Shown here: in pieces, positions 1 to 64,000 of the stretch
Layout of the letters: the number at the start of each line of letters is the position of its first letter
Position numbering within the stretch: position 1 is the first letter of the stretch
Origin: an uncultured Flavobacteriales bacterium
Lineage (GTDB): Bacteria > Bacteroidota > Bacteroidia > CAIKAF01
NCBI GenBank assembly: GCA_903825395.1
Contig: CAIKAF010000019.1
Coordinates: 1 to 64,000 of the forward strand
DNA: 64,000 nucleotides
Direction of reading: 5' to 3'
The notes under the pieces: model-generated
The model's input: the letters and a program-made list of their open reading frames with translations, nothing else
Told to the model about the DNA's origin: nothing
The model's database searches: none
Translations under genes and position numbers: made by a program

Positions 1-1214
1 AGGGCAACGCTACAGCCTTTACTCAAAACTCGGCCATTGGTCAGGGAGGATTGATTACCGGCTACAACTGGGATTATGGAGATGGCAATACAGGTACTGG
101 ATTTTCCTCGAACCATGTATATGCAGCTCCCGGCACCTACAATGCACAGTTGATTGTTCTTAGCTCTGCAGGTTGCTCTGATACCCTAACTCAAACTGTA
201 GTGGTGAATGCCAATCCAGTGCTTGACTCGGTATTGGTAACCAATGCATGTTTCCCCAATCCGACAAACTATCAGGCCTTCGTTTCTGGAGTAACGGTGG
301 GTAGCTATCAGTGGAACTTTGGCAACAATTCCACCGGTAATGGTTCGGTAGCTACGCATACCTATGCGGCTCCTGGTACATATTACTACCAGCTGTCCGT
401 GAATTCCATTGAGGGATGCACCACAGTTCAAAATGGAACTGTAGTCGTTGAAAATCAACCTGTGGCCAACTTCCTGCCCACAGAGGGCTGTACCGATGCT
501 CCTGTAACTGTGGTGAATACCTCAACAGGAAACATCACTTCTTGGAACTGGGACTTTACTACGGGTACTTCAACAAGCCAAGTTCCGAACTACAGCTTTA
601 CTCAACCAGGAACCTATCCCGTCACATTAACGGTATCAACCCCTGGCGGTTGTGTGGATTCGCATACAGAATTGGTAACCATCTATCCAACTCCTGATGC
701 AACGTATACATCAGCCAATCAAGGATTGAATTTGGTTCAGTATTCTCCAAACAACTTGCTTAACCCTGCTTCCTATTTGTGGACTTTTGGTGACGGCACC
801 TCAAGCAATTTGAGCAGTCCCTTAAAGCAATACGCGAGTTCAGGTATATATCAAGTTTGCCTAACCATTACTTCAAATGGATGCGAAAACACCTCTTGTC
901 AAAATGTAGAAGTGCGTGATATTACATCTATTGCCGAAGACAGTGGTGTAGGGGTGGTATTCAATGCCTATCCAAATCCTGTAGTAGATGACTTTACGGT
1001 AAGCATTGACTTAAATGCTACATCTAGCGTTGAATTGAAGGTGTTCGACATTGCCGGAAAAGAAATTGCCGCGGTAGATGCCGGCACTCTACATGCCGGA
1101 GCCAATCAGCTTTCATTCAATGCAGATGCATTGGGCATGGCAGATGGTGTTTATGTATTGACCCTTTATGTCGAAGGTCAGCCTTTCAGCCTTCGCATGC
1201 TCCGAACCAAGTAA
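1..1214 (+). CDS. T9SS-secreted PKD-repeat protein, C-terminal part
   Basis: The reading frame is open from base 3, so the N-terminus lies outside the window. The visible 400 or so residues hold PKD-like beta-sandwich modules (motifs NWDYGDGN and YLWTFGDGT, and turns of the form HVYAAPGTY), each separated by a short cysteine-containing linker. The last 80 residues form a type A T9SS sorting domain: AYPNPVVDDF, a KVFDIAGKE strand, then GVYVLTLYVEG. The protein is therefore expected to be exported across the outer membrane and anchored or released at the surface. It aligns module by module with the C-terminal 400 residues of the next gene, so the two are tandem paralogues. What the PKD modules bind is not evident. 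A strong hairpin terminator follows. Confidence 0.9.
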   Translation, partial: GNATAFTQNSAIGQGGLITGYNWDYGDGNTGTGFSSNHVYAAPGTYNAQLIVLSSAGCSDTLTQTVVVNANPVLDSVLVTNACFPNPTNYQAFVSGVTVGSYQWNFGNNSTGNGSVATHTYAAPGTYYYQLSVNSIEGCTTVQNGTVVVENQPVANFLPTEGCTDAPVTVVNTSTGNITSWNWDFTTGTSTSQVPNYSFTQPGTYPVTLTVSTPGGCVDSHTELVTIYPTPDATYTSANQGLNLVQYSPNNLLNPASYLWTFGDGTSSNLSSPLKQYASSGIYQVCLTITSNGCENTSCQNVEVRDITSIAEDSGVGVVFNAYPNPVVDDFTVSIDLNATSSVELKVFDIAGKEIAAVDAGTLHAGANQLSFNADALGMADGVYVLTLYVEGQPFSLRMLRTK

Positions 1215-1547
1215 ATGTTTGTTGTTTGATTTAACGGGAGGCGAGCAATCGCCTCCCGTTTTTTTTTGAAAACTATTTTAAAACTGTTGTTTGTGTTTTT
1301 TTAGAGTGAGCGTAGATTATGGCTTTATTTGCCCTATATCTTGGTTGTGGTGGACCGGAAAATAGGTGTGAAATGAGAATTGTATTCTCTCTTTAAAATT
1401 TAAAGTGCTGAAAATCAGTTACTAGATATAGTTTGAATTTTAAATTAACAAAGTGTTGTGAATATTCTATTTAATTTTTTTTAACTTGGCACTTCGTAAA
1501 CTATCCCTAATCAAAATCACAACAATCACTATTAATCACAAACAAAC
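1215..1547. other. Intergenic region between tandem cargo genes
   Basis: This 333-bp gap begins with the terminator of the upstream gene and is otherwise AT-rich. A possible promoter for the giant downstream gene is TAACTTGG at 1482-1489 (7 of 8 matches to TAnnTTTG), with a TTGTG 21 bp upstream at 1456-1460. That would give a leader of about 50 bases. I see no gene or RNA here. Confidence 0.4.
1233..1267 (+). terminator. Rho-independent terminator
   Basis: A perfect 12-bp stem (1233-1244 with 1249-1260) closes on a GCAA tetraloop and runs into a T tract. It lies 18 bases after the stop codon of the first cargo gene. Confidence 0.93.
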
Positions 1548-4500
1548 ATGTCTATGAAGAAAGGAATTACTCTTCGACACTGGCTTTCTAGGGTATCGCT
1601 CTTCGGCGTCCTTATGAGTGCCTCTGTAGCCATGGCCCAATGTCCGACGCCTTCGGCATTGAGTTCCGCGGCTACGTGTGGACAAGGAGCCACGCTTACG
1701 GCTTCCGGTTCCACAGGGTTGTACCGATGGTACAATCAACCCAGTGGGGGTTCTGTTCTTGGAACAGGAGCTACTTTCTCTACCCCAGCTATGTACACTC
1801 AAGGTACATATTATGTTGAGGCAGTAAATAGCTACAACAACCCCAACTGCGTTAGTCCGCGCGCTGCCTTAGTGGTTACAGTTAACCCCTTGGCTATGCC
1901 ATCTATCACCGGCGATACAGTGACCTGCGGAGGAACGGCTACGTTGTCGGCGGCTGGTTCTACTGGCTTATACCGGTGGTTTGCAGGTCCAACAGGCGGT
2001 GCTGTTCTTGCAACTGGCGCGAATTTTACCCCTCCAGGTACGCTTCAGTCTACAACGTATTATGTGGAGGCAACAAACAATTTGAATCCAATTTCTACAG
2101 TGAACTTTAGCTATACGGGTGGCCAACAAAGTTGGACTGTACCCGCCGGCGTTTTTTCGCTGACCGTAAATATGGAGGGCGCTGAAGGAAGCCGGACTAC
2201 AAACTATGGAAACCGCGGCGGTTTTGGTGGTAAGGTGGTTGCAAACGTTGCAGTAACTCCCGGTCAAACCATCTACATTTATGTTGGAGGTTGGCCTGGC
2301 GACAACAATACCAACGGAGGATATAATGGGGGTAATTATACCAATGCTTGCTGCGGTTATGCCTACGGCGGCGGTGGCGGAACCGATATCCGCATTGGTG
2401 GAACTGGATTTGCAAACCGTGTTTTGGTTGCCGGCGGCGGCGGCGGAGGCGGATGGAACTGCGGTACCGACGGCTCTCGTGGTGGCAATGGCGGTGGTCT
2501 AACCGGAGAAGCCGGTTATTATTGCAGCAGTACAGGAAATACAAGTTATACCGGTCGCGGTGGGTCTCAAAACTCAGGTGGTGCTGCCGGTGGAAACTGG
2601 TGCTGCCCCAGCGCTGGAACCCTCGGTGATGGTGGGTATGGAAGCTACCGCGGTGGCGGTGGCGGTGGCGGATATTATGGTGGTGGCGGATCTAGCTACG
2701 GCGGAGGCGGTGGTGGATCTAGCTTTTCCGATCCTACACTTTGTTCAAATGTTTCTCATACTCAAGGATCACGCCAAGGTCATGGTCAGGTTAGCATTAC
2801 CTACACCTCACCCTTCTGTGTAAGCAACCGAGTTCCAGTTCCTCTAACAGTTACTCCATTGGCTACACCGACAGCCAACCCAATCAGCACTACTTGCGGT
2901 AGCAACATTACAGCTTCTGCTTCCGGTTCAACCGGTTGGTATCATTGGTTTGCTGCCCCAACAGGCGGTTCCCCACTTTCTACTCAATCCAATTATGCCA
3001 TGTCGTTTGTAACCCAAACCGACACCATCTGGGTAGAAGCAGTATCAGATCCTAACCCTTCAGGTACTCAAACCTTCAACTATACCGGTGGTAACCAAAC
3101 GTGGACTGTTCCCGCGGGAGTTTTCTCCGTTTCATTCGATGTGCGTGGAGCTCAAGGCGGAACAAACGCATGGAATGACGGAGGTAAGGGAGGCAAAGTG
3201 ACCGGTACCTTAGCGGTTACTCCAGGGCAAACCTTGAATGTGTACGTAGGTGGACAACCCGGCAGCGGTGGATGTTGTACCGGAGTATGGGGACCAGGTG
3301 GTTGGAATGGCGGAGGCCAAGGATATGCATACTACAACGGCCAAGAAGCCCGTGGTGGTGGCGGTGCCTCTGATATTCGCATCGGAGGAACAACACTGAA
3401 CAACCGCGTTGTCGTTGCCGGTGGCGGCGGCGGAGCCGGTGGTCAATATTGCAACGGCAACCAAGATAAAGGTGGAGCCGGTGGTGGTTCTGGTAATGCC
3501 GGAAATGGTTTGGTCTGCAACGGATACAACAGCTGTTATTGCGGTACCGGTGGAACTCCAACTACTGGTGGCACCAACGGCTGTGGAGGTCAATCCGGAC
3601 AATTTGGGGTGGGCGGTAATGCCTGGGCCGGTTGCTGCGGATATCCTTCTGGCGGCGGCGGTGGCGGCTGGTATGGTGGTGGCGGTGGCTACTACTATGG
3701 CGGTGGCGGTGGCGGTTCCAGCTATGTGAACCCCAACCTAACCAGCAATGTTACTCACACCCAAGGCGATCAAAACGGAAATGGTCAAGTTATCATCAGT
3801 TTCGTGAAAACATACTGCTCAAGCACCCGCGTGCCTGTAGCGATTAACGTGTCTCCTCTTGCGGCGCCTGTAACCCAAGGCGATTCCGTTACTTGCGGAA
3901 CTCCGGTTACTTTAACAGCTACAAGCAACAGCACAGTTTCATGGTTCGATGCTCCAACCGGCGGCAATTTAATTGCCATTGGCCCCAGCATTTCGTTGCC
4001 TCCAATTTTAGGGTCTGATACTTTGTTCGCCGGTTCTCAATTGACCAGCAACCTAAGTGGAACTCAAACCTTCAATTTCACAGGTTCAGCTCAATCCTAC
4101 ACCGTACCGGCAAATGTTACTTCGATTACTGTGGATGTCATGGGCGCACAAGGTGGCGGTTCTTTGCCCAACCCTGGTAGCAACCCCGGTGGTCTAGGAG
4201 GCCGTGTTCAAACTACTTTAAGTGTTACTCCAGGCGAAGTATTGAATGTTTATGTTGGCGGTACTACTGCCAGCAATACCGGTGGATGGAATGGTGGTGG
4301 AAATGGAACTTCAAACGGAGCCGGAGGCGGTGGTGCTTCCGATATCCGTAGCGGTGGTACCGGATTGGCTAACCGTATTGTTACCGCCGGTGGCGGTGGC
4401 GGTGGCGGATGGAACTGCGGTTCCGGTATGAATGGAGGCCATGGTGGTGGCTCTGCCAATGCTCAAAACGGCTTCAACTGCGGCAGCGACAACTTTGGTA

Positions 4501-7500
4501 GCTGCGTTGTTGGAGGTGGCGCTACTCCTACTGCTGGAGGTCAAGCTCCTGGCTGCGGCTGCGGTAATGCAGGTGCATCTGGAGTTGGTGGACAAGGCGG
4601 AACCTGCGGTCAATCTGGCGGCGGCGGTGGCGGCGGTCAGTTTGGTGGTGGCGGTGGCTACTATGGCGGCGGCGGCGGTGGTTCTAGCTTTGCTAGCCCA
4701 ACCCGTGCCAGCAGCACGGCCCACACTCAAGGTTTCCGCTCTGGAAATGGTCAAATTGTAATCTCTTACAACGTAACCTTGATTTGCGCCAGCCCAAGAG
4801 TTCCTGCCGTTATTTGGTTGGATTCCTTACCAGCTCCAGTAGCTAGTGGCGATACTACATTCTGCGGAAGTGGTTCTGCTAACCTTTCAGTAACCGGACC
4901 CAATGGCAACTATGCTTGGTACACCTCATGGGGTGGTACATTGGCCCATATTGGTCAAAACTGGACTACTCCAAACAATACCCAAACCATTAACTACCAT
5001 GTTAACTACAAAGTAAACGGCTGTCCTTCAAAATTTGATACGGCTAAGGTTACAATTAACCGCATTCCGTATGCATACCTTACCGATCCTGGTATTTTGT
5101 GTGCCGGCAACGGAAACGTTGATCTTGGTTTTGAGCCCCCGCTCTTGCAAGGAAGTATGTCCTTTACCAATCTTGGAAAAACAGGAAATACCGGACCAAA
5201 TCAAGCCGCAGCTGATGCAGCTTACGGTGCTGGAATGGTTACTGTAAATAGCGGTGTTCAACGTTGGACTGTTCCTTACACTGGAATGTATACCATTGAA
5301 GTAGCCGGCGCCAAAGGCGGTGGCAACCTTAACAATGCCGGTGGAAATGGAGCCAAAATGCAGGGTGACTTTATGTTGACTGCGGGTACTCAATTGGACA
5401 TTATCGTTGGTCAGATGGGTGTTGATGCCGGTGGAAATACTTGGCAAGGTGGCGGCGGTGGCGGCGGTTCATTCGTTTGGAATGCCAGCAACCAAGCCCA
5501 ACCATTGATCGTTGCCGGCGGCGGCGGCGGCGGTGGTAACAACCAATCCAACAACAAGAAAGACGCTTGGACCAATAACGATGGTCAAACCAACGGTGAA
5601 AACGCTCCTGGTGGTACCGGTGGTAACGGCGGTGGCGCCGGAAATACCGGTAGCTGGGGCGGTGGCGGTGGCGGCGGTTTCTTGACCGATGGCGCTTCCG
5701 ATGGCTCTTATGGTAAAGGCGGTAAAGCTGCAATCAACGGTGGAAACGGAGGACAATCCGGAGGAAGTTCTTACAACTCCGGTGGCTTCGGTGGTGGTGG
5801 CTCTGATGGCTACGACGGCGGTGGCGGTGGCGGTGGCTACTCCGGTGGTCGCGGTGGAGGTTACTCCGGCCATACCTTCCGTAACGGCGGTGGTGGCGGC
5901 TCCTTCAATGCGGGTACCAACCAAATTAACCAAGCTGCTGTAAACAACAGCCACGGTTTCGTAAACATCAGCTATTTCATTTCTCAGCCTTCTGATACTG
6001 CAGGTGTATGGAGCGGTACAATGGTGACCGATACAGTGAACGGTATTCTTGATCCTCTGTTAGGTCAAGTTGGTACCAATATGGTTTACTACACGGTAAC
6101 TCTTAACGGCTGTACTCACCAAGATTCACTTTCTGTAACTGTAGTTCAAGGTCCTGATGCCTCTATTACTACGGCCTCTACTCAGCTTTGCGATTACGAC
6201 AACAGCATCAGCCTTGCTGCCCTGAATAGCGGCGGAAACTGGTCTGGCAACGGTGTATCTGTGGTTGGAAACAACGTAAGTTTTGATCCAGGTTCTGTAC
6301 CTGCCGGTACCTATCAGGCCTATCACAGCTTATTTGATGCAGCCACCGGTTGTTTGAGCACCGATAGCGTTCAGATTGTGGTGAATCCTACTCCAAACGC
6401 TTCATTGGCTTTGCCTTCAACAGTGTGTTCTGCAGATGCACCATTTAACTTGGTTCCAGGTACGCCCGGTGGAGTCTTCACAGGAACAGGTGTTACCGAT
6501 ACCATTAATGGTGTGTTTACTCCATCATTGAACGTGGTCGGAACCCAAACTCTAACCTATCAGGTTACAGCCAACGGTTGCTTCAACACTGCAAACACCA
6601 ATGTTACTGTGTTTGCTTCGCCCAACCCAACCATTTCAAATGCTCCATTGCAGTTGTGTGAAAACGCGTCAAACGTGTTGTTGCAAGCAGCTACAGTAGG
6701 CGGAAACTGGTACGGCAGCGGTATGGCCAATACGAACAGCGGCCTGTTCAATGTCCAATTGGCTGGCACAGGAACAGCTCAAGTTATCTATGTGGTGTCC
6801 AACGCCAATTGCACCAATAGCGATACGGTGAACATTGTGGTTAATCCTCTGCCTGTGGTGAACGTTACTCCAAACACCATTCAACAATTGTGTTCTGGTT
6901 CGAACATCCCAATGTCAGCCAGCGGAGCAATCACCTACCAGTGGACCAACAACGGCAGCCCAATCAGTGGAGCCAATACGGCCAACTATACTGCCAATAC
7001 TGCCGGTAGCTACAGCGTAATCGGTACCGATGGCAACGGTTGCGTAAGCACTACAGCTCCTGTTCAGGTGAATGTGCTTCCAAACCCAGTTATCTTCCAA
7101 GTGAATTCTACATCTGTATGCGAAGGCAATGCCACTGCATTCAGCCAGAATTCCGGAATTGGTCAGGGTGGTGTTATCACCAACTACAGCTGGGATTTCG
7201 GAGACGGCAACTCAGGTTCTGGTTTCTCTACCAACCATATTTATGCAACCGCCGGTTCGTACACCGCTCAGTTGATTGTGGCTACTCCTGAAGGTTGTTC
7301 TGATACCTTGACTCAAAACGTACTGGTGAAAGCCAATCCAAACGTTGACTCGGTCATGGTTACAGGAGCTTGTTTCCCAAGCCCAGCCAACTTCCAAGCC
7401 TTTGTAAGTGGAACCCCAATGGGAACCTACAGCTGGAACTTCGGTAATGGCATCAACGGAAACGGTGTAATTGCACAGCATCAGTATTCTACTCCAGGTG

Positions 7501-8333
7501 TGAAGTACTACACCTTGAATGCGCTGGCCTTGAACGGTTGTTCTACTGTCTTCAATGGTACAGTAACAGTAGATGAAGTGCCAACTGCCGGCTTCTTGGT
7601 CGAGGAAGGTTGCGAAAATACGCCCATCACAGTAACCGATGTGTCTTCAGGCAACATCAACAACTGGAGCTGGAACTACGGTGTTGGAACGGCCAATGGT
7701 CAGGCTCCAAGCATCAGCTTTGCTCAAGCAGGAACATACCCAGTTACGTTAACTGTAACCACTCCTGCCGGCTGCTCCAACTCTACTACTCAGTTGGTGA
7801 CCATTGCTCCTTCGCCCGATGCTACCTACAACTGGGCCAACCAGGGTCTGAATCTGATTCAGTTTGCCCCCCAAAACCCAGTGGTTGGTGCTACGTACTT
7901 GTGGAATTTAGGTGACGGTACTACCACTTCGGTTCTAAGCCCATTGCATCAGTACAACCTACCTGGTAACTATCAGGTTTGCTTGACCATGGATGTAGAT
8001 GGTTGCAGCAGCACCGAGTGTCAGGTTATCGAAGCCCGCGACATTACCTCGTTCGAAGGCAATCAAGCTGCCGAATTCGGTTTGAGCGTGTATCCTAACC
8101 CATTCCAAGAGCAATTCTTCGTAGGCATGATGCTGAAAGAATCAACAGAGGTGAAAGCCACTTTGCGTGACTTGACAGGCAAGCAACTTGCAGCCTATAC
8201 CTTCGGTGTAGTTCCTGCCGGAAGCCATAACTTGCCGGTAACCACCTCCGCTCTGCAGTTGTCTGCCGGTGTGTATGTACTTGAAATGAATCTGAACGGC
8301 GCGGTGTACTCTACCCGCATCATTCGCGAGTAA
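1548..8333 (+). CDS. Giant T9SS-secreted protein with four glycine-rich domains, Ig-like and PKD repeats
   Basis: A 2261-residue surface protein. Residues 1-30 form a signal peptide (basic start, hydrophobic core, cut near AMAQ). Ig-like modules of the CHU type follow (residues 31-183, and between the later domains), with a CG...LTASG...YRW...PTGG pattern. They alternate with four glycine-rich domains at about residues 184-424, 507-757, 840-1081 and 1236-1480. Each starts with TWTVPAGV-like strands and GAQGG, contains GGGASDIRIGG and NRVVVAGGGGGGGG-like runs, and ends with GQVIISY-like strands; this is the pattern of the Gly_rich family (PF12810), which includes the ALK/LTK receptor glycine-rich domain. 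Residues 1481-1845 are further repeats. PKD modules (SWDFGDGN near 1879) follow, and a type A T9SS sorting domain occupies about 2175-2261 (VYPNPF, LTGK, GVYVLEM). Its function is unknown; an adhesin or surface-fibre role is an inference. The glycine codons generate many false open frames on both strands. Confidence 0.93.
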   Translation: MSMKKGITLRHWLSRVSLFGVLMSASVAMAQCPTPSALSSAATCGQGATLTASGSTGLYRWYNQPSGGSVLGTGATFSTPAMYTQGTYYVEAVNSYNNPNCVSPRAALVVTVNPLAMPSITGDTVTCGGTATLSAAGSTGLYRWFAGPTGGAVLATGANFTPPGTLQSTTYYVEATNNLNPISTVNFSYTGGQQSWTVPAGVFSLTVNMEGAEGSRTTNYGNRGGFGGKVVANVAVTPGQTIYIYVGGWPGDNNTNGGYNGGNYTNACCGYAYGGGGGTDIRIGGTGFANRVLVAGGGGGGGWNCGTDGSRGGNGGGLTGEAGYYCSSTGNTSYTGRGGSQNSGGAAGGNWCCPSAGTLGDGGYGSYRGGGGGGGYYGGGGSSYGGGGGGSSFSDPTLCSNVSHTQGSRQGHGQVSITYTSPFCVSNRVPVPLTVTPLATPTANPISTTCGSNITASASGSTGWYHWFAAPTGGSPLSTQSNYAMSFVTQTDTIWVEAVSDPNPSGTQTFNYTGGNQTWTVPAGVFSVSFDVRGAQGGTNAWNDGGKGGKVTGTLAVTPGQTLNVYVGGQPGSGGCCTGVWGPGGWNGGGQGYAYYNGQEARGGGGASDIRIGGTTLNNRVVVAGGGGGAGGQYCNGNQDKGGAGGGSGNAGNGLVCNGYNSCYCGTGGTPTTGGTNGCGGQSGQFGVGGNAWAGCCGYPSGGGGGGWYGGGGGYYYGGGGGGSSYVNPNLTSNVTHTQGDQNGNGQVIISFVKTYCSSTRVPVAINVSPLAAPVTQGDSVTCGTPVTLTATSNSTVSWFDAPTGGNLIAIGPSISLPPILGSDTLFAGSQLTSNLSGTQTFNFTGSAQSYTVPANVTSITVDVMGAQGGGSLPNPGSNPGGLGGRVQTTLSVTPGEVLNVYVGGTTASNTGGWNGGGNGTSNGAGGGGASDIRSGGTGLANRIVTAGGGGGGGWNCGSGMNGGHGGGSANAQNGFNCGSDNFGSCVVGGGATPTAGGQAPGCGCGNAGASGVGGQGGTCGQSGGGGGGGQFGGGGGYYGGGGGGSSFASPTRASSTAHTQGFRSGNGQIVISYNVTLICASPRVPAVIWLDSLPAPVASGDTTFCGSGSANLSVTGPNGNYAWYTSWGGTLAHIGQNWTTPNNTQTINYHVNYKVNGCPSKFDTAKVTINRIPYAYLTDPGILCAGNGNVDLGFEPPLLQGSMSFTNLGKTGNTGPNQAAADAAYGAGMVTVNSGVQRWTVPYTGMYTIEVAGAKGGGNLNNAGGNGAKMQGDFMLTAGTQLDIIVGQMGVDAGGNTWQGGGGGGGSFVWNASNQAQPLIVAGGGGGGGNNQSNNKKDAWTNNDGQTNGENAPGGTGGNGGGAGNTGSWGGGGGGGFLTDGASDGSYGKGGKAAINGGNGGQSGGSSYNSGGFGGGGSDGYDGGGGGGGYSGGRGGGYSGHTFRNGGGGGSFNAGTNQINQAAVNNSHGFVNISYFISQPSDTAGVWSGTMVTDTVNGILDPLLGQVGTNMVYYTVTLNGCTHQDSLSVTVVQGPDASITTASTQLCDYDNSISLAALNSGGNWSGNGVSVVGNNVSFDPGSVPAGTYQAYHSLFDAATGCLSTDSVQIVVNPTPNASLALPSTVCSADAPFNLVPGTPGGVFTGTGVTDTINGVFTPSLNVVGTQTLTYQVTANGCFNTANTNVTVFASPNPTISNAPLQLCENASNVLLQAATVGGNWYGSGMANTNSGLFNVQLAGTGTAQVIYVVSNANCTNSDTVNIVVNPLPVVNVTPNTIQQLCSGSNIPMSASGAITYQWTNNGSPISGANTANYTANTAGSYSVIGTDGNGCVSTTAPVQVNVLPNPVIFQVNSTSVCEGNATAFSQNSGIGQGGVITNYSWDFGDGNSGSGFSTNHIYATAGSYTAQLIVATPEGCSDTLTQNVLVKANPNVDSVMVTGACFPSPANFQAFVSGTPMGTYSWNFGNGINGNGVIAQHQYSTPGVKYYTLNALALNGCSTVFNGTVTVDEVPTAGFLVEEGCENTPITVTDVSSGNINNWSWNYGVGTANGQAPSISFAQAGTYPVTLTVTTPAGCSNSTTQLVTIAPSPDATYNWANQGLNLIQFAPQNPVVGATYLWNLGDGTTTSVLSPLHQYNLPGNYQVCLTMDVDGCSSTECQVIEARDITSFEGNQAAEFGLSVYPNPFQEQFFVGMMLKESTEVKATLRDLTGKQLAAYTFGVVPAGSHNLPVTTSALQLSAGVYVLEMNLNGAVYSTRIIRE

Positions 8334-8352
8334 TTCTTAAAAACGCAATGTT

Positions 8353-8389
8353 AAGGGTCCGGGCACTTCGGTGTTCGGACCCTTTTTTT
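8353..8389 (+). terminator. Rho-independent terminator of the giant cargo gene
   Basis: The outer stem AAGGGTCCG/CGGACCCTT (8353-8361 with 8376-8384) encloses a short inner stem on a UUCG tetraloop at 8367-8370, followed by a run of seven T. It lies 20 bases past the stop codon. Confidence 0.92.
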
Positions 8390-8390
8390 G

Positions 8391-8538
8391 TGGGCGGCAG
8401 CCGGGCTTTCACCGGTTGTCCGCGGTTGCCGGACGGGGCGGCAGCGGGCTGCGGTGGCTCCTAAAGTCGCCTCCTCGCCGCGCGCCGCCTGCCTCCGGCA
8501 CCCTTGCGGGCAACCGCGTTCAATCCCTGCCGCGGGCC
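8391..8538 (+). repeat. GC-rich structured interspersed repeat, copy A
   Basis: Starts with GGGCGG then CGGGCTTTCACCGG, has the core GGCTCCTAAAGTCGCCTCC at about 8455-8473, and ends CAATCCCTGCCGC. The arms CGCGGTTGCC (8421-8430) and GGCAACCGCG (8509-8518) are perfectly complementary, with an inner GCGGC/GCCGC pairing. It belongs to a six-copy family in this window. Confidence 0.8.
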
Positions 8539-8554
8539 CCAAACCCAAAACGCC

Positions 8555-8615
8555 GTAGAGCCATATAATTATATGGCTTTACTTTGTTTAGAGCCATATA
8601 ATTATATGGCTCTAC
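8555..8615. repeat. Two 28-bp palindromes with ATAATTAT centre
   Basis: Two nearly identical palindromes at 8555-8582 and 8588-8615. Each consists of GTAG (TTAG in the second), the arm AGCCAT, the centre ATAATTAT, the complementary arm ATGGCT, then YTAC. The second is followed by AAA. The same layout with different arms occurs at 25166-25193. Confidence 0.85.
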
Positions 8616-8620
8616 AAATG

Positions 8621-8773
8621 GGGGGGCATGCGCCAGGGATTGCAGCGGCAGGCGGTGCAGCCGGTAAAACAACCAAGTGGAAGCCGGGGCCGGCGACCAG
8701 CGGAAGCCAGGCCGCGGCCCACTTGGTTTTTACCGGCAAGCCGACTACAGCGGAAAGCCCGTCCGGCGCCCCC
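8621..8773 (-). repeat. GC-rich structured interspersed repeat, copy B
   Basis: Read on the minus strand it has the family layout: GGGCGCC, GGGCTTTCCGCTGTAGTC, long arms, the variant core GGCTTCCGCTGGTCGCC, then GCAATCCCTGGCGC. Plus-strand 8661-8680 pairs with 8719-8736 over about 18 bp with a small bulge. Confidence 0.8.
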
Positions 8774-8802
8774 AAAAAAAATCGAGTGAACGTCTCCCCG
8801 AA

Positions 8803-9204
8803 TCAGGAGTTGTTGCTGTTGTTCATGCTGTTTTTATACCAACGTAAAGCGAACATTTCGAAGCCGGTATAAATGATATAGCATAGGAAAAATAGAAGCA
8901 CAAAGGCCATGGTAATGCCTTCGCTGCTGATGTAAAACATAAGGCCGAGAAATGCGAGATAGGCCAGCATTTTAAAGCCCATGGCCATCATAAAATTCAT
9001 TTGAAACCGCGCTGGATTGCTGCTAACGGAACGCAATAGTAGTTGGTGGCTGATGCCGGTAATAAGATAAAATGCAGGAATGATTAAAAAGTTCTCATCT
9101 ACCAAACTCAAGCCGGAGGCTTTCCGGAATGCGATGTAACCTGCACTTAAGGCCAAAGAAATAAGAGAAAGCAGGAGGAAATAGCTGTTGCCGTTGTTTT
9201 TCAT
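8803..9204 (-). CDS. AtpI-like four-helix membrane protein
   Basis: A 133-residue protein with four predicted membrane segments (about residues 7-26, 38-57, 70-92 and 97-117) and a short polar asparagine-rich tail. In Bacteroidota a small membrane protein of this kind normally sits between atpZ and atpB at the head of the F-type ATP synthase operon, where AtpI-type proteins help assemble the c-ring; the assignment rests mainly on that position. Here it lies 3 bases after atpZ and is clearly co-transcribed with it, but the ATP synthase genes do not follow. Instead the strand runs into repeat elements. There is little sequence-level evidence for the exact family. Confidence 0.6.
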   Translation of the reverse strand: MKNNGNSYFLLLSLISLALSAGYIAFRKASGLSLVDENFLIIPAFYLITGISHQLLLRSVSSNPARFQMNFMMAMGFKMLAYLAFLGLMFYISSEGITMAFVLLFFLCYIIYTGFEMFALRWYKNSMNNSNNS

Positions 9205-9207
9205 GGT

Positions 9208-9432
9208 TTAACTTAGTTTTTTTGCTACATAGCCTATGGCCAGCAGAACAAAGATAAGAATGCAAATGGGAGCTGCCAGTGTAGTGTTCCAGCGTTCATT
9301 TAGGTAGCTCCCTATCCAGGTTCCTGCAGCAATGAAGCCCAGCATTTGAAGACCAAGGCCGGTGTATTTCAAAATCTGGACGCTTTTTTTTTCTTCAGAA
9401 GGCTTCACGGCTGAACATTTAGCATGGTGCAT
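9208..9432 (-). CDS. atpZ: AtpZ/AtpI family F-type ATPase accessory protein
   Basis: A 74-residue protein with a short charged N-terminus and two membrane helices joined by GSYLNERWNT, the usual AtpZ hairpin (KYTGLGLQMLGFIAAGTWIGSYL, then a helix ending GYVAKKLS). AtpZ/AtpI proteins support assembly of the ATP synthase rotor ring and may carry Mg2+ or Ca2+. The ATG at 9432 overlaps the bactofilin gene by 28 bases. The GTG at 9408 would instead give a 4-base GTGA overlap with the bactofilin stop and remove an atypical MHHAKCSA leader, so it may be the true start. The atpB-atpE-atpF genes that usually follow are absent from this locus. Confidence 0.8.
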   Translation of the reverse strand: MHHAKCSAVKPSEEKKSVQILKYTGLGLQMLGFIAAGTWIGSYLNERWNTTLAAPICILIFVLLAIGYVAKKLS

Positions 9433-9755
9433 TGACCTTGAAATTGGGCGCCCTGTTCAATTTGAATCAATGCAGTGCTTAAGTTGCCCGATAAAACAGC
9501 TGTTGAACGTAGGGCGCAGCTTTCATGGGCCAGAACATCGCCGGTCAACCGACCCAGCAATTCCAAGTGCTGACATTCAATGTTCCCAACAATAAAAGCG
9601 TTTTTACCAATGACCAAGCGCCCTGTACACTGAATATTGCCTTCAACCTTTCCGTCAATGCGCAGGCTTTCTTTGGCTTCGATGTTCCCTTGAATCGCGG
9701 TTGATTCGTTGATGAGATTGGGAGAATCAGTTGTTGTTGCGGTTCGCTTTAGCAT
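9405..9755 (-). CDS. Bactofilin (polymer-forming cytoskeletal protein)
   Basis: A 116-residue protein made almost entirely of the bactofilin beta-helix (DUF583): ESTAIQGNIEAKESLRIDGK, VEGNIQCTGRLVIGKNAFIV, GNIECQHLELLGRLTGDV, with glycine and hydrophobic residues recurring roughly every 6 residues. Bactofilins polymerise without nucleotides into filaments near the membrane and position cell-wall or envelope machinery. It sits 6 bases after sprE and overlaps atpZ, an order I know from other Flavobacteriia, so the genes are very likely one transcript. The N-terminal 15 residues are polar and unstructured, as usual for the family. Confidence 0.88.
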   Translation of the reverse strand: MLKRTATTTDSPNLINESTAIQGNIEAKESLRIDGKVEGNIQCTGRLVIGKNAFIVGNIECQHLELLGRLTGDVLAHESCALRSTAVLSGNLSTALIQIEQGAQFQGQCTMLNVQP

Positions 9756-9761
9756 TCGGAA

Positions 9762-12308
9762 TCATTTGTAATGTTCCTCAGTCCATTTTTTGAAGGCCGG
9801 AATGTCTTGTTCTTTGAACAACAGCCCCAGGTTTGGGATGGAGGTGGGCAGCAGCAGCACTTCCTTTTTTCCAAAGGCGGCCCGGATGGCGGGATCTTTG
9901 GTGGCCGCCTGAACATAATTTATCGCGTCTTTGGCATCGTTGAATTTACGCAGGGTTAGTAACTGCGTTTTTTTGCCAAGAACAGTGTTTGAAATGGTTA
10001 TGTTTTTGCTTTTAAATGCCAGGGCATTGAAGTTGCTAATTGCTGTTTTTAGGGGCTCGGGATTAAACCCTGCATCATCGACTACCGCCACGACCATGTG
10101 CTGCAGGTTTTCCCGATAGGCGTAGGGTAGGGGTTTTTCGGTCTTGCCCGCTAAGGTGTCGGCGGGGAGTGCTTCTGGTTTTGCCTTTGCCTCTGTGGTA
10201 ATTCCTAAAAGTGCCAGTAATCGTTCGGCGGTTTCTGCCGATTCGCTGTTGGGATGCTTGGTTTGAATCCCTTTAAGTCCTTCAATGAATGGCTCCTTTT
10301 TAGTGGTGTCTCTTAGAGCCAGCACTTCGAGTAAATCAAACCGGTGTAGAATGGAACTGTTGGGGAGGTCGCGCTGTGCCGTTTTTACCAGTTGTAGGCA
10401 GGCGGCCATATTCCCGGCCTTGTAATGGGCATAGGCTTCTTTGTATAGAGGTTGAGCTTTATTGGCCTCTGCTTCCAATTTAGCCAAGTAATTGGGGTCA
10501 GATAATAGTTGAGCATATTGACTGTTGGGATAATCGCGAACAATTCGATTTTTTAGGGCATCGGCCTTAGCCGTTTGATTGGTTCCAAGCAGATTTAAGT
10601 ACCATTGGTACAGGGCCAAGGGGTTGTGCCGGCTGGGATTAAAGCGGGTATCTAGCTGTTGGAACGTTTCATTGGAGCGGACATTGTCTTGCAGTTTATC
10701 CTTATACACCTGAGCCAAGGCGTAGAGGGCGTCTTCAATGGAAAGGAGGGCGGATTTTTTAGCAGAATCCGACATGGGCAATTCGCTCAAATAGGTATCG
10801 GGGTTGTAGCGTTGGGCTAGCAGATTTGTGGAACTATCGGATTGGTCTTCGCCGCCAGCCGAGGCTCCGCCGCGGTACCGCCGCCAATTGTCAACCAAGG
10901 GCCTATTCCCCCACACTTTTTTAAACTCTTCAGCCCCCATAAGTTTGGCTTGTGGGTTGGTGAAGTACCAGGCTCCCGTAGGACCATCAGTTCCAACGGC
11001 TTGCTGACCTTCTTCTTTTCTTTTTTTTGCCTCTTCATCTGCGCGTTGCAGCTCAGCCACATATTTTTCGGCCCAGCGAATGCGTTCTTTTTCAGGCAGT
11101 GCAGCCAAATTCAATAGGCTATCTTGGGTTTGGATGGTTGTTAGATGCAAGACGGCCTCGGCCAGATTGTCGCGCAATCGAACCACCTCATCATACCTGG
11201 GGTGTTCTTTGTTCAGCAAAGCGGCGCATGAATCGTAATAGGCTTGAGCTTCCGGATAATTTGGTAATTCCAACGACAAGTCGGCCAAACTTAAATAGGC
11301 TGAAGATTTTTGGGCTGAATTTTCTGTAGAGGCAGCAATCGATTTTTTGAAATGGCCGATGGCTTCTTTTCGTTTTTTTTCCTTTAAATCCAACAGCGCT
11401 AAAGCGTAGTAAATTTGGTCGCGGTATTCGATGTTTTTATCGTCTTTGAGCATTTTGGCAAACATCTTGCGCAGGCTTTCTGCGTTTTTGTTGCCGGCAT
11501 TGTTGGCCATCCGAATTTGCGTCTGGAATTCCATGGCGTATTCGGGTTTGGTATCAAGGCAAGCCTGAAAGGAATTGAAAGCGGCCTCTTGCTCTCCCTT
11601 AAATTCATGCAATTGCCCAAGGATAAAGTGGTACCTGGACAAGTTTGGTTTTCGTTTTTCTAATTTAACGGCATCGCTCAATAAATCTATGGCTTCCGGG
11701 TACCTACTTTGAAGAATAAAGTACTCGGCCTGAGCGGCATAAAAATCACTAATTTGCTCTTTATCTAAGACCTCTTTGTCTACAGATCGAATGGCTGCGC
11801 GTGCCTGGGCAAATTCTTTTTGCTGGTTGTACAAACGAATCAGCCAAATTTTCGAAGTGTTTCTGCTTTTTTCTGACTCCGTTTCGGCTGCCGCATAGGT
11901 AAACTGTCCGGCGGCTAGGTAATATTCTTTTTTATAGAAATTCCCGATGGCCATAATTCGGTAGCAATCATCAATCCAAGAATTGCATTGTTTGCCATTG
12001 ATAAGCATACTGTGCTTTTTAATCATCAGTCCTCCCTTTTCAATGGCTTTTTCAGCGTACGAATTGATGGGAGTCCATTGGTCTTCTCTGCCTTCAGGAA
12101 AGACGGGCAGGATTAGGGCAAAATTATCTTTGCGGTCTTTTAAAACGGCTAATTTCCCCTCCTTCAGGGCTTCATTTCCGTTGAAGTAACCGTTGTACCT
12201 AGTGTTGAGTCGATGCCAAAATCGACTTAATTTCGTGTCTTTCCGTACGGAACATGCGCTGAGCAACATCAGCAGAAAATAACCCCAAACAGGCAGCCTT
12301 TGTTTCAT
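9762..12308 (-). CDS. sprE: T9SS periplasmic lipoprotein SprE/PorW
   Basis: An 848-residue lipoprotein. The signal ends LLMLLSAC, giving a lipidated cysteine near residue 19. The N-terminal region (SRFWHRLNTRYNGYFNGNEA, KHSMLINGKQCNSWIDDCY) is typical of SprE/PorW. Helical TPR units with YPEA- and YxxAQAYYDSC-type repeats fill about residues 125-720, and a small alpha/beta domain closes the protein. SprE/PorW is required for T9SS secretion and gliding in Flavobacterium johnsoniae and Porphyromonas gingivalis, where it links the trans-envelope motor (PorL/M) to outer-membrane components. Its start overlaps the stop of the preceding small lipoprotein by 4 bases (ATGA), and bactofilin and atpZ follow. 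The many cargo proteins in this window presumably depend on it. Confidence 0.9.
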   Translation of the reverse strand: MKQRLPVWGYFLLMLLSACSVRKDTKLSRFWHRLNTRYNGYFNGNEALKEGKLAVLKDRKDNFALILPVFPEGREDQWTPINSYAEKAIEKGGLMIKKHSMLINGKQCNSWIDDCYRIMAIGNFYKKEYYLAAGQFTYAAAETESEKSRNTSKIWLIRLYNQQKEFAQARAAIRSVDKEVLDKEQISDFYAAQAEYFILQSRYPEAIDLLSDAVKLEKRKPNLSRYHFILGQLHEFKGEQEAAFNSFQACLDTKPEYAMEFQTQIRMANNAGNKNAESLRKMFAKMLKDDKNIEYRDQIYYALALLDLKEKKRKEAIGHFKKSIAASTENSAQKSSAYLSLADLSLELPNYPEAQAYYDSCAALLNKEHPRYDEVVRLRDNLAEAVLHLTTIQTQDSLLNLAALPEKERIRWAEKYVAELQRADEEAKKRKEEGQQAVGTDGPTGAWYFTNPQAKLMGAEEFKKVWGNRPLVDNWRRYRGGASAGGEDQSDSSTNLLAQRYNPDTYLSELPMSDSAKKSALLSIEDALYALAQVYKDKLQDNVRSNETFQQLDTRFNPSRHNPLALYQWYLNLLGTNQTAKADALKNRIVRDYPNSQYAQLLSDPNYLAKLEAEANKAQPLYKEAYAHYKAGNMAACLQLVKTAQRDLPNSSILHRFDLLEVLALRDTTKKEPFIEGLKGIQTKHPNSESAETAERLLALLGITTEAKAKPEALPADTLAGKTEKPLPYAYRENLQHMVVAVVDDAGFNPEPLKTAISNFNALAFKSKNITISNTVLGKKTQLLTLRKFNDAKDAINYVQAATKDPAIRAAFGKKEVLLLPTSIPNLGLLFKEQDIPAFKKWTEEHYK

Positions 12309-12535
12309 CTGTTAGCGGGTTCGCAGCCTTGTTCAATGGCCTTATTGCTGAAATCAGACCAACTGAGTTTTGGAACCTGAGGTAGGGCTTCGTACGTATC
12401 TTGGCAAATTAGGGTTTTCGGAAGGGTTCCAGAATGAGCCGTGCAATCCAGACATTCTGGACTGGTACAGGCGCTTAAGAAAGTTCCGACCACCAACGCG
12501 ATTTTTAGATAAACACGTTTAATCAAAGCTGACAA
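12305..12535 (-). CDS. Small lipoprotein upstream of sprE
   Basis: A 76-residue protein whose N-terminus is a lipoprotein signal (KIALVVGTFLSAC), giving a mature peptide of about 50 residues with three more cysteines. I do not recognise a family. The 4-base overlap with sprE and the 12-base gap from the secreted protein upstream favour a real gene in the same operon. A subunit or modifier of SprE is possible but unsupported. Confidence 0.6.
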   Translation of the reverse strand: MSALIKRVYLKIALVVGTFLSACTSPECLDCTAHSGTLPKTLICQDTYEALPQVPKLSWSDFSNKAIEQGCEPANR

Positions 12536-12547
12536 GCTGAAACTCCC

Positions 12548-13294
12548 TTAATGTTGAACAATAAGGCGTCCTGTTCCCAACGTAAGGTTCCCTTTACCGA
12601 TGTTCCAAAGATAAACTCCTGAATTTAAGGCATTCAAGGTCAAAGTAATTTCTTTCTGGTCTTTCTTTAGGGGCATTAGGGCAACGGTTTTTCCACTTAA
12701 ATCGAACAGCCTTAAAATTTCGTTCCCTTCAAGGTTTAATGCTGAGGTTTGGAATGTGACCGCGTTGTTTGCTGGTACGGGGCCAAATGGGATACCGACT
12801 TTAGAGGAATTGTTCGCGATAGAGGTATTTCCGCCACTCACATTAAATATTAAGGTTACATAAACGGAATCGGTCGGGTTTGATGCATCAAAAAAGACAT
12901 AACGGATGGACCATGAACCATTGTTGCCGCCTGGGAAAAAATAAGAATAAAATGAAGCATCCGTAGCTCCGCCTGCAATGTCAACAGTGTCGGTGGCTTG
13001 AGTTGTTACCGGTGCATAGCATTGCACCGACCAGCAAAATTGATTTTCGGAACCACTTGGAACGTTCAATACTTGACGTTTCACCAGAACAGGCTTGGAA
13101 TTTTGTGTTGTGTTGGTCAATTTCCCTTGCCATTTTAGGGGCTCATCGTTCGGGAAAAAGACATTGGCATCTCCCGTGATGTTTACAGTAGAATTGGTGA
13201 CATTCATGCCGTCTTTGTCGGTTATGGAGAATGAAGATTGTGCAAAATTGAGTGCTGCAATGGAAAGAAATCCAAACGTCAAAAGATGTTTCAT
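12548..13294 (-). CDS. T9SS-secreted protein
   Basis: A 248-residue protein with a signal peptide (MKHLLTFGFLSIAALNFAQ), a beta-rich middle part of about 140 residues (residues 20-165) with a WSVQCYAP segment, and a degenerate type A sorting domain from about residue 170 (PFGPVPANN, LRLFDLSGKTV, LNSGVYLWNIG). The usual YPNP is replaced by FGPVPAN. It is the first gene of the minus-strand sprE cluster. The middle domain resembles single-domain secreted proteins common in this phylum, but I cannot name it. Confidence 0.82.
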   Translation of the reverse strand: MKHLLTFGFLSIAALNFAQSSFSITDKDGMNVTNSTVNITGDANVFFPNDEPLKWQGKLTNTTQNSKPVLVKRQVLNVPSGSENQFCWSVQCYAPVTTQATDTVDIAGGATDASFYSYFFPGGNNGSWSIRYVFFDASNPTDSVYVTLIFNVSGGNTSIANNSSKVGIPFGPVPANNAVTFQTSALNLEGNEILRLFDLSGKTVALMPLKKDQKEITLTLNALNSGVYLWNIGKGNLTLGTGRLIVQH

Positions 13295-13503
13295 GCGATG
13301 ATGGGTTAAGACAAACAGGCTTCAAAGATAATCATTTTCCCCACAGCGGACAAGTGGATTTCTAGTCTGTGCCGTTGCCTATACCTGGCAAAATAGCTGC
13401 CGAAAAGAAAAAAATGAAGACATTTTTAAGAACCCACGAATCATTGTAAGGTTTTTTAATGATTTCGTTGGATTCTGTATGTGCGAAGATGCAGCAAACC
13501 ACC

Positions 13504-13511
13504 TACCTTTG
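13504..13511 (+). promoter_or_regulatory. Bacteroidota -7 element
   Basis: TACCTTTG is an exact match to TAnnTTTG, ending 15 bases before the chosen ATG at 13527. The -33 box is weak (TGTG about 20 bases upstream). It argues against the earlier in-frame ATG at 13479, which lies upstream of the element. Confidence 0.45.
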
Positions 13512-13526
13512 TGCAAAATCCTGTGT

Positions 13527-14384
13527 ATGCGTATTCTAACATTTCTAATTCTTCTTTGTTTTGCTTTGCCTCTGACTTCCCAGTCTAGTTTATCAGCAAC
13601 AGGCAGTCAAAAATCGACCACTGAAGTAAAATTTGCCACCATTCATTATTTGGTGCGTCCTCCGTTGGCGATTAAAAGTGAGGCAACTGGAACAGCCATG
13701 CCAAAGGGTATTGAATCCGAAATTTTCATGCAGTTTGTAACGTGGATGAAAGAAACGAAAAACATCGGAATCAAAGTAACCTGGAAAGCGCACACTGATT
13801 TTGACCAATTTTATAAGTCGGTTCGGGAAGGGGACGCATTGACCTTAGGTTTTGGTAACGTAACCATCACAGAACGTAGAAAGCAAGAGGTCGCCTTTTC
13901 ACCAGCCTATTTGAATAACGTCAGCGTTTTTATAACCGACGGTTCCGTTCCCACCATCACCTCAGATGCTCAAATTTCTGAATCTTTGAAAGAGTTGAAT
14001 GGAGTTTCCTCTGCCGGCTCTACCCATGCAGGGTATATGGCCGATTTAAAGCGCACATTCACACCTGCTATGACCTTGGAGTTTGTGGGCGATCAAAACA
14101 ACATTCCTCGAAAAATATTAACCAAACCCGGATATTGCGGGTACGTTGATATTATTACCTATTGGAATTTTATCAAAGAAACCAAGGGATATTTGAAAAT
14201 GCATAGGCACCTGAGTAAGGAGCATGAATCCATTGGATTTGTGATGCCTAAAAGTGGCGAAATGGAGCCGTTTATTAATGAATTCTTCGAATCTGGCTTT
14301 GGGTTTACCTCCACCAAAAAATACCGGGAAATTTTGGAGGCCTATTTGGGCTATGAAATTATTTCCACAGTTGAAGTGAACTAA
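13527..14384 (+). CDS. Periplasmic solute-binding-like protein (SBP_bac_3 fold)
   Basis: A 285-residue protein with a signal peptide (MRILTFLILLCFALPLTS) when started at the ATG that follows a clear -7 element. The mature part resembles extracellular solute-binding proteins of family 3: an early ATIHYLVRPPLAI strand, GIESEIFMQFVTWM helix, a FDQFYKSVREGDALTLGFGNVTIT segment matching the usual 'GD.D......T.T.eR' motif followed by FSPAYLNN, and a C-terminal MEPFINEFFESG helix. No ABC transporter genes are nearby, so it may act alone as a periplasmic sensor or binding protein. The ligand cannot be read from the sequence. Confidence 0.75.
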   Translation: MRILTFLILLCFALPLTSQSSLSATGSQKSTTEVKFATIHYLVRPPLAIKSEATGTAMPKGIESEIFMQFVTWMKETKNIGIKVTWKAHTDFDQFYKSVREGDALTLGFGNVTITERRKQEVAFSPAYLNNVSVFITDGSVPTITSDAQISESLKELNGVSSAGSTHAGYMADLKRTFTPAMTLEFVGDQNNIPRKILTKPGYCGYVDIITYWNFIKETKGYLKMHRHLSKEHESIGFVMPKSGEMEPFINEFFESGFGFTSTKKYREILEAYLGYEIISTVEVN

Positions 14385-14454
14385 GGCAGCATAATGAATG
14401 AATAGCCATTCTGACTCCATTAAATTCCGGATTATGAATGTCGCTATGATTCTG

Positions 14455-14462
14455 TACCTTTG
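14455..14462 (+). promoter_or_regulatory. Bacteroidota -7 element
   Basis: TACCTTTG, an exact TAnnTTTG match, ends 6 bases before the ATG at 14469, implying a very short or absent leader. No good -33 box is visible. Confidence 0.4.
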
Positions 14463-14468
14463 AGGATA

Positions 14469-15068
14469 ATGAAAAGAAGATTTTTATCCCTCTTCCTTTT
14501 AATCCTATTTTCCCTCAGCAATGCTGGAGTGGTTTTGGGTTTGCACACTTGTCTTAAATCCCAAAAAACCGATTTCTCTGTATTCCCGGCTCAAAATCAG
14601 GCCTGTTGTTCGGGGCTCGGGATGGAAAATGAAAATAAGGAGCCGTTCTGCCAAATTTCAAGCGGCGAAGCCGGTTCACTTAATCTTAAAGCAAGTCCCA
14701 TCGATTGCTGTTTGAATGAACAGACCGGGGAAGGGCGCTCTTCGGCTTACGTGTGCGCGGAAAATGAGCCTAGGGCAATAGGCAATAACGAGGGTACAAT
14801 TGACTGTTGTGGGGTAGGATTAGAAAATGAAGCATGTGCGGGAGGAGATTGCTGCCGCGTTGAGCAAGTGGTACTCTTAGACCTGCATCCGCGTTCAATT
14901 CCGGAAACCATGCTTGATTTCGGTTTCGGATTTCTGTTGAACCTTCCGCATTCTATTTTTCGAGGTTTTTCTTGGTCCATATCAGAAATTGAGGTAGTTT
15001 CTGTTTTTAGAACTTATTTAGGGAATCCGGTTACGGTCCTTGAAGTGCTGCAGGTTTGGCGATTATGA
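14469..15068 (+). CDS. Cysteine-rich exported protein, HYC_CC_PP-like, before a TonB receptor
   Basis: A 199-residue protein beginning with a signal or anchor helix (MKRRFLSLFLLILFSLSNAG) followed by LHTCL, which corresponds to the 'HYC' of the HYC_CC_PP family. Four CC pairs follow at intervals, plus single cysteines, within an acidic middle region, and the C-terminal third has aromatic residues (FGFGFLLNLPHSIFRGFSW). Genes of this family usually precede TonB-dependent receptors suspected of transition-metal uptake, and here the receptor starts 69 bases downstream. The cysteine content suggests metal or disulfide chemistry in the periplasm. The four CC pairs seem more than usual for the family. 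An earlier TTG at 14460 is less likely because it falls inside the promoter element. Confidence 0.7.
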   Translation: MKRRFLSLFLLILFSLSNAGVVLGLHTCLKSQKTDFSVFPAQNQACCSGLGMENENKEPFCQISSGEAGSLNLKASPIDCCLNEQTGEGRSSAYVCAENEPRAIGNNEGTIDCCGVGLENEACAGGDCCRVEQVVLLDLHPRSIPETMLDFGFGFLLNLPHSIFRGFSWSISEIEVVSVFRTYLGNPVTVLEVLQVWRL

Positions 15069-15137
15069 AAATGAAATAAATGCATCAAAAGCTTAGGTTT
15101 TTGTCTGTTTTTATTGTTTCATTTTCACGTTTAAACT

Positions 15138-17354
15138 ATGAATTTTAGAACTTTTTTTCTTCCTATCGGATGGGTGTCTATGGCATCGGTTGGGCTTGTT
15201 GGTCAATCGTTTAAAGGCACCGTGAGCGATTCTTTAGATAGACCATTGCCTTCAGCTCGAGTTGTTTGGCTTTTGTCGGCTGGAGGAATTGGCGGAGGTC
15301 ATTACACCGATAGCCTGGGTAGGTTTTCGTTTACCTTGAAAAGCCAACCCGAATCTGTCCGAGCGGTTGTAACTGCTCCCAATTTTTTTTCCGACACAGT
15401 ACTGCTGCAGGCAGGGATACCTTATTCGGTGGTATTGGAGGCCAAAACACTCAATGCGTATGAATTGGTAGTGGAGTCCTTTTCAACCTCCTTATATACT
15501 TCTAAGCCCCAATTCATTGAGAATATTGGATCGGGCGAACTTCGCCGCGCAGCTTGCTGCAACCTTTCTGAATCGTTTGAAACCAATGCCACGGTTGATG
15601 TAGGCTTTACGGATGCTGTTACAGGAGCAAAAACCATTCAACTTCTTGGACTGGATGGTCGGTATGTTTCTATTACATCAGAGCAGCTACCCTCTTTAAG
15701 GGGCTTAGCCTCAGCCTATGGCATTAGCTATATTCCCGGGCCCTGGATGGAATCCATACAAATTTCGAAGGGTTCAGGTTCTGTGGTAAATGGCTTTGAG
15801 TCAATGGCTGGGCAAATCAATGTGGAACTTAAAAAGCCGGAAACTGCAGATTGGTTTTACATGAATGGTTTTTTGAATCATTTGGGGCGTTTTGAAGCAA
15901 CGGTTCAGCACGCAGAGCAAATCAATCCTAGATGGTCTTTCATGACCTTGGTGCATGGGGATTATTTTAAAACGGTAACAGATCGGAATGTGGATGGATT
16001 TTTAGACATTCCTTTTAAAAAATCGGTAAGTGGGATGCATCGGTGGAAATTTCAGGGGAAAAAGATGGAGTCGCAGTTTGGTGCGAAGGTATTGGCAGAA
16101 GAGCGTGAAGGGGGTACCCTCTCGGCATTTCAACAGCCCCAGCTGGGGCCGATTTTTTATGCTGCAGCCTCAACCATACGTGCAGAGGCCTATGGTAAAA
16201 CCGGTTTTTTCTTTGCGGGAAAACCGTACCAATCTCTAGGTCTAATGGTTTCTGGCACCTATCATAATCAACGCGGGCCAATTGCAACCCGAAATTATAC
16301 TGGAAAGGAGTATACCGGATATTTTAACCTGGTGTTTCAATCGCGGATACGGAGCGATAAGCACTCGTTTAAAACCGGGGCCTCATTCTTATACGATGAT
16401 GTGAGCGAAGGGCTTGGAAACACTGAATTTCAGCGCAAAGAAGCGGTCCCCGGCGCCTTTTTTGAGTATACGTGGAAACCATTGGATGCTCTTCAGGTAG
16501 TTACAGGTGGAAGGGTTGACGTACACAATCTCTTTGGAGTTCTGCCCCAGCCTCGGTTTCATTTGCGTTGGGAACCTAAATGCGGATACATCTTCAGGTT
16601 AAGTGGAAGCCGCGGGTTTCGTAGCCCAAATCCTTTTGCCGACAGAATGGGAATGCTTATGACCGGTCGTGAAATTTCCGTGGATTTACCGGAATGGAAA
16701 CCTGAAATCACCTGGACTTACGGAGGCGGTTTTCAATGGGTAAGAACTCTGTTCGGGCGGGATGCTCAAATTACTCTTGATTTTTTTGAGACCAGATTCG
16801 AGCGCCAATTCGTGGCAGACCGAGAAATCAGTGGACAGCTGAGGATGTATTATGTAGAGGGGAGAGGATTTTCGCGGGTAGCACAGGCCAATGTTTCATT
16901 TTTCCCATTGGAACGGTTTGAATTGAGGCTAGGCTGGAAGTGGCAAGACGTTCAGGCTGAATTTCAAGGCCAACTGCAAGATATGCCATTGATGCCGGAC
17001 CACAGGGGGATTTTTACTGCTGGATACAATTGGAAGAAGATTGGTTTTACGGTAGATGGTACATTGCAGCTTATGGGTCCCGGGCGATATCCCATGGTTA
17101 CAGATCCGGGCTTATCGGAGCCTCGACCTTTAACCACTCCTTGGTTTGGCATAGTTCTACTTCAAATGACCAAAAAGCTTGGACCATTTGATGTGTATGC
17201 CGGAGTTGAAAACCTAGCGGATTACCGACAAGAGAATCCATTGGTAGATGCAGGGAATCCAAATGGAGATAATTTTGATGCGTCCTTAGTGTATGCCCCA
17301 ATTTTTGGAAGGACCTTTTACGTAGGGGTTCATTGGAGCCCATTCAAAAAATAG
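15138..17354 (+). CDS. TonB-dependent outer-membrane receptor
   Basis: A 738-residue receptor. A short signal peptide ends near GLVGQS. A carboxypeptidase-regulatory-like domain covers about residues 24-100 (FKGTVSDSLDRPLPSARVVW, TDSLGRFSF). The plug (about 115-240) contains the characteristic ACCNLSESFETN and GAKTIQLLGLDGRYV segments, then GSGSVVNGFESMAGQINVEL. The rest is a 22-strand type beta-barrel ending in the aromatic strand FYVGVHWSPF. Receptors with this plug are often linked to metal transport and to small HYC_CC_PP proteins, consistent with the gene before it. The substrate remains unproven. Confidence 0.9.
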   Translation: MNFRTFFLPIGWVSMASVGLVGQSFKGTVSDSLDRPLPSARVVWLLSAGGIGGGHYTDSLGRFSFTLKSQPESVRAVVTAPNFFSDTVLLQAGIPYSVVLEAKTLNAYELVVESFSTSLYTSKPQFIENIGSGELRRAACCNLSESFETNATVDVGFTDAVTGAKTIQLLGLDGRYVSITSEQLPSLRGLASAYGISYIPGPWMESIQISKGSGSVVNGFESMAGQINVELKKPETADWFYMNGFLNHLGRFEATVQHAEQINPRWSFMTLVHGDYFKTVTDRNVDGFLDIPFKKSVSGMHRWKFQGKKMESQFGAKVLAEEREGGTLSAFQQPQLGPIFYAAASTIRAEAYGKTGFFFAGKPYQSLGLMVSGTYHNQRGPIATRNYTGKEYTGYFNLVFQSRIRSDKHSFKTGASFLYDDVSEGLGNTEFQRKEAVPGAFFEYTWKPLDALQVVTGGRVDVHNLFGVLPQPRFHLRWEPKCGYIFRLSGSRGFRSPNPFADRMGMLMTGREISVDLPEWKPEITWTYGGGFQWVRTLFGRDAQITLDFFETRFERQFVADREISGQLRMYYVEGRGFSRVAQANVSFFPLERFELRLGWKWQDVQAEFQGQLQDMPLMPDHRGIFTAGYNWKKIGFTVDGTLQLMGPGRYPMVTDPGLSEPRPLTTPWFGIVLLQMTKKLGPFDVYAGVENLADYRQENPLVDAGNPNGDNFDASLVYAPIFGRTFYVGVHWSPFKK

Positions 17355-17389
17355 AAGGGGAGAACACCTGACGCCCGGCCCAATGCCCA

Positions 17390-17866
17390 TTATCGGGTTA
17401 AAAATGATGAATACATCCAAACCAATTTTTCTTGGCTTCGAATGTAGTCGCTCATTAACGCGTTGCTGCCTTCGTCTCCGGCATCGGCCGACAGTTCAAG
17501 AATGTGACGCTGCAAAGCGATAATGTTTTGAAAGGAATTCAGAATGTCTTGAACGGATAGCATCCCATCGGCTACATGCTCGCTTTCAGGGATGGATGAC
17601 AGACGTCGATAATCTGAAAATCGATGGATGGGCGCATGGCCTAGGGTTAAGATGCGCTCGGCTACTTCATCTATTTTTAGTTGCAAATCGGTGTACAATT
17701 CTTCGAACTTCAGATGAAGCTCAAAGAATTTTTCGCCTTTTATGTTCCAATGGGCTCCTCTTGTATTTTGATAAAAAATGGAATAGTTGGCCAGCAGTAG
17801 ATTTAATTGTTCGGCTAATGCATTAGATTTTTCAATGTCTAAGCCAATTGAATTTATTGTGGACAT
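17390..17866 (-). CDS. dps: Dps-family ferritin-like protein
   Basis: A 158-residue protein from the ATG at 17866 (a longer start at 17890 adds eight residues). It shows the Dps signature: LNLLLANYSIFYQNTRGAHW, then FFELHLKFEELYTDLQLKIDEVAERI, which supply the His, Asp and Glu of the intersubunit ferroxidase site. Dps proteins form 12-subunit shells that oxidise and store iron with hydrogen peroxide and protect DNA. The basic N-terminal tail seen in DNA-binding members is short here. The gene converges on the TonB receptor and has its own promoter-like element upstream. Confidence 0.93.
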   Translation of the reverse strand: MSTINSIGLDIEKSNALAEQLNLLLANYSIFYQNTRGAHWNIKGEKFFELHLKFEELYTDLQLKIDEVAERILTLGHAPIHRFSDYRRLSSIPESEHVADGMLSVQDILNSFQNIIALQRHILELSADAGDEGSNALMSDYIRSQEKLVWMYSSFLTR

Positions 17867-17919
17867 ATTTCGAGGATTTTTGATTAGCACCCCCTTTTAG
17901 GTTATTTGGTGATTATGAT

Positions 17920-17927
17920 CAAAGGTA
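17920..17927 (-). promoter_or_regulatory. -7 element of dps
   Basis: On the minus strand this reads TACCTTTG, an exact TAnnTTTG match, 53 bases before the dps start at 17866. No clear -33 box. Confidence 0.4.
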
Positions 17928-18064
17928 TTGTTTTATAAAGTTCTTGGGCTTTTATTTTGGAGTAATTTTCTCCCTCTATGCCTTAAAAATGTTTAAATAG
18001 AACTGTTAGATTCAACAGGATATTCAGGTTTTTAGCTAACAAAAAAACATTACATTCAACCTGT

Positions 18065-18715
18065 ATGATGACAAATTCAGATTCTGTCCAAAAATTAAAA
18101 AATTGGGTGGCCGAGGGGGAACATATTCAGCAGGATTTCAAATTCCTTGTTTCAGATGCGCGCAAAATTGCTCGAACACTATGTTCTTTCGCAAATGCAG
18201 CAGGAGGGCGAATCCTTATCGGAGTGAAAGACAATGGTGGTATATCTGGCATCCGTTCAGAGGAAGAATTTTATATGATTCAAACAGCTTCATCTTTATT
18301 TACTAGTCCCCGCGTTCCATTTCAAACGCAGGTATTTCAGGTGAGTGGCAAGCAGGTTCTTTGTGTCACCGTTGCAGCTTCGGAACAGCGTCCGCATCGG
18401 TTTCGAAATGAGGAAGAAAAATGGTTGGTTTACATTCGTATGGGAGACCGTGATGTTCGCGCCGATGCTGTTTTACTTAGATCTTGGGCATTAGAAAAAT
18501 TACCCCGTGGTAAGGTTCGAAAGATGGGGCCATCAGAAATTCAATTGTTGGATTTTTTAGACGCCAATCCGTACATCACGCTTTCAAAGTGCAGGAGGGT
18601 CACTGGGCTGAATTACAAGAATTGCGTTGAACTTTTGGCCACCTTATTGCGGTGGAATGTCATAGAAGCCATTCCTCATTTAGAAGGCCTTGCCTATCGA
18701 ATAAAATCAAATTAA
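18065..18715 (+). CDS. AlbA_2 (Schlafen-type) domain protein
   Basis: A 216-residue protein. Residues 8-130 match the Schlafen AlbA_2 domain: EGEHIQQDFKFLVSD (the E..ExK-like start), KIARTLCSFANAAGGRILIGVKDNGGISGI (the FAN..GG.l..GV.d.G.i.G core), and HRFRNEEEKWLVYIRMGDRD. A C-terminal winged-helix-like segment follows (LLDFLDANPYITLSKCRRVTGLNYKNCVELLATLLRWNVIEA). Such proteins are putative nucleic-acid-binding regulators or nucleases; the role of this one is unknown. It stands alone, divergent from dps. Confidence 0.85.
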   Translation: MMTNSDSVQKLKNWVAEGEHIQQDFKFLVSDARKIARTLCSFANAAGGRILIGVKDNGGISGIRSEEEFYMIQTASSLFTSPRVPFQTQVFQVSGKQVLCVTVAASEQRPHRFRNEEEKWLVYIRMGDRDVRADAVLLRSWALEKLPRGKVRKMGPSEIQLLDFLDANPYITLSKCRRVTGLNYKNCVELLATLLRWNVIEAIPHLEGLAYRIKSN

Positions 18716-18736
18716 GTTTAAAATTCAAACCTTGTC

Positions 18737-18767
18737 TTGGAACTCCAGTTTTGGTGATATATCTTTA
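18737..18767 (+). promoter_or_regulatory. Putative sucD promoter
   Basis: TTGG at 18737-18740 and TATCTTTA at 18760-18767 (7 of 8 to TAnnTTTG), 19 bp apart, ending 19 bases before the sucD ATG. Confidence 0.45.
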
Positions 18768-18786
18768 AGCCTTCAAAAAACACCTC

Positions 18787-19671
18787 ATGAGCGTACTGGT
18801 TACTAAAGATTCTAAAATTATTGTCCAAGGTTTTACTGGAAATGAGGGCACCTTTCATGCCTCACAAATGATTGATTATGGCACCCAGGTGGCAGGTGGG
18901 GTAACCCCAGGAAAGGGAGGAACAAGCCACTTAGATCGGCCTGTTTTTAATACAGTAGCTGACGCTGTTGCCAAAACAGGAGCAGATGTCTCAATTATTT
19001 TTGTGCCGCCGGCTTTTGCTGCCGATGCCATAATGGAGGCAGCAGATGCAGGGGTGAAGGTTATTGTATGCATTACAGAGGGAATACCTACTTCAGATAT
19101 GATTCAGGTTAAGGCATACCTGTCCGAGAAATCCTGCCGCTTAATCGGCCCGAATTGCCCGGGAGTGATAACTGCTGAAGAAGCCAAAGTAGGAATAATG
19201 CCAGGCTTCGTCTTTAAAAAGGGCAATATTGGAATTGTTTCTAAAAGTGGAACGTTAACCTATGAGGCCGCTGATCAGGTAGTAAAGGCTGGCATGGGAA
19301 TTACCACGGCCATTGGAATTGGAGGAGATCCGATAATTGGAACCACAACGCGGGAAGCAGTTGAACTACTGATGAATGATCCTGATACTCACGGAATAAT
19401 AATGATTGGTGAAATTGGAGGCGGAATGGAAGCGGAAGCCGCTCATTGGATTAAAGAACATGGAACTAAGCCTGTGGTTGGTTTTATTGCAGGCCAAACG
19501 GCTCCGGCAGGTCGCAGAATGGGTCATGCAGGAGCCATTGTTGGCGGAGCGGAAGATACCGCTGCTGCAAAAATGGCCATAATGGAAGCCTGTGGAATTC
19601 ATGTTGTCCATTCACCAGCACGCATTGGAGCTAAAATGGCCGAAGTCCTTCAACCCGTTACTAACCAATAA
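18787..19671 (+). CDS. sucD: Succinyl-CoA synthetase alpha subunit
   Basis: A 294-residue TCA-cycle enzyme subunit that interconverts succinyl-CoA and succinate with NDP phosphorylation. The CoA-binding Rossmann domain starts [13 protein letters not shown]; the ligase domain has [17 protein letters not shown] and the active-site segment [10 protein letters not shown], with phosphohistidine at H247. Length and motifs are complete. The beta subunit gene sucC is not adjacent, as in many Bacteroidota. The secreted protease gene starts only 12 bases downstream, so read-through is likely, though the two products have no obvious link. Confidence 0.97.
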
Positions 19672-19683
19672 ATTCAGGAACTC

Positions 19684-22557
19684 ATGAAATATATCTTCGC
19701 TAGCATTTTCGGCTTTTTCTTAGGATTTAATGCCATCGCTCAAAACGTTCATCCTGATTTTTGGGACGGACAAGTGTATCTTAAGTTGAATTCTTATCCC
19801 GATTTAGGAGGATTTTCAGAAGAGGTTCGTGTAAAAGAGGCAGAGTTTTTGAATGATTTGGCTGCTGAATTCGGGATTTATCGGCTTAGAAAGCCTTTTT
19901 ACCGCGGCACTTCAACCAGTGTCTCGCACATTTATCAGGTGTACTTTACCGAGTCAAATAAGGTGTCTCAGCTGATACAAAAACTGGAGCGTTTTGGTTT
20001 TGTAGAGTATGCCGAACAGGTTCCTATTTTGCGTACTACTTTGACGCCAAATGATATTGGCCCTCAATCTGGAACCAATAGTCAATGGTTTTTGTATCAA
20101 ATATCGGCTCTAACGGCATGGGATATTGCTGTTGGATCAAGTAGTATTAAAGTTGCAATTGTTGATGATGCCGTAAAAATTAACCACCCGGATTTGGCTC
20201 CTGTAATTTGGACGAATCCTGGCGAAGTTCCCAATGATGGAATTGATAATGATGGAAATGGCTATATCGATGATGTGAATGGATTTGATGTAGCTGATAA
20301 CGACAATAATCCCTTGCCTCCCACCTCCAGTTTTAGCCATGGTACACACGTGGCAGGGTGTGCAGGTGCGGCTACCAACAATGGTGTTGGCGTTGCCTCC
20401 ATTGGATTTGGTGTTCGATTGATTCCCGTTAAGTCAACCAATCAAGCCCAATACGTTACCGATGGTTATTCTGGTGTAATTTATGCTGCCGATGCCGGTG
20501 CCGATGTAATAAATATGTCTTGGGGAGGAAGCGGCGGCGGTCAAACTGGCCAAAACATTATCGATTACGCTCGCAACAAAGGCTGCGTTCCAGTTGCCGC
20601 TGCCGGCAACAATAATAGTACCACTATATTTTATCCGGCTGGATATACTGGTGTTATTACAGTCGCTGCAACTACAACCGGAGACGCCAGAGCCTCTTTT
20701 TCAAACTATGGTTCTTGGATTAAAATATCTGCCCCTGGTACCAATATCCGAGCTACCTACATTGGAAGCAGCGGTTCTACAATTACAGACACATATGGAA
20801 GCCTTCAGGGCACATCCATGGCCTCCCCAATTGTAGCAGGATTGTGCGGTTTGATGTTAAGCCTAAACCCCAATTTGACACAGCAACAAATTGAGAATTG
20901 TTTGTACTCTACGGCAGATCCTGTAACAACCAACTCAGGACAAATGGGTGCTGGGCGCATTGATGCCACCGCGGCAATGCAATGTGTTGCAACTTCTATT
21001 AATACCCCACCAGTGTCAAATATTAGTTCGGATGTTCAACAAATTTGCCCCAATAGTAGTGTTCAATATTTTGGTAGCAGCAGCAATGGGGTTGCGAATA
21101 CTTTTGCCTGGTCATTCCCCGGCGGCACTCCAGCTACGTCAACCGCCCAAAATCCTGTTGTGACATACCCTACTGCGGGGTCTTACAGCGTAACTCTTAT
21201 TACTGGGAATAATTTTGGAACAGATACCCTCACTACCTCCAATTACATCAGTGTTGGTACCAATGCTCTTGAAGAAATATTTTTTGAGAATTGGGAGGCG
21301 AATAGTCCAACATTAGCATCTTGGGGTGTCTCAAATCCCGATAATGGGAATACATGGTCTTTATTTACTACTGGGGGTAATTTGTCTGGTACGCGGTCAG
21401 TAGGAATGCGGTTTTTTACGTATCAAAACGCGATAGGTCAAAGAGATTATTTGGTGACCCCAAAATTGGATTTCAGTAACAATAGCAGCATCGAAATGAC
21501 ATTTTCGCATGCACATAGGAGGTACTCTCAAAATGAAACAGATTCTTTAATTATTTCCGTAACCACAGATGGAGGAAATTCCTGGGTCGAAATTTTTGCA
21601 GGCGGAGAATCTGGGCAAGGAACGTTTGCAACCAATTCAATCACCACAAATGAGTTTATCCCAAGTACATCTACGGACTGGTGTTTTGGCGGTAATATTG
21701 GAGCAAGCTGTTTTACACTCGATTTGAGTGCCTTTGATGGAGCAGACAGCGCCTACATTTTGTTTGAAAGTGTAAATGCGTATGGGAATAATTTATTCTT
21801 AGATGACATTTCTGTTCGCGGGATTTGTGGAGTTCCACCAAGCAATGTGGTAGCAGCTTTCCAGGCATCCAATACCAGTATATGTCAGGGTGATAATGTG
21901 AATTTTACAGATGCGAGTCAAAATGCTACGTCTTGGGCATGGAGTTTCCAAGGAGGGACACCCGCAACGTCCAATCAGCAAAATCCAACCATTCAGTACC
22001 TGAATACTGGAACGTTCGATGTGTCTTTGACAGCAACTGGAAATTCAGGTTCCGACACCGATGTACAGCCGGGCTTAATAACAGTTAACCCGACACCATC
22101 TGTACTTATCGGTTTAAATGGGTCTGATTTACAGGCGGTTCCTTCTGGTTTGGTTTATCAATGGTACCTGAATGGTGTGGCAATACCAAATGCAAACCTA
22201 GATCTGTATACGCCAACCCAAAGTGGTTCTTATACAGTTGTGGCAACCAACAATGCGGGTTGCTCAGGAACTTCACCCGCCTATAATTTTGTTAGCAGCA
22301 TTGATGAACTAGAGATTCAGGCTTTGATTTATCCGAATCCAGCGAGTCATACATTGTGGGTTAAATTGGAACAAATGCCCATTGGTCAGGTTCAAGCTGA
22401 ACTTCTTGATTTGGCTGGTCGTCGGGTGCTTCTTCAAACTTTAGAAGCAACGCAAGAATTGCAACTCCCTTTGATTAATTTGGCCAACGGAAGCTATACT
22501 CTACGGCTGTTGACCTCAAATGGAACTTTGATTCATAGAGTTCAATTGGTACATTAA
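19684..22557 (+). CDS. T9SS-secreted subtilisin-like serine protease with PKD and anchor domains
   Basis: A 957-residue exported protease. Signal peptide to about residue 19 (GFNAIAQ) and a propeptide to about 140. The S8 domain follows with the catalytic triad: Asp in VAIVDDAV (D161 or D162), His in SHGTHVAG (H219) and Ser in GTSMASP (S378). The Asp motif is DDA rather than the common D[ST]G. Then come a PKD module (about 443-525, FAWSFPGGTPATS), a jelly-roll choice-of-anchor J/MAM-like domain (about 530-716), a second PKD (about 723-805, WAWSFQGGTPATS), an Ig-like stretch, and a type A sorting domain (from about 883: IYPNPASHTL, LLDLAGRRV). It should be a surface or released protease. Confidence 0.93.
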   Translation: MKYIFASIFGFFLGFNAIAQNVHPDFWDGQVYLKLNSYPDLGGFSEEVRVKEAEFLNDLAAEFGIYRLRKPFYRGTSTSVSHIYQVYFTESNKVSQLIQKLERFGFVEYAEQVPILRTTLTPNDIGPQSGTNSQWFLYQISALTAWDIAVGSSSIKVAIVDDAVKINHPDLAPVIWTNPGEVPNDGIDNDGNGYIDDVNGFDVADNDNNPLPPTSSFSHGTHVAGCAGAATNNGVGVASIGFGVRLIPVKSTNQAQYVTDGYSGVIYAADAGADVINMSWGGSGGGQTGQNIIDYARNKGCVPVAAAGNNNSTTIFYPAGYTGVITVAATTTGDARASFSNYGSWIKISAPGTNIRATYIGSSGSTITDTYGSLQGTSMASPIVAGLCGLMLSLNPNLTQQQIENCLYSTADPVTTNSGQMGAGRIDATAAMQCVATSINTPPVSNISSDVQQICPNSSVQYFGSSSNGVANTFAWSFPGGTPATSTAQNPVVTYPTAGSYSVTLITGNNFGTDTLTTSNYISVGTNALEEIFFENWEANSPTLASWGVSNPDNGNTWSLFTTGGNLSGTRSVGMRFFTYQNAIGQRDYLVTPKLDFSNNSSIEMTFSHAHRRYSQNETDSLIISVTTDGGNSWVEIFAGGESGQGTFATNSITTNEFIPSTSTDWCFGGNIGASCFTLDLSAFDGADSAYILFESVNAYGNNLFLDDISVRGICGVPPSNVVAAFQASNTSICQGDNVNFTDASQNATSWAWSFQGGTPATSNQQNPTIQYLNTGTFDVSLTATGNSGSDTDVQPGLITVNPTPSVLIGLNGSDLQAVPSGLVYQWYLNGVAIPNANLDLYTPTQSGSYTVVATNNAGCSGTSPAYNFVSSIDELEIQALIYPNPASHTLWVKLEQMPIGQVQAELLDLAGRRVLLQTLEATQELQLPLINLANGSYTLRLLTSNGTLIHRVQLVH

Positions 22558-22567
22558 TTTAATTTTC

Positions 22568-22590
22568 AACCCGCTTCGGCGGGTTTTTTC
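22568..22590 (+). terminator. Rho-independent terminator
   Basis: Stem AACCCGC/GCGGGTT (22568-22574 with 22579-22585) on a TTCG tetraloop, followed by a T tract. It ends the protease transcript 11 bases after the stop. Confidence 0.92.
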
Positions 22591-22598
22591 TTTTTATT

Positions 22599-25157
22599 AT
22601 GCGTAGTAATTCTTTCCTTCTTTTTACAGTAGGCATTCTATTTTCTTGCCAGGCATCAAAAATCAAGGCCGTAACAGAGCTTGATGAGTTAAATATTCAG
22701 GCTAACACACAGGAGGTCTCTGCGATTACTATTGTTCCGAGTGCCCGCCGACTCATTGATTTAACTCATCTGGATCTTATTATTCAACCCGATTGGAAAA
22801 CCAAGACCATTTCTGGATCCGCAAGGTATAAGGCAAAAATGGGGCCTCGAGGGGGCGATCGAATTTTATTGAATGCAAAAGGAATGGTCATTAAGCGGGT
22901 GGCCCTAATACACCAAGCAGACACTCTGAATCTGAAATTCGAATACAACTCCTACGTCATTGATGCTGCTCTTGATAGGGCTTATCGAGGAGGAGAAGAA
23001 ATGCATTTTCAGATTGATTATCAGGCCAGACCTAATGAGCTTCACCTTCACTGTCCAGATCTAGATCCCTACGAACGGGGATTTTATTTTGTTGAACCAG
23101 GGCCATATACTGCGACCAAACCCAAGCAATGCTGGACACAAAATGAACCTGAGGCGGCGTCAGTATGGTTCCCCACGTTTGACGTACCAAATCAACAATT
23201 TACCCATACGTTAAAGGCGTTGATCCCCACCGGTATGGTTAGTCTGTCTAATGGGATTCAAAAGGGGGTTAGGCCAGGTTCCTTGCCTGGAACTGAATGG
23301 CATGAATGGGAAATGAATATGCCGCATGCTCCCTATTTGGTGATGTTTGCTGCTGGCCCTTTTTCAATTACAAAAGATGAATGGAAAGGCAAGCCTGTTC
23401 ATTATTATACCGATTCTGCTTATGCCGACCAAGCGAGAAATATTTTTGGGAAGACTTCAAAAATGCTGGATTTTTTTAGTTCCATCCTGAAAACACCTTA
23501 CCCCTGGCAAAAGTACCACCAGATTGTGGTTCAGGATTTCCCCTCTGGTGCCATGGAAAATACTACTGCTGTCGTTTTTGGCGAGTTTGTTCAACGAGAC
23601 TCCTCTGAACTTAGTCAAATGGGCAATGAATTGATTGTTGCGCATGAATTATTTCATCATTGGTTTGGCGATTTGGTGACCTGTGAGTCGTGGGCCAACT
23701 TGCCCCTAAATGAATCTTTTGCCAATTACTCAGAATACTTGTGGCTGGAGCATGAGTATGGGAAAGAGGTGGCCGATGAACAACATTATGAAGATTTGAT
23801 AGGATACCTATGGGAAACGCATCCGTATCAAGGCAATAAATTGGAACCCCTAATTCGCTACGAAAATAATTCGCCTCATGATATGTTCGATGCCCACTCT
23901 TACAATAAAGGAGGTAGAGTGCTCCACATGTTGCGGCGAACCTTGGGGGATTCTCTTTTCTTTGAAGGTCTTCGTGTATACCTAAAAGAGCACGCACACC
24001 AACCTGTTGAGGTGCATGATTTGCGGTTGGCCTTCGAGAAGGTCAGTGGAGAGGATTTGATGTTGTTCTTTAATCAGTGGTTTTTAACCAAAGGCCATCC
24101 CTTTGTTGATGTTAGGTATAATTGGGACAATAACATGAAACAACTGAGGATGGTTATAAATCAGGAACAAATCAACCTGGAACGCAGCTCAAGCCTTTTT
24201 AAACTCTCTTTTACAACTGCAATTTATTTACGAGATACGGTATTGTATATTCCTCTAGTAGCTCAGGCAGCTTCAGATACTTTTCGGTTTACCTTGCCAG
24301 AATACCCCTTGGCCGTAGATTGGGATAATGGTCGATATTTATTGGCTGAATCGAGAGAAAATTTAACTCTGCCTTGGTGTAGTTTTTTATTTCGAAATCA
24401 ACCTCATTTTTTGTTGCAAATGGCAATGCTAAAAATGGCAGCTGATAAATTTAAATTGGAACCTGGTTTTGACGAGTTGATTTTAGAGGCAAGCCAAAGC
24501 CCCTTCCCATTAATAAGAAAGGAGGCGGCAGAACTCATGGGTGAACTAACCGCTTCATGGATTGAAAATAGACTTGAGGAAATGGCGTTTCAAGATTCTG
24601 ATTCTAGAGTTAGGCTGGAGGCTCAGCAAGTACTTTCAGAAAAATTGAATGGGGAAGAAGCGAAAAAAATGGCGATTCGAATTATGGATGCTCAGCCTTC
24701 CATGGATTCTCGTAGATTGGCTTTTACTTTAGATCCTCAGCTGGCTTTGGCCTGGAAACCTAGTATTTTGCGGCCGGAATCAAATTTAATCGCTGCTCAA
24801 GCAGGAATTTGGGCAGAAAAGGACTTAGGAAAAGATGTAAGCTGGTACGAGCAGAACTTCACTTTGCTTTCTGATCCGGATGCTGAAAATGATTTTTTAT
24901 CAAGTATGGGTAAATTTTTGACTCGGCGGTCCCTTGATGAACAGCTTCGGGGATTTCAAATGTTGGAGTCTATTTTGGCTGCAGATCCTTCCTGGATTGT
25001 ACGCCTTGGAATTTATGGCGCCATAGCTGACTTAGGCAATGCCCTTTCTGAATCTAAAGTACCTGGAGCAGAGGCTCTTCTCGAAGAGCTCGAGCGTCGA
25101 TTCTATCCTTATTTTCTTAGGGAACGGAATGCGGAATTGCTTCAATATCTGCGTTGA
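22599..25157 (+). CDS. M1-family metallo-aminopeptidase, probable lipoprotein
   Basis: An 852-residue zinc aminopeptidase. The N-terminus is a lipoprotein signal with LFSC (cysteine at about 17). The M1 beta-saddle domain precedes the exopeptidase motif GAMEN at 317-321 and the zinc site HELFH at 349-353 with the distal Glu at 372 (LNESFANY), the family's HExxH-18-E spacing. The C-terminal half (from about 590) is helical and HEAT-like, as in M1 enzymes with an ERAP-type C-terminal domain. It would cleave N-terminal residues from peptides in the periplasm or at the outer membrane, possibly downstream of the adjacent protease. The start lies 8 bases after a terminator, so transcription must begin very close by. 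Confidence 0.93.
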   Translation: MRSNSFLLFTVGILFSCQASKIKAVTELDELNIQANTQEVSAITIVPSARRLIDLTHLDLIIQPDWKTKTISGSARYKAKMGPRGGDRILLNAKGMVIKRVALIHQADTLNLKFEYNSYVIDAALDRAYRGGEEMHFQIDYQARPNELHLHCPDLDPYERGFYFVEPGPYTATKPKQCWTQNEPEAASVWFPTFDVPNQQFTHTLKALIPTGMVSLSNGIQKGVRPGSLPGTEWHEWEMNMPHAPYLVMFAAGPFSITKDEWKGKPVHYYTDSAYADQARNIFGKTSKMLDFFSSILKTPYPWQKYHQIVVQDFPSGAMENTTAVVFGEFVQRDSSELSQMGNELIVAHELFHHWFGDLVTCESWANLPLNESFANYSEYLWLEHEYGKEVADEQHYEDLIGYLWETHPYQGNKLEPLIRYENNSPHDMFDAHSYNKGGRVLHMLRRTLGDSLFFEGLRVYLKEHAHQPVEVHDLRLAFEKVSGEDLMLFFNQWFLTKGHPFVDVRYNWDNNMKQLRMVINQEQINLERSSSLFKLSFTTAIYLRDTVLYIPLVAQAASDTFRFTLPEYPLAVDWDNGRYLLAESRENLTLPWCSFLFRNQPHFLLQMAMLKMAADKFKLEPGFDELILEASQSPFPLIRKEAAELMGELTASWIENRLEEMAFQDSDSRVRLEAQQVLSEKLNGEEAKKMAIRIMDAQPSMDSRRLAFTLDPQLALAWKPSILRPESNLIAAQAGIWAEKDLGKDVSWYEQNFTLLSDPDAENDFLSSMGKFLTRRSLDEQLRGFQMLESILAADPSWIVRLGIYGAIADLGNALSESKVPGAEALLEELERRFYPYFLRERNAELLQYLR

Positions 25158-25165
25158 TTGTTTAT

Positions 25166-25193
25166 GTAGCGGCGGATAATTATCCGCCGTTAC
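25166..25193. repeat. 28-bp palindrome with ATAATTAT centre
   Basis: GTAG, arm CGGCGG, centre ATAATTAT, arm CCGCCG, then TTAC; one mismatch in the whole palindrome. Same length, ends and centre as the palindromes at 8555-8615, with different but self-complementary arms. Confidence 0.85.
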
Positions 25194-25373
25194 AAATCGT
25201 TCCGCCGTTACAAATCGTTCCGCCGTTACAAATCGTTCCGCCGTTACAAAACGTTCCGCCGTTACAAACCGTTCCGCCGTTACAAACCGATCCGCCGTTA
25301 CAAACCGATCCGCCGTTACAAAACGTTCCGCCATTACAAATCGTTCCGCCGTTACAAAACGTTCCGCCGTTAC
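25183..25373. repeat. Tandem array of an 18-bp unit
   Basis: Ten full units and one partial unit of TCCGCCGTTACAAANCGT with almost no drift. The variable base and the last base differ between units (TCGT, ACGT, CCGT, CCGA), and one unit has CCATTA. The first unit is the right arm of the adjacent palindrome plus its AAA tail. The last unit contains the stop codon of the minus-strand lipoprotein gene. An 18-bp period keeps all frames open, which explains the apparent peptide repeats on both strands. Confidence 0.95.
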
Positions 25374-25873
25374 GGGTTCTGTTTGCGGAAATCGCGTTGA
25401 TCGATTCTACGCTGTTCCTGAGCGTGAATTAATTCGCGCAAAGGAGCCATTCCTGATCGCCCCCATCCATTTACCCAGCCTACCATGGTGTCGGCCCCTA
25501 GCCGTTCGCATTGAACCACAAACAAAATAGTATCTTGATTTGGATGCCTATCCCAAAAAACCATTAAAGGCATTTTTAGTGGAAGGGCAGCTTGTTCTGT
25601 TCCTTCTGGTGGATTAAATGAGAAGATGGCTCCTTTGGTAGCCACATCTTCTGATGAAGCCACTTTCCCGCTGAAGGTTTTTGATTTCATCAGGTCGGAA
25701 TAGGATGTTGGTGGGATTGGTCGTGGTCGATTTTCTGATTCCGGAATGCTATCTACCAATTGTTCTACCTCCTGATCTGACAGATTAGGTTGTTGGTCTC
25801 CTGCTCCGCCGCAGGCAATCAAAAGCAAACAAAAGGCTCCCAAAGCCCAAAGTTGTATTTTATTTGTTTTCAT
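25370..25873 (-). CDS. Putative lipoprotein
   Basis: A 167-residue protein with a clear lipoprotein signal (ALGAFCLLLIACGG, lipid on C21), a low-complexity acidic and proline-rich linker (residues 25-60), and a globular part with FSGKVASSEDVATKGAIFSF and MPLMVFWDRHPNQDTILFVVQCE. I do not recognise a family. It starts 3 bases before rnr's end region on the same strand and is probably transcribed behind rnr. Its stop codon lies inside the tandem array, so the last residues may have been changed by array growth. Confidence 0.75.
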   Translation of the reverse strand: MKTNKIQLWALGAFCLLLIACGGAGDQQPNLSDQEVEQLVDSIPESENRPRPIPPTSYSDLMKSKTFSGKVASSEDVATKGAIFSFNPPEGTEQAALPLKMPLMVFWDRHPNQDTILFVVQCERLGADTMVGWVNGWGRSGMAPLRELIHAQEQRRIDQRDFRKQNP

Positions 25874-25876
25874 AGT

Positions 25877-28045
25877 TTAAAAATCGTGTAAATTAAAATC
25901 CAGTTGCCTGCGTTGTAAATCGCTCCGCTTTACGCTGACTTGAACTCGGTCTCCAAGTCGGAATAAATGTCCTTTCCGTTGACCTCGAACACAAAAATTT
26001 TTCTCATCAAAGAAGTAATAATCATGCTCAATATCTCTCAAGCGGACCATTCCTTCGCATTTGTTTTCGATGATTTCAACATACATGCCCCATTCAGTGA
26101 GTCCGGAAATCATGCCCTCAAACGGTTCTCCCTTGCGGTCGCTCATATATTCCACCTGCTTGTATCGGTTGCTTGCACGTTCTGCTTCGGCTGCTTTTTT
26201 TTCCATAGCACTAGAGTGCTTACAAGCCAATTCCAAAGGAGCAGCTGGAACAGAAGTTTTGCCTTGCAAATAGTCTGCAATCAATCGATGAGCAAGAACA
26301 TCCGGATATCGGCGGATTGGTGAAGTGAAATGGGAATAATTATCAAATCCCAATCCATAATGACCGATATTGTCGGTGGTATAGGTAGCTTTTGCCATAC
26401 TTCGGATGGCAAGAGATTCAATGGTTTGTTGTTCTGGTTTACCTTTAATTTCATCGAACAAACTATTCAGGCCTCTACTAATATTTTTAGGATGAGTAAT
26501 ATCTAAACTGTATCCAAAAAGGGCGATAAAACGTTTGAATTCCTTTAATTTTTCTTGGATTGGAAGATCATGGACTCGGTAAACGAAGGTTTTTACTTGC
26601 TTTCGTGGACTGTCTTTTTTACCGGCAAACTCTGCCACCGCTTTATTGGCCAACAGCATGAACTCTTCTATTAAGTGGTTGGCCTCTTTGCTTTGTTTTA
26701 TAAAAACACCAATGGGTTTCCCTGAATTATCGAGGCGAAATTTAATTTCTGTAGATTCAATACGAAGTGCACCATGTTCGAATCTCCGTTTTCGAATGGC
26801 TAAAGCCATTTTGTGCAAGATTAATACTGGTTCTGAAGGGATTTTTTGACCTTTTGTTTTACCCTTCTCTATAATTTCTTGAGCTTGTTCATACGTGAAG
26901 CGCTGATCGGAATGAATGGCTGTTCTACCAATCCAAGTGTTAAGGATATTTCCTTCGGCGTCCATTTTAAAAACTACAGAAAAGGTAAGTTTATCTTCGT
27001 TCGGCCTTAGGCTACATAGACCGTTGGAGAGTTTTTCAGGCAACATTGGAACTGTTCTATCGACCAAATAAACACTGGTTGCCCTTTTTCTGGCCTCCTC
27101 ATCCATGGCTGACCCAGGCTTAACATAATGAGAAACATCTGCAATGTGAACACCGACTTCCCAATACCCATCATTAAGAGGTTGGATGGACAGCGCATCA
27201 TCAAAATCTTTTGCATCTTCTGGATCTATGGTGAAGGTGAGAATGCCACGCATGTCTTTTCGTTGCTCAATTTCTTCAGGCGGAATGGCTGTAGGTATTA
27301 ATTCTGCTTCTTGAACAACATTGTTGGGGAATTCAACGCTAAAACCGAATTCAGCCAAGATGGAATGCATCTCGGTTTCATTTTCTCCTGGGTTTCCAAG
27401 AACTCGAACCACTTTAGCGGTAGCATTTTTTCCTTGGCTGGGCCATTCTAAAATTTCAACGATTACTTTTTGTCCATTTTTAGCCTCTCCAATCCATTGT
27501 TCAGGAACAAAAAAGTCTTTTTGAATTTTTTCACTATCAGGAACTAAAAACGCATAGTTTTTTGAAACCAGAAGGGTGCCAACAAATTGAGTGTTGGCGC
27601 GCTCAATAACTTCAATTTTTTTTGCTTCTTGTCTTCGGCTTTTTTTCCTGAATTGGGTAAGAATTCGAACCTTATCGCCATGCATGGCAGTCCCAATTTT
27701 ATCTGCTGGAATAAAAACGTCCTCAGGTTGACCATCTACAATAACAAACCCGTTGCCTGATGAAACTAAAACCAGTTGCCCTTCAATCCAATTGTTTTGG
27801 GCTTTTCTTCGGTATTTCCCACGTTCAACTTCTTCAATATCTTTATTTAGGGCGAGAGATTCCAAGCATTCTTGCACCAACATTCTAGAAAATTCATCTG
27901 AAGCAGCTATGCCCATTCGGGAGGATAGTTGCTTGTGGTTAAGCGCTTGTTCTGGGTTTTGATCAAACACAGAGAGCAAGTCTTTGAGCATGATCTTCCG
28001 AGCTTTGCTCAGGGGGGATTGTTTTGTTTTTTTTCTTCTAGCCAT
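25877..28045 (-). CDS. rnr: Ribonuclease R
   Basis: A 722-residue 3'-5' exoribonuclease of the RNase II/R family. A short basic N-terminus (MARRKKTKQSPLSKARK) and winged-helix-like region precede two cold-shock domains (about residues 85-240). The catalytic RNB domain has the metal-binding acidic motif DPEDAKDFDD at 274-283, with HIADVSHYV and the VYLVDRTVPMLPEKLSNGLCSL segment. An S1 RNA-binding domain (about 640-720) closes it. Length is normal. RNase R degrades structured RNA and helps in mRNA and rRNA quality control. It follows pdhB by 19 bases on the same strand. Confidence 0.96.
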   Translation of the reverse strand: MARRKKTKQSPLSKARKIMLKDLLSVFDQNPEQALNHKQLSSRMGIAASDEFSRMLVQECLESLALNKDIEEVERGKYRRKAQNNWIEGQLVLVSSGNGFVIVDGQPEDVFIPADKIGTAMHGDKVRILTQFRKKSRRQEAKKIEVIERANTQFVGTLLVSKNYAFLVPDSEKIQKDFFVPEQWIGEAKNGQKVIVEILEWPSQGKNATAKVVRVLGNPGENETEMHSILAEFGFSVEFPNNVVQEAELIPTAIPPEEIEQRKDMRGILTFTIDPEDAKDFDDALSIQPLNDGYWEVGVHIADVSHYVKPGSAMDEEARKRATSVYLVDRTVPMLPEKLSNGLCSLRPNEDKLTFSVVFKMDAEGNILNTWIGRTAIHSDQRFTYEQAQEIIEKGKTKGQKIPSEPVLILHKMALAIRKRRFEHGALRIESTEIKFRLDNSGKPIGVFIKQSKEANHLIEEFMLLANKAVAEFAGKKDSPRKQVKTFVYRVHDLPIQEKLKEFKRFIALFGYSLDITHPKNISRGLNSLFDEIKGKPEQQTIESLAIRSMAKATYTTDNIGHYGLGFDNYSHFTSPIRRYPDVLAHRLIADYLQGKTSVPAAPLELACKHSSAMEKKAAEAERASNRYKQVEYMSDRKGEPFEGMISGLTEWGMYVEIIENKCEGMVRLRDIEHDYYFFDEKNFCVRGQRKGHLFRLGDRVQVSVKRSDLQRRQLDFNLHDF

Positions 28046-28064
28046 AGTGAGTTTTACGGGCCTA

Positions 28065-29045
28065 TCAGTCCCGATACATCACCCGCTTAGCCGCCCGGAC
28101 AATGCGTTCAGCATTGGGCAGAAACGTATCCACTAGGGTAGGAGCATAAGGAAGGGGCGTGTCCGCACCCGTAACCCTTAATGCAGGAGCATCTAAATAG
28201 TCGAAGGCGTGTTCTTGAACATGAAAAGTTAATTCTGTAATAATATTACCCAATGGCCAGCTTTCTTCTATACACACTAACCTGTTTGTTTTCTTTACCG
28301 AATTAATAACAGTAGTATAATCAATTGGGCGAACCGAGCGTAAATCGATGACCTCAGCGGAAATACCTTCTTTAGCTAATTCTTCAGCAGCCAGTACCAC
28401 TTGCTTCATCATTTTTCCATAGGAAACCAATGTAATATCAGTTCCTTCTCGATCAATCCGAGCCAACCCTAACGGAATCAGATATTCCTCAGCAGGTACA
28501 AAACCTTTATCGCCATACATCTGTTCAGATTCCATAAAAATAACGGGGTCATTATCACGAATGGAAGTTTTGAGTAAACCTTTAGCGTCAGCCGGATTGC
28601 TCGGCACCACCACTTTAAGTCCAGGGCAATTGGCATACCAATTGTCAAACGATTGACCATGTGTGGCTGCTAATTGTCCGGCAGAACCGGTGGGGCCTCT
28701 AAATACAATGGGCACATTAACCTGGCCTCCCGACATTTGATACATCTTGGCAGCATTGTTGATAATTTGGTCAATGGCCACCAATGAAAAATTGAAGGTC
28801 ATAAACTCAACAATTGGGCGCAGCCCATTCATGGCAGCCCCCACACTTATCCCTGCAAAGCCCAATTCAGCAATGGGAGTATCAATGACTCGTTTTGGGC
28901 CAAATTCTTCTAACATTCCTTGGCTAACTTTGTATGCCCCGTTGTATTCAGCCACCTCTTCCCCCATCAAATAAATTGAGGTGTCTCGGCGCATTTCTTC
29001 GCTCATAGCTTCGCGCAGGGCTTCCCTAAATTGAATTTCTCGCAT
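28065..29045 (-). CDS. pdhB: Pyruvate dehydrogenase E1 component beta subunit
   Basis: A 326-residue protein (from the ATG at 29045; another ATG lies 9 bases earlier) matching the E1 beta subunit of 2-oxo acid dehydrogenases: REIQFREALREAMSEEMRRD, GEEVAEYNGAYKVSQGML, DTPIAELGFAGISVGAAMNG, then FRGPTGSAGQLAATHGQSF and the C-terminal transketolase domain with LVSYGKMM. With E1 alpha it binds thiamine diphosphate and decarboxylates pyruvate. The exact substrate is inferred from high similarity to PdhB. The alpha subunit and E2 genes are not in the window. Confidence 0.93.
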   Translation of the reverse strand: MREIQFREALREAMSEEMRRDTSIYLMGEEVAEYNGAYKVSQGMLEEFGPKRVIDTPIAELGFAGISVGAAMNGLRPIVEFMTFNFSLVAIDQIINNAAKMYQMSGGQVNVPIVFRGPTGSAGQLAATHGQSFDNWYANCPGLKVVVPSNPADAKGLLKTSIRDNDPVIFMESEQMYGDKGFVPAEEYLIPLGLARIDREGTDITLVSYGKMMKQVVLAAEELAKEGISAEVIDLRSVRPIDYTTVINSVKKTNRLVCIEESWPLGNIITELTFHVQEHAFDYLDAPALRVTGADTPLPYAPTLVDTFLPNAERIVRAAKRVMYRD

Positions 29046-29097
29046 GATTTCCATTTACTATAGTGGTGCAAAAATACAGATTAAAGCGAGATTTGTG

Positions 29098-29105
29098 TAC
29101 TTTTG
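29098..29105 (+). promoter_or_regulatory. -7 element of the etf genes
   Basis: TACTTTTG, an exact TAnnTTTG match, 41 bases before the etfB ATG. It supports the internal start at 29147 because the longer frame would begin upstream of the promoter. Confidence 0.45.
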
Positions 29106-29146
29106 TGCTGCATGTTTTAGGTCATGCTAAATCAAAAAAGAGCGTT

Positions 29147-29890
29147 ATGAATATATTAGTTTGCATTGCTAAGGCTCCCGACACAACAACCAAGATTAAA
29201 TTTAATTCTGAGGGTAATGCTCTAGATGGAAACGGGGTTACATGGATTGTGAATCCTTCGGATGAATGGTATGCTTTGGTGCGCGCTCTCGAATTGAAAG
29301 AGGCCGCAGGGCAAGGTAAAGTAACAATCGTTACTGTAGGCACAGCAGATGATGATTCAATAGTAAGAAAGGCTTTGGCAGTCGGTGCGGACGAAGCATT
29401 TCGCATCAACTTGTCTCCCGAAAGTGCGGCCTCTGTAGCCGAACAAATCGCCCCATGGGCTAAGGGGCAGCCTTTTGACTTTATACTTACAGGAAAAGAA
29501 ACAATAGATTTTAATGGTTCTGTTGTTGGAGGCCTGCTGGCAGCTCATTTAGATTGGCCGTACATTCCATTGATTGAAAAATTGAATGTAGAAAATGGGC
29601 GAGCGACTATGTTTAGGGATATCGGCGGGGGAACTGAAGAAATTGAAGTAAATGGCCCGTTTGTAGCTTCTGCAACCAAAGGCCTTGCCGAGCAGCGAAT
29701 TCCTAATATGAGGGGCATCATGGCGGCAAGAACAAAACCAATCACCGTGGTTGAGCCCCAGTCCTACTCGGCGAAAATTGAATATTTGGAATTTACATTG
29801 CCCCAGGAAAAAGGCGCTTGTAAAATAATTGATCCAAATAATATGGATGAACTCGTTCGATTGTTGCATTCCGAAGCCAAAGCACTTTAA
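29147..29890 (+). CDS. etfB: Electron transfer flavoprotein beta subunit
   Basis: A 247-residue ETF beta: MNILVCIAKAPDTTTKI at the start, VTIVTVGTADDDSIVRKALAVGADEA, GKETIDFNGSVVGGLLAAHLDWPYI, and a C-terminal segment contacting the alpha subunit. ETF carries electrons from acyl-CoA and other dehydrogenases to the quinone pool; the beta subunit binds AMP. The longer reading frame from 29063 adds 28 residues unlike the family, so the ATG at 29147 is preferred. etfA follows after 9 bases. Confidence 0.95.
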   Translation: MNILVCIAKAPDTTTKIKFNSEGNALDGNGVTWIVNPSDEWYALVRALELKEAAGQGKVTIVTVGTADDDSIVRKALAVGADEAFRINLSPESAASVAEQIAPWAKGQPFDFILTGKETIDFNGSVVGGLLAAHLDWPYIPLIEKLNVENGRATMFRDIGGGTEEIEVNGPFVASATKGLAEQRIPNMRGIMAARTKPITVVEPQSYSAKIEYLEFTLPQEKGACKIIDPNNMDELVRLLHSEAKAL

Positions 29891-29899
29891 TTCTTTGTT

Positions 29900-30856
29900 A
29901 TGAATGTACTTGTATATATTGATTTACAAAATGGTCGGCCCCGTAAAAGTTCTGCCGAACTGCTAACCTATGCACAAAAATTATCTGGAGCAGGTTCAGT
30001 AACTGCTTTGGTTTTAGGTCATAGTTTGGAAGACCTATCAGCTCTAGGTTCATTTGGAGCTCAACGTATTCTTCAGGTTTCGACTCCCGAATTGACTCAT
30101 TTTGATGGGTTAGTTTTTGGTCAATTGATTTCCGAGGCTGCTCAATTTACAGGTAGCCAAGCAGTTCTCCTGTCGTTTGATCACAGCGGAAAGGCTATTG
30201 CTCCTGTGGTTGCAGCTAAATGGTCTGCAGGTTTAGTAGCAGGGGCCACCGGCCTGCCTCAAGGAACCCGGTATCCTGTAAAGGCATTTTCGGGAAAGGC
30301 TTTAGCCAAAGTAAATGTGTTGACTGAAAAAATAGTAGTTGCCCTTACCCCAAATTCAATTCCATCTGAAAAAAATGGATCTTCGGTGGCCGTTGAATCA
30401 TGGATACCCTCAGAAATCCCAGCATCAAAAATCAAGGTGCTTTCGGTTAACAAAAATACGACAGACATCCCCCTTCCTGAAGCTGAGAAAGTGGTTTCGG
30501 GAGGTCGTGGATTGAAAGGACCTGAAAACTGGGGATTAATTGAAGATTTAGCGAAAGAACTTGGTGCAGCAACCGCTTGCTCTCGGCCCGTATCTGATAT
30601 TGGCTGGCGTCCGCACCATGAACATGTTGGCCAAACAGGAATCACCATACGGCCTAATTTGTATATCGCCGCTGGGATTAGTGGTGCCATTCAGCATTTG
30701 GCTGGTGTAAATAGCTCAAAAACAATTGTGGTTATCAATACCGATGCCGAAGCACCCTTTTTCAAGGCAGCAGATTATGGAGTTGTTGGTGATGCTTTTG
30801 AGGTTTTGCCCAAATTAACTCAGGCTATCAAAAAATTTAAAGCTGACCAAGCTTAA
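29900..30856 (+). CDS. etfA: Electron transfer flavoprotein alpha subunit
   Basis: A 318-residue FAD-binding subunit. The C-terminal domain has the family signature: a GRGLKGPENWGLIEDLAKELGAA helix, SRPVSDIGW, GQTGITIRPNLYIAAGISGAIQHLAG, and NTDAEAPFFKAADYGVVGD. The N-terminal domain pairs with etfB. Together with the subunit encoded 9 bases upstream it shuttles electrons, probably from fatty-acid and amino-acid oxidation. A nuclease gene follows after 18 bases. Confidence 0.96.
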   Translation: MNVLVYIDLQNGRPRKSSAELLTYAQKLSGAGSVTALVLGHSLEDLSALGSFGAQRILQVSTPELTHFDGLVFGQLISEAAQFTGSQAVLLSFDHSGKAIAPVVAAKWSAGLVAGATGLPQGTRYPVKAFSGKALAKVNVLTEKIVVALTPNSIPSEKNGSSVAVESWIPSEIPASKIKVLSVNKNTTDIPLPEAEKVVSGGRGLKGPENWGLIEDLAKELGAATACSRPVSDIGWRPHHEHVGQTGITIRPNLYIAAGISGAIQHLAGVNSSKTIVVINTDAEAPFFKAADYGVVGDAFEVLPKLTQAIKKFKADQA

Positions 30857-30874
30857 CTACTCTTAAGGGCAATC

Positions 30875-31468
30875 ATGAAGAAAATCGCACTGGAAATTGT
30901 CGGTCTGCAATATAGCCAAACCCAATCCGGCGCCTATGTTTTGGTGTTGGGTGAATTAGGTGGATCCCGAAGGTTGCCGATTATTATTGGGAGTTCTGAA
31001 GCTCAAGCCATTGCGATAGGGCTGGAAAATATGGTCCCTTTGAGACCTGTAACCCATGATTTATTTAAGGCTTTTGCGCAAGAATTTAGTGTGAAAATGA
31101 CACAGATCTTAATTCATGAACTCAGAGAGGCCGTATTTCATGCCACATTGTTTTGCGTAGATATTACGGGAAGGGAAGTTAGTATTGATGCTCGAACTAG
31201 CGATGCTGTTGCTCTCGCCGTTAGATTTGGTTGTCCAATATTTATCTATGATAAAATTCTGGAAGATTCTGGGATAAGAATCAATGAGGATGATTCCGTA
31301 GTGAATGATAGTGAGGAGGAAACCGAACCCAATTCAGAGGATGAATCCCTATCTGAACTGAGCGATGATATTCTTCAAAAGCGCCTTCAATATCTGTTGG
31401 ATAATGAAGAGTATGAGGAGGCGTCAAGGGTTAGGGATGAACTCCAACGTAGAAAAGGAAACGATTAA
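30875..31468 (+). CDS. Bifunctional nuclease (DUF151) with C-terminal UVR motif
   Basis: A 197-residue protein. Residues 1-135 are the bifunctional nuclease/DUF151 domain (LPIIIGSSEAQAIAIGLENM, RPVTHDLFKAFAQEF, SIDARTSDAVALAVRFGCPIF). A highly acidic linker (about 140-168) leads to a UvrB/UvrC-type helical pair (LQKRLQYLLDNEEYEEASRVRDEL). Family members have been reported to cut RNA and DNA, and the UVR motif suggests interaction with another protein. The pairing with etfBA recurs, in my recollection, in other Bacteroidota. A hairpin ATTAAACG/CGTTTAAT spans the stop codon, but without a T tract. Confidence 0.9.
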   Translation: MKKIALEIVGLQYSQTQSGAYVLVLGELGGSRRLPIIIGSSEAQAIAIGLENMVPLRPVTHDLFKAFAQEFSVKMTQILIHELREAVFHATLFCVDITGREVSIDARTSDAVALAVRFGCPIFIYDKILEDSGIRINEDDSVVNDSEEETEPNSEDESLSELSDDILQKRLQYLLDNEEYEEASRVRDELQRRKGND

Positions 31469-31744
31469 ACGTCCTGCCCTTCTTCGTTTAATTACTTAGG
31501 TTGGCCTTAGAAAGTAATATGCCATTGAGAATACCTTATTTTTCCCTAAAATCTGGAAGTGTGCCGTTGAACTAGGGTACGCAATTAATCCGTTTTTTGT
31601 TCCTTTGTCAGGAATCGTGCTTTTAACATCATCAATGTTATACTCTAATTTGTGGACGCAGAAATACACAAGGTTCAAAAGTGTTTAATTGAGTAAAATA
31701 TGGGGTTGCTAAGTGCGAAGTTCAAATAATTAGCCAAACATCAA

Positions 31745-33085
31745 ATGTCTATGCCCAATACCATCAAATTACATCAAGATTATCCCAGCATTGCAAATTC
31801 TCTTAGCCTTTATGAACGTGCCAAAGAAATAATGCCTCCAGTTACTCAAACCATGGCAAAAGGCCCGGGTCAGTATTCGCTTGGAGCAGCCCCAATTTAT
31901 TTGAAAAGAGGCAAGGGGGCTCGAGTTTGGGATGTGGACGGGAATGAGTATTTAGATTGGAATGCAGCTATTGGACCTCTGTCTTTAGGCTACGGATGGC
32001 CGTCAGTTGATAAAGCGATTTTAGATCAATTGGCAGATGGTATTACGTTTTCGCTAATGCATGAACTGGAGTATCTTGTGGCAGAACGTATCCATAAATT
32101 AATTCCAAATGCAGAATCTATAAGGATTAGTAAATCAGGGGCAGATGTATGCTCTGCTGCGGTCCGAATAGCAAGAGCACATACTGGACGAGAAAAAATT
32201 CTGTGCTGTGGATACCATGGATGGCATGATTGGTATATTTCCATTACTTCTAGAGCCAAGGGAATACCCAGTGCAATAGGCGAACTTACCAATACTTTTG
32301 ATTACAACAACATCGATTCCCTCAAGGAATCTCTAGATTCGTCTGTTGCCGCTGTCATCATGGAGCCTTTTGTATTTGACCGGCCAACTGAAGGGTATTT
32401 GCAGGAAGTGGCCCGTTTGTGCAAGGAAAATGGAACGCTACTTATATTCGATGAAATGTGGACGGGATTTAGGTTGGCCTTAGGAGGTGCTCAAGAATAT
32501 TTCGGAATTAAGCCTGATTTGGCTGTCTACAGTAAAGCTGTCGCAAACGGGATGCCCATTGCTTTTTTAACCGGCCGGAAAGATGTGATGGAGCACTTTA
32601 ATCACGATGTATTCTTCTTCACCACCTTTGGGGGAGAAGCATTGTCATTGGCCGCAACCTTGGCCACTTTAGATGAATTGCAAAGATTGGATGTGCCTGC
32701 CGATCTTGCTGCCAAGGGACAGATTTTAATGGACGGGTATAATGCGTTGGCAGAAGAACTAGGGATGCAGCACCTAACACGGTGTAAAGGGTATCCCTGC
32801 AGAACAACGGTGACTTTGGAAGCTGGTGTTGGTAATGCGTTGGAAGTAAAAGCCTATTTTCAGCAGGAAATGATTCGTAGGGGGGTTTTATGGCAGGGAA
32901 ATCACAACATGATGGCGGCCCATAGTATGGAAGACATCCAATACACGCTTAGTGCATATAGAGATGTGCTGCCTTTATTGAAAGATGCCATTGAAAAAGG
33001 AGATGTCGCTTCTAGGTTGCGCGGAAAGCCCCTGGAGGCGGTATTTAGAAAGGTAGATAATTTCAACATGAAACCAAAAGCATGA
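31745..33085 (+). CDS. Class III PLP-dependent aminotransferase (HemL-like)
   Basis: A 446-residue fold-type I enzyme similar to glutamate-1-semialdehyde aminomutase. Visible motifs are VWDVDGNEYLDWNAAIGPLSLGY, ISKSGADVCSAAVRIARAHTG, YHGWHDWY, IFDEMWTGFR (Asp that contacts the PLP ring nitrogen) and YSKAVANGMPIAFLTG, with the PLP lysine at K264. True HemL is usually more similar and keeps GGG at the PLP phosphate site; here it is KSGADVC. An aminotransferase acting on a surface-sugar or secondary-metabolite intermediate is possible. The stop overlaps the next start by 4 bases. Confidence 0.85.
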   Translation: MSMPNTIKLHQDYPSIANSLSLYERAKEIMPPVTQTMAKGPGQYSLGAAPIYLKRGKGARVWDVDGNEYLDWNAAIGPLSLGYGWPSVDKAILDQLADGITFSLMHELEYLVAERIHKLIPNAESIRISKSGADVCSAAVRIARAHTGREKILCCGYHGWHDWYISITSRAKGIPSAIGELTNTFDYNNIDSLKESLDSSVAAVIMEPFVFDRPTEGYLQEVARLCKENGTLLIFDEMWTGFRLALGGAQEYFGIKPDLAVYSKAVANGMPIAFLTGRKDVMEHFNHDVFFFTTFGGEALSLAATLATLDELQRLDVPADLAAKGQILMDGYNALAEELGMQHLTRCKGYPCRTTVTLEAGVGNALEVKAYFQQEMIRRGVLWQGNHNMMAAHSMEDIQYTLSAYRDVLPLLKDAIEKGDVASRLRGKPLEAVFRKVDNFNMKPKA

Positions 33086-33330
33086 GGTTTCAGGTAGTGG
33101 GTGGCCCAATGGCCAAACGCTGGATGATGTCCTCTGGCCTTTTTCTTGTACTCCTATCTCTATTTATCTTTGAGTTCCCTAGGTTTTTCTCCTATCTAAT
33201 TGCTGGGATAATCTTGATATTTGGAATCTTGATTTTTTTGGGAGGTCTAATGGCTCCTAGCCGTTCAAAATATGGAAATGAGGGGCCGGGAAATCAAACA
33301 GAAGACGGAACATGGGAAGACCTTTCTTAG
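33082..33330 (+). CDS. Small two-helix membrane protein
   Basis: An 82-residue protein with two hydrophobic helices (about residues 16-33 and 37-56) and a hydrophilic C-terminal tail. Its start overlaps the aminotransferase stop (ATGA), and it overlaps the next gene by 19 bases, so it appears translationally coupled to both. I do not recognise a family. Confidence 0.65.
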   Translation: MRFQVVGGPMAKRWMMSSGLFLVLLSLFIFEFPRFFSYLIAGIILIFGILIFLGGLMAPSRSKYGNEGPGNQTEDGTWEDLS

Positions 33331-34895
33331 TTGTTTCTTTTTATTGTCTTTTAGCTCTAAAGGCATGGATGCAACTCCCAACCCTGACTTGGGGGCAGGG
33401 CATTGGATTTTCAAGAAATGAAAGTTTACATAATTTATACTCGATTTCCAATGTAGAAGCTGGCTGGGTTCGATTGAAATTCCCGTCATTGGGTTACCAT
33501 AAGGCTATTGTTGATGTGTTCGATATCCCCTTTTTGAATTTGGATAGAAGCATTGAACTTCACCATGGGAAAATAGTGCAGGAAAAGTATCGGTTTTATC
33601 GTCCCAAATTCGCAGGGATGACCGTTCTTAAGAATCGTTTTTTGATTTTTCAAACCGGGTATGATCCAAATCGGAAACAAGCTTTAGCTTTAATTAATCC
33701 GGTTGATCTAAATGGACGGGAAGAGGGTAAACCTAGTCTTATTTTGGATGAACGCGTCGAATCTAAAATTAAAGCTCCCTCCGTGCGGTTTTTATCTGAA
33801 TCAAGTTCTGGGAAAATCGCATTGTTTACAACAAATTTTTCCGACCGGCAATTGGGCGTAGAACTGGAAATTAGTGTGTTAGATAGCACTATGAATTTAG
33901 ATTGGACCAATACGGTTATGTTGCCTTATCAACGAAATGAATTGGGGGCCGAAGAAATACGAATTGATGATAATGGAACGGTATGGGCTCTCCTGCAAAT
34001 CCGACCTAGGGAAATAGGAATTTTAGAAAATAGGGAGGATAAAAGTTTGTTACAACTCTTGGTTTTTTCCTCTACAGATAGTTTGGGTGAGTTTTTTAAT
34101 ATTCCATTGAAGTATGGAGTGCGTAAGATACAGAGCGCTTCGCTGGATACATTAAACGGCGAAATTTGGATTAGTATGAGCTATGAAATCCCCCAAAAAA
34201 GGGCAGCCTCAACCTTTGGAATTCTGCTTCAGCCAATACCAAAAAATCCAAAACTTTCGTGGCCGGAGCCCATCGACCTTGCCTTTGAACCTTCATTTCT
34301 CCCTGATTTTGAAACCGATGCCCTAATTCAAAGTAGAGCAGATCGAGAGGCAGCATATGTTGAGGTACTTAAGGTTTTTTCTTCTTCTTCTCAGCGTAGT
34401 AAATTTGTTCTTGCCGAACACCGCTTATTTACAGAGCATTGCTATACCGATTATCGAACGGCTCAACAATTTTGTACGTATACCTATTATCGGAACGACC
34501 TGTTTGTTTTTGCCTTAGATTCTATGAATCGAATGGCATGGAAAATGAAACTTCCAAAGCGGCAGGTCAGTCGAAATGATCAGGGCATGTTTCTGTCTGT
34601 TTTTCCTGCCATGTCGAACGACACCTTAAAATTAGCCTGGTTGGAACACCCTGAAAACAATGAACTTACTTCTGAAAAGGAACGGCGTTTTATGGATAAT
34701 CCACGAAAGGCACATTTGCTTGTATGGCATTTGCCGTTAACCGGAGTTCCTCATCGAGCACAAACCCCATTGCCTAGGACTGGTAAAAAAGTGATTGTAC
34801 CAATGCTGAATAAGGGACTACTTGTTCCTGGCGGTTCAGTTTTTTTCCCGGGTATCCTAGGCCGGAAAATGTTTCCTGGAATTTTAAATTGGTAA
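33312..34895 (+). CDS. Secreted or periplasmic protein of unknown function
   Basis: A 527-residue protein with a signal-like N-terminus (FLVVSFYCLLALKAW). The rest is beta-rich and carries repeated strand patterns (VFDIPFLNLDRSIELH, LIFQTGYDPNRKQALALINP, ISVLDSTMNLDW), compatible with a beta-propeller of 7 or 8 blades. A CYTDYRTAQQFCTYTYY segment has a cysteine pair that may form a disulfide. No sorting domain is visible. It is the last gene of an overlapping trio with the aminotransferase and the small membrane protein. Confidence 0.7.
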   Translation: MGRPFLVVSFYCLLALKAWMQLPTLTWGQGIGFSRNESLHNLYSISNVEAGWVRLKFPSLGYHKAIVDVFDIPFLNLDRSIELHHGKIVQEKYRFYRPKFAGMTVLKNRFLIFQTGYDPNRKQALALINPVDLNGREEGKPSLILDERVESKIKAPSVRFLSESSSGKIALFTTNFSDRQLGVELEISVLDSTMNLDWTNTVMLPYQRNELGAEEIRIDDNGTVWALLQIRPREIGILENREDKSLLQLLVFSSTDSLGEFFNIPLKYGVRKIQSASLDTLNGEIWISMSYEIPQKRAASTFGILLQPIPKNPKLSWPEPIDLAFEPSFLPDFETDALIQSRADREAAYVEVLKVFSSSSQRSKFVLAEHRLFTEHCYTDYRTAQQFCTYTYYRNDLFVFALDSMNRMAWKMKLPKRQVSRNDQGMFLSVFPAMSNDTLKLAWLEHPENNELTSEKERRFMDNPRKAHLLVWHLPLTGVPHRAQTPLPRTGKKVIVPMLNKGLLVPGGSVFFPGILGRKMFPGILNW

Positions 34896-35355
34896 TAGCC
34901 TGATCTACTCTGAAGCTGATGATTGTTCGAGATTCGAGCCCAATCCCTTAAAAGGTATTGTCAAGAATTGGCATATTCTCTCCAAATAGCGCCCCCCCAA
35001 AGCAATCGGTTCCTTTTTTAAAAGCTCAAATTTTTCGCAAAACTTAAAATGTTCTGCTTATGATGTTGATTTTATTCATTTGGTTTTCTCTCTGTTTTTA
35101 GCTGTTTAATGGTATGGGTGTAAAATTCAGTCCATATTTCCAGCGGACAAATCAACCATCAATGTCAAAAATTTATTGTCCAAAATAATTTAAGTTCAAT
35201 CCGTTGGTTCTTAATTAATGAATCACTCATGATTAACGATTGGTTTATCCAAAATCCTTACATATTAAAGGGTTGCATGCGTTCAGTCAGCTCTTTATCC
35301 AAAAAAATGGGATAAAAATGCGGTTTTACCTTGAAACTTTGAAAATACTCGCGTA
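34896..35355. other. AT-rich gene-free region
   Basis: I see no gene here. A short hairpin TTATCC/GGATAA occurs near 35294-35314, and the sequence TTTATCCAAAA occurs twice (about 35245 and 35293). A weak promoter-like TACCTTGA lies near 35327. The segment leads into the candidate structured RNA. Confidence 0.5.
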
Positions 35356-35690
35356 AATTCGTAGTTCATCGATGAGACGTTAAATAAAAACTTCGTCACG
35401 TATTGGGGTGGCGAAGATTAGTTAGGGAACTTTTTGGAGTGAACTACGGGAATTTGGGAAAGCTGGAAAGTGGAACCAAGTTCGCCTTGGGGAGTCTCAG
35501 AATAGCTTTCTGAACTGTGCAAGGGCAACCTTGCGAGAGCAGGAAGCGGGAGCATGGGAATGAGACAGGATGAACTGGCAAATTCATCCTTTTCAGGAGA
35601 GGAAGGGAGGAAGGAAAGGAAGTTAAAACGAATTTCAATAATCCTTTTAATGGTGGAAAAGTTCGGAGACCCGAAGGGCACGAGGCTTCC
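35356..35690 (+). ncRNA. Candidate structured RNA, family unknown
   Basis: At least seven helices occur within about 330 bases of gene-free sequence: CGTAGTTCA (35360-35368) with TGAACTACG (35440-35448); CTTCGTCAC (35391-35399) with GTGGCGAAG (35408-35416), which needs one G-U pair and so fits the plus strand only; CCAAG/CTTGG (35476-35490); AGT-TCAGAA/TTCTGA-ACT with one bulge (35493-35516); GCAAGG-GCAA-CCTTGC (35519-35534), a GNRA tetraloop on the plus strand; AGGATGAA/TTCATCCT (35567-35590); and TTCGG/CCGAA (35662-35675). A purine-rich stretch lies at about 35595-35625. Not recognised as RNase P RNA, tmRNA, SRP RNA or a riboswitch. The hairpin and GNRA pattern is loosely like the first domain of a group II intron, but no reverse transcriptase or domain V is visible. 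A decayed retroelement and a new RNA are both open. Confidence 0.45.
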
Positions 35691-35777
35691 TTTTTTGGGT
35701 AAGCCAAAGCGCAGCCTTCAGGAAATCGCTATTGGAATCATTCAAGCCCAAAGGGCGTCATAATTTTGAACCGCCCC

Positions 35778-36587
35778 TTAAATTTGCCCCCCTTCAACCC
35801 CCAGCCCAAAAAACGCATAATCAAGAAACGCCGGATCCTCCGGATATATATCAGCCGCTTTTTCAGTCAGCTCTTTGACCGAAAGCCAATCATTTTGCTT
35901 CCTGGTTAATATGCCCAGCTCTCTTGCCACATTCCCAGAATGAACATCTAAGGGTAGGTGTAACCGCCGCGACGGAATAGAGCCCCAAATCCCAAAATCT
36001 ACGCCTTCGTCCTTATTCCTTACCATCCAACGTAAAAACATGTTGATGCGCTTTGCCGCCGAGCCCTTGAGTGGGTCGGCCAGATGTTTCCCGCTGCGAC
36101 CAGGATGGTCGCCCCGCAAAAACGATGTTCTAAAACGATGGAGGCCTTGCCCAAAATCCTCCTCAGATCTAAGGGCATTTGAAAAGCAGGCTTCAAGTCC
36201 TTCTTGTTGATAAATTGACCGAAGTCGTAGAATCAACCACTTTGCATCTTGTCCATTGAATGTCCGATGAACAAAGCTGTCAAGGCAGTTTAAATCTTTT
36301 TCTGAGGCCTCCATGACAAATTCATAAGGACTGTCCCACATCAGGTTCATCCAGCGGCTACTTGATTGTAGAATGCTGCGCCGATTTCCCCAGCTGATTA
36401 GGGCCGTGCAAAATCCCGAAATTTCGATGTCTTCTTTTCTTGTATAGCGATAGGGAATAGAAATGGGGTCGGCAGAGATGAAATCCTGACCAGCATACCG
36501 ACGCGCAATTTCAACCAAATCAATCTGTTCAATAAATGGTTGAAGTGAAGGTTCGGAGGCGAGTTTGCCCATGTCAATTTTTTTCAA
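35778..36587 (-). CDS. DUF2400 / TIGR02757 family protein
   Basis: A 269-residue protein matching the TIGR02757 family common in Bacteroidota: DPISIPYRYTRKEDIEISGFCTALISWGNR, then a FNGQDAKWLILRLRSIYQQEG region, RINMFLRWMVRNKDEGVDFGIW and a C-terminal LPLDVHSGNVARELGILTRKQNDW. The repeated helices and the LDVH..N.AR.LG segment recall the helix-hairpin DNA glycosylase fold, so a DNA-repair role has been suggested, but the function is not established. It follows cmk by 44 bases on the same strand. Confidence 0.9.
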   Translation of the reverse strand: MKKIDMGKLASEPSLQPFIEQIDLVEIARRYAGQDFISADPISIPYRYTRKEDIEISGFCTALISWGNRRSILQSSSRWMNLMWDSPYEFVMEASEKDLNCLDSFVHRTFNGQDAKWLILRLRSIYQQEGLEACFSNALRSEEDFGQGLHRFRTSFLRGDHPGRSGKHLADPLKGSAAKRINMFLRWMVRNKDEGVDFGIWGSIPSRRLHLPLDVHSGNVARELGILTRKQNDWLSVKELTEKAADIYPEDPAFLDYAFFGLGVEGGQI

Positions 36588-36631
36588 AAAATGGATCCCA
36601 GAGTGTAGCTTTGAAAATCGCTTTTACAGGT

Positions 36632-37354
36632 TTACGAATTGGAAGGTAGGGCTTTAACCCAATTTAGGGCCATGGTCAATTGCTCTTCCATACTCAAAAA
36701 GGTATTATCCAGAACAACGGCGTCTTGGGCTTTTCTTAGTGGATCTTCCGTTCGATTTTCGTCTTCAAAATCTCTAGCCATTTGTTGCTCTAAAACAAGT
36801 TCAATGGGCAATTCTTTGCCTTGCAGCTGCAATTCAATTTGCCGCCGTTGTGCACGTACGGAAGGGTCGGCGGTCATGAATATTTTCAATTCTGCCTGAG
36901 GCATAACAACGGTTCCAATGTCGCGACCATCCATTACCACGCCCTTTTCTTTAGCCATTTGTTTTTGCAGCACCTGAACATAATCGCGAACTTCACGAAT
37001 TTGGCTCACCTTACTGGCTAGGGTAGCCACTTGTAAATTGCGAATGTTACCTTCCACGACCTCTCCGGAAAGAGACACCTGCGAGGCTCCTGTTGCCGGG
37101 TCTATGCTAAATCCGACCTGCATGCTTGGAAGGGATTGTATTAGTAAAGACCGATTGGGCAATCCCTCTTCATCCAGCAGTCCATGTTGAATGGCAAAGT
37201 AGCCTACTGCCCTGTACATGGCTCCCGTATCTAAATACCTGTAATGAAGCGTTTTGGCCAATGATTTTGCCAGGGTGCTTTTTCCGCAGGAGGAAAATCC
37301 ATCTATGGCGATGTTTATTCGTGGATAAGAATCAAATTCCTGTTCTGGGGACAT
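36632..37354 (-). CDS. cmk: Cytidylate kinase
   Basis: A 240-residue kinase that phosphorylates CMP and dCMP. It has the P-loop GFSSCGKST close to the N-terminus, YLDTGAMYRAVGYFA, MDGRDIGTVVMPQAELKIFMTADPSVRAQRR and a final DNTFLSMEEQL helix, all typical. The ATG at 37354 leaves a 23-base overlap with the porQ end; an earlier ATG at 37396 would overlap it by 65 bases and add an unusual tail. The porQ-cmk pairing is one I know from other Flavobacteriia and reflects conserved gene order rather than shared function. Confidence 0.95.
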   Translation of the reverse strand: MSPEQEFDSYPRINIAIDGFSSCGKSTLAKSLAKTLHYRYLDTGAMYRAVGYFAIQHGLLDEEGLPNRSLLIQSLPSMQVGFSIDPATGASQVSLSGEVVEGNIRNLQVATLASKVSQIREVRDYVQVLQKQMAKEKGVVMDGRDIGTVVMPQAELKIFMTADPSVRAQRRQIELQLQGKELPIELVLEQQMARDFEDENRTEDPLRKAQDAVVLDNTFLSMEEQLTMALNWVKALPSNS

Positions 37355-38429
37355 CGGTAGCTGCTTGTTTCTTTTTGGCAAAAAGTTTTCCTGCATTGAT
37401 TTGCAGAGTTAAATGATTCGGAGAACCAACAGCGTGGTAGGTAGCGCGTGAATAGGAAAATGTAAAATGAGAAATACGAATACCAAAGCCCCAGCTTAGG
37501 CCGGCGGCGGCATCCGATTGTAGGGAGCTGAGTTCGCCTCCGCGAAGAAAATTGTAGCTGATTCTAAAAAACAGCCGTTGTTTGAACGGCATCAGTTCGG
37601 CCCCTAAAATAAAATGCCTTAAAATATTGTCGCCCAAGCTAATTCGATTGAAACTGGTGTCGTTCGTTAAGGGGTCAATGGAAATTGGATTTTCAATGTC
37701 TAAAAAACTTAAATCTGGACGCTGCAAATTGTTGGCTGTTATCATCAGCCTTAGGGGCAGGTGTTCAAGTTGATGTGAAAATCCAAGTTGGATTTGGAAG
37801 GGAATGGGTTCGAAATTATTGGTGGTATAGGGATCAATCATGCTCCCCATATTTTTGAAAACCAAGCCCATGACAGTGCGTTTGTTTTTACTGCGGTAGG
37901 CTAGGCCAAGGTCAACAGCGGCACCAATGCTGGTGAAACCGGCGTAGGCACTGAAAATGGCTTTAAAATGTCCACCCACAAATAAGGTACTATCAACGAT
38001 GGGCTGGGAATATCCTAGGTATAGGGCTTGGTCGTTGGCTCTTACTTCCCCAATTATTTGACCATTTTCCAGCGTTTCGGTGAAGCTTCCGTAATCAAAA
38101 TATTGAATGCCTCCAAACACGGTGCCTTTGGATTTAAAGCGGTGAGCTAGGGCGAAAGATCCGTACCCAATGTTGGCAAAGTAGGCATTGATATCTATGG
38201 CAGCTTGAAGGTGCATCTGCCGGTTTAGAAGAGCTGGATTTTGGAAGGCCATACCCGGGTCGTTGTCCATGATGGCGATCTGTGTGCCACCCAATGCTTC
38301 TATGCGTGCTGAGGGCGGAAGCTGCAGGAAGGCATAGGAAAAACTACCTCCAATTTGTGCAGAGGTGAAATTGGTCAGACTTGCCAAGGCAATCCAAACC
38401 CACAACAGATATGCAGAAACGGCCTTCAT
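37332..38429 (-). CDS. porQ: T9SS outer-membrane protein PorQ
   Basis: A 365-residue outer-membrane beta-barrel. Signal peptide MKAVSAYLLWVWIALASLTNFTSA; then GGSFSYAFLQLPPSARIEALGGTQIAIMDNDPGMAFQNPALLN, the N-terminal pattern of PorQ/PorV-type FadL-like barrels. PorQ forms part of the T9SS attachment complex with PorU, PorV and PorZ, which removes the sorting domain and links cargo to the surface. The ATG at 38429 is chosen because it starts the signal peptide; the longer frame begins at 38480. A near -7 element, TACCTTTA on the minus strand, lies about 12 bases upstream of the ATG. It overlaps cmk. Confidence 0.87.
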   Translation of the reverse strand: MKAVSAYLLWVWIALASLTNFTSAQIGGSFSYAFLQLPPSARIEALGGTQIAIMDNDPGMAFQNPALLNRQMHLQAAIDINAYFANIGYGSFALAHRFKSKGTVFGGIQYFDYGSFTETLENGQIIGEVRANDQALYLGYSQPIVDSTLFVGGHFKAIFSAYAGFTSIGAAVDLGLAYRSKNKRTVMGLVFKNMGSMIDPYTTNNFEPIPFQIQLGFSHQLEHLPLRLMITANNLQRPDLSFLDIENPISIDPLTNDTSFNRISLGDNILRHFILGAELMPFKQRLFFRISYNFLRGGELSSLQSDAAAGLSWGFGIRISHFTFSYSRATYHAVGSPNHLTLQINAGKLFAKKKQAATDVPRTGI

Positions 38430-38738
38430 TCTTGGCCTAAAGGTACAAGACTGCTGTAAATTTTTTACTTGGATTTTCATTCTTTTCCGAGCGAGGGGTT
38501 TGTAGTTCTAAAAAATGGGGATTGGATGTGAGCCGCTGCGCCCCCGATTGAACCGGCAGCCGGAGCCGGACAACCGGCAGTGCAACCTGGCTGAGGAGGC
38601 GACCTTGGGAGCCACCGCAAGCCAAGGTTGCACCCGGTTGTACAATCCGGCTACAGGTGAAAGCGGGAAATGGCGCCCAACTTAAATTCCCAACGACCTT
38701 GAAATTTCTTGCGTAACTTAGAGCAGAATTTCTGAGGA
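38430..38738. other. Divergent intergenic region, porQ and purB
   Basis: This 309-bp gap carries promoter sequence for two outward-facing genes and one GC-rich structured repeat in between. It is the only repeat copy that lies upstream of genes on both sides. The purB side has a possible TAACTTAG element near 38713. Confidence 0.5.
38531..38679 (-). repeat. GC-rich structured interspersed repeat, copy C
   Basis: On the minus strand: GGGCGCCATTTCCCGC, CTTTCACCTGTAG, arms, core GGCTCCCAAGGTCGCCTCC, second arm, then TTCAATCGGGGGCGC. The plus-strand arms at 38571-38592 and 38620-38640 pair over about 20 bp with two irregularities. Both ends are very close to copy D, but the arms are unrelated to it. 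Confidence 0.8.
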
Positions 38739-40097
38739 ATGAGCGCACTTAACGCATTGAAATCCATAAGTCCGATTGACGGAAGGTATGCTGGAATTAC
38801 AGCTACTGCGGTTGACTATTTTTCTGAATATGCGCTAATTAAGTATAGAATTCGGGTAGAAACGGAATATTTTTTGGCCTTGGCAGAGGCGGGCTTGCCG
38901 GGCTTTCCGGCATTGATGAAAGAGCAGCGAATTAAACTTCGGGAGCGGCTGCTGCATGTTCAAGATGAAGATATTCTTGCAGTGAAGGAAATTGAGGGGA
39001 GAACCAATCACGATGTAAAGGCTGTTGAATACTTCATTCAACAGGTTTTTGAAGAACTGGGATTGCCGGAGCAAAGTAAGGCCTTTATTCATTTTGGTTT
39101 GACATCTCAAGACATCAATAATACAGCTATTCCGCTGAGCATCAAGGAATGGCAGGAAGAAGTTGGGGAGCCGCTGCTGCAAGAGTTGATTCAGCACCTG
39201 CGGGTGCAGGCCGAGGCCTTTAAAGATGTCCCTATGCTGGCTCGAACGCATGGGCAAGCGGCTTCACCGACGCGCATGGGCAAGGAGTGGATGGTCTTTG
39301 TTGAGCGCCTTGAAAATCAGGCACGAATGCTACAATCTATTGATTTTCAATGTAAATTCGGAGGGGCAACCGGGAATTTTAATGCCCATTATGCCGCCTA
39401 TCCTCAAATTCATTGGCCTTCTTTTGCCGATAAGTTTTGCCGCGAAAGGCTGGGATTGGCTCGGCAGCGGTTCACTACTCAAATTGAGCACTACGATATG
39501 CTCGGTGCTTTTTTTGACACCTGGAAGCGGATTGCAGTGATTTTAGTGGATTTTTGCCGCGATGTGTGGCAGTATATTTCTATGGATTATTTCCGGCAGC
39601 GCATCCGTAAAAATGAGGTGGGCTCTTCGGCTATGCCGCATAAGGTAAACCCCATTGATTTCGAAAATGCAGAGGGAAATTTGCTGTGGAGCATTCCCAT
39701 GCTGGAATTTTTCCCGGCCAAATTGCCCGTGAGTCGCCTGCAGCGCGATTTAACCGATAGCACAGTATTGAGAAACATCGGAGTCCCTTTTTCTCATCTG
39801 ATGATTGCCCTCTCCTCGATTAAAAAGGGATTGGGGAAAATTAAGCTCAATCCCCAGGCCATTTTAGACGATTTAGATCGGCATCCGGAAGTGATTGCCG
39901 AAGCCATTCAAACCATACTGCGCCGCGAGGGTTTGGCAGATGCGTACGACAAACTAAAGGAATTTTCTCGGACGGGAGAATCAATCAATCTGCTTCATTT
40001 GCAGGCCTTTGTGCGCAGTTTGGGCTTGAGTGGGCCGGTGGAACAAGAGTTGCTCAATCTGCATCCCAGGCAGTATTTGGGCGACTTTTTGCATTGA
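38739..40097 (+). CDS. purB: Adenylosuccinate lyase
   Basis: A 452-residue enzyme of purine synthesis that cleaves SAICAR and adenylosuccinate, releasing fumarate. It has SPIDGRYAG at the start, KEIEGRTNHDVKAVEYF, HFGLTSQDINNTAIP, ARTHGQAASPTRMGKE (catalytic His) and the signature loop SSAMPHKVNP with the active-site serine at 296-297. Length is as expected for the E. coli-type enzyme. It is monocistronic as far as can be seen, with repeat elements on both sides. Confidence 0.97.
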   Translation: MSALNALKSISPIDGRYAGITATAVDYFSEYALIKYRIRVETEYFLALAEAGLPGFPALMKEQRIKLRERLLHVQDEDILAVKEIEGRTNHDVKAVEYFIQQVFEELGLPEQSKAFIHFGLTSQDINNTAIPLSIKEWQEEVGEPLLQELIQHLRVQAEAFKDVPMLARTHGQAASPTRMGKEWMVFVERLENQARMLQSIDFQCKFGGATGNFNAHYAAYPQIHWPSFADKFCRERLGLARQRFTTQIEHYDMLGAFFDTWKRIAVILVDFCRDVWQYISMDYFRQRIRKNEVGSSAMPHKVNPIDFENAEGNLLWSIPMLEFFPAKLPVSRLQRDLTDSTVLRNIGVPFSHLMIALSSIKKGLGKIKLNPQAILDDLDRHPEVIAEAIQTILRREGLADAYDKLKEFSRTGESINLLHLQAFVRSLGLSGPVEQELLNLHPRQYLGDFLH

Positions 40098-40113
40098 TTT
40101 TTTTTAGGTTTTT

Positions 40114-40255
40114 GGGGCGCCATTTCCCGCTTTCACCTGTAGTGTAGGCCCAGCCAAGCTGCAAACAGGGCCCTGCGGTGGCTCCCAAGGTCGCCTCCTC
40201 GGTTTCTGTTTGCCGGCTTGCCTGGGCCAACACTGCCGGCTCAATCGGGGGCGCG
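40114..40255 (+). repeat. GC-rich structured interspersed repeat, copy D
   Basis: GGGGCGCCATTTCCCGC, CTTTCACCTGTAG, arms at 40147-40168 and 40206-40228 that pair over about 22 bp, core GGCTCCCAAGGTCGCCTCC in the loop, then CTCAATCGGGGGCGC. It sits between the convergent purB and mdh genes. Confidence 0.82.
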
Positions 40256-40295
40256 AGGCCCAATGCTCCAGCGTATGTTTATTTTTTCTGAAGCA

Positions 40296-40326
40296 AAAAA
40301 AAAGACCAAGCCTAAGCCTGGTCTTT
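40296..40326 (-). terminator. Rho-independent terminator of mdh
   Basis: On the minus strand, stem AAAGACCA/TGGTCTTT (40319-40326 with 40301-40308) followed by a run of T (the plus-strand A tract from 40296). It lies about 20 bases past the mdh stop. Confidence 0.9.
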
Positions 40327-40346
40327 GAATTAATCCTTTAAAGAAA

Positions 40347-41279
40347 TTAAGCGTTCATGTTGTCAAGCACATTCATCACCTCTTTCACTGCAGCGGCAGA
40401 ATCCTTGACCAATACTTTTTCTTCTTCGGTCAAATCCAGTTCGATGATGCGTTCAATTCCTTTTGCACCCAAGACTACGGGAACGCCCAAATAGATGTCA
40501 TTCAAACCATATTCTCCGGTGAGCCATGCGCAAACTGGGAAGATGCGTTTTTGATCGCGCACAATGGCCTCTACCATTTGGGCGGCTGCAGCTCCGGGAG
40601 CATACCAAGCACTGGTCCCCATTAAATTTACCAATTCGCCACCGCCTTTCTTTGTGCGTTCAACAATGGCATCTAAGGCAGCGCCATCAATCATTTCAGT
40701 TACGGGTATGCCGCTAACTGTTGTATATCGGGGAAGTGGAACCATGGTGTCACCATGACCGCCCAACAACATGGCTTGAATATCTTTGGGAGAAACGTCT
40801 AGGGCTTCTGCCAAAAAGGCGCGGTAGCGAGCTGTATCTAAAATGCCGGCCATGCCCATAACCCGATGAGAAGGAATTTTTGCGGTTAAATAGGCGCAAT
40901 AGGTCATTACGTCCAAGGGGTTTGAAACCACAATAACGATGGCATTTGGAGAATACTTCATAATATTCTCGGTTACAGATTTAACAATGCCAGCGTTGGT
41001 GGCAATCAAGTCATCGCGGCTCATCCCCGGTTTTCTTGGCAATCCAGAGGTGATTACAACCACATCAGATCCGGCTGTAGGTTCGTAATTGTTGGTGTAC
41101 CCTTTAACGCGGGTATTGTAATAATTCACCGGTGCAGTTTGCCACATGTCCAGTGATTTACCCTCTGCCAGTCCTTCTTTAATGTCAATTAAAATGACTT
41201 CATTGGCAAGTTCTTTGTGGGCAATTACATCGGCGCATGTTGCTCCAACATTGCCGGCTCCTACTACGGTGATTTTCAT
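40347..41279 (-). CDS. mdh: Malate dehydrogenase
   Basis: A 310-residue NAD-dependent enzyme of the LDH-like MDH type. MKITVVGAGNVGATCAD is the Rossmann start; IDIKEG supplies the Asp that selects NAD. VVITSGLPRKPGMSRDDLIATN contains the substrate arginines typical of malate (PRKPGMSR), and GGHGDTMVP holds the catalytic His at 175. It oxidises malate to oxaloacetate in the TCA cycle. A longer frame from 41354 adds 25 residues before the Rossmann start and is rejected. Confidence 0.97.
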   Translation of the reverse strand: MKITVVGAGNVGATCADVIAHKELANEVILIDIKEGLAEGKSLDMWQTAPVNYYNTRVKGYTNNYEPTAGSDVVVITSGLPRKPGMSRDDLIATNAGIVKSVTENIMKYSPNAIVIVVSNPLDVMTYCAYLTAKIPSHRVMGMAGILDTARYRAFLAEALDVSPKDIQAMLLGGHGDTMVPLPRYTTVSGIPVTEMIDGAALDAIVERTKKGGGELVNLMGTSAWYAPGAAAAQMVEAIVRDQKRIFPVCAWLTGEYGLNDIYLGVPVVLGAKGIERIIELDLTEEEKVLVKDSAAAVKEVMNVLDNMNA

Positions 41280-41384
41280 ATGCGTTGAATGATTAATTTT
41301 GATGTGTCCGCAAATATAAAAAACCCAAAGGCTTTGGCCCTGAAAAACCCACAACTTTTGTATTTTTTTCGTACAATTGAAGGT

Positions 41385-43268
41385 ATGAAGGTGAATTCAC
41401 AAATAACATTTTTGCTGATTTGCCTAATTGTGCTGGGTTTTAGTGTGCAATTCGCAGGGGCTCAGACTCCAACTACCTCAGATTGTCTGGGGGCAACACC
41501 GGTATGCAATAGCACCTATGATGTTCCGGTCTTGAACCCACAGCCCAATAATTTTCCAAACGAAATCAATGCCTCTTTGAGTTGCCTGAACGGAGAAACC
41601 AACGGGCAATGGTATGTTTTTACCGTTCAGTCCGGCGGACTGTTAGGATTCAATATCATTCCTTACACATCCACCAGCGATTACGATTGGGCCTTGTTTG
41701 ACCTCAGTAATTTTGATTGTTCAGATATCGCCAGCAATGCGGCCTTGGAAGTGATTTGCAATTTTAGCGCCCAAACCACCAACAATGGAATAACGGGTGC
41801 AAACGGTCAGTTGGGCGACCAAAACGAGGCTATGCTTCCTGTGGTGCAGGGACAAACGTTTGCTTTGTACATTTCCAATTATTCCTTCGGCCAAAATCAA
41901 AGCGGATATCAATTGGATTTCTCTATTAGTACAGCGGCAGTTCCAGACAATACGGCTCCATCTGTAGAAAAAGTAACCCCTTCTGCAGCATGCAAAGCTC
42001 AGAGGTTGGAGATTGAATTTTCTGAGAACATCGATTGTGCCTCCGTTCAAGCTTCAGATTTTCAGGTGACAGGCCCGAACGGGGTAGTGGCGGTAGCCTC
42101 TGTCTTCTCGGCCGATTGCGCCGCTGGAGCAAATTACAGCCGCACATTTGAACTGATTTTGGCAGCACCCCTAACAGGCAGCGGTCAGTTTTCTGTTCAG
42201 GTGGTTGGTTCTATTTCTGATGTATGTGGAAATGCCCTATCTGGCGCTCCGCCGTTCGACTTTAATTATGTAAGCATTGTGCTGAACATGGCGTCCACCG
42301 ATTCTCAGTGCCCTGTAGACGACGGAACGGCTTCGGTTGCTGTTGCTGGTGGAGTTGCTCCTTACAGCTATGCCTGGAATGACCCGGCTGCTCAAAGTAC
42401 CTCAACCGCTACGGGCTTACCCCGGGGATTTTACACCGTCACTGTTACCGATGCTCAGGGTTGTTCAGCAACCGATAGCGTTTATGTAGGAGACCCTACG
42501 GCTTTTGTACTGCAAATTGCATCTGTAAACGATACCTGCTATCAAGGGTTTGGTCGGTTTCAAATTATTCCGGTAGGCCCCACGGCCCCCTTCAACTACA
42601 TTTGGAACGATACGGTGCCGGGTACCGATGTGCTCAGTAATTTAATTGGCGGGCAATGGGTAAAGGTTCAAGTAATCGATGCCAATGGCTGTAAACGAGA
42701 TACCTTGTTGCAGGTTGGCGTAGAACTAAACGACAGTTTAACTGCATTTTTTACCGTTGATAACGATGTGGTTGACTTTCTGACTCCGCAGGTTTCATTC
42801 AACAATGCCTCACTCTATGAAAGCTCCATTTTTTGGGATATGGACGACGGCAATAGTTACGTGCTACCCAGCTTTACCCACAGTTTTGACAGCATCGGTA
42901 AATTTGAAGTTACCCTGTATGCTTACGACCGCAATGGATGCGTTGACACCTTCACTAAGGTAATTGAAGTGGATTATCATTTTTCATTGTTTGTCCCTTC
43001 TGCCTTTACTCCGAATGCCGATGGGAAAAATGAACGTTTTATGGTTACTGGGGTGGGATTGAATCCAACCACCTTTCACATGTGGATTTTCGATAGGTGG
43101 GGACAGGCCATTTACCAAACAGACAATATGATGTTTGGCTGGGATGGAAGTTGGCATGGATCGGGGCCGGGAGAAGCTCCTGCGGGCGTTTATGCATACA
43201 AGATTGAGGTGGATGAAATGGATGGGACGTCCAGGGATTTTTTGGGTAAGGTGGTCTTGATTCGTTAG
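41385..43268 (+). CDS. T9SS type-B cargo with SprB-like repeat and gliding-type C-terminal domain
   Basis: A 627-residue protein. Signal peptide (residues 1-27, ending QFAGAQ), a jelly-roll-like domain with YVFTVQSGGLLGFNI and YDWALFDLS, an Ig-like domain (SFSENID...ADFQVTGP type), a SprB-type repeat (GGVAPYSYAWNDPAAQST, LPRGFYTVTVTDAQGCSATD), a PKD-like module (WDMDDGNSY), and a CHU_C/type B sorting domain: FVPSAFTPNADGKNERF, WIFDRWGQAIYQT, GVYAYKIEV. Type B cargo is secreted by the T9SS, often with a PorP/SprF-type partner; none is next door. The start at 41385 replaces a longer frame from 41289 that has no signal peptide at its N-terminus. Confidence 0.9.
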   Translation: MKVNSQITFLLICLIVLGFSVQFAGAQTPTTSDCLGATPVCNSTYDVPVLNPQPNNFPNEINASLSCLNGETNGQWYVFTVQSGGLLGFNIIPYTSTSDYDWALFDLSNFDCSDIASNAALEVICNFSAQTTNNGITGANGQLGDQNEAMLPVVQGQTFALYISNYSFGQNQSGYQLDFSISTAAVPDNTAPSVEKVTPSAACKAQRLEIEFSENIDCASVQASDFQVTGPNGVVAVASVFSADCAAGANYSRTFELILAAPLTGSGQFSVQVVGSISDVCGNALSGAPPFDFNYVSIVLNMASTDSQCPVDDGTASVAVAGGVAPYSYAWNDPAAQSTSTATGLPRGFYTVTVTDAQGCSATDSVYVGDPTAFVLQIASVNDTCYQGFGRFQIIPVGPTAPFNYIWNDTVPGTDVLSNLIGGQWVKVQVIDANGCKRDTLLQVGVELNDSLTAFFTVDNDVVDFLTPQVSFNNASLYESSIFWDMDDGNSYVLPSFTHSFDSIGKFEVTLYAYDRNGCVDTFTKVIEVDYHFSLFVPSAFTPNADGKNERFMVTGVGLNPTTFHMWIFDRWGQAIYQTDNMMFGWDGSWHGSGPGEAPAGVYAYKIEVDEMDGTSRDFLGKVVLIR

Positions 43269-43285
43269 GGCTTTTTCCTTGCAAC

Positions 43286-43319
43286 TTGGAGTTAAATTCA
43301 TTCGGAATTAGCACCTTTG
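43286..43319 (+). promoter_or_regulatory. Putative galE promoter
   Basis: TTGG at 43286-43289 and CACCTTTG at 43312-43319 (7 of 8), 22 bp apart. The -7 element ends 4 bases before the ATG, so the transcript may start at or next to the start codon. Confidence 0.4.
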
Positions 43320-43323
43320 CAGT

Positions 43324-44337
43324 ATGCGAATAGTTTTAACGGGTGCAGCCGGTTTTATTGGTTCCCATACCTTGGTGGTTCTTCAAGAGCTAGGGCATGA
43401 GGTCATTGCCATTGATGATTTTTCAAATTCAGAACCCCATATTCCAGGTCGGATTTTTCAGATTACCGGGAAAGAAGCAGAATGGATGGAATTGGATATT
43501 GCTCAGCCCGGATTGCTGAAAAATGCCCTTCGAAATCGCCTTCCCATCGATGGGATTATCCATTTCGCCGCCTTTAAAGCGGTTGAAGAATCGGTCCACA
43601 ACCCACTAAAGTATTACCGCAACAACTTATACGGGTTGGTTGAAGTTTTAGACTGCATGCGCGAGCTGAACATACCCAAATTGGTTTTTTCCTCTTCCTG
43701 TACCGTTTATGGGAATCCGGATGAATTGCCGGTAACCGAACAAGCTCCGTTTCGGCCTGCCGTTTCTCCCTACGGAGAAACCAAGCAAATGGGAGAACGT
43801 ATATTAATGGATACTCTAAAAGCGCATCCAGAACTTCAAGCCTGCATTCTAAGGTACTTCAATCCAATTGGGGCTCACCCTTCGGGGCTTATCGGCGAAC
43901 TTTGCAGGGGAGTCCCCAGCAATTTAATACCGTATCTCACCCAAACGGCCATTGGGAAACGAGAGCGCCTTCGAATTTTTGGAAATGATTATTCAACGCC
44001 GGACGGAACCTGCATCCGCGATTTTATTCATGTGTGTGATTTGGCGGATGCCCATGTTCGGGCTTTGAATTACCTGGATTCTCCCAAAGAAAATCCCGGC
44101 ATATTTAATGTAGGTACAGGGAAGGGCGTTAGTGTTCAAGAAGCCGTAGATACCTTCAATTCAATTTGGGGTAAATCTTTACCCGTGGAATATGTTTCGC
44201 GAAGAGCCGGAGATGTCGAGCAAATTTGGTCGGACACACAAAAAATAGAACGCGATTTGGGTTGGTCGGCGAAGCGAAGCTTAGCCGATGCCCTTGCCGA
44301 TGCATGGCGTTGGGAACAAACTTTGGCGGGCCATTAA
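43324..44337 (+). CDS. galE: UDP-glucose 4-epimerase
   Basis: A 337-residue extended short-chain dehydrogenase. The Rossmann motif GAAGFIG is at 7-13, SSSCTVYGNP lies at 123-132, and the catalytic YGETK has Y150 and K154. The later NPIGAHPSGLIGE, YSTPDGTCIRDFIHVCDLA and NVGTGKGVSV segments are specific to GalE. It interconverts UDP-glucose and UDP-galactose for surface polysaccharide synthesis. Separate transcription is likely, because a promoter-like pair precedes it and a hairpin (CTTAGGCA/TGCCTAAG at 44361-44383, no T tract) follows. Confidence 0.95.
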   Translation: MRIVLTGAAGFIGSHTLVVLQELGHEVIAIDDFSNSEPHIPGRIFQITGKEAEWMELDIAQPGLLKNALRNRLPIDGIIHFAAFKAVEESVHNPLKYYRNNLYGLVEVLDCMRELNIPKLVFSSSCTVYGNPDELPVTEQAPFRPAVSPYGETKQMGERILMDTLKAHPELQACILRYFNPIGAHPSGLIGELCRGVPSNLIPYLTQTAIGKRERLRIFGNDYSTPDGTCIRDFIHVCDLADAHVRALNYLDSPKENPGIFNVGTGKGVSVQEAVDTFNSIWGKSLPVEYVSRRAGDVEQIWSDTQKIERDLGWSAKRSLADALADAWRWEQTLAGH

Positions 44338-44374
44338 GGGGAGTCGAAATGCAGGTCTTTCTTAGGCAGAAATG

Positions 44375-44405
44375 TTGCCTAAGCCCTTAGCCCTTCCTAT
44401 CTTTA
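44375..44405 (+). promoter_or_regulatory. Putative polA promoter
   Basis: TTGC at 44375-44378 and TATCTTTA at 44398-44405 (7 of 8), about 20 bp apart. The -7 element ends 4 bases before the polA ATG, suggesting little or no leader. The -33 part overlaps the hairpin after galE. Confidence 0.35.
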
Positions 44406-44409
44406 CCCA

Positions 44410-47238
44410 ATGAACCCAAGCTCAGCTCCTAAAAAATTAGTTTTGATTGACGGCTATGCCATGGTCTATCGGGCATATTTCGCATTTATTAAAAACCCCA
44501 GGGTAAATTCGAAAGGCGAGAACACCTCTGCAGCATTTGGATTCACAAACCTGTTGAACGATTTACGGAAAAAGTTAAGCCCTACGCATCTGGCCGTGGT
44601 GTTCGATCCAGCTGAAGATCATGGCGAACGCGCAGAAATTTTTCCGGAGTATAAAGCCCACCGAGAGGCCATGCCGGAAGATTTACGAAGTTCCTTGCCC
44701 CATATCGTATCTATTTTGTCGGCCTTGAAAATACCCTTGATTCAAGTTGAAGGCTTTGAAGCAGATGACGTCATTGGAACCCTAGCTGTTCAAGCTGAAA
44801 ATGAGGGGTTTGAAACGTACATGGTGACCAGCGATAAAGATTATGGACAATTGGTTTCTGAAAAGCGACTTTGGTATAGGCCAGGCAGGATGGGAAGTCC
44901 AGATCAAATTCTTGGCCCGGCGGAAGTGTGCGAGAAGTTCCAGGTAGATCACCCCCTTAAGGTTATTGATTTGCTGGGTTTGATGGGAGATAGCGCAGAT
45001 AATATTCCGGGAATACCCGGAGTGGGCGAAAAAACCGCCATAAAATTATTGGCGGATTACGGAACGGTAGAGGGGGTTTTAGCTATGCAGAATGAAGTGT
45101 CAGGGAAATTGGGAGAGCGCATTCGTGAGCATGCAGGTTTGGCCTTAATTTCAAAAAAGCTAGCCACCATTGTACTTGATGTGCCGATAGAATGGCATGA
45201 ATCTGATTTGGAATGCAAAGCCCCAGATGCAGAAGAGCTTTCAAGGGTTTTTGCAGAATTGGAGTTTAGAAATCTTGCCGAACGCATGTTGGGCGCTGCT
45301 TCTCTTCCTACTCAGGCAGCTTCTGCTCCGGTCCAATCGACCACAAAACCCCAAGATTTGTTCAGCTATCAGGAGGCATGGGATGAAAGTCCCGTGGCCA
45401 TTCCTACGGAAGTTCCGGTTCAATTGAATACCATTGAAAGTAGGCCACATCAGTACTTTATTGTTCAAGATGCATTGTGGCGGGCCGATTTGCTTGCCGA
45501 ATTGCTGCAGCAGTCTAGTGTAACCATCGATACCGAGACCACAGATATAGACCCACTAAAAGCAGAGCTGGTTGGTCTTGTTTTTTCTTTTAGGGTCGGG
45601 CAGGCCTACTATTTACCTATGCCCCGGGATAGGGCTGAAACATTAACACTGTTGGCCGAGTTTGCCCCCTTATGGAAACGGTCAGACATTGAATGGATTG
45701 GTCAAAACATCAAGTACGACCTGTTGGTTTTGAGAAACTACGATATACACCTCTCAGGTCGATTGTTCGATACCATGCTGGCTCATTACCTTATGGAGCC
45801 AGAGTTGCGGCACAATTTGGATTTTATGGCTCGAACGTACTTGGGCTACGAAACCATCCCTACCGAAGCGCTGCTTGGCCCCAAAGGGAAGCAGCAAAAA
45901 ACCATGCGCGACATACCTGTTGAACGGGTGGCTGACTACGCTTGTGAGGATGCAGATATAACCTTACAATTGGCCCTCCATTTTAAACCGTTGTTGCAGA
46001 AAGCCGGGGTTCAGTATCTGTTCGACGAAGTGGAAATGCCCTTGCTGCCTGTTTTGGCGGACATGGAATGGGAAGGGATAAATATTGATTCCGGTCGACT
46101 GGAGGAATTGAGTGCCAGTTTTGGTCAACAAATTGAAAGGGAAGATCGGGCAATACAAGAAATGGCTGGTATGCAGTTTAATACAGCTTCCCCAAAGCAA
46201 TTGGGAGAAGTTTTGTTTGACCATTTAAAGTTGGATGCCAAAGCCAAGAAAACCCGTACAGGACAATACTCTACCAATGAGGAAACACTAAAGAAGTTAG
46301 AAGGAAAGCACCCCATTATAGAACATATATTTGAGCTGAGGGAATTGCAAAAGCTAAAGGGGACATATTTGGACGCGCTTCCTGAGCTACGGCTTCCAAG
46401 AACCGGAAGGGTGCACACCAACTTTAATCAGGCGGTGGCGGCTACGGGTCGCCTAAGTTCCAATAATCCCAATTTGCAAAACATTCCCAATCGAACGGCA
46501 AGAGGTAGGGAAATCCGAACGGCCTTTGTGCCTAGGTCTTCTGATTTTCGATTGGTATCTGCCGACTACAGTCAAGTTGAACTCAGGTTGATTGCTGAGC
46601 TGAGCGGAGAAGAGCAGATGAAAGAGGCCTTTCGGCAGGGACAGGATATTCATGCCGCTACGGCAGCCCGCATTTTTTCGGTTGCGTTGAATGAAGTGGA
46701 TAAAACCATGCGCAGCAAGGCTAAGATGGTCAATTTTGGAATTATTTATGGAATCTCGGCCTTTGGCTTGGCTCAACGATTGGGCATTCCGCGTTCAGAG
46801 GCCGCAGAAATCATCTCGGCCTATGTGGCTACCTATCCCGGGATTCGTGAATATATGGATTCTCAAGTGGCATTTGCCCGCAATCATGGGTATGTAGAAA
46901 CCTTAATGGGGAGAAGGCGTTATCTGCGTGATATTACCTCCGCCAATCAGACCGTTCGTGGATTTGCGGAACGCAACGCCATCAATGCTCCGATTCAAGG
47001 TTCGGCGGCCGACATCATTAAATTGGCCATGATTCGCATTCAGCATGCCATTCAGACTGAAGGCCTGCAAAGCCGTTTGGTGCTTCAGGTGCATGATGAA
47101 TTGGTGTTTGATGCCCACCTGTCAGAACTGGAGCGGATTGTTGAATTGGCGAAGCATCACATGCCGGCAGCCTATCCTCTTTCGGTGCCCTTAGAAGTAG
47201 AGGTGGGTATTGGAATGAACTGGCTTGAAGCGCATTGA
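44410..47238 (+). CDS. polA: DNA polymerase I
   Basis: A 942-residue family A polymerase. The 5'-3' exonuclease domain (about 1-300) has LIDGYAMVYRAYFAF, EGFEADDVIGTLA and GLMGDSADNIPGIPGVGEKTA. The 3'-5' proofreading domain keeps its metal ligands (DTET from D374). The polymerase domain has SADYSQVELRLIAE with catalytic D719, the O-helix RSKAKMVNFGIIYG, and QVHDELVFD with H895 and D896. All three activities therefore look intact. It fills gaps and removes RNA primers in replication and repair. The crcB gene follows at once. Confidence 0.97.
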   Translation: MNPSSAPKKLVLIDGYAMVYRAYFAFIKNPRVNSKGENTSAAFGFTNLLNDLRKKLSPTHLAVVFDPAEDHGERAEIFPEYKAHREAMPEDLRSSLPHIVSILSALKIPLIQVEGFEADDVIGTLAVQAENEGFETYMVTSDKDYGQLVSEKRLWYRPGRMGSPDQILGPAEVCEKFQVDHPLKVIDLLGLMGDSADNIPGIPGVGEKTAIKLLADYGTVEGVLAMQNEVSGKLGERIREHAGLALISKKLATIVLDVPIEWHESDLECKAPDAEELSRVFAELEFRNLAERMLGAASLPTQAASAPVQSTTKPQDLFSYQEAWDESPVAIPTEVPVQLNTIESRPHQYFIVQDALWRADLLAELLQQSSVTIDTETTDIDPLKAELVGLVFSFRVGQAYYLPMPRDRAETLTLLAEFAPLWKRSDIEWIGQNIKYDLLVLRNYDIHLSGRLFDTMLAHYLMEPELRHNLDFMARTYLGYETIPTEALLGPKGKQQKTMRDIPVERVADYACEDADITLQLALHFKPLLQKAGVQYLFDEVEMPLLPVLADMEWEGINIDSGRLEELSASFGQQIEREDRAIQEMAGMQFNTASPKQLGEVLFDHLKLDAKAKKTRTGQYSTNEETLKKLEGKHPIIEHIFELRELQKLKGTYLDALPELRLPRTGRVHTNFNQAVAATGRLSSNNPNLQNIPNRTARGREIRTAFVPRSSDFRLVSADYSQVELRLIAELSGEEQMKEAFRQGQDIHAATAARIFSVALNEVDKTMRSKAKMVNFGIIYGISAFGLAQRLGIPRSEAAEIISAYVATYPGIREYMDSQVAFARNHGYVETLMGRRRYLRDITSANQTVRGFAERNAINAPIQGSAADIIKLAMIRIQHAIQTEGLQSRLVLQVHDELVFDAHLSELERIVELAKHHMPAAYPLSVPLEVEVGIGMNWLEAH

Positions 47239-47242
47239 TGCC

Positions 47243-47620
47243 ATGCTGGGAGTTAAGGATGTGGTTTGGGTGTTTTTGGCCTGCGGCAGTGGAGGTGTTG
47301 CCCGCTTAGGGATTCAGCTACTTTGCTCTTCGTGGTTTCCTGCGGCTTGGCAGGGTTGGGGGACAGTGTTGAGCAATGCCTTGGCATGTTTTCTAGCCGG
47401 ATTTTTCAGTGGTTTTCTTGCGGGTTCTGGAACTTCGCGTTTGGCATTGTTGACCGGATTTTGCGGTGGATTAAGCACCTTTTCAGCCTTTGCCTTGGAT
47501 TATTTGCCTATGGTTCGGGAGGGGCATTGGTCGGCTTGGTTGTTGGTTTTTGCTCAGGTGATAATGGGTTTGGGAATGGCATGGATTGGTTTGGTTCTTG
47601 CCGATGCCATCCGGGCTTGA
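47243..47620 (+). CDS. crcB: Fluoride channel CrcB/FluC
   Basis: A 125-residue protein with four hydrophobic segments. It has GSGGVARLGI (the usual GG.GA..R), GTVLSNALACF (GT...N), and GFCGGLSTFSAFALD, the conserved F-channel box GFCGG.TTFSTF with small changes. FluC proteins form dual-topology dimers that export fluoride. The ATG at 47243 is preferred; a TTG at 47225 would overlap polA by 14 bases. The 4-base gap after polA suggests co-transcription. Confidence 0.9.
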   Translation: MLGVKDVVWVFLACGSGGVARLGIQLLCSSWFPAAWQGWGTVLSNALACFLAGFFSGFLAGSGTSRLALLTGFCGGLSTFSAFALDYLPMVREGHWSAWLLVFAQVIMGLGMAWIGLVLADAIRA

Positions 47621-47625
47621 ATGGG

Positions 47626-48804
47626 CTAGTCGTTAGGACTCTGCTTGGGATTATTTAAGCCTAAGGAGGAGGCCCTCAGAATGGATTGGTTTCCAAAACG
47701 TTCGCGCAGCTTATCCATGGTTTGGTACAGATGAATTTGGGGGCTGGGCTCATCGAAGAGTGAAAGTGTGGTTTGTCCGGTAATCCATCCGCTAAGCCGA
47801 AGGCCGATGCACCGCACTCGGCTTCGCCGTACAAACAGTGCAGACATCAAATCGCAGGCATGATCAATGAGTTGCTGGTCGGAGCAGGTGTAAGGAATTT
47901 TACGCTGTTTACTGAAGGTTTGGAAATCAGAATACCGCAGTTTGACTGAAATTTCGCTGCACATTCGGTTTTGAGATCGAAGTTCTTGTCCTAGGCGTTC
48001 TGTCAATACAATCAGATGCCTTCGGAGTTCACGGGGATCAGCCAAATCTTGATCAAAGGTGGTTTCGGCGCTCATTGATTTTTGTTCCCGGTAGGGAGTA
48101 ACGGGCATATTGTCAATACCTCTTGCTTTTTGGCCAATTTCAATACCGGGCTTTCCGAAGGCCTGGCCCATCCAACTGAGCGGGATTTGTTGTAGACTTT
48201 CAATTTGAACGATGCCCATATGTTCAAGTTTGCTGGTAATGACGGGGCCGGCCATTGGGATGGTTCGAACGGGCAAGGGAGATAAGAACCGCCGCTCTTG
48301 CCCGGCAGCAACCGCTTTGCTGCCATTCGGTTTAGCTTGGCCGGTTGCAATTTTTGATACGGTTTTATTGACGGAAATTCCAAATGAAACCGGTAGGCCG
48401 AGTTCCTCGAGCATTTTTTCGCGCAGCTCCCGGGCATAGCTTATACCTCCAAAAAACCGCTCCATACCACTTAGGTCGGCATAAAATTCATCGATGGATG
48501 CTTTTTCAAGGCAAGGTAGATGTTGATTTAGCATTTCGGTGATTTCTGCAGAGGTCTGGGAATACAATTCCATATCGCCCCTTAGAATAAGGGCTTCAGG
48601 GCAAAGGCGGCGCGCAACCGAAAGGGGCATGCCCGAGCGGATGCCCAGGGCTCTAGATTCATAGCTGCATGAGGCCACCACGCTCCGGGCCGAATGCCCA
48701 GCGATAATAACCGCCCTATTTTTTAAGCGGGCATCTCGGCGCTGTTCTACTGAAACAAAAAAAGAATCCATATCGATGTGCAGCACCAAAGAATCGTTTG
48801 CCAT
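47626..48804 (-). CDS. dinB: DNA polymerase IV (Y family, DinB)
   Basis: A 392-residue translesion polymerase. Metal ligands sit in HIDMDSFFVSVE (D11, D13) and KASIDEFYADL (S103-I-D105-E106). A CSYESRALGIRSGMP finger segment, FGISVNKTVSKIATGQAKPNG thumb region and a C-terminal little-finger domain are present. It copies past damaged bases with low fidelity. The divergent neighbour is an HTH-S24 regulator, a pairing that suggests damage-responsive control of dinB in a phylum that often lacks LexA. The last residues (NPKQSPND) lack an obvious clamp-binding motif. Confidence 0.95.
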   Translation of the reverse strand: MANDSLVLHIDMDSFFVSVEQRRDARLKNRAVIIAGHSARSVVASCSYESRALGIRSGMPLSVARRLCPEALILRGDMELYSQTSAEITEMLNQHLPCLEKASIDEFYADLSGMERFFGGISYARELREKMLEELGLPVSFGISVNKTVSKIATGQAKPNGSKAVAAGQERRFLSPLPVRTIPMAGPVITSKLEHMGIVQIESLQQIPLSWMGQAFGKPGIEIGQKARGIDNMPVTPYREQKSMSAETTFDQDLADPRELRRHLIVLTERLGQELRSQNRMCSEISVKLRYSDFQTFSKQRKIPYTCSDQQLIDHACDLMSALFVRRSRVRCIGLRLSGWITGQTTLSLFDEPSPQIHLYQTMDKLRERFGNQSILRASSLGLNNPKQSPND

Positions 48805-48846
48805 AAAATTTGTCTATTTTACGACAACAATTTAAACAATTTGATG

Positions 48847-48888
48847 TACATTTGCATTTGAAACATGAATTTCGGTGTTTGAAATATG
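48847..48888 (+). promoter_or_regulatory. Promoter element and candidate operator between dinB and the HTH-S24 gene
   Basis: TACATTTG at 48847-48854 is an exact -7 match pointing toward the HTH-S24 gene. Just downstream, TTTGAAACATG (48857-48867) and TTTGAAATATG (48878-48888) form a direct repeat with a 21-base period, two helical turns. That fits a repressor site occupied on one DNA face, probably by the HTH-S24 protein itself. Confidence 0.45.
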
Positions 48889-48934
48889 CGAATGCCGGAC
48901 TGGCATGACCTCACCCTAAAGTGTACCTATCGTT

Positions 48935-49741
48935 ATGGAAAATTATTTGGCAGACAACCTTAAGTTTTTGAGGCAAATGCGAAAGCAATCGCAAGAGGCT
49001 TTGGCCGCTATTTTAGAAGTGAAACGCACTACCTATAGTGCGTACGAGTTGGGGAAGGCGGAGCCTAATTTATTGACGCTCAGAAAAATTACCGAATGGG
49101 CGCAGCTTAGTGCGGACTATTTGATATCCCGTTCGCTGCGTGAAACCCCCATGTCTGTACTGGTGGAGTGGCAGGCCATGTATAAGGCGGACGTACATGG
49201 GAAGCACATTCGCGTAGTGGCAGTTCGGGAAGAAGAAGGAGTAGGCGGGGGGGCTGTATACGATGCCGTAAAGGTAACGGCCAGCGCTGGATATACGGCA
49301 GGATATCACGACCGAGAATTCATTCAGGCCTTGCCTACATTCCGGATGCCCTTTCTTCGCAAACGGCTGAACGGAAGAACGTTTCAGATTAAAGGGGATA
49401 GTATGCCACCGGCACCCAATGGATCTTGGGTGGCTGGCACCTATTTGGAAGACTGGAGTTTGATTCGAAATGGCATGCCCTATATTGTAGTTACACGAGA
49501 GGAGGGAATCGTATTTAAGTTGGTTGAAAATCAGATTAAAGAGCGGGGCTGCCTGCGGCTATCTTCCACCAATACCTTTTATAAGCCCTACGATGTGCCG
49601 GTGGAACAGGTCATTGAAATTTGGGAGTTCAGTTTTTATGTGACCGAGGAATTTAGTCCGCCGGAAGATCCGGCCCAAGCAATAAATCAAGCGGTAAAGA
49701 TGCTTCAAATCGAAGTTGAGAATTTAAAATCGAAGGCCTGA
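48935..49741 (+). CDS. XRE-family regulator with S24 (LexA-like) C-terminal domain
   Basis: A 268-residue regulator. Residues 5-60 form a helix-turn-helix (LKFLRQMRKQSQEALAAILEVKRTTYSAYELGKAEP). A linker leads to an S24 peptidase-like domain with QIKGDSMPP (Ser 156) and GIVFKLVEN (Lys 195), the Ser-Lys dyad of LexA/UmuD self-cleavage. A possible cleavage site is a small-residue pair around AVKVTASAGY (residues 111-120). It is divergent to dinB, so the natural model is a repressor that cleaves itself on DNA damage and releases dinB and its own gene. LexA itself is not seen here. Confidence 0.87.
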   Translation: MENYLADNLKFLRQMRKQSQEALAAILEVKRTTYSAYELGKAEPNLLTLRKITEWAQLSADYLISRSLRETPMSVLVEWQAMYKADVHGKHIRVVAVREEEGVGGGAVYDAVKVTASAGYTAGYHDREFIQALPTFRMPFLRKRLNGRTFQIKGDSMPPAPNGSWVAGTYLEDWSLIRNGMPYIVVTREEGIVFKLVENQIKERGCLRLSSTNTFYKPYDVPVEQVIEIWEFSFYVTEEFSPPEDPAQAINQAVKMLQIEVENLKSKA

Positions 49742-49860
49742 ATCCGCTTTTTTTTTAACATTGAAGAAACATATTGAATCGAAAATATTACCTTTATCCT
49801 AATGTACTTTACCTGTTTTTTAAGAAAACGTAAAGAATACAACCTAACATCAATTTTTTT

Positions 49861-52800
49861 ATGAAAAAAATCATTACAAAAATGAAGGCTTTTTCAGCTA
49901 AAACGTTTGCTGTAATCGCTTTTTTATGGGCGGGTGCCACGATCAATGCGCAGTATTGTGTGCCCACCGGCAATTGCGCGTTTGGGGATGAAATTCTAAA
50001 CTTTACGCTCAACACAATCAACAACAATTCGCTGTGCCAAGGCGGATATTCGGATTTTAGCGGGAGCATTAGTACTACGCTGAATGCCAGTGTGCCCTAT
50101 CCTTATTCAGCAACGTTTGGCTATTCTTCACAAAGTTTGGCATTGTGGTTGGACATCAATCAGGATGGCGATTTTGATGATGCCGGTGAATTTGTTTCAA
50201 ATGTGCCCTATGTTTCCGGAGCAACTTTCGCCAGCGGCACCTTGACCATACCCGGTACGGTCAATTCAGGGACCTACCGCCTTCGTGTTCGGAACTGGTG
50301 GATTAATGATTTCCTTGGTTTGCCTGGTGAAGCTTGCCAAGCTGTTTCCTATGGCGAAACAGAAGACTACACCGTTATTGTGGTAAACAGTGCATGCACT
50401 GCTCCTCCTACACCCGGTGTGGCAAATGCCCCATCCTCAGTATGTGCCGGTGTTAATTTCAATGTTAGTTTGACCGGCAATTCAATGGGGAGTGGCCAAA
50501 CCTATCAATGGCAATCCTCTACCAATGGAACAACATGGGCAGATATTCTAGGCGCAACGAACATTAATCTAGCCACCTCGGCCAATGTACCAACGTATTA
50601 CCGTTGTGTAGTAACCTGCTCAGGCCAGTCGGATACCTCTGCTGCCGATTTTTTAGCTACCATTATCCCAGCAAATATTTGTAATGCCTGCGTTTCAGCG
50701 GCTTCATTCAATGGAGATACTTATATCGAAGGAGTGCAATTGGGTGGCATCAATACCAATAGTACACTATGCGCCAACTACACCGACAATACCAGTTTAT
50801 CTACTGTAGTTATTAAAGGTGGAAGTTATACAGGATCTATCATTCACGGCGATTGCGATGGTGGTTCAGCCTATCAACGTGGAGTTCTAGTATGGGCGGA
50901 TTGGAATGCCAATGGCGATTTTACCGATCCAGGTGAGCAGCTGATGTCCATCACTTCTCCCGGCGTATTTAGTCAGGCTGAACCCTTAACGTTTACTGTA
51001 CCTGCAAATATTCCTTCAGGACCAGTATTGATGAGGGTTATTGCCTCTGAGGATGGTGTGACAACACCACCTTGCGGCAACTACAGCTACGGTGAAACCG
51101 AAGATTATGTTTTGATTGTAGCCGATCCCCCCTTTAACGATGCAGGTATCGCTCAATTGATTTCGCCTTCAACCAACCTTTGTTTTGTGTCAGATACCAT
51201 TCGTGTTCGTTTGGAAAACGTAGGGCAGGTGGCTCTTACCTCATGCCAATTCAATGTTTCAGTAAATGGTGGCACAGTTCAAACCTTTAACTGGACAGGA
51301 AACATTGGACCCAATACAGCTCAAAACGTATTTGTTGGAAGTACCGTTTTGAATGATGGAGATTTCTTAAAAGTGTGGACAACTCTTCCAAACGGTGTTC
51401 AAGATTCACTAAACTTTAATGACACGCTGCAACAAAACGTGTATCAATCGATGAATGGTATTTATACCATCGGGGGAAATGCACCTGATTTTAATACCAT
51501 TAACGATGCACTTTCAGCGCTTCAAATTCGCGGAGCCTGCGGAAATGTCACCCTAAATGTCCGTTCAGGCACTTATGTCGAACAAATGAAGTTGGAAACG
51601 TTCCCCGGAAACAGTTCTGTTCAAGTTGTATTGCAATCTGAAGTACAAGATGCAGATTCTGTCCGGATTCAATTCGCATCAACCACTTTGGCGAACAATT
51701 ATGTAGCTTGGTTTGAAACGGTTGAGAATTTCACCATCAATGAGGTGACCCTCGCCGCTACTGGATTCACCTTCTCTACGACTACTTTGTTGAGTGGTTT
51801 AGGAAAGAACAATGCCATTCAGAATTCTACCATAATCGGTGATACTCTAGCTACATTTGATAGCAACAACTCGTTTAATATTAAGTCATTGGTTGACAAC
51901 GACAACAACTTTAGCCTATTGAACAATACCATTTGGGGTGGTTCTAGGGCGGTAAGTTTGTCTGGAACTTCTGCTGCAGATCCGGAAAAGGGAATTCGCA
52001 TCATTGGAAACACCGTTGATAAATTTTATTTCGTAGGTATCGCCTTATTTAATCAGGAAAATCCAACCGTCGAAGACAACACGGTAATTGCCCGTGGAAG
52101 CAATACCAATATGTTCCGGATGTACTTCAATACGGTGTACAACGGAGCCAGCATTAGCGGAAACCGAGTGGGTGGATCCAACGGAGGTTTTGGTATTAAC
52201 TTGGATGGTGTTGGTGGTAGCCTAACCAACCCAGCCGTGGTTTCAAACAACTTTATCCACATGGGTGATTCGTTGAATGCTCAAAATTCAGAGGCCATTT
52301 TTATTCAAAATGGATCCAATCTGTTGAATGTGTACCACAACAGTGTCGCGGTTTATTCCCAGACCACCGGAACCGCTGGTTTGACCATCGGAACGGGTGC
52401 CAACGTGGATATCAACATCAAAAACAACATCATTGCCCATTATGGTCAAGGTGCTGCTTACGAAATTGATGGTTCTTTGAGCATTGCTTCATCCAACTAC
52501 AATGATTTATATGTTGCCGGCGGACCTTTGGCCAGATATGCCGGAAACCAACTTGCCGATTTGACTTCCTTTAACGCAGCTACCGGTCACGATGCCAATT
52601 CAATTTCAATAGATCCTTTGTTCAGCAGCCTGGATATGCATACTTGCTTGGCAGATTTTGACAATGCAGGAACTGCGGTAGGCGTTGTTCATGATATTGA
52701 TGGAGACACACGCAATACCCAAACACCAGACATGGGAGCAGATGAATATGTATTGGCGGCTTCCTTTACCTTGGGTAATGATATTTACAAGTGTTCTGCA

Positions 52801-53466
52801 GATAGCGTTGAACTCGGAGCTGAGGTAATCTTAGACGGTACGTATTACTGGAGTACGTTCAGCAACGATCCCTCAATTTTTGTAACAACTCCTGGTGAGT
52901 ATAGCCTTACTTTGGTAACCAACTGCGGTACTGTAGATGACACCATTGAGGTGTTCAATATTGCTGCCCCAGTAGCGAACTTTAGCAGCACCAACAGTTT
53001 CTATACCTATGTATTTACAAACACTTCTAGCAATGCTACATCGTACAGCTGGGATTTTGGTGACGGCAATACATCCAATGCCGCTAATCCACTACATATT
53101 TATGCGGCCGATGGCAGCTACACTGTAACCTTAACTGCTACAAATTCTTGTGGGGAAACCAGCACCAAAACGTTCCAGGTAATTGTGAATGTCACCTCTA
53201 TTGAGGAAGAGGATCCTTTGGCTGTAGAGGTTTATCCTAACCCTACTTCAGGATTGACAACCGTACGTGTTGAGGGGTTGAGTCTTCAAAACCTTAACCT
53301 GAAATTAATGGATTTAGCGGGCCGAGTGTTGCTAACTAAAACCATTTCAGGTCAAGCCGGCAATTTTGAAACTTCACTTAATTTGACCAAGTTGGCCTCT
53401 GGAGTTTATCTAGTACGCATTGAGGGTGGAGATTTTTCTGCTGTTCAGCGTGTAGTTCGCCGATAA
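49861..53466 (+). CDS. T9SS-secreted protein with GEVED, beta-helix and PKD domains
   Basis: A 1201-residue protein. The signal peptide (to about residue 30, ATINAQ) is followed by two GEVED domains (about 30-175 and 280-420, each ending YGETEDY), with an Ig-like module between them (about 185-270). A CARDB-like domain lies at about 425-525. A long right-handed parallel beta-helix follows (about 540-970; LTNPAVVSNNFIH, LLNVYHNSVAVYSQ), of the kind found in carbohydrate-active surface proteins. A PKD module (SYSWDFGDGNTSN) precedes the type A sorting domain (VYPNPTSGL, LMDLAGRVL, ASGVYLVRIEGG). An upstream -7-like TTACCTTTA lies near 49790. The beta-helix may bind or cut polysaccharide, but no catalytic motif is evident. 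Confidence 0.92.
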   Translation: MKKIITKMKAFSAKTFAVIAFLWAGATINAQYCVPTGNCAFGDEILNFTLNTINNNSLCQGGYSDFSGSISTTLNASVPYPYSATFGYSSQSLALWLDINQDGDFDDAGEFVSNVPYVSGATFASGTLTIPGTVNSGTYRLRVRNWWINDFLGLPGEACQAVSYGETEDYTVIVVNSACTAPPTPGVANAPSSVCAGVNFNVSLTGNSMGSGQTYQWQSSTNGTTWADILGATNINLATSANVPTYYRCVVTCSGQSDTSAADFLATIIPANICNACVSAASFNGDTYIEGVQLGGINTNSTLCANYTDNTSLSTVVIKGGSYTGSIIHGDCDGGSAYQRGVLVWADWNANGDFTDPGEQLMSITSPGVFSQAEPLTFTVPANIPSGPVLMRVIASEDGVTTPPCGNYSYGETEDYVLIVADPPFNDAGIAQLISPSTNLCFVSDTIRVRLENVGQVALTSCQFNVSVNGGTVQTFNWTGNIGPNTAQNVFVGSTVLNDGDFLKVWTTLPNGVQDSLNFNDTLQQNVYQSMNGIYTIGGNAPDFNTINDALSALQIRGACGNVTLNVRSGTYVEQMKLETFPGNSSVQVVLQSEVQDADSVRIQFASTTLANNYVAWFETVENFTINEVTLAATGFTFSTTTLLSGLGKNNAIQNSTIIGDTLATFDSNNSFNIKSLVDNDNNFSLLNNTIWGGSRAVSLSGTSAADPEKGIRIIGNTVDKFYFVGIALFNQENPTVEDNTVIARGSNTNMFRMYFNTVYNGASISGNRVGGSNGGFGINLDGVGGSLTNPAVVSNNFIHMGDSLNAQNSEAIFIQNGSNLLNVYHNSVAVYSQTTGTAGLTIGTGANVDINIKNNIIAHYGQGAAYEIDGSLSIASSNYNDLYVAGGPLARYAGNQLADLTSFNAATGHDANSISIDPLFSSLDMHTCLADFDNAGTAVGVVHDIDGDTRNTQTPDMGADEYVLAASFTLGNDIYKCSADSVELGAEVILDGTYYWSTFSNDPSIFVTTPGEYSLTLVTNCGTVDDTIEVFNIAAPVANFSSTNSFYTYVFTNTSSNATSYSWDFGDGNTSNAANPLHIYAADGSYTVTLTATNSCGETSTKTFQVIVNVTSIEEEDPLAVEVYPNPTSGLTTVRVEGLSLQNLNLKLMDLAGRVLLTKTISGQAGNFETSLNLTKLASGVYLVRIEGGDFSAVQRVVRR

Positions 53467-53485
53467 TTCAACTTGAATGGATTTG

Positions 53486-53519
53486 AAAGGGTAAAGTGCT
53501 TGTCGCTTTACCCTTTTTT
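53486..53519 (+). terminator. Rho-independent terminator
   Basis: Perfect 11-bp stem AAAGGGTAAAG/CTTTACCCTTT (53486-53496 with 53506-53516) and a T tract, 20 bases after the stop codon. Confidence 0.93.
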
Positions 53520-53569
53520 GTTTTCCGAAGCTTTCAACATTTTTAATTGGTTTTTGTTTTGAGAGGCTT

Positions 53570-53713
53570 GCGGCCCGGATGGAGCCGGCACCGCGGGCGT
53601 AAACGGGGCCGCTGGGCCAAGCATGGAAAGGCGACCAGCGGAAGCCATTTCCATGCTCGGCCCAGCCCCCGTTTACAACCAAGGTACAGGTGACAGCCGG
53701 ATTAGCCGCCCCA
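53570..53713 (-). repeat. GC-rich structured interspersed repeat, copy E
   Basis: On the minus strand: GGGGCGGCTAATCCGGCTG, TCACCTGTA, long arms, variant core GGCTTCCGCTGGTCGCC, second arm, then CCGGCTCCATCCGGGCCGC. The plus-strand arms at 53599-53629 and 53648-53676 pair over about 28 bp with few irregularities, the longest in the family. The core matches copy B. Confidence 0.82.
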
Positions 53714-53796
53714 ATGATGTCCAACCTGAACCCAACTGAACTGGCTATTGGTGAATTGGAAAAAGAATGTAAATTTGATAACATTAACCCTAATTT

Positions 53797-55284
53797 ATGC
53801 CCAAACGGGATAAGCTCTTTCAGTTGGTTCGGTCGCTTAGCAAAACAGAAAAAAGATATTTCAGTATCTATGCTCAGTTGCATGCAAAGAGCGAAAACAA
53901 TGATTATCTGAAGTTGTTTCGGGAATTTGAGCGCCAAGAAACCCTAGATGAATCTAGAATTAAACAAAATTTAGAAGGCGAACGGCTTTTGGATCATTAT
54001 GCTGTAACCAAGAGTTATTTGTACGATTTGATTTTGAAGGCCATGCGGTCGTATAGCAAGCATTCCGAAGATAAGCGGGTGCTGGATTACATCCAAGATG
54101 TGGAATTTTTGGCCAGTAAAGGAATTTTTGATCAAGCTCTTCAATTGCTCAATAAAGCCCGCGAAATTGCAGGAGAAAATGGGTTGTTGGCTAGTTTAGA
54201 TTTGCTTTTGCATTGGGAAAAGCGCATTCATATGGCTTCTGGATTCGTTTATTTTGATGAGGAGAAGTTGACAAATTTAGGCAGTGTACAGCTCCAATTG
54301 CAATTGAAGCGTAGAATGCAAAACCGATTGTGGAGGAAGAATGCCATGGCATTTGGAGGACAAATGGGCCGGCTCTATTCCGATGATCCATTGCAAGGGT
54401 TAAATGCGGAGGAAGAAGAAGCACTCAAGCTGTTAAGTGCTCATCCCAGAAATGAATTACCGTCATTTTTCATAGAAGTGGAAAGGTTGATTTCAGAAGG
54501 AAAAGTAGAGGAAGCTTTAAATCAACTGGAACAAATTCAGTTGGCCTGGGAAGCGTCCACTCATGTCTTAGAGTTTCCTTTTCTCTACTTGCGCATATGT
54601 CGGGTTCGATTCCAAATATTATTTGATTTGGGAAGGTTCAAAAAACTAGATACCGAGATTGAGCGTGTTGCAAGCAATGAGTCATTGGTTACCCTTAACG
54701 ATTATATTTCTGCATGGGCTCGTTCAGTTTCTTTGTATTATTCAGGCTATAAGGCCATCCTTCAGCGGGATGAATTTGGCCTTCGGCAATTTGTTCTTTC
54801 ATGGGAAAGGCGGCCAATACTTGATCAACTCTATGTGTTGGGTTATGAAACCAATGCGACCTTCTTTACCGGATATTCCGCTTATTTACGTGGAAAATGG
54901 GAGGATGCCGAACAAGAATTTGCTAAGATTTGCCGAAATCCGGAGGATTGGCCCAATTTACCCACATTATATGGAGCTTGGATTTACCGACTAATTTGTC
55001 ATTTTAAAATGGGAAGTTGGAAGAAAATCATCCGTGTATCGGGTCGATTTAAAGAGCGTTTAGATGGGGATGGCATTGCACATATCCATGATATTAAAAA
55101 TGGTCTGGAAGAATTGTCAGCTTGCCTTTCAGGAGCAGATGTGTTGAAGAGTTTTCCGAGGCTGCTTAAAATTAATTTGGATTTCAATTTCACGAAACAG
55201 GCTTCCTGCAGTTTGTTTAACCTAAGTGTAGAGGATTTAAAGAGTTTGGATTTAGAGGAAATTCGTCTACAGGATTGGAAATAA
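53797..55284 (+). CDS. Helical-repeat protein of unknown function
   Basis: A 495-residue, entirely alpha-helical cytoplasmic protein without signal peptide. It opens RDKLFQLVRSLSKTEKRYFSIYAQLHA, a helix pair I have seen in conserved uncharacterised Bacteroidota proteins, and continues with TPR-like units (GIFDQALQLLNKAREIAG, GKVEEALNQLEQIQLAWE, GKWEDAEQEFAKICRNPEDW). It is probably a scaffold or adaptor. It precedes nadK by 34 bases, with a promoter-like element in between. Confidence 0.75.
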   Translation: MPKRDKLFQLVRSLSKTEKRYFSIYAQLHAKSENNDYLKLFREFERQETLDESRIKQNLEGERLLDHYAVTKSYLYDLILKAMRSYSKHSEDKRVLDYIQDVEFLASKGIFDQALQLLNKAREIAGENGLLASLDLLLHWEKRIHMASGFVYFDEEKLTNLGSVQLQLQLKRRMQNRLWRKNAMAFGGQMGRLYSDDPLQGLNAEEEEALKLLSAHPRNELPSFFIEVERLISEGKVEEALNQLEQIQLAWEASTHVLEFPFLYLRICRVRFQILFDLGRFKKLDTEIERVASNESLVTLNDYISAWARSVSLYYSGYKAILQRDEFGLRQFVLSWERRPILDQLYVLGYETNATFFTGYSAYLRGKWEDAEQEFAKICRNPEDWPNLPTLYGAWIYRLICHFKMGSWKKIIRVSGRFKERLDGDGIAHIHDIKNGLEELSACLSGADVLKSFPRLLKINLDFNFTKQASCSLFNLSVEDLKSLDLEEIRLQDWK

Positions 55285-55306
55285 TGCTAGGCAGGTAGGA
55301 ATTCTC

Positions 55307-55314
55307 TACTTTTG
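55307..55314 (+). promoter_or_regulatory. -7 element of nadK
   Basis: TACTTTTG, an exact TAnnTTTG match, ending 4 bases before the ATG, so the transcript is probably leaderless. No -33 box at the usual spacing. Confidence 0.4.
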
Positions 55315-55318
55315 ATGC

Positions 55319-56191
55319 ATGAAAATTCTATTGTTCGGGAAAAGCTTAGGAGAGGAAGATGTCTCCCTACTACTTGGAATGCGGGATTTTCTTTTTCGAA
55401 AGAATTGCGGAGTTTATGTGTACGAGCCCTACAACCGGCATTTGTTGGAACGGCATAGTCTTGATTTGGGATTGCCAATATTTTCTGACCGAAATGTCCC
55501 CGAAGATTCAGATGTGTTGATTGGTCTGGGCGGTGATGGCACTATTTTGGAAGCCGCCACCGTTTTAAAGGCCACCGGAATACCTATGATGGGAATTAAT
55601 TTGGGGCGGCTTGGATTCTTATCGCCAGTACCCAAACCCTTGGTTGAACAGGCTTTAACCTCCTTGACTGAAGGACATTTTACCATTGAAAAGAGGGGAG
55701 TATTAATGGCGGAGGTGGAAGGCATTGAAGATGGGGCCAAAATGGCCTTGAATGAAGTTACTTTGTTGAAACGGGATAGTTCCTCGATGATTGAATTGAG
55801 GTGTTTGTTGGACGGTCAATATTTCAATACCTATCGCTCTGATGGACTGATTGTTTCAACCCCAACTGGCTCGACTGGTTACTCCTTAAGCTGTGGAGGT
55901 CCCATTGTACATCCATCGGCACCTGTACTGGTTATTACCCCAATTGCACCCCACAATTTGACCCAACGCCCCTTTGTGGTTTCAGATGGGGCCGTGATTG
56001 AGCTGCAATGTACATCTAGGACAGGAGATTATTTGGTGAGTTTCGATAGTCGAAGTTATCCTTTGCCGGATTCTCATTCCATTCGGATACGCAAAGCCGC
56101 CTATTCTGCTTCATTTGTGCACTTAAAATCGATGAACTACCTGCAAACCCTAAGAAATAAATTGCTTTGGGGCTTGGATGCCCGAAACTAA
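55319..56191 (+). CDS. nadK: NAD kinase
   Basis: A 290-residue enzyme that phosphorylates NAD to NADP. It carries GGDGT at 71-75 (catalytic Asp), GINLGRLGFLSP, LNEVTLLKRDSSSMIEL, and STPTGSTGYSLSCGGPIVHP with ITPIAPHNLTQRPFV, all diagnostic. Length is standard. It is the first gene of a conserved run (nadK-porG-uppS-bamA-skp-murI). Confidence 0.97.
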   Translation: MKILLFGKSLGEEDVSLLLGMRDFLFRKNCGVYVYEPYNRHLLERHSLDLGLPIFSDRNVPEDSDVLIGLGGDGTILEAATVLKATGIPMMGINLGRLGFLSPVPKPLVEQALTSLTEGHFTIEKRGVLMAEVEGIEDGAKMALNEVTLLKRDSSSMIELRCLLDGQYFNTYRSDGLIVSTPTGSTGYSLSCGGPIVHPSAPVLVITPIAPHNLTQRPFVVSDGAVIELQCTSRTGDYLVSFDSRSYPLPDSHSIRIRKAAYSASFVHLKSMNYLQTLRNKLLWGLDARN

Positions 56192-56198
56192 AATCGGG

Positions 56199-56230
56199 TT
56201 GGTTTATTCGAGAAAGGTGCCTACCTTTGG
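56199..56230 (+). promoter_or_regulatory. Promoter of the porG-bamA run
   Basis: TTGG at 56199-56202 and TACCTTTG at 56223-56230 (exact), 20 bp apart, ending 23 bases before the ATG at 56254. This is the best-matching promoter pair in the window. Confidence 0.5.
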
Positions 56231-56253
56231 GGAATATATCATTTCCTGAGTCT

Positions 56254-57204
56254 ATGAAACGTTCGGCTATTTTCTCCCTGTTTTTGCTTATGCTTGGCAT
56301 TTTTTCTGTAGGTCAAGCTCAATCTCGTCGCTACGCTACAGAGCAAAATTGGATGGAGAATTTTCGGGTGGTAACGGGGGTTGGAACTATGAATTTTCTA
56401 GGAGATTTAGGAGGAGCCAATGATATTGGACGTTCTTTTTTGGCCGACTGGGATTGGGAGGCAGTACGTCCCGTAATTCAGGTTGGGGCGCGGTATCAGT
56501 GGCACCGCCGTTTTGCAACCCGCGCTTCTTTCAATTTTGGATGGACCGTGGGCAAAGATTCATGGACCGAAGATCCTGCCAGAAATGCCCGTAACTTGTC
56601 CTTTCACTCGTTTAATTTTGAATGGGGATTTTTGCCCGAATTTTACTTCTTACCCGATGTTCCTTTGAAAGGCCGCTACCGCCGCCGTGGAGTAACAGGG
56701 AAAACAGGTCGCCCGGTTTTGGGCTATATCTACAGCGGAATTGTTGGTTTTACCATGAATCCCATGGCCAGAAACCCCTACGATGGTCTAACATATGAAT
56801 TGCAACCCCTAGGTACTGAAGGTCAATTCGTGCTCCCAACGCGCGACCCCTACAGCTTGGTTCAAGTGGCCATTCCAATCGGAGTAGGTTTTTCCTTTAA
56901 AATTACCAATGAAATCAACCTGGATGTGGAAGTGGGCTGGAGAAGAACCTTTACCGATTACATGGATGATGTTTCATCTACCTATGTAGATCCAAATTTG
57001 TTTGACAGCGATGTTGCAAAGCAATTGTCGATTGGAACCCAAGCGTACTACTTAGATCAAACTCCTGAGCCCGGTGTACAAGTTTTTGGCCCTGGAGATC
57101 AACGAGGCAACCCCCAAGACAACGATACCTATTTGTTTTTTGCCTTTAATTTAAGTTGGAAATTAACGGCATTCAAAAACTCAGCCCCCAAATATCCCCG
57201 CTAA
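56254..57204 (+). CDS. PorG-like outer-membrane beta-barrel (DUF6089), first copy
   Basis: A 316-residue protein with signal peptide MKRSAIFSLFLLMLGIFSVGQAQ. The mature part matches the DUF6089/PorG-type barrel: TGVGTMNFLGDLGGAND, RYQWHRRFATRASFNFGW, AIPIGVGFSFKITNEINLDVEVGWRRTFTDYMDDVSSTYVD and a C-terminal FAFNLSWKL strand. PorG is an outer-membrane component of the T9SS. This copy is longer than the next and has a basic loop after GRYRRRGVTGKTGRP. The ATG at 56254 is chosen for its signal peptide and the promoter just upstream. Confidence 0.83.
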   Translation: MKRSAIFSLFLLMLGIFSVGQAQSRRYATEQNWMENFRVVTGVGTMNFLGDLGGANDIGRSFLADWDWEAVRPVIQVGARYQWHRRFATRASFNFGWTVGKDSWTEDPARNARNLSFHSFNFEWGFLPEFYFLPDVPLKGRYRRRGVTGKTGRPVLGYIYSGIVGFTMNPMARNPYDGLTYELQPLGTEGQFVLPTRDPYSLVQVAIPIGVGFSFKITNEINLDVEVGWRRTFTDYMDDVSSTYVDPNLFDSDVAKQLSIGTQAYYLDQTPEPGVQVFGPGDQRGNPQDNDTYLFFAFNLSWKLTAFKNSAPKYPR

Positions 57205-57256
57205 CCTGTAGTAGATATACGAAAATCTCTGCTTCGGCGTTCGCCTATTGCGCATT

Positions 57257-58087
57257 ATGAGGCTGACTTCGACGCTTTTTGTTGCTCTTCTTTTTTATTT
57301 AAGCTCTATAGCCCAAACACATGAATTGGGTTTTGGGTTGGGCGGTTCCTATTATCAAGGCGATTTGAATCCTGAAATTCCCTTTCATCAAACGGAATTG
57401 GGATTCCAGGTGTTTTACAGAAAAAATTTTGGTTACCATTGGTCACTCAGGGCCGGAGGCTTCATGGGTAAGGTTCGTGGAGATGATTCCCTGGGAACCT
57501 ATAATTTTCAAACGAATAGAAATCTGAGGTTTGAATCGCAGGTATATGAAGGGTATGGCCTTTTGGAATTTAATTTCTTGCCCTTCCGTCCTGGCAGAAC
57601 CAATAAAGGTGGCGCTTGGACCCCCTTTGTGTTTGCCGGAATTAGCCTCTTTCATTTTTCTCCTGAAGCGATGTACAATGGAACTCTGGTTGATTTGGCT
57701 TCCCTTAATACGGAAGGCCAAAACCTGCCAGGTTCAGTACTGGAAGATTATGGTCGAATTTCCATGGCGGTTCCCTTCGGAGCAGGCATCAAATTAAAAT
57801 TGTCCAATCGGTTTAGCCTAATGACCGAATGGGGAATGCGAATGACCTTTACAGATTACTTGGATGACGTTGGAGTTTCATACCCCAATCAGGCTCAAAT
57901 GGTCATTATCAATGGGCAACTGGCCTCTGAATTGTCCGATCCTTCCCTGAGTGGATTGGTGGGGGGCAGCTCCCTAACCGGATACCAACGAGGAACATCA
58001 AATAATTTAGACTGGTATTCCTTTTTCAGCGTATCTTTGGTGTTTAAAATTAACGACCCAAAAATCTGTTATATGAATGGTCTTTGA
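57257..58087 (+). CDS. porG: PorG-like outer-membrane beta-barrel (DUF6089), second copy
   Basis: A 276-residue protein from the ATG at 57257; a TTG lies 9 bases earlier. Signal peptide to SSIAQ, then THELGFGLGGSYYQGDLNPEI, FGYHWSLRAGGFMG, FVFAGISLFHFSPEA, VPFGAGIKLKLSNRFSLMTEWGMRMTFTDYLDDVG: the usual PorG order. It sits directly before uppS, the position of porG in related genomes, so this copy is the likelier orthologue. The FTDYxDDVxxxY motif is shared with the upstream copy, which supports a local duplication. Confidence 0.85.
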   Translation: MRLTSTLFVALLFYLSSIAQTHELGFGLGGSYYQGDLNPEIPFHQTELGFQVFYRKNFGYHWSLRAGGFMGKVRGDDSLGTYNFQTNRNLRFESQVYEGYGLLEFNFLPFRPGRTNKGGAWTPFVFAGISLFHFSPEAMYNGTLVDLASLNTEGQNLPGSVLEDYGRISMAVPFGAGIKLKLSNRFSLMTEWGMRMTFTDYLDDVGVSYPNQAQMVIINGQLASELSDPSLSGLVGGSSLTGYQRGTSNNLDWYSFFSVSLVFKINDPKICYMNGL

Positions 58088-58102
58088 CCGCTAGGCTAGT
58101 AT

Positions 58103-58849
58103 ATGGGATTTAAAGAACACATTCAACCGGATAAACTTCCTCAGCATGTGGCCATAATTATGGACGGAAATGGCCGTTGGGCCAAACAGAAGGGTAAGTT
58201 GCGCACCTTTGGACACAAAATTGGAGTGAAGGCCGTTCGGGAAACTGTAGAGGGGGCTGCCGAAATCGGACTAAAGGTGCTTACCCTTTATGCTTTTTCT
58301 ACCGAAAACTGGAATCGCCCTCAACGGGAAATCAATGCCTTGATGAATTTATTGGTCGATACCATTCACCAAGAAACACCTAGGTTAATTGAAAATAGAA
58401 TTCAACTTCGGGCCATGGGAGATTTAAGCCAATTGCCCTCAAATTGCCAACGCCAACTTCAAAAAAGCATTGACGATACTGCCGATCAATCCGGTATGAT
58501 TCTGAATCTGGCCTTGTCGTATTCTGCCCGATGGGAAATTTTACGCGCCGTTAAGGCCCTGGCCGCTCAAGTCCAAGCCGGCACAATCCGCCCCGAAGAC
58601 ATCGATGAGGCTCAGTTTAGTAAACATCTGTGCACAGCAGAATTTCCAGACCCGGAACTGCTTATCCGTACCAGTGGTGAACAACGAATCAGCAATTACT
58701 TGTTATGGCAGATTGCCTATAGCGAATTGTATTTCACTTCTTGCCTTTGGCCAGATTTCACCCGAGAACACCTGTTTGAAGCCCTGGTAGCCTATCAGCA
58801 ACGAGAGCGTCGTTTTGGAAAAATTAGTGAACAAGTAGCCGCATTGTGA
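58103..58849 (+). CDS. uppS: Undecaprenyl diphosphate synthase
   Basis: A 248-residue cis-prenyltransferase that makes the C55 lipid carrier for peptidoglycan and O-antigen. It has HVAIIMDGNGRWAKQKG with catalytic D21, LTLYAFSTENWNRP, and RTSGEQRISNYLLWQIAYSELYF. Complete length. The stop overlaps the bamA start codon (GTGA). Confidence 0.97.
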   Translation: MGFKEHIQPDKLPQHVAIIMDGNGRWAKQKGKLRTFGHKIGVKAVRETVEGAAEIGLKVLTLYAFSTENWNRPQREINALMNLLVDTIHQETPRLIENRIQLRAMGDLSQLPSNCQRQLQKSIDDTADQSGMILNLALSYSARWEILRAVKALAAQVQAGTIRPEDIDEAQFSKHLCTAEFPDPELLIRTSGEQRISNYLLWQIAYSELYFTSCLWPDFTREHLFEALVAYQQRERRFGKISEQVAAL

Positions 58850-61488
58850 AAAGATACTTGCTCTTTTGGTCGCTCCTAGTTCTGCTGTGCAATTCTGCTT
58901 TGGCTCAACGACCTGGATTTGATGTCGATTACCGATACCCAAGAACCTACACCATAGATCGAATTCGAGTTCAATCGCCCGGTCAAAAATTAGACTCTAC
59001 CTATGTAGTACTGCTGAGTGGACTTAGTGTTGGCGATAAAATTCAAATCCCCGGCAGAGAAACCGCTTCCGCCATCCGAAAATTATGGAAAGAAAAAGTG
59101 TTTCGAAACATTCGGATATCTGCGAACGAACTTGAACCCGGCAGAGCTGAATTAATTATTTATGCGGAAGAACAACCCCGTATTCTAAAGCCTATTATTT
59201 ACGGTATTAAAAAGGGGGAGCAAGAAGACATTACCAATTTAATTAAATGGTATAGGGGAGAGGTTTACACCGAAAACTTGAGGAAAATAGCTGAATATCG
59301 GATTCGCGATTTTTTGGCTGAAAAAGGATTCCTGAATCCAAGTCTCGATTTTAGAACCGAAACCGACAGTACCATGCCTCCGGATTTTGTCAATCTTGTA
59401 ATTGATATTAATCGAGGTGAAAAGGTCAAGGTGGGTTCTCTCGACATTAGCGGTAATGTCTTGGTGAATACCTCTAAAATTCGTCGAACCATCAAGGAGG
59501 CCATAGTTGAAAAGTCCAGAGTAGATTTGGCTCGCGATTTCTTTCAGTTTCTGCAAGGTAATCCGCGTCTGGCTGAATTGGATTCAGTCTTGCTTGGCAA
59601 AGGGTTCTACTCGGCTACTCTGGAATATCTGCGAAATGCCAATCGCATTAATATTTTTACCAAGTCCAAGTACAATGAGTTGGAGTGGGATATGGCGATG
59701 CGTAGCATCGTAGGATTGTATCAGGCCAAAGGCTATCGCGATGCAAGAATTGTTCGTGATTCTGTTTTTTATGCTAATGGAGAATTGCATGCTCAAATTC
59801 AAATTTCAGAAGGCATTCAATACCATTTTCGAGACATCCGCTGGCTAGGAAATCAAAAGTATACTTCCGGTCGATTGGATAGCCTCCTTGGAATTAAACG
59901 CGGGGAAGTGTACGACCAAGACCGATTGACCAAGCGCCTGAACATGGATCAAAACGCCTTGGACATTAGTTCGCTGTATCAAAATGACGGATATTTATTT
60001 TTCCGCGTCGAGCCGGTTGAGGTATTGGTAGAGGGCGACAGCATAGATTTGGAAATACGAATCTCTGAAGGCAAACAAGCTCGAATTCGAAAAATCATCC
60101 TTTCCGGAAATACCAAAACCAATGACCGGGTTTTATTGCGGGAAGTGCGCGCCAAACCGGGCGATTTGTTCCGTCGTTCAGACGTCATTCGAACCCAACA
60201 AGCTCTTTCCCAATTGGGAATTATCGACCCCCAGGCCCTCGAAATCATACCCCGGCCTGACCCCGTAAATGGAACGGTTGATTTGGAATTTGTGGTAACA
60301 GAGTCGCCCTCCGACCAAATTGAACTGTCTGGTGGCTGGGGTGCCAATCAGGTGGTTGGCACCTTGGGTCTTTCATTCCGGAATTTCAGCTTGAGAAATA
60401 TGCTGAAACCTTCCACTTGGTCGCCTCTTCCCTCTGGCGATGGCCAACAGTTGTCCATCCGGGCTCAATCCACCGGACCTCAATTCCAAGCCTATAATTT
60501 TAGCTTTAACGAGCCGTATCTAGGTGGTAAAAAACCCATTTCTCTCGGTGTTTCTGTTAACCACAGCTTGTTTTCTTTTGGCTTATCCGATTCATCCTCT
60601 CGGCTTATGAATACATCGGTAGGGTTGAACATCGGACGGCAACTGCGCTGGCCCGACGATTATTTTCAAATTTCTGGCGGTATTTCCTACAACCGATACG
60701 ATGCCCGAGATTACCGCTTAATTGCAGGAACGGCTCAAAATTTTACCGGAGTTTCCAACAACTTCAATATCAATATTGGATTGATTCGAAATTCCACAGA
60801 CGATTTTATTTTTCCAACCTCGGGCTCCTTGTTTATGTTCAACGTTGAATTGACTCCGCCCTTTAGTGCCTTTAATTCCACCGATTATGCCTCTCTTCCG
60901 CTTCAAGAACGCTATCAGTGGTTGGAATACCACAAATGGAAGTTCCAAGGCAAGTGGTTCATTCCTCTAGATAAAAGAGCCAACGATAAGCCTTCTAAGT
61001 TTATTTTGATGCTTAGAACGGAATTCGGCTTCTTAGGGCAATATTCCCAGCGTGTCGGACCAACCCCATTTGAACGCTTTTTTCTGGGGGGAGACGGCCT
61101 TACTGGTTTTAATATTGACGGCAGGGAAATTATTTCACTGCGCGGATATCCCAACCTCTCTTTAACGCCTGGCTTTGATGGCAACTCCGTAAATTCCGTT
61201 GGAGGCACCATATACAATAAGCATACCCTTGAATTGCGATTCCTATTGTCTCCAAACCCTCAAGCGAAAATATGGGTGCATGGATTTTTGGAAGCAGGAA
61301 ATGCCTGGGATGGCTTTGATAATTATACACCATTTCAATTGCAACGGTCCGTCGGACTTGGTATGCGATTCTTTTTACCTATGTTTGGATTGCTTGGTGT
61401 AGATTATGGCTGGGGCATGGATCCCCTGCCGCCCAACAATCAAGCCCCGGGAGGTCAGTTTCACTTTATGATTGGTCAACAATTTTAA
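58846..61488 (+). CDS. bamA: Outer-membrane protein assembly factor BamA
   Basis: An 880-residue Omp85 protein. It starts at a GTG that overlaps the uppS stop by 4 bases and has a signal peptide ending ALAQ. Five POTRA domains span about residues 35-465; each has the strand-helix-helix-strand pattern with G(Y/F) turns. The 16-stranded barrel carries the loop-6 motif LRGY at 765-768 and ends in a C-terminal phenylalanine (IGQQF). BamA inserts beta-barrels into the outer membrane, including PorG, PorQ and the TonB receptor encoded here. The skp gene follows after 34 bases. Confidence 0.96.
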   Translation: MKRYLLFWSLLVLLCNSALAQRPGFDVDYRYPRTYTIDRIRVQSPGQKLDSTYVVLLSGLSVGDKIQIPGRETASAIRKLWKEKVFRNIRISANELEPGRAELIIYAEEQPRILKPIIYGIKKGEQEDITNLIKWYRGEVYTENLRKIAEYRIRDFLAEKGFLNPSLDFRTETDSTMPPDFVNLVIDINRGEKVKVGSLDISGNVLVNTSKIRRTIKEAIVEKSRVDLARDFFQFLQGNPRLAELDSVLLGKGFYSATLEYLRNANRINIFTKSKYNELEWDMAMRSIVGLYQAKGYRDARIVRDSVFYANGELHAQIQISEGIQYHFRDIRWLGNQKYTSGRLDSLLGIKRGEVYDQDRLTKRLNMDQNALDISSLYQNDGYLFFRVEPVEVLVEGDSIDLEIRISEGKQARIRKIILSGNTKTNDRVLLREVRAKPGDLFRRSDVIRTQQALSQLGIIDPQALEIIPRPDPVNGTVDLEFVVTESPSDQIELSGGWGANQVVGTLGLSFRNFSLRNMLKPSTWSPLPSGDGQQLSIRAQSTGPQFQAYNFSFNEPYLGGKKPISLGVSVNHSLFSFGLSDSSSRLMNTSVGLNIGRQLRWPDDYFQISGGISYNRYDARDYRLIAGTAQNFTGVSNNFNINIGLIRNSTDDFIFPTSGSLFMFNVELTPPFSAFNSTDYASLPLQERYQWLEYHKWKFQGKWFIPLDKRANDKPSKFILMLRTEFGFLGQYSQRVGPTPFERFFLGGDGLTGFNIDGREIISLRGYPNLSLTPGFDGNSVNSVGGTIYNKHTLELRFLLSPNPQAKIWVHGFLEAGNAWDGFDNYTPFQLQRSVGLGMRFFLPMFGLLGVDYGWGMDPLPPNNQAPGGQFHFMIGQQF

Positions 61489-61522
61489 TCTGAATTCTAC
61501 GCATAGATTAAACTCGTTTATT

Positions 61523-62125
61523 ATGAAAAACGCACTTATTTTTCTAGGCTTATCTTTCTTACTGTCAATCCCCCTTCAAGCCCAACGCATGGCCTATGTG
61601 GATAGCGACTACATTCTGAGCAATGTGCCTGAATTCAAGGCTGCCCAAAAGCAACTTGAAGACATTTCCACCGAATGGCAAAAGGAAATTGAAACCAAAT
61701 TGGCCGAAATCGATGCCATGTACCGCAACTATCAGGTAGAAAAAATTCTGTTGAGTGAAGAAATGCGCATCAAAAAAGAAGATGAAATTCTAGCCAAAGA
61801 AAAATCCGCAAAGGAACTTCAAAAAAAACGATTCGCCCCAGGAGGCGATTTCTTCAAAAAACAAGAAGAATTGATACGGCCGATTCAAGACAAAGTGTTT
61901 AATGCCATTTCAAGCCTGGCGGAAGAAAAAAATTACAGCATGGTGCTCGATAAGGCTGGATCCACAACAGTGATGTATGGAAATAAGCGGTTTGACATCA
62001 GCAACGATGTAATTAAGGAAATGGGCTTGGTCCCTGGAGCCAGCGACGATGAGGATTCCGATGTTGAGGATGATCCTGAGGATGAAGGCTCAAAAGATCA
62101 ACCCATAAAAATCGATAAACGTTAA
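61523..62125 (+). CDS. skp: Periplasmic chaperone OmpH/Skp
   Basis: A 200-residue protein with signal peptide MKNALIFLGLSFLLSIPLQAQ. MAYVDSDYILSNVPEF begins the small beta body; a long charged coiled coil (about residues 35-115) forms the tentacle, and SLAEEKNYSMVLDKAG returns to the body. The last 30 residues are strongly acidic (DDEDSDVEDDPEDEG), an extension beyond the usual Skp fold. Skp carries unfolded outer-membrane proteins to BamA, encoded upstream. The ATG at 61523 starts the signal peptide; the frame is open from 61472. Confidence 0.93.
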   Translation: MKNALIFLGLSFLLSIPLQAQRMAYVDSDYILSNVPEFKAAQKQLEDISTEWQKEIETKLAEIDAMYRNYQVEKILLSEEMRIKKEDEILAKEKSAKELQKKRFAPGGDFFKKQEELIRPIQDKVFNAISSLAEEKNYSMVLDKAGSTTVMYGNKRFDISNDVIKEMGLVPGASDDEDSDVEDDPEDEGSKDQPIKIDKR

Positions 62126-62126
62126 C

Positions 62127-62909
62127 ATGGTAACCCGCATCGGGATGTTCGACTCAGGGGTCGGAGGTCTCACGGTTCTTAACGCATTCCGCAAAGCTTT
62201 TCCTAAGGCCGACATTCATTATGTGGGAGATACCCTGCACATGCCGTATGGCGATAAAAGCCCTGAAAAAATTCAGGAATTCAGTCGGCAAATTGCTCGA
62301 TATCTCTGCAGTCAAGGAGCTGAACTTATTGTTATTGCATGCAATTCAGCCTCCTCCTGGGCCTATCAAGAGGTCTGCGATGCGGCAGGCCCGATTCCCG
62401 TACTCGATGTCGTGCGGCCCGTCGTACGCTTCTTGGCAAACTCGCCACAGCTTACTCAGGTTGGGCTAATAGGTACCCGCGCTACCATTCAGTCCGGCAT
62501 TTATCCGACCTTGCTGAAGGCCGCCGCTCCCCAAATTCATGTTGAGGCCCTGCCAACTCCCTTGCTAGCCCCTTTGGTGGAAGAGGCCATTGAATTGCGC
62601 GAACTCAATCGCTTGCTCATTGCTCATTACATTCATCAATTAAATACGGAATCCATTCAAGCCTTGGTTTTGGCCTGTACGCACTACCCGGTTCTGCAAG
62701 ATATTTTTGTTGAGGTGGTCGGCCCCAATATTCAGGTTTTAAATCCAGGCGAGGTACTTGCCGAAGAATGCCGTTTAAATGGAATGAACTTCGAAGGCAC
62801 CGGTAGCTTACGTTGTGAAATTACGGAATACACCCAAGCATTCGAAAAAACAGCTGAACGCCTGCTAGGCCAACCCATTCAACTAAAAACTGTTCAACTG
62901 CCCGCCTAA
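62127..62909 (+). CDS. murI: Glutamate racemase
   Basis: A 260-residue enzyme supplying D-glutamate for peptidoglycan. It has GMFDSGVGGLTVL (D9, S10), VIACNSASS with catalytic C72, and VLACTHYPVL with catalytic C184 and H186. It starts 1 base after the skp stop, so it is translated from the same message. Complete length. Confidence 0.96.
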   Translation: MVTRIGMFDSGVGGLTVLNAFRKAFPKADIHYVGDTLHMPYGDKSPEKIQEFSRQIARYLCSQGAELIVIACNSASSWAYQEVCDAAGPIPVLDVVRPVVRFLANSPQLTQVGLIGTRATIQSGIYPTLLKAAAPQIHVEALPTPLLAPLVEEAIELRELNRLLIAHYIHQLNTESIQALVLACTHYPVLQDIFVEVVGPNIQVLNPGEVLAEECRLNGMNFEGTGSLRCEITEYTQAFEKTAERLLGQPIQLKTVQLPA

Positions 62910-62962
62910 GCGCGTTCAGATTTCCCTTCCAATTCAAAATTGCTTTTTGAATGATTTTTGGT

Positions 62963-63110
62963 TGGGCGGCCGCGGGCTTTCACCGATAGTCCGCAGCGGC
63001 AAGTGGCTGGGCCAGCGGGTTTGCGTGGGCTCCCAAGGTCGCCTCCGCACCGCGCGGCCCAGGCACTTGCCGCTTTGCGGGCTATTCGGTTCAATCCCTG
63101 CCGCAATGCC
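62963..63110 (+). repeat. GC-rich structured interspersed repeat, copy F
   Basis: TTGGGCGGCCGCGGGCTTTC, ACCGATAGTCCG, arms at 62995-63013 and 63056-63074 that pair at 18 of 19 positions, core GGCTCCCAAGGTCGCCTCC in the loop, then GGTTCAATCCCTGCCGC. Confidence 0.83.
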
Positions 63111-63224
63111 TCATGACCGAATATGGAAAGGAATTTATTCCGAGCCCCTGAATCACTCCTTTTTCCCCGTAAAACCAACATTCAAGCTGCTTTCCTCTTC
63201 AATATGAATTGCGGGTGGCACACT

Positions 63225-63253
63225 TTTGTTCCTTCATAATATTTGTACCTTCG
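63225..63253 (+). promoter_or_regulatory. Putative promoter of the terminal dehydrogenase gene
   Basis: TTTG at 63225-63228 and TACCTTCG at 63246-63253 (7 of 8), 17 bp apart, about 50 bases before the ATG at 63304. Confidence 0.35.
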
Positions 63254-63303
63254 AACATTGGTTCTGCTAACCAGAGTTTTACTAATCCATTAAATTTAAA
63301 ACC

Positions 63304-64000
63304 ATGAGCAGAGGAAAAATATTTGTTACCGGCGCAGCCGGATTCATCGGAAGTCGGGTAGTTAAATTTGCCCTTGATGCCGGCTACGAGGTGCGTTGCT
63401 TGGTGCGGAATTCCACCAATCTGCGCCGGCTCGAAGGCCTAAATTATGAACCTTTCATCGGCGATATTACCAGTTCTGATTCCATGCAGGAAGGAATTAA
63501 AGGATGCACGGCGGTAATTCACCTGGCTTCACTCTCAAATTGGAAAGACATTCATAGCCCTAAAATGCCCTTGGTGGTAATTGAAGGCAGCCGCAATGTG
63601 CTAAATGCTGCCCGAGACAATGGGAATCTCCCCATGGTGTATGTTTCCTCCTCAACTGCAGTGGATGGAACGGAAGAAAAGGTAATCCTGAACGAAGACA
63701 GCCCTCTGACCTTAAGCAAGTCTAATTTTGTGTATCCACATGCCAAAAAGCAGGTGGAAGGAATGTGCAAAGAATATGCCGCTGCAGGACTTCCGGTATG
63801 CATCGTCAATCCAACCGAAGTGTATGGCCCTCAAGATTGGGAAAAAATCACCTGTGGGAATTTAATTGATTTTGCCACCACCAAAACCATTCAGTTGGCG
63901 GAAGGCGGTACATCCATCGTTCATGTTGATGATGTGGCCCAAGGTATCCTAGCCGCTTTGGAAAAAGGAAAGCCCGGAGAACGTTACATCTTGGGCGGAG
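63304..64000 (+). CDS. NAD-dependent epimerase/dehydratase, partial
   Basis: The frame stays open to the end of the window, giving 232 residues of an extended short-chain dehydrogenase. The Rossmann motif is GAAGFIG near residue 10; VYVSSSTAVDG and YPHAKKQVE supply the catalytic serine and the YxxxK dyad; NPTEVYGPQDW and HVDDVAQGILAALEKG follow. The overall pattern is like dihydroflavonol-4-reductase/HpnA-type enzymes acting on ketones or sugars. The substrate cannot be told from this part. Confidence 0.9.
   Translation, partial: MSRGKIFVTGAAGFIGSRVVKFALDAGYEVRCLVRNSTNLRRLEGLNYEPFIGDITSSDSMQEGIKGCTAVIHLASLSNWKDIHSPKMPLVVIEGSRNVLNAARDNGNLPMVYVSSSTAVDGTEEKVILNEDSPLTLSKSNFVYPHAKKQVEGMCKEYAAAGLPVCIVNPTEVYGPQDWEKITCGNLIDFATTKTIQLAEGGTSIVHVDDVAQGILAALEKGKPGERYILGG

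Follow-up and report, generated by a model that had tools for sequence, protein, structure and literature searches.

The window, i.e., the whole stretch of 64,000 nucleotides analysed here (contig CAIKAF010000019.1), belongs to the genome of an uncultured Flavobacteriales bacterium (G000; 2.6 Mb, 33 contigs). Within the window, an open reading frame on the + strand (33312-34895) and a DUF2400 gene on the - strand (35778-36587) are separated by an intergenic gap of 883 bp, ranging from 34895 to 35778, in agreement with the gene-free gap of 880 bp described in an earlier note on this DNA. The open reading frame encodes 527 amino acids, has no Pfam match and is conserved in three further species of the genus (G001, G003 and G005). 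The earlier note had placed a structured RNA candidate at 35356-35690 of this gap. Its core indeed lies inside a repeated element, but this repeat really extends from ~35330 to ~35740, so that the 3′ end had been set ~50 bases short. The locus contains the following features.

35331-35361, + strand: promoter, with TTGAAA at 35331-35336, a 17-base spacer and TAAATTCG at 35354-35361, which fits the Bacteroidota-type -10 element TANNTTTG.
35362 to ~35735-35740, + strand: structured RNA of ~375-400 nt, delimited by alignments of copies.
35366-35376, + strand: near-palindrome TTCATCGATGA just after the start, from the alignments; other copies have TTCATCGATGAA, TTCACTAGTGAA or TTCACTGGTGAA.
35391-35399 with 35408-35416, + strand: helix P2, paired in 97% of cells in 32 sequences, with the conserved loop GUAUU(U)GGG.
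35420-35423 with 35442-35445, + strand: helix P3, one pair of which is C-G in 19/32 and G-C in 12/32 sequences.
35448-35486, + strand: P4, a GNRA-capped hairpin, loop GGAA at 35465-35468 in the window copy.
35494-35499 with 35561-35566, + strand: helix P5, which closes the central domain, paired in 97% of cells.
35505-35512 with 35540-35547, + strand: helix P6, within 35505-35547.
35519-35524 with 35529-35534, + strand: helix P6b, loop GCAA at 35525-35528.
35568-35574 with 35583-35589, + strand: helix P7, judged by eye, with a conserved GGCA in its loop and a short T run after it.
35590-35625, + strand: fast-evolving purine-rich segment, 48% identical between orthologues in comparison to 89% in the core.
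35626-35740, + strand: 3′ tail, homologous across subfamilies and less conserved, 72% identical between orthologues.
35670-35678, + strand: CCC-GAA-GGG hairpin within the 3′ tail of the RNA.

The RNA would start near 35362, as judged from the promoter, and its 3′ end probably lies where the conservation between copies stops (CTATTGG). The near-palindrome behind the start could form a hairpin, serve as an operator or provide a rival pairing for the conserved GUGAA of P3. The motif TTGA[AC]N-N16..18-TANNTTYG is present directly upstream in 59 of 62 distinct RNA copies, with a spacing of 17 in 58. Homology between copies begins a few to ~20 bases upstream of the -35 element, and beyond this point the flanks are unrelated. 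Each copy is a self-contained unit, consisting of a conserved promoter and ~400 bases that specify a branched fold. A convincing protein frame had been denied in the earlier note, and no reading frame is conserved among the copies, in which the longest stop-free stretches range from 31 to 122 aa on the + strand and from 46 to 126 aa on the - strand. Two - strand open reading frames of the window copy (35418-35681 and 35444-35707) were rejected as coding, since they have no Pfam match and the stop-free lengths vary widely among copies.

Folding of the + strand of 35356-35690 results in -115.2 kcal/mol (z -6.1), which is equalled by 0 of 100 shuffles; the - strand has a folding z of -4.3. To count covariation, 32 divergent copies from one genus were aligned by MAFFT without regard to structure, and the helices P2, P3, inner P4, P5, P6 and P6b (36 pairs) were covered. 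Here, standard pairs are present in 96.5% of the helix cells in comparison to 90.1 ± 0.5% in shuffles, double changes occur at 14 of the 36 pairs (6.4 ± 1.3 in shuffles), and the number of double-changed cells is 79, as opposed to 20.9 ± 5.6 in shuffles and 3-16 in slid controls. None of 500 shuffles attains any of these measures, and although related sequences can beat shuffles without any structure, the slid controls, which retain the relatedness, score far lower. This covariation over 32 copies is decisive evidence for a fold maintained by compensatory change. The earlier note had proposed a multi-helix fold and had named beforehand the loss of its helices in homologues as the observation that would speak against it; the helices are retained in the homologues.

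On the level of single helices, the pair in the middle of P2 is U-G in 29/32 sequences and C-G in 3/32, thus the G-U pair that had been described as working on the plus strand only is kept. The shape of P4 is found in almost all copies despite differing sequences, and its innermost loop is GNRA in 39/47. P6 and P6b together contain 8 pairs with double changes, and P6b ends in a GNRA loop in 34 of the 35 copies where it is recognised. In addition to the GNRA-capped hairpin reported before (GCAA), the window copy has another one (GGAA in P4). P7, read by eye rather than by a formal count, appears as GGATGAA/TTCATCC, GGGTGA/TCACCC or GGGTTG/CAGCCC according to the subfamily. The long-range pairing UAGUUCA/UGAACUA that had been suggested holds for the subfamily of the window copy but is confined to it, whereas the local P3 is kept in all subfamilies. 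RNAalifold had proposed to pair columns 81-83 with 254-256, which was dropped in favour of P3, since the two cross and P3 has the better support.

A blastn search of the window's own genome (query 35300-35780) gives 36 matches of 69-100% identity and thereby reveals a multicopy dispersed family, a feature that was not visible to the earlier note. A covariance model built from 25 RNA copies detects 34 matches there, among them the window copy at 35362-35592 with 229.6 bits. Every match of this genome below 190 bits is located at a contig edge, which indicates copies split by the assembly and not decayed ones. The 34-36 matches include such split halves, and the genome contains about 30 RNA copies, a count that is limited by contig breaks at RNA copies, all sequences being MAG or draft data.

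The model also detects copies in G001, G003 and G005, which together with the window's genome are the carriers, but not in G002 and G004 of the same genus (the non-carriers). Outside the genus, no copies are found in a sample of 119 genomes of relatives or in a class-wide sample of 395 genomes; in the latter, a match of 24.5 bits in G221 is a plain hairpin and was read as chance. The absence from G002, G004 and the other genera sampled means that the family is not essential to the lineage. When 84,980 species genomes were scanned with a pattern, matches occurred in three MAGs only, titled Bacteroidetes or Flavobacteriales, with sample names that suggest lakes or the Caspian as habitat. Phage records, plasmids and viral contigs have no match to the family, which argues against a spread by phages or plasmids. 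A tree of 50 RNA cores contains subfamilies common to several species as well as recent multiplication within one species.

Rfam 15 has no match in the window at the gathering threshold and no convincing match in 34800-36300 at E<=10. Furthermore, 20 loci with diverse RNA copies (E<=5) contain neither a match to the RNA nor an intron match; the single match above gathering is a neighbouring cobalamin riboswitch, which acts as positive control. This riboswitch adjoins one RNA copy (L010, 503-687 on the - strand, 107 bits). A tRNA/tmRNA search found none. The lack of fit to known RNAs, which the earlier note had claimed and for which it had suggested an Rfam scan, thereby extends from the window copy to the 20 loci. 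The earlier note had left the choice between a decayed retroelement and a new RNA, and had pointed out a loose likeness to group II introns. Hairpins with GNRA loops in repeated copies would indeed fit a group II intron or another retroelement that has decayed. Nevertheless, RVT_1 is absent from all four carrier genomes, while it is found in two non-carrier genus members and in controls, no intron model matches, and the copies are intact and have their own promoter. This makes a retroelement extremely improbable and also led to the rejection of a reverse transcriptase as mobiliser of the family, whereas covariation and promoter speak for the new RNA.

One RNA copy of the window's genome (G000:C24) has an orthologue in the distant species G005, flanked by the same genes. 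Between the two, the RNA core is 88.8% identical, the promoter 67.6%, the purine segment 47.8% and the tail 72.4%, in comparison to 61-63% for the surrounding intergenic DNA and 69-80% for the flanking coding sequences. As judged from these identities, the RNA core is under purifying selection. In closer orthologue pairs, the identity of the core is at most ~11 points above that of the flanks, or not above it. Since these pairs are too similar to be informative, the case for selection is carried mainly by the one distant pair together with the covariation, and gene conversion between RNA copies might give the same picture as purifying selection. No description of this RNA family came up in searches of the literature. 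Covariation, promoter, purifying selection on the orthologous copy and the lack of an Rfam match support that it is a new, previously undescribed structured RNA.

The nearest precedent is FopS from B. thetaiotaomicron, a paralogous sRNA family of 14 members with sigma-ABfr promoters, in which a short 5′ seed pairs with mRNA (PMC11697453). Both families consist of dispersed, multicopy paralogous noncoding genes in a Bacteroidota genome with sigma-ABfr-type promoters (here, 34-36 matches and 59/62 promoters). A base-pairing sRNA family of this kind, with a common core and a variable part, e.g., the purine segment, which pairs with mRNA starts, would explain the copies, the promoters and the variable purine-rich segment. 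In contrast to FopS, the RNA is ~400 nt long, has a covarying multi-helix core, is present in ~30 copies in one genus and has adjoining hairpin repeats. It gives no sign of a short seed: conservation resides in a large structured core instead of a short single-stranded seed, and between orthologues the purine segment is under the weakest constraint, unlike a selected seed. Such a base-pairing function is therefore quite improbable.

The RNA copies are dispersed over unrelated intergenic sites, and their upstream flanks differ. In the window's genome, convergent gene pairs surround 13/19 RNA copies in comparison to 7/97 background gene pairs, for which the genes were called with a simple ORF finder. 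Downstream of the RNA tail, many copies (L012 and L015 among them) carry the C-rich motif CCCAAAAAAGGGAATCCC..CCCCTTAAA. Read on the opposite strand, this motif resembles a terminator hairpin, as would be expected if it belonged to the convergent gene. The preference for convergent gene ends and this motif would fit to an element acting on the level of DNA or the 3′UTR, i.e., a terminator, an insulator or a REP-like repeat between convergent genes, with the RNA structure as a by-product. On the contrary, the exactly spaced conserved promoter inside the repeat, the strand-specific G-U pairs and the GNRA loops point to a + strand transcript, and we regard this explanation as very unlikely.

A second repeat of ~160 bp is GC-rich and structured, has its own strong covariation and is present in ~97 copies in the window's genome. 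Four of its copies, two full and two partial, lie in the window.

8385-8542, - strand: full 160-bp repeat, ~50 bp past the stop of a gene and antisense to it.
62959-63107, - strand: full 160-bp repeat, likewise ~50 bp past the stop of a gene and antisense to it.
38589-38682, + strand: partial 160-bp repeat.
40108-40201, - strand: partial 160-bp repeat.

Loci holding this repeat have no convincing Rfam match, and the repeat is undescribed, like the RNA. Its 15-mer GCGGCAGGGATTGAA has 97 exact matches in G000, 57 in G001, 79 in G003 and 62 in G005 and never occurs in G002 or G004. This species distribution, which is shared with the RNA, may be plain phylogeny of four carriers versus two non-carriers. 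Around the RNA, all 32 repeats within 800 bp of a copy point away from it, counted over 71 distinct RNA copies, a number that includes orthologous copies, so that the independent events are fewer. Upstream repeats are present at 16 RNA copies, always in opposite orientation and in 15 cases at a distance of 71-208 bp; downstream repeats are present at 16 copies as well, always in the same orientation, 13 of them at 166-334 bp. The repeats flank the RNA mostly on one side only, many RNA copies have no adjoining repeat and most repeats no adjoining RNA. Furthermore, the repeat lies antisense at gene 3′ ends in 13/20 cases, and this preference accounts for part of the outward orientation between convergent genes. 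A unit that ranges from just 5′ of the -35 element to precisely the repeat end is common to three copies of one subfamily, which lie at unrelated sites in two species. The repeats of these three copies have 84-92% identity in comparison to a family mean of 66%. RNA and repeat have evidently moved together in this one subfamily.

Orthologous sites without the RNA are present as well, as expected of a mobile element. In G001, the two genes that flank the G000:C24 copy are ~50 bp apart without an RNA, and at the site of the window copy, both G001 and G005 lack the RNA and have ~60 bp between the flanking genes. The flanks of the window copy differ in their identity to G003, with 82% to G003:C138 (window 33000-34944) and 96% to G003:C24 (35794-37400), possibly due to a recombination breakpoint or a binning mix at the RNA repeat.

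The main rival explanation is a selfish mobile element that carries an RNA instead of a protein, with the RNA and the 160-bp repeats as working parts. Its mobilisation would depend either on a factor whose gene lies elsewhere or on the RNA itself, similar to a REPtron in which the RNA gene replaces the transposase gene. Presence and absence at orthologous sites, the unit shared by three unrelated sites, the outward repeats close to the RNA and the common species distribution with GCGGCAGGGATTGAA all fit to this. On the other hand, no mobiliser was found. In addition to the reverse transcriptase, Y1 transposases were rejected, as Y1_Tnp is absent from the carriers G001 and G005 and does not track the RNA family, and so was TnpB (PF07282), which is absent from all six genomes of the genus while 6 control genomes matched. 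IscB (RRXRR) likewise matched 0/6 genomes, but its control matched nowhere either, and no IscB-like nuclease frame lies beside the window copy. Moreover, no target-site duplication is established, hardly any decayed copies are present in the window's genome, many RNAs lack the repeat and most repeats the RNA, and the antisense location at gene ends explains part of the orientation. A selfish element is therefore possible, but on the doubtful side. The more specific idea of a protein-less mobile element, in which the structured product of an RNA gene with its own promoter, beside or between outward repeats, would recognise these repeats and direct or perform the mobilisation, appears unlikely.

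The explanation favoured here, with an about even chance of being correct, is that of multicopy structured RNA genes, whose product acts in trans and which also spread as a repeat. The housekeeping RNA polymerase would transcribe every copy, and the RNA would fold via P2-P7, with the GNRA loops and the invariant G-rich loops building a compact tertiary structure. The RNA may then act in trans, probably bound to protein, and the many gene copies would ensure a high RNA dosage. The gene would spread, sometimes together with the adjoining 160-bp repeat, into gene ends, since a strong promoter does little harm there.

REPtrons consist of a transposase gene between outward-pointing REPs of 20-40 bp, with solo repeats at gene ends. 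The RNA family resembles these REP-RAYT systems in a central gene with structured outward repeats (32/32) and in many solo repeats at gene ends. In contrast, the repeat is ~160 bp long, the centre is an RNA gene and not a Y1 transposase (RAYT), and no transposase tracks the family. HEARO and the OMEGA RNAs of IscB and TnpB are multicopy structured RNAs that are tied to a mobile element. The RNA described here differs from them, since it carries a promoter of its own and no recognisable variable guide, TnpB is absent from the genus and Rfam has no match. ROOL, GOLLD, OLE, 6S, tmRNA, SRP and RNase P are also large structured bacterial RNAs, to which Rfam gives no match here.

Only a small number of large bacterial RNAs have complex conserved folds, and several of these turned out to work as ribozymes, as guides or as scaffolds of RNPs. 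Here, ~30 intact copies of such an RNA, which is limited to one genus, are present in a 2.6-Mb genome, with a physical and phyletic tie to a second structured repeat. This raises the question whether a dispersed repeat can have a structured RNA as its functional core, with no protein linked to it, or whether the dosage of an RNP is behind the copies.

Within the genus, the state of the copies varies. In G001, the copies L144, L147, L150 and L192 have low scores of 26-101 bits and damaged helices, and the family seems to be decaying there, unlike in the window's genome. Two apparently orthologous copies, L049 from G001 and L087 from G005, lack P4, keep the other helices and are 94% identical in the core, and thus appear to represent a variant without P4 that is maintained across species.
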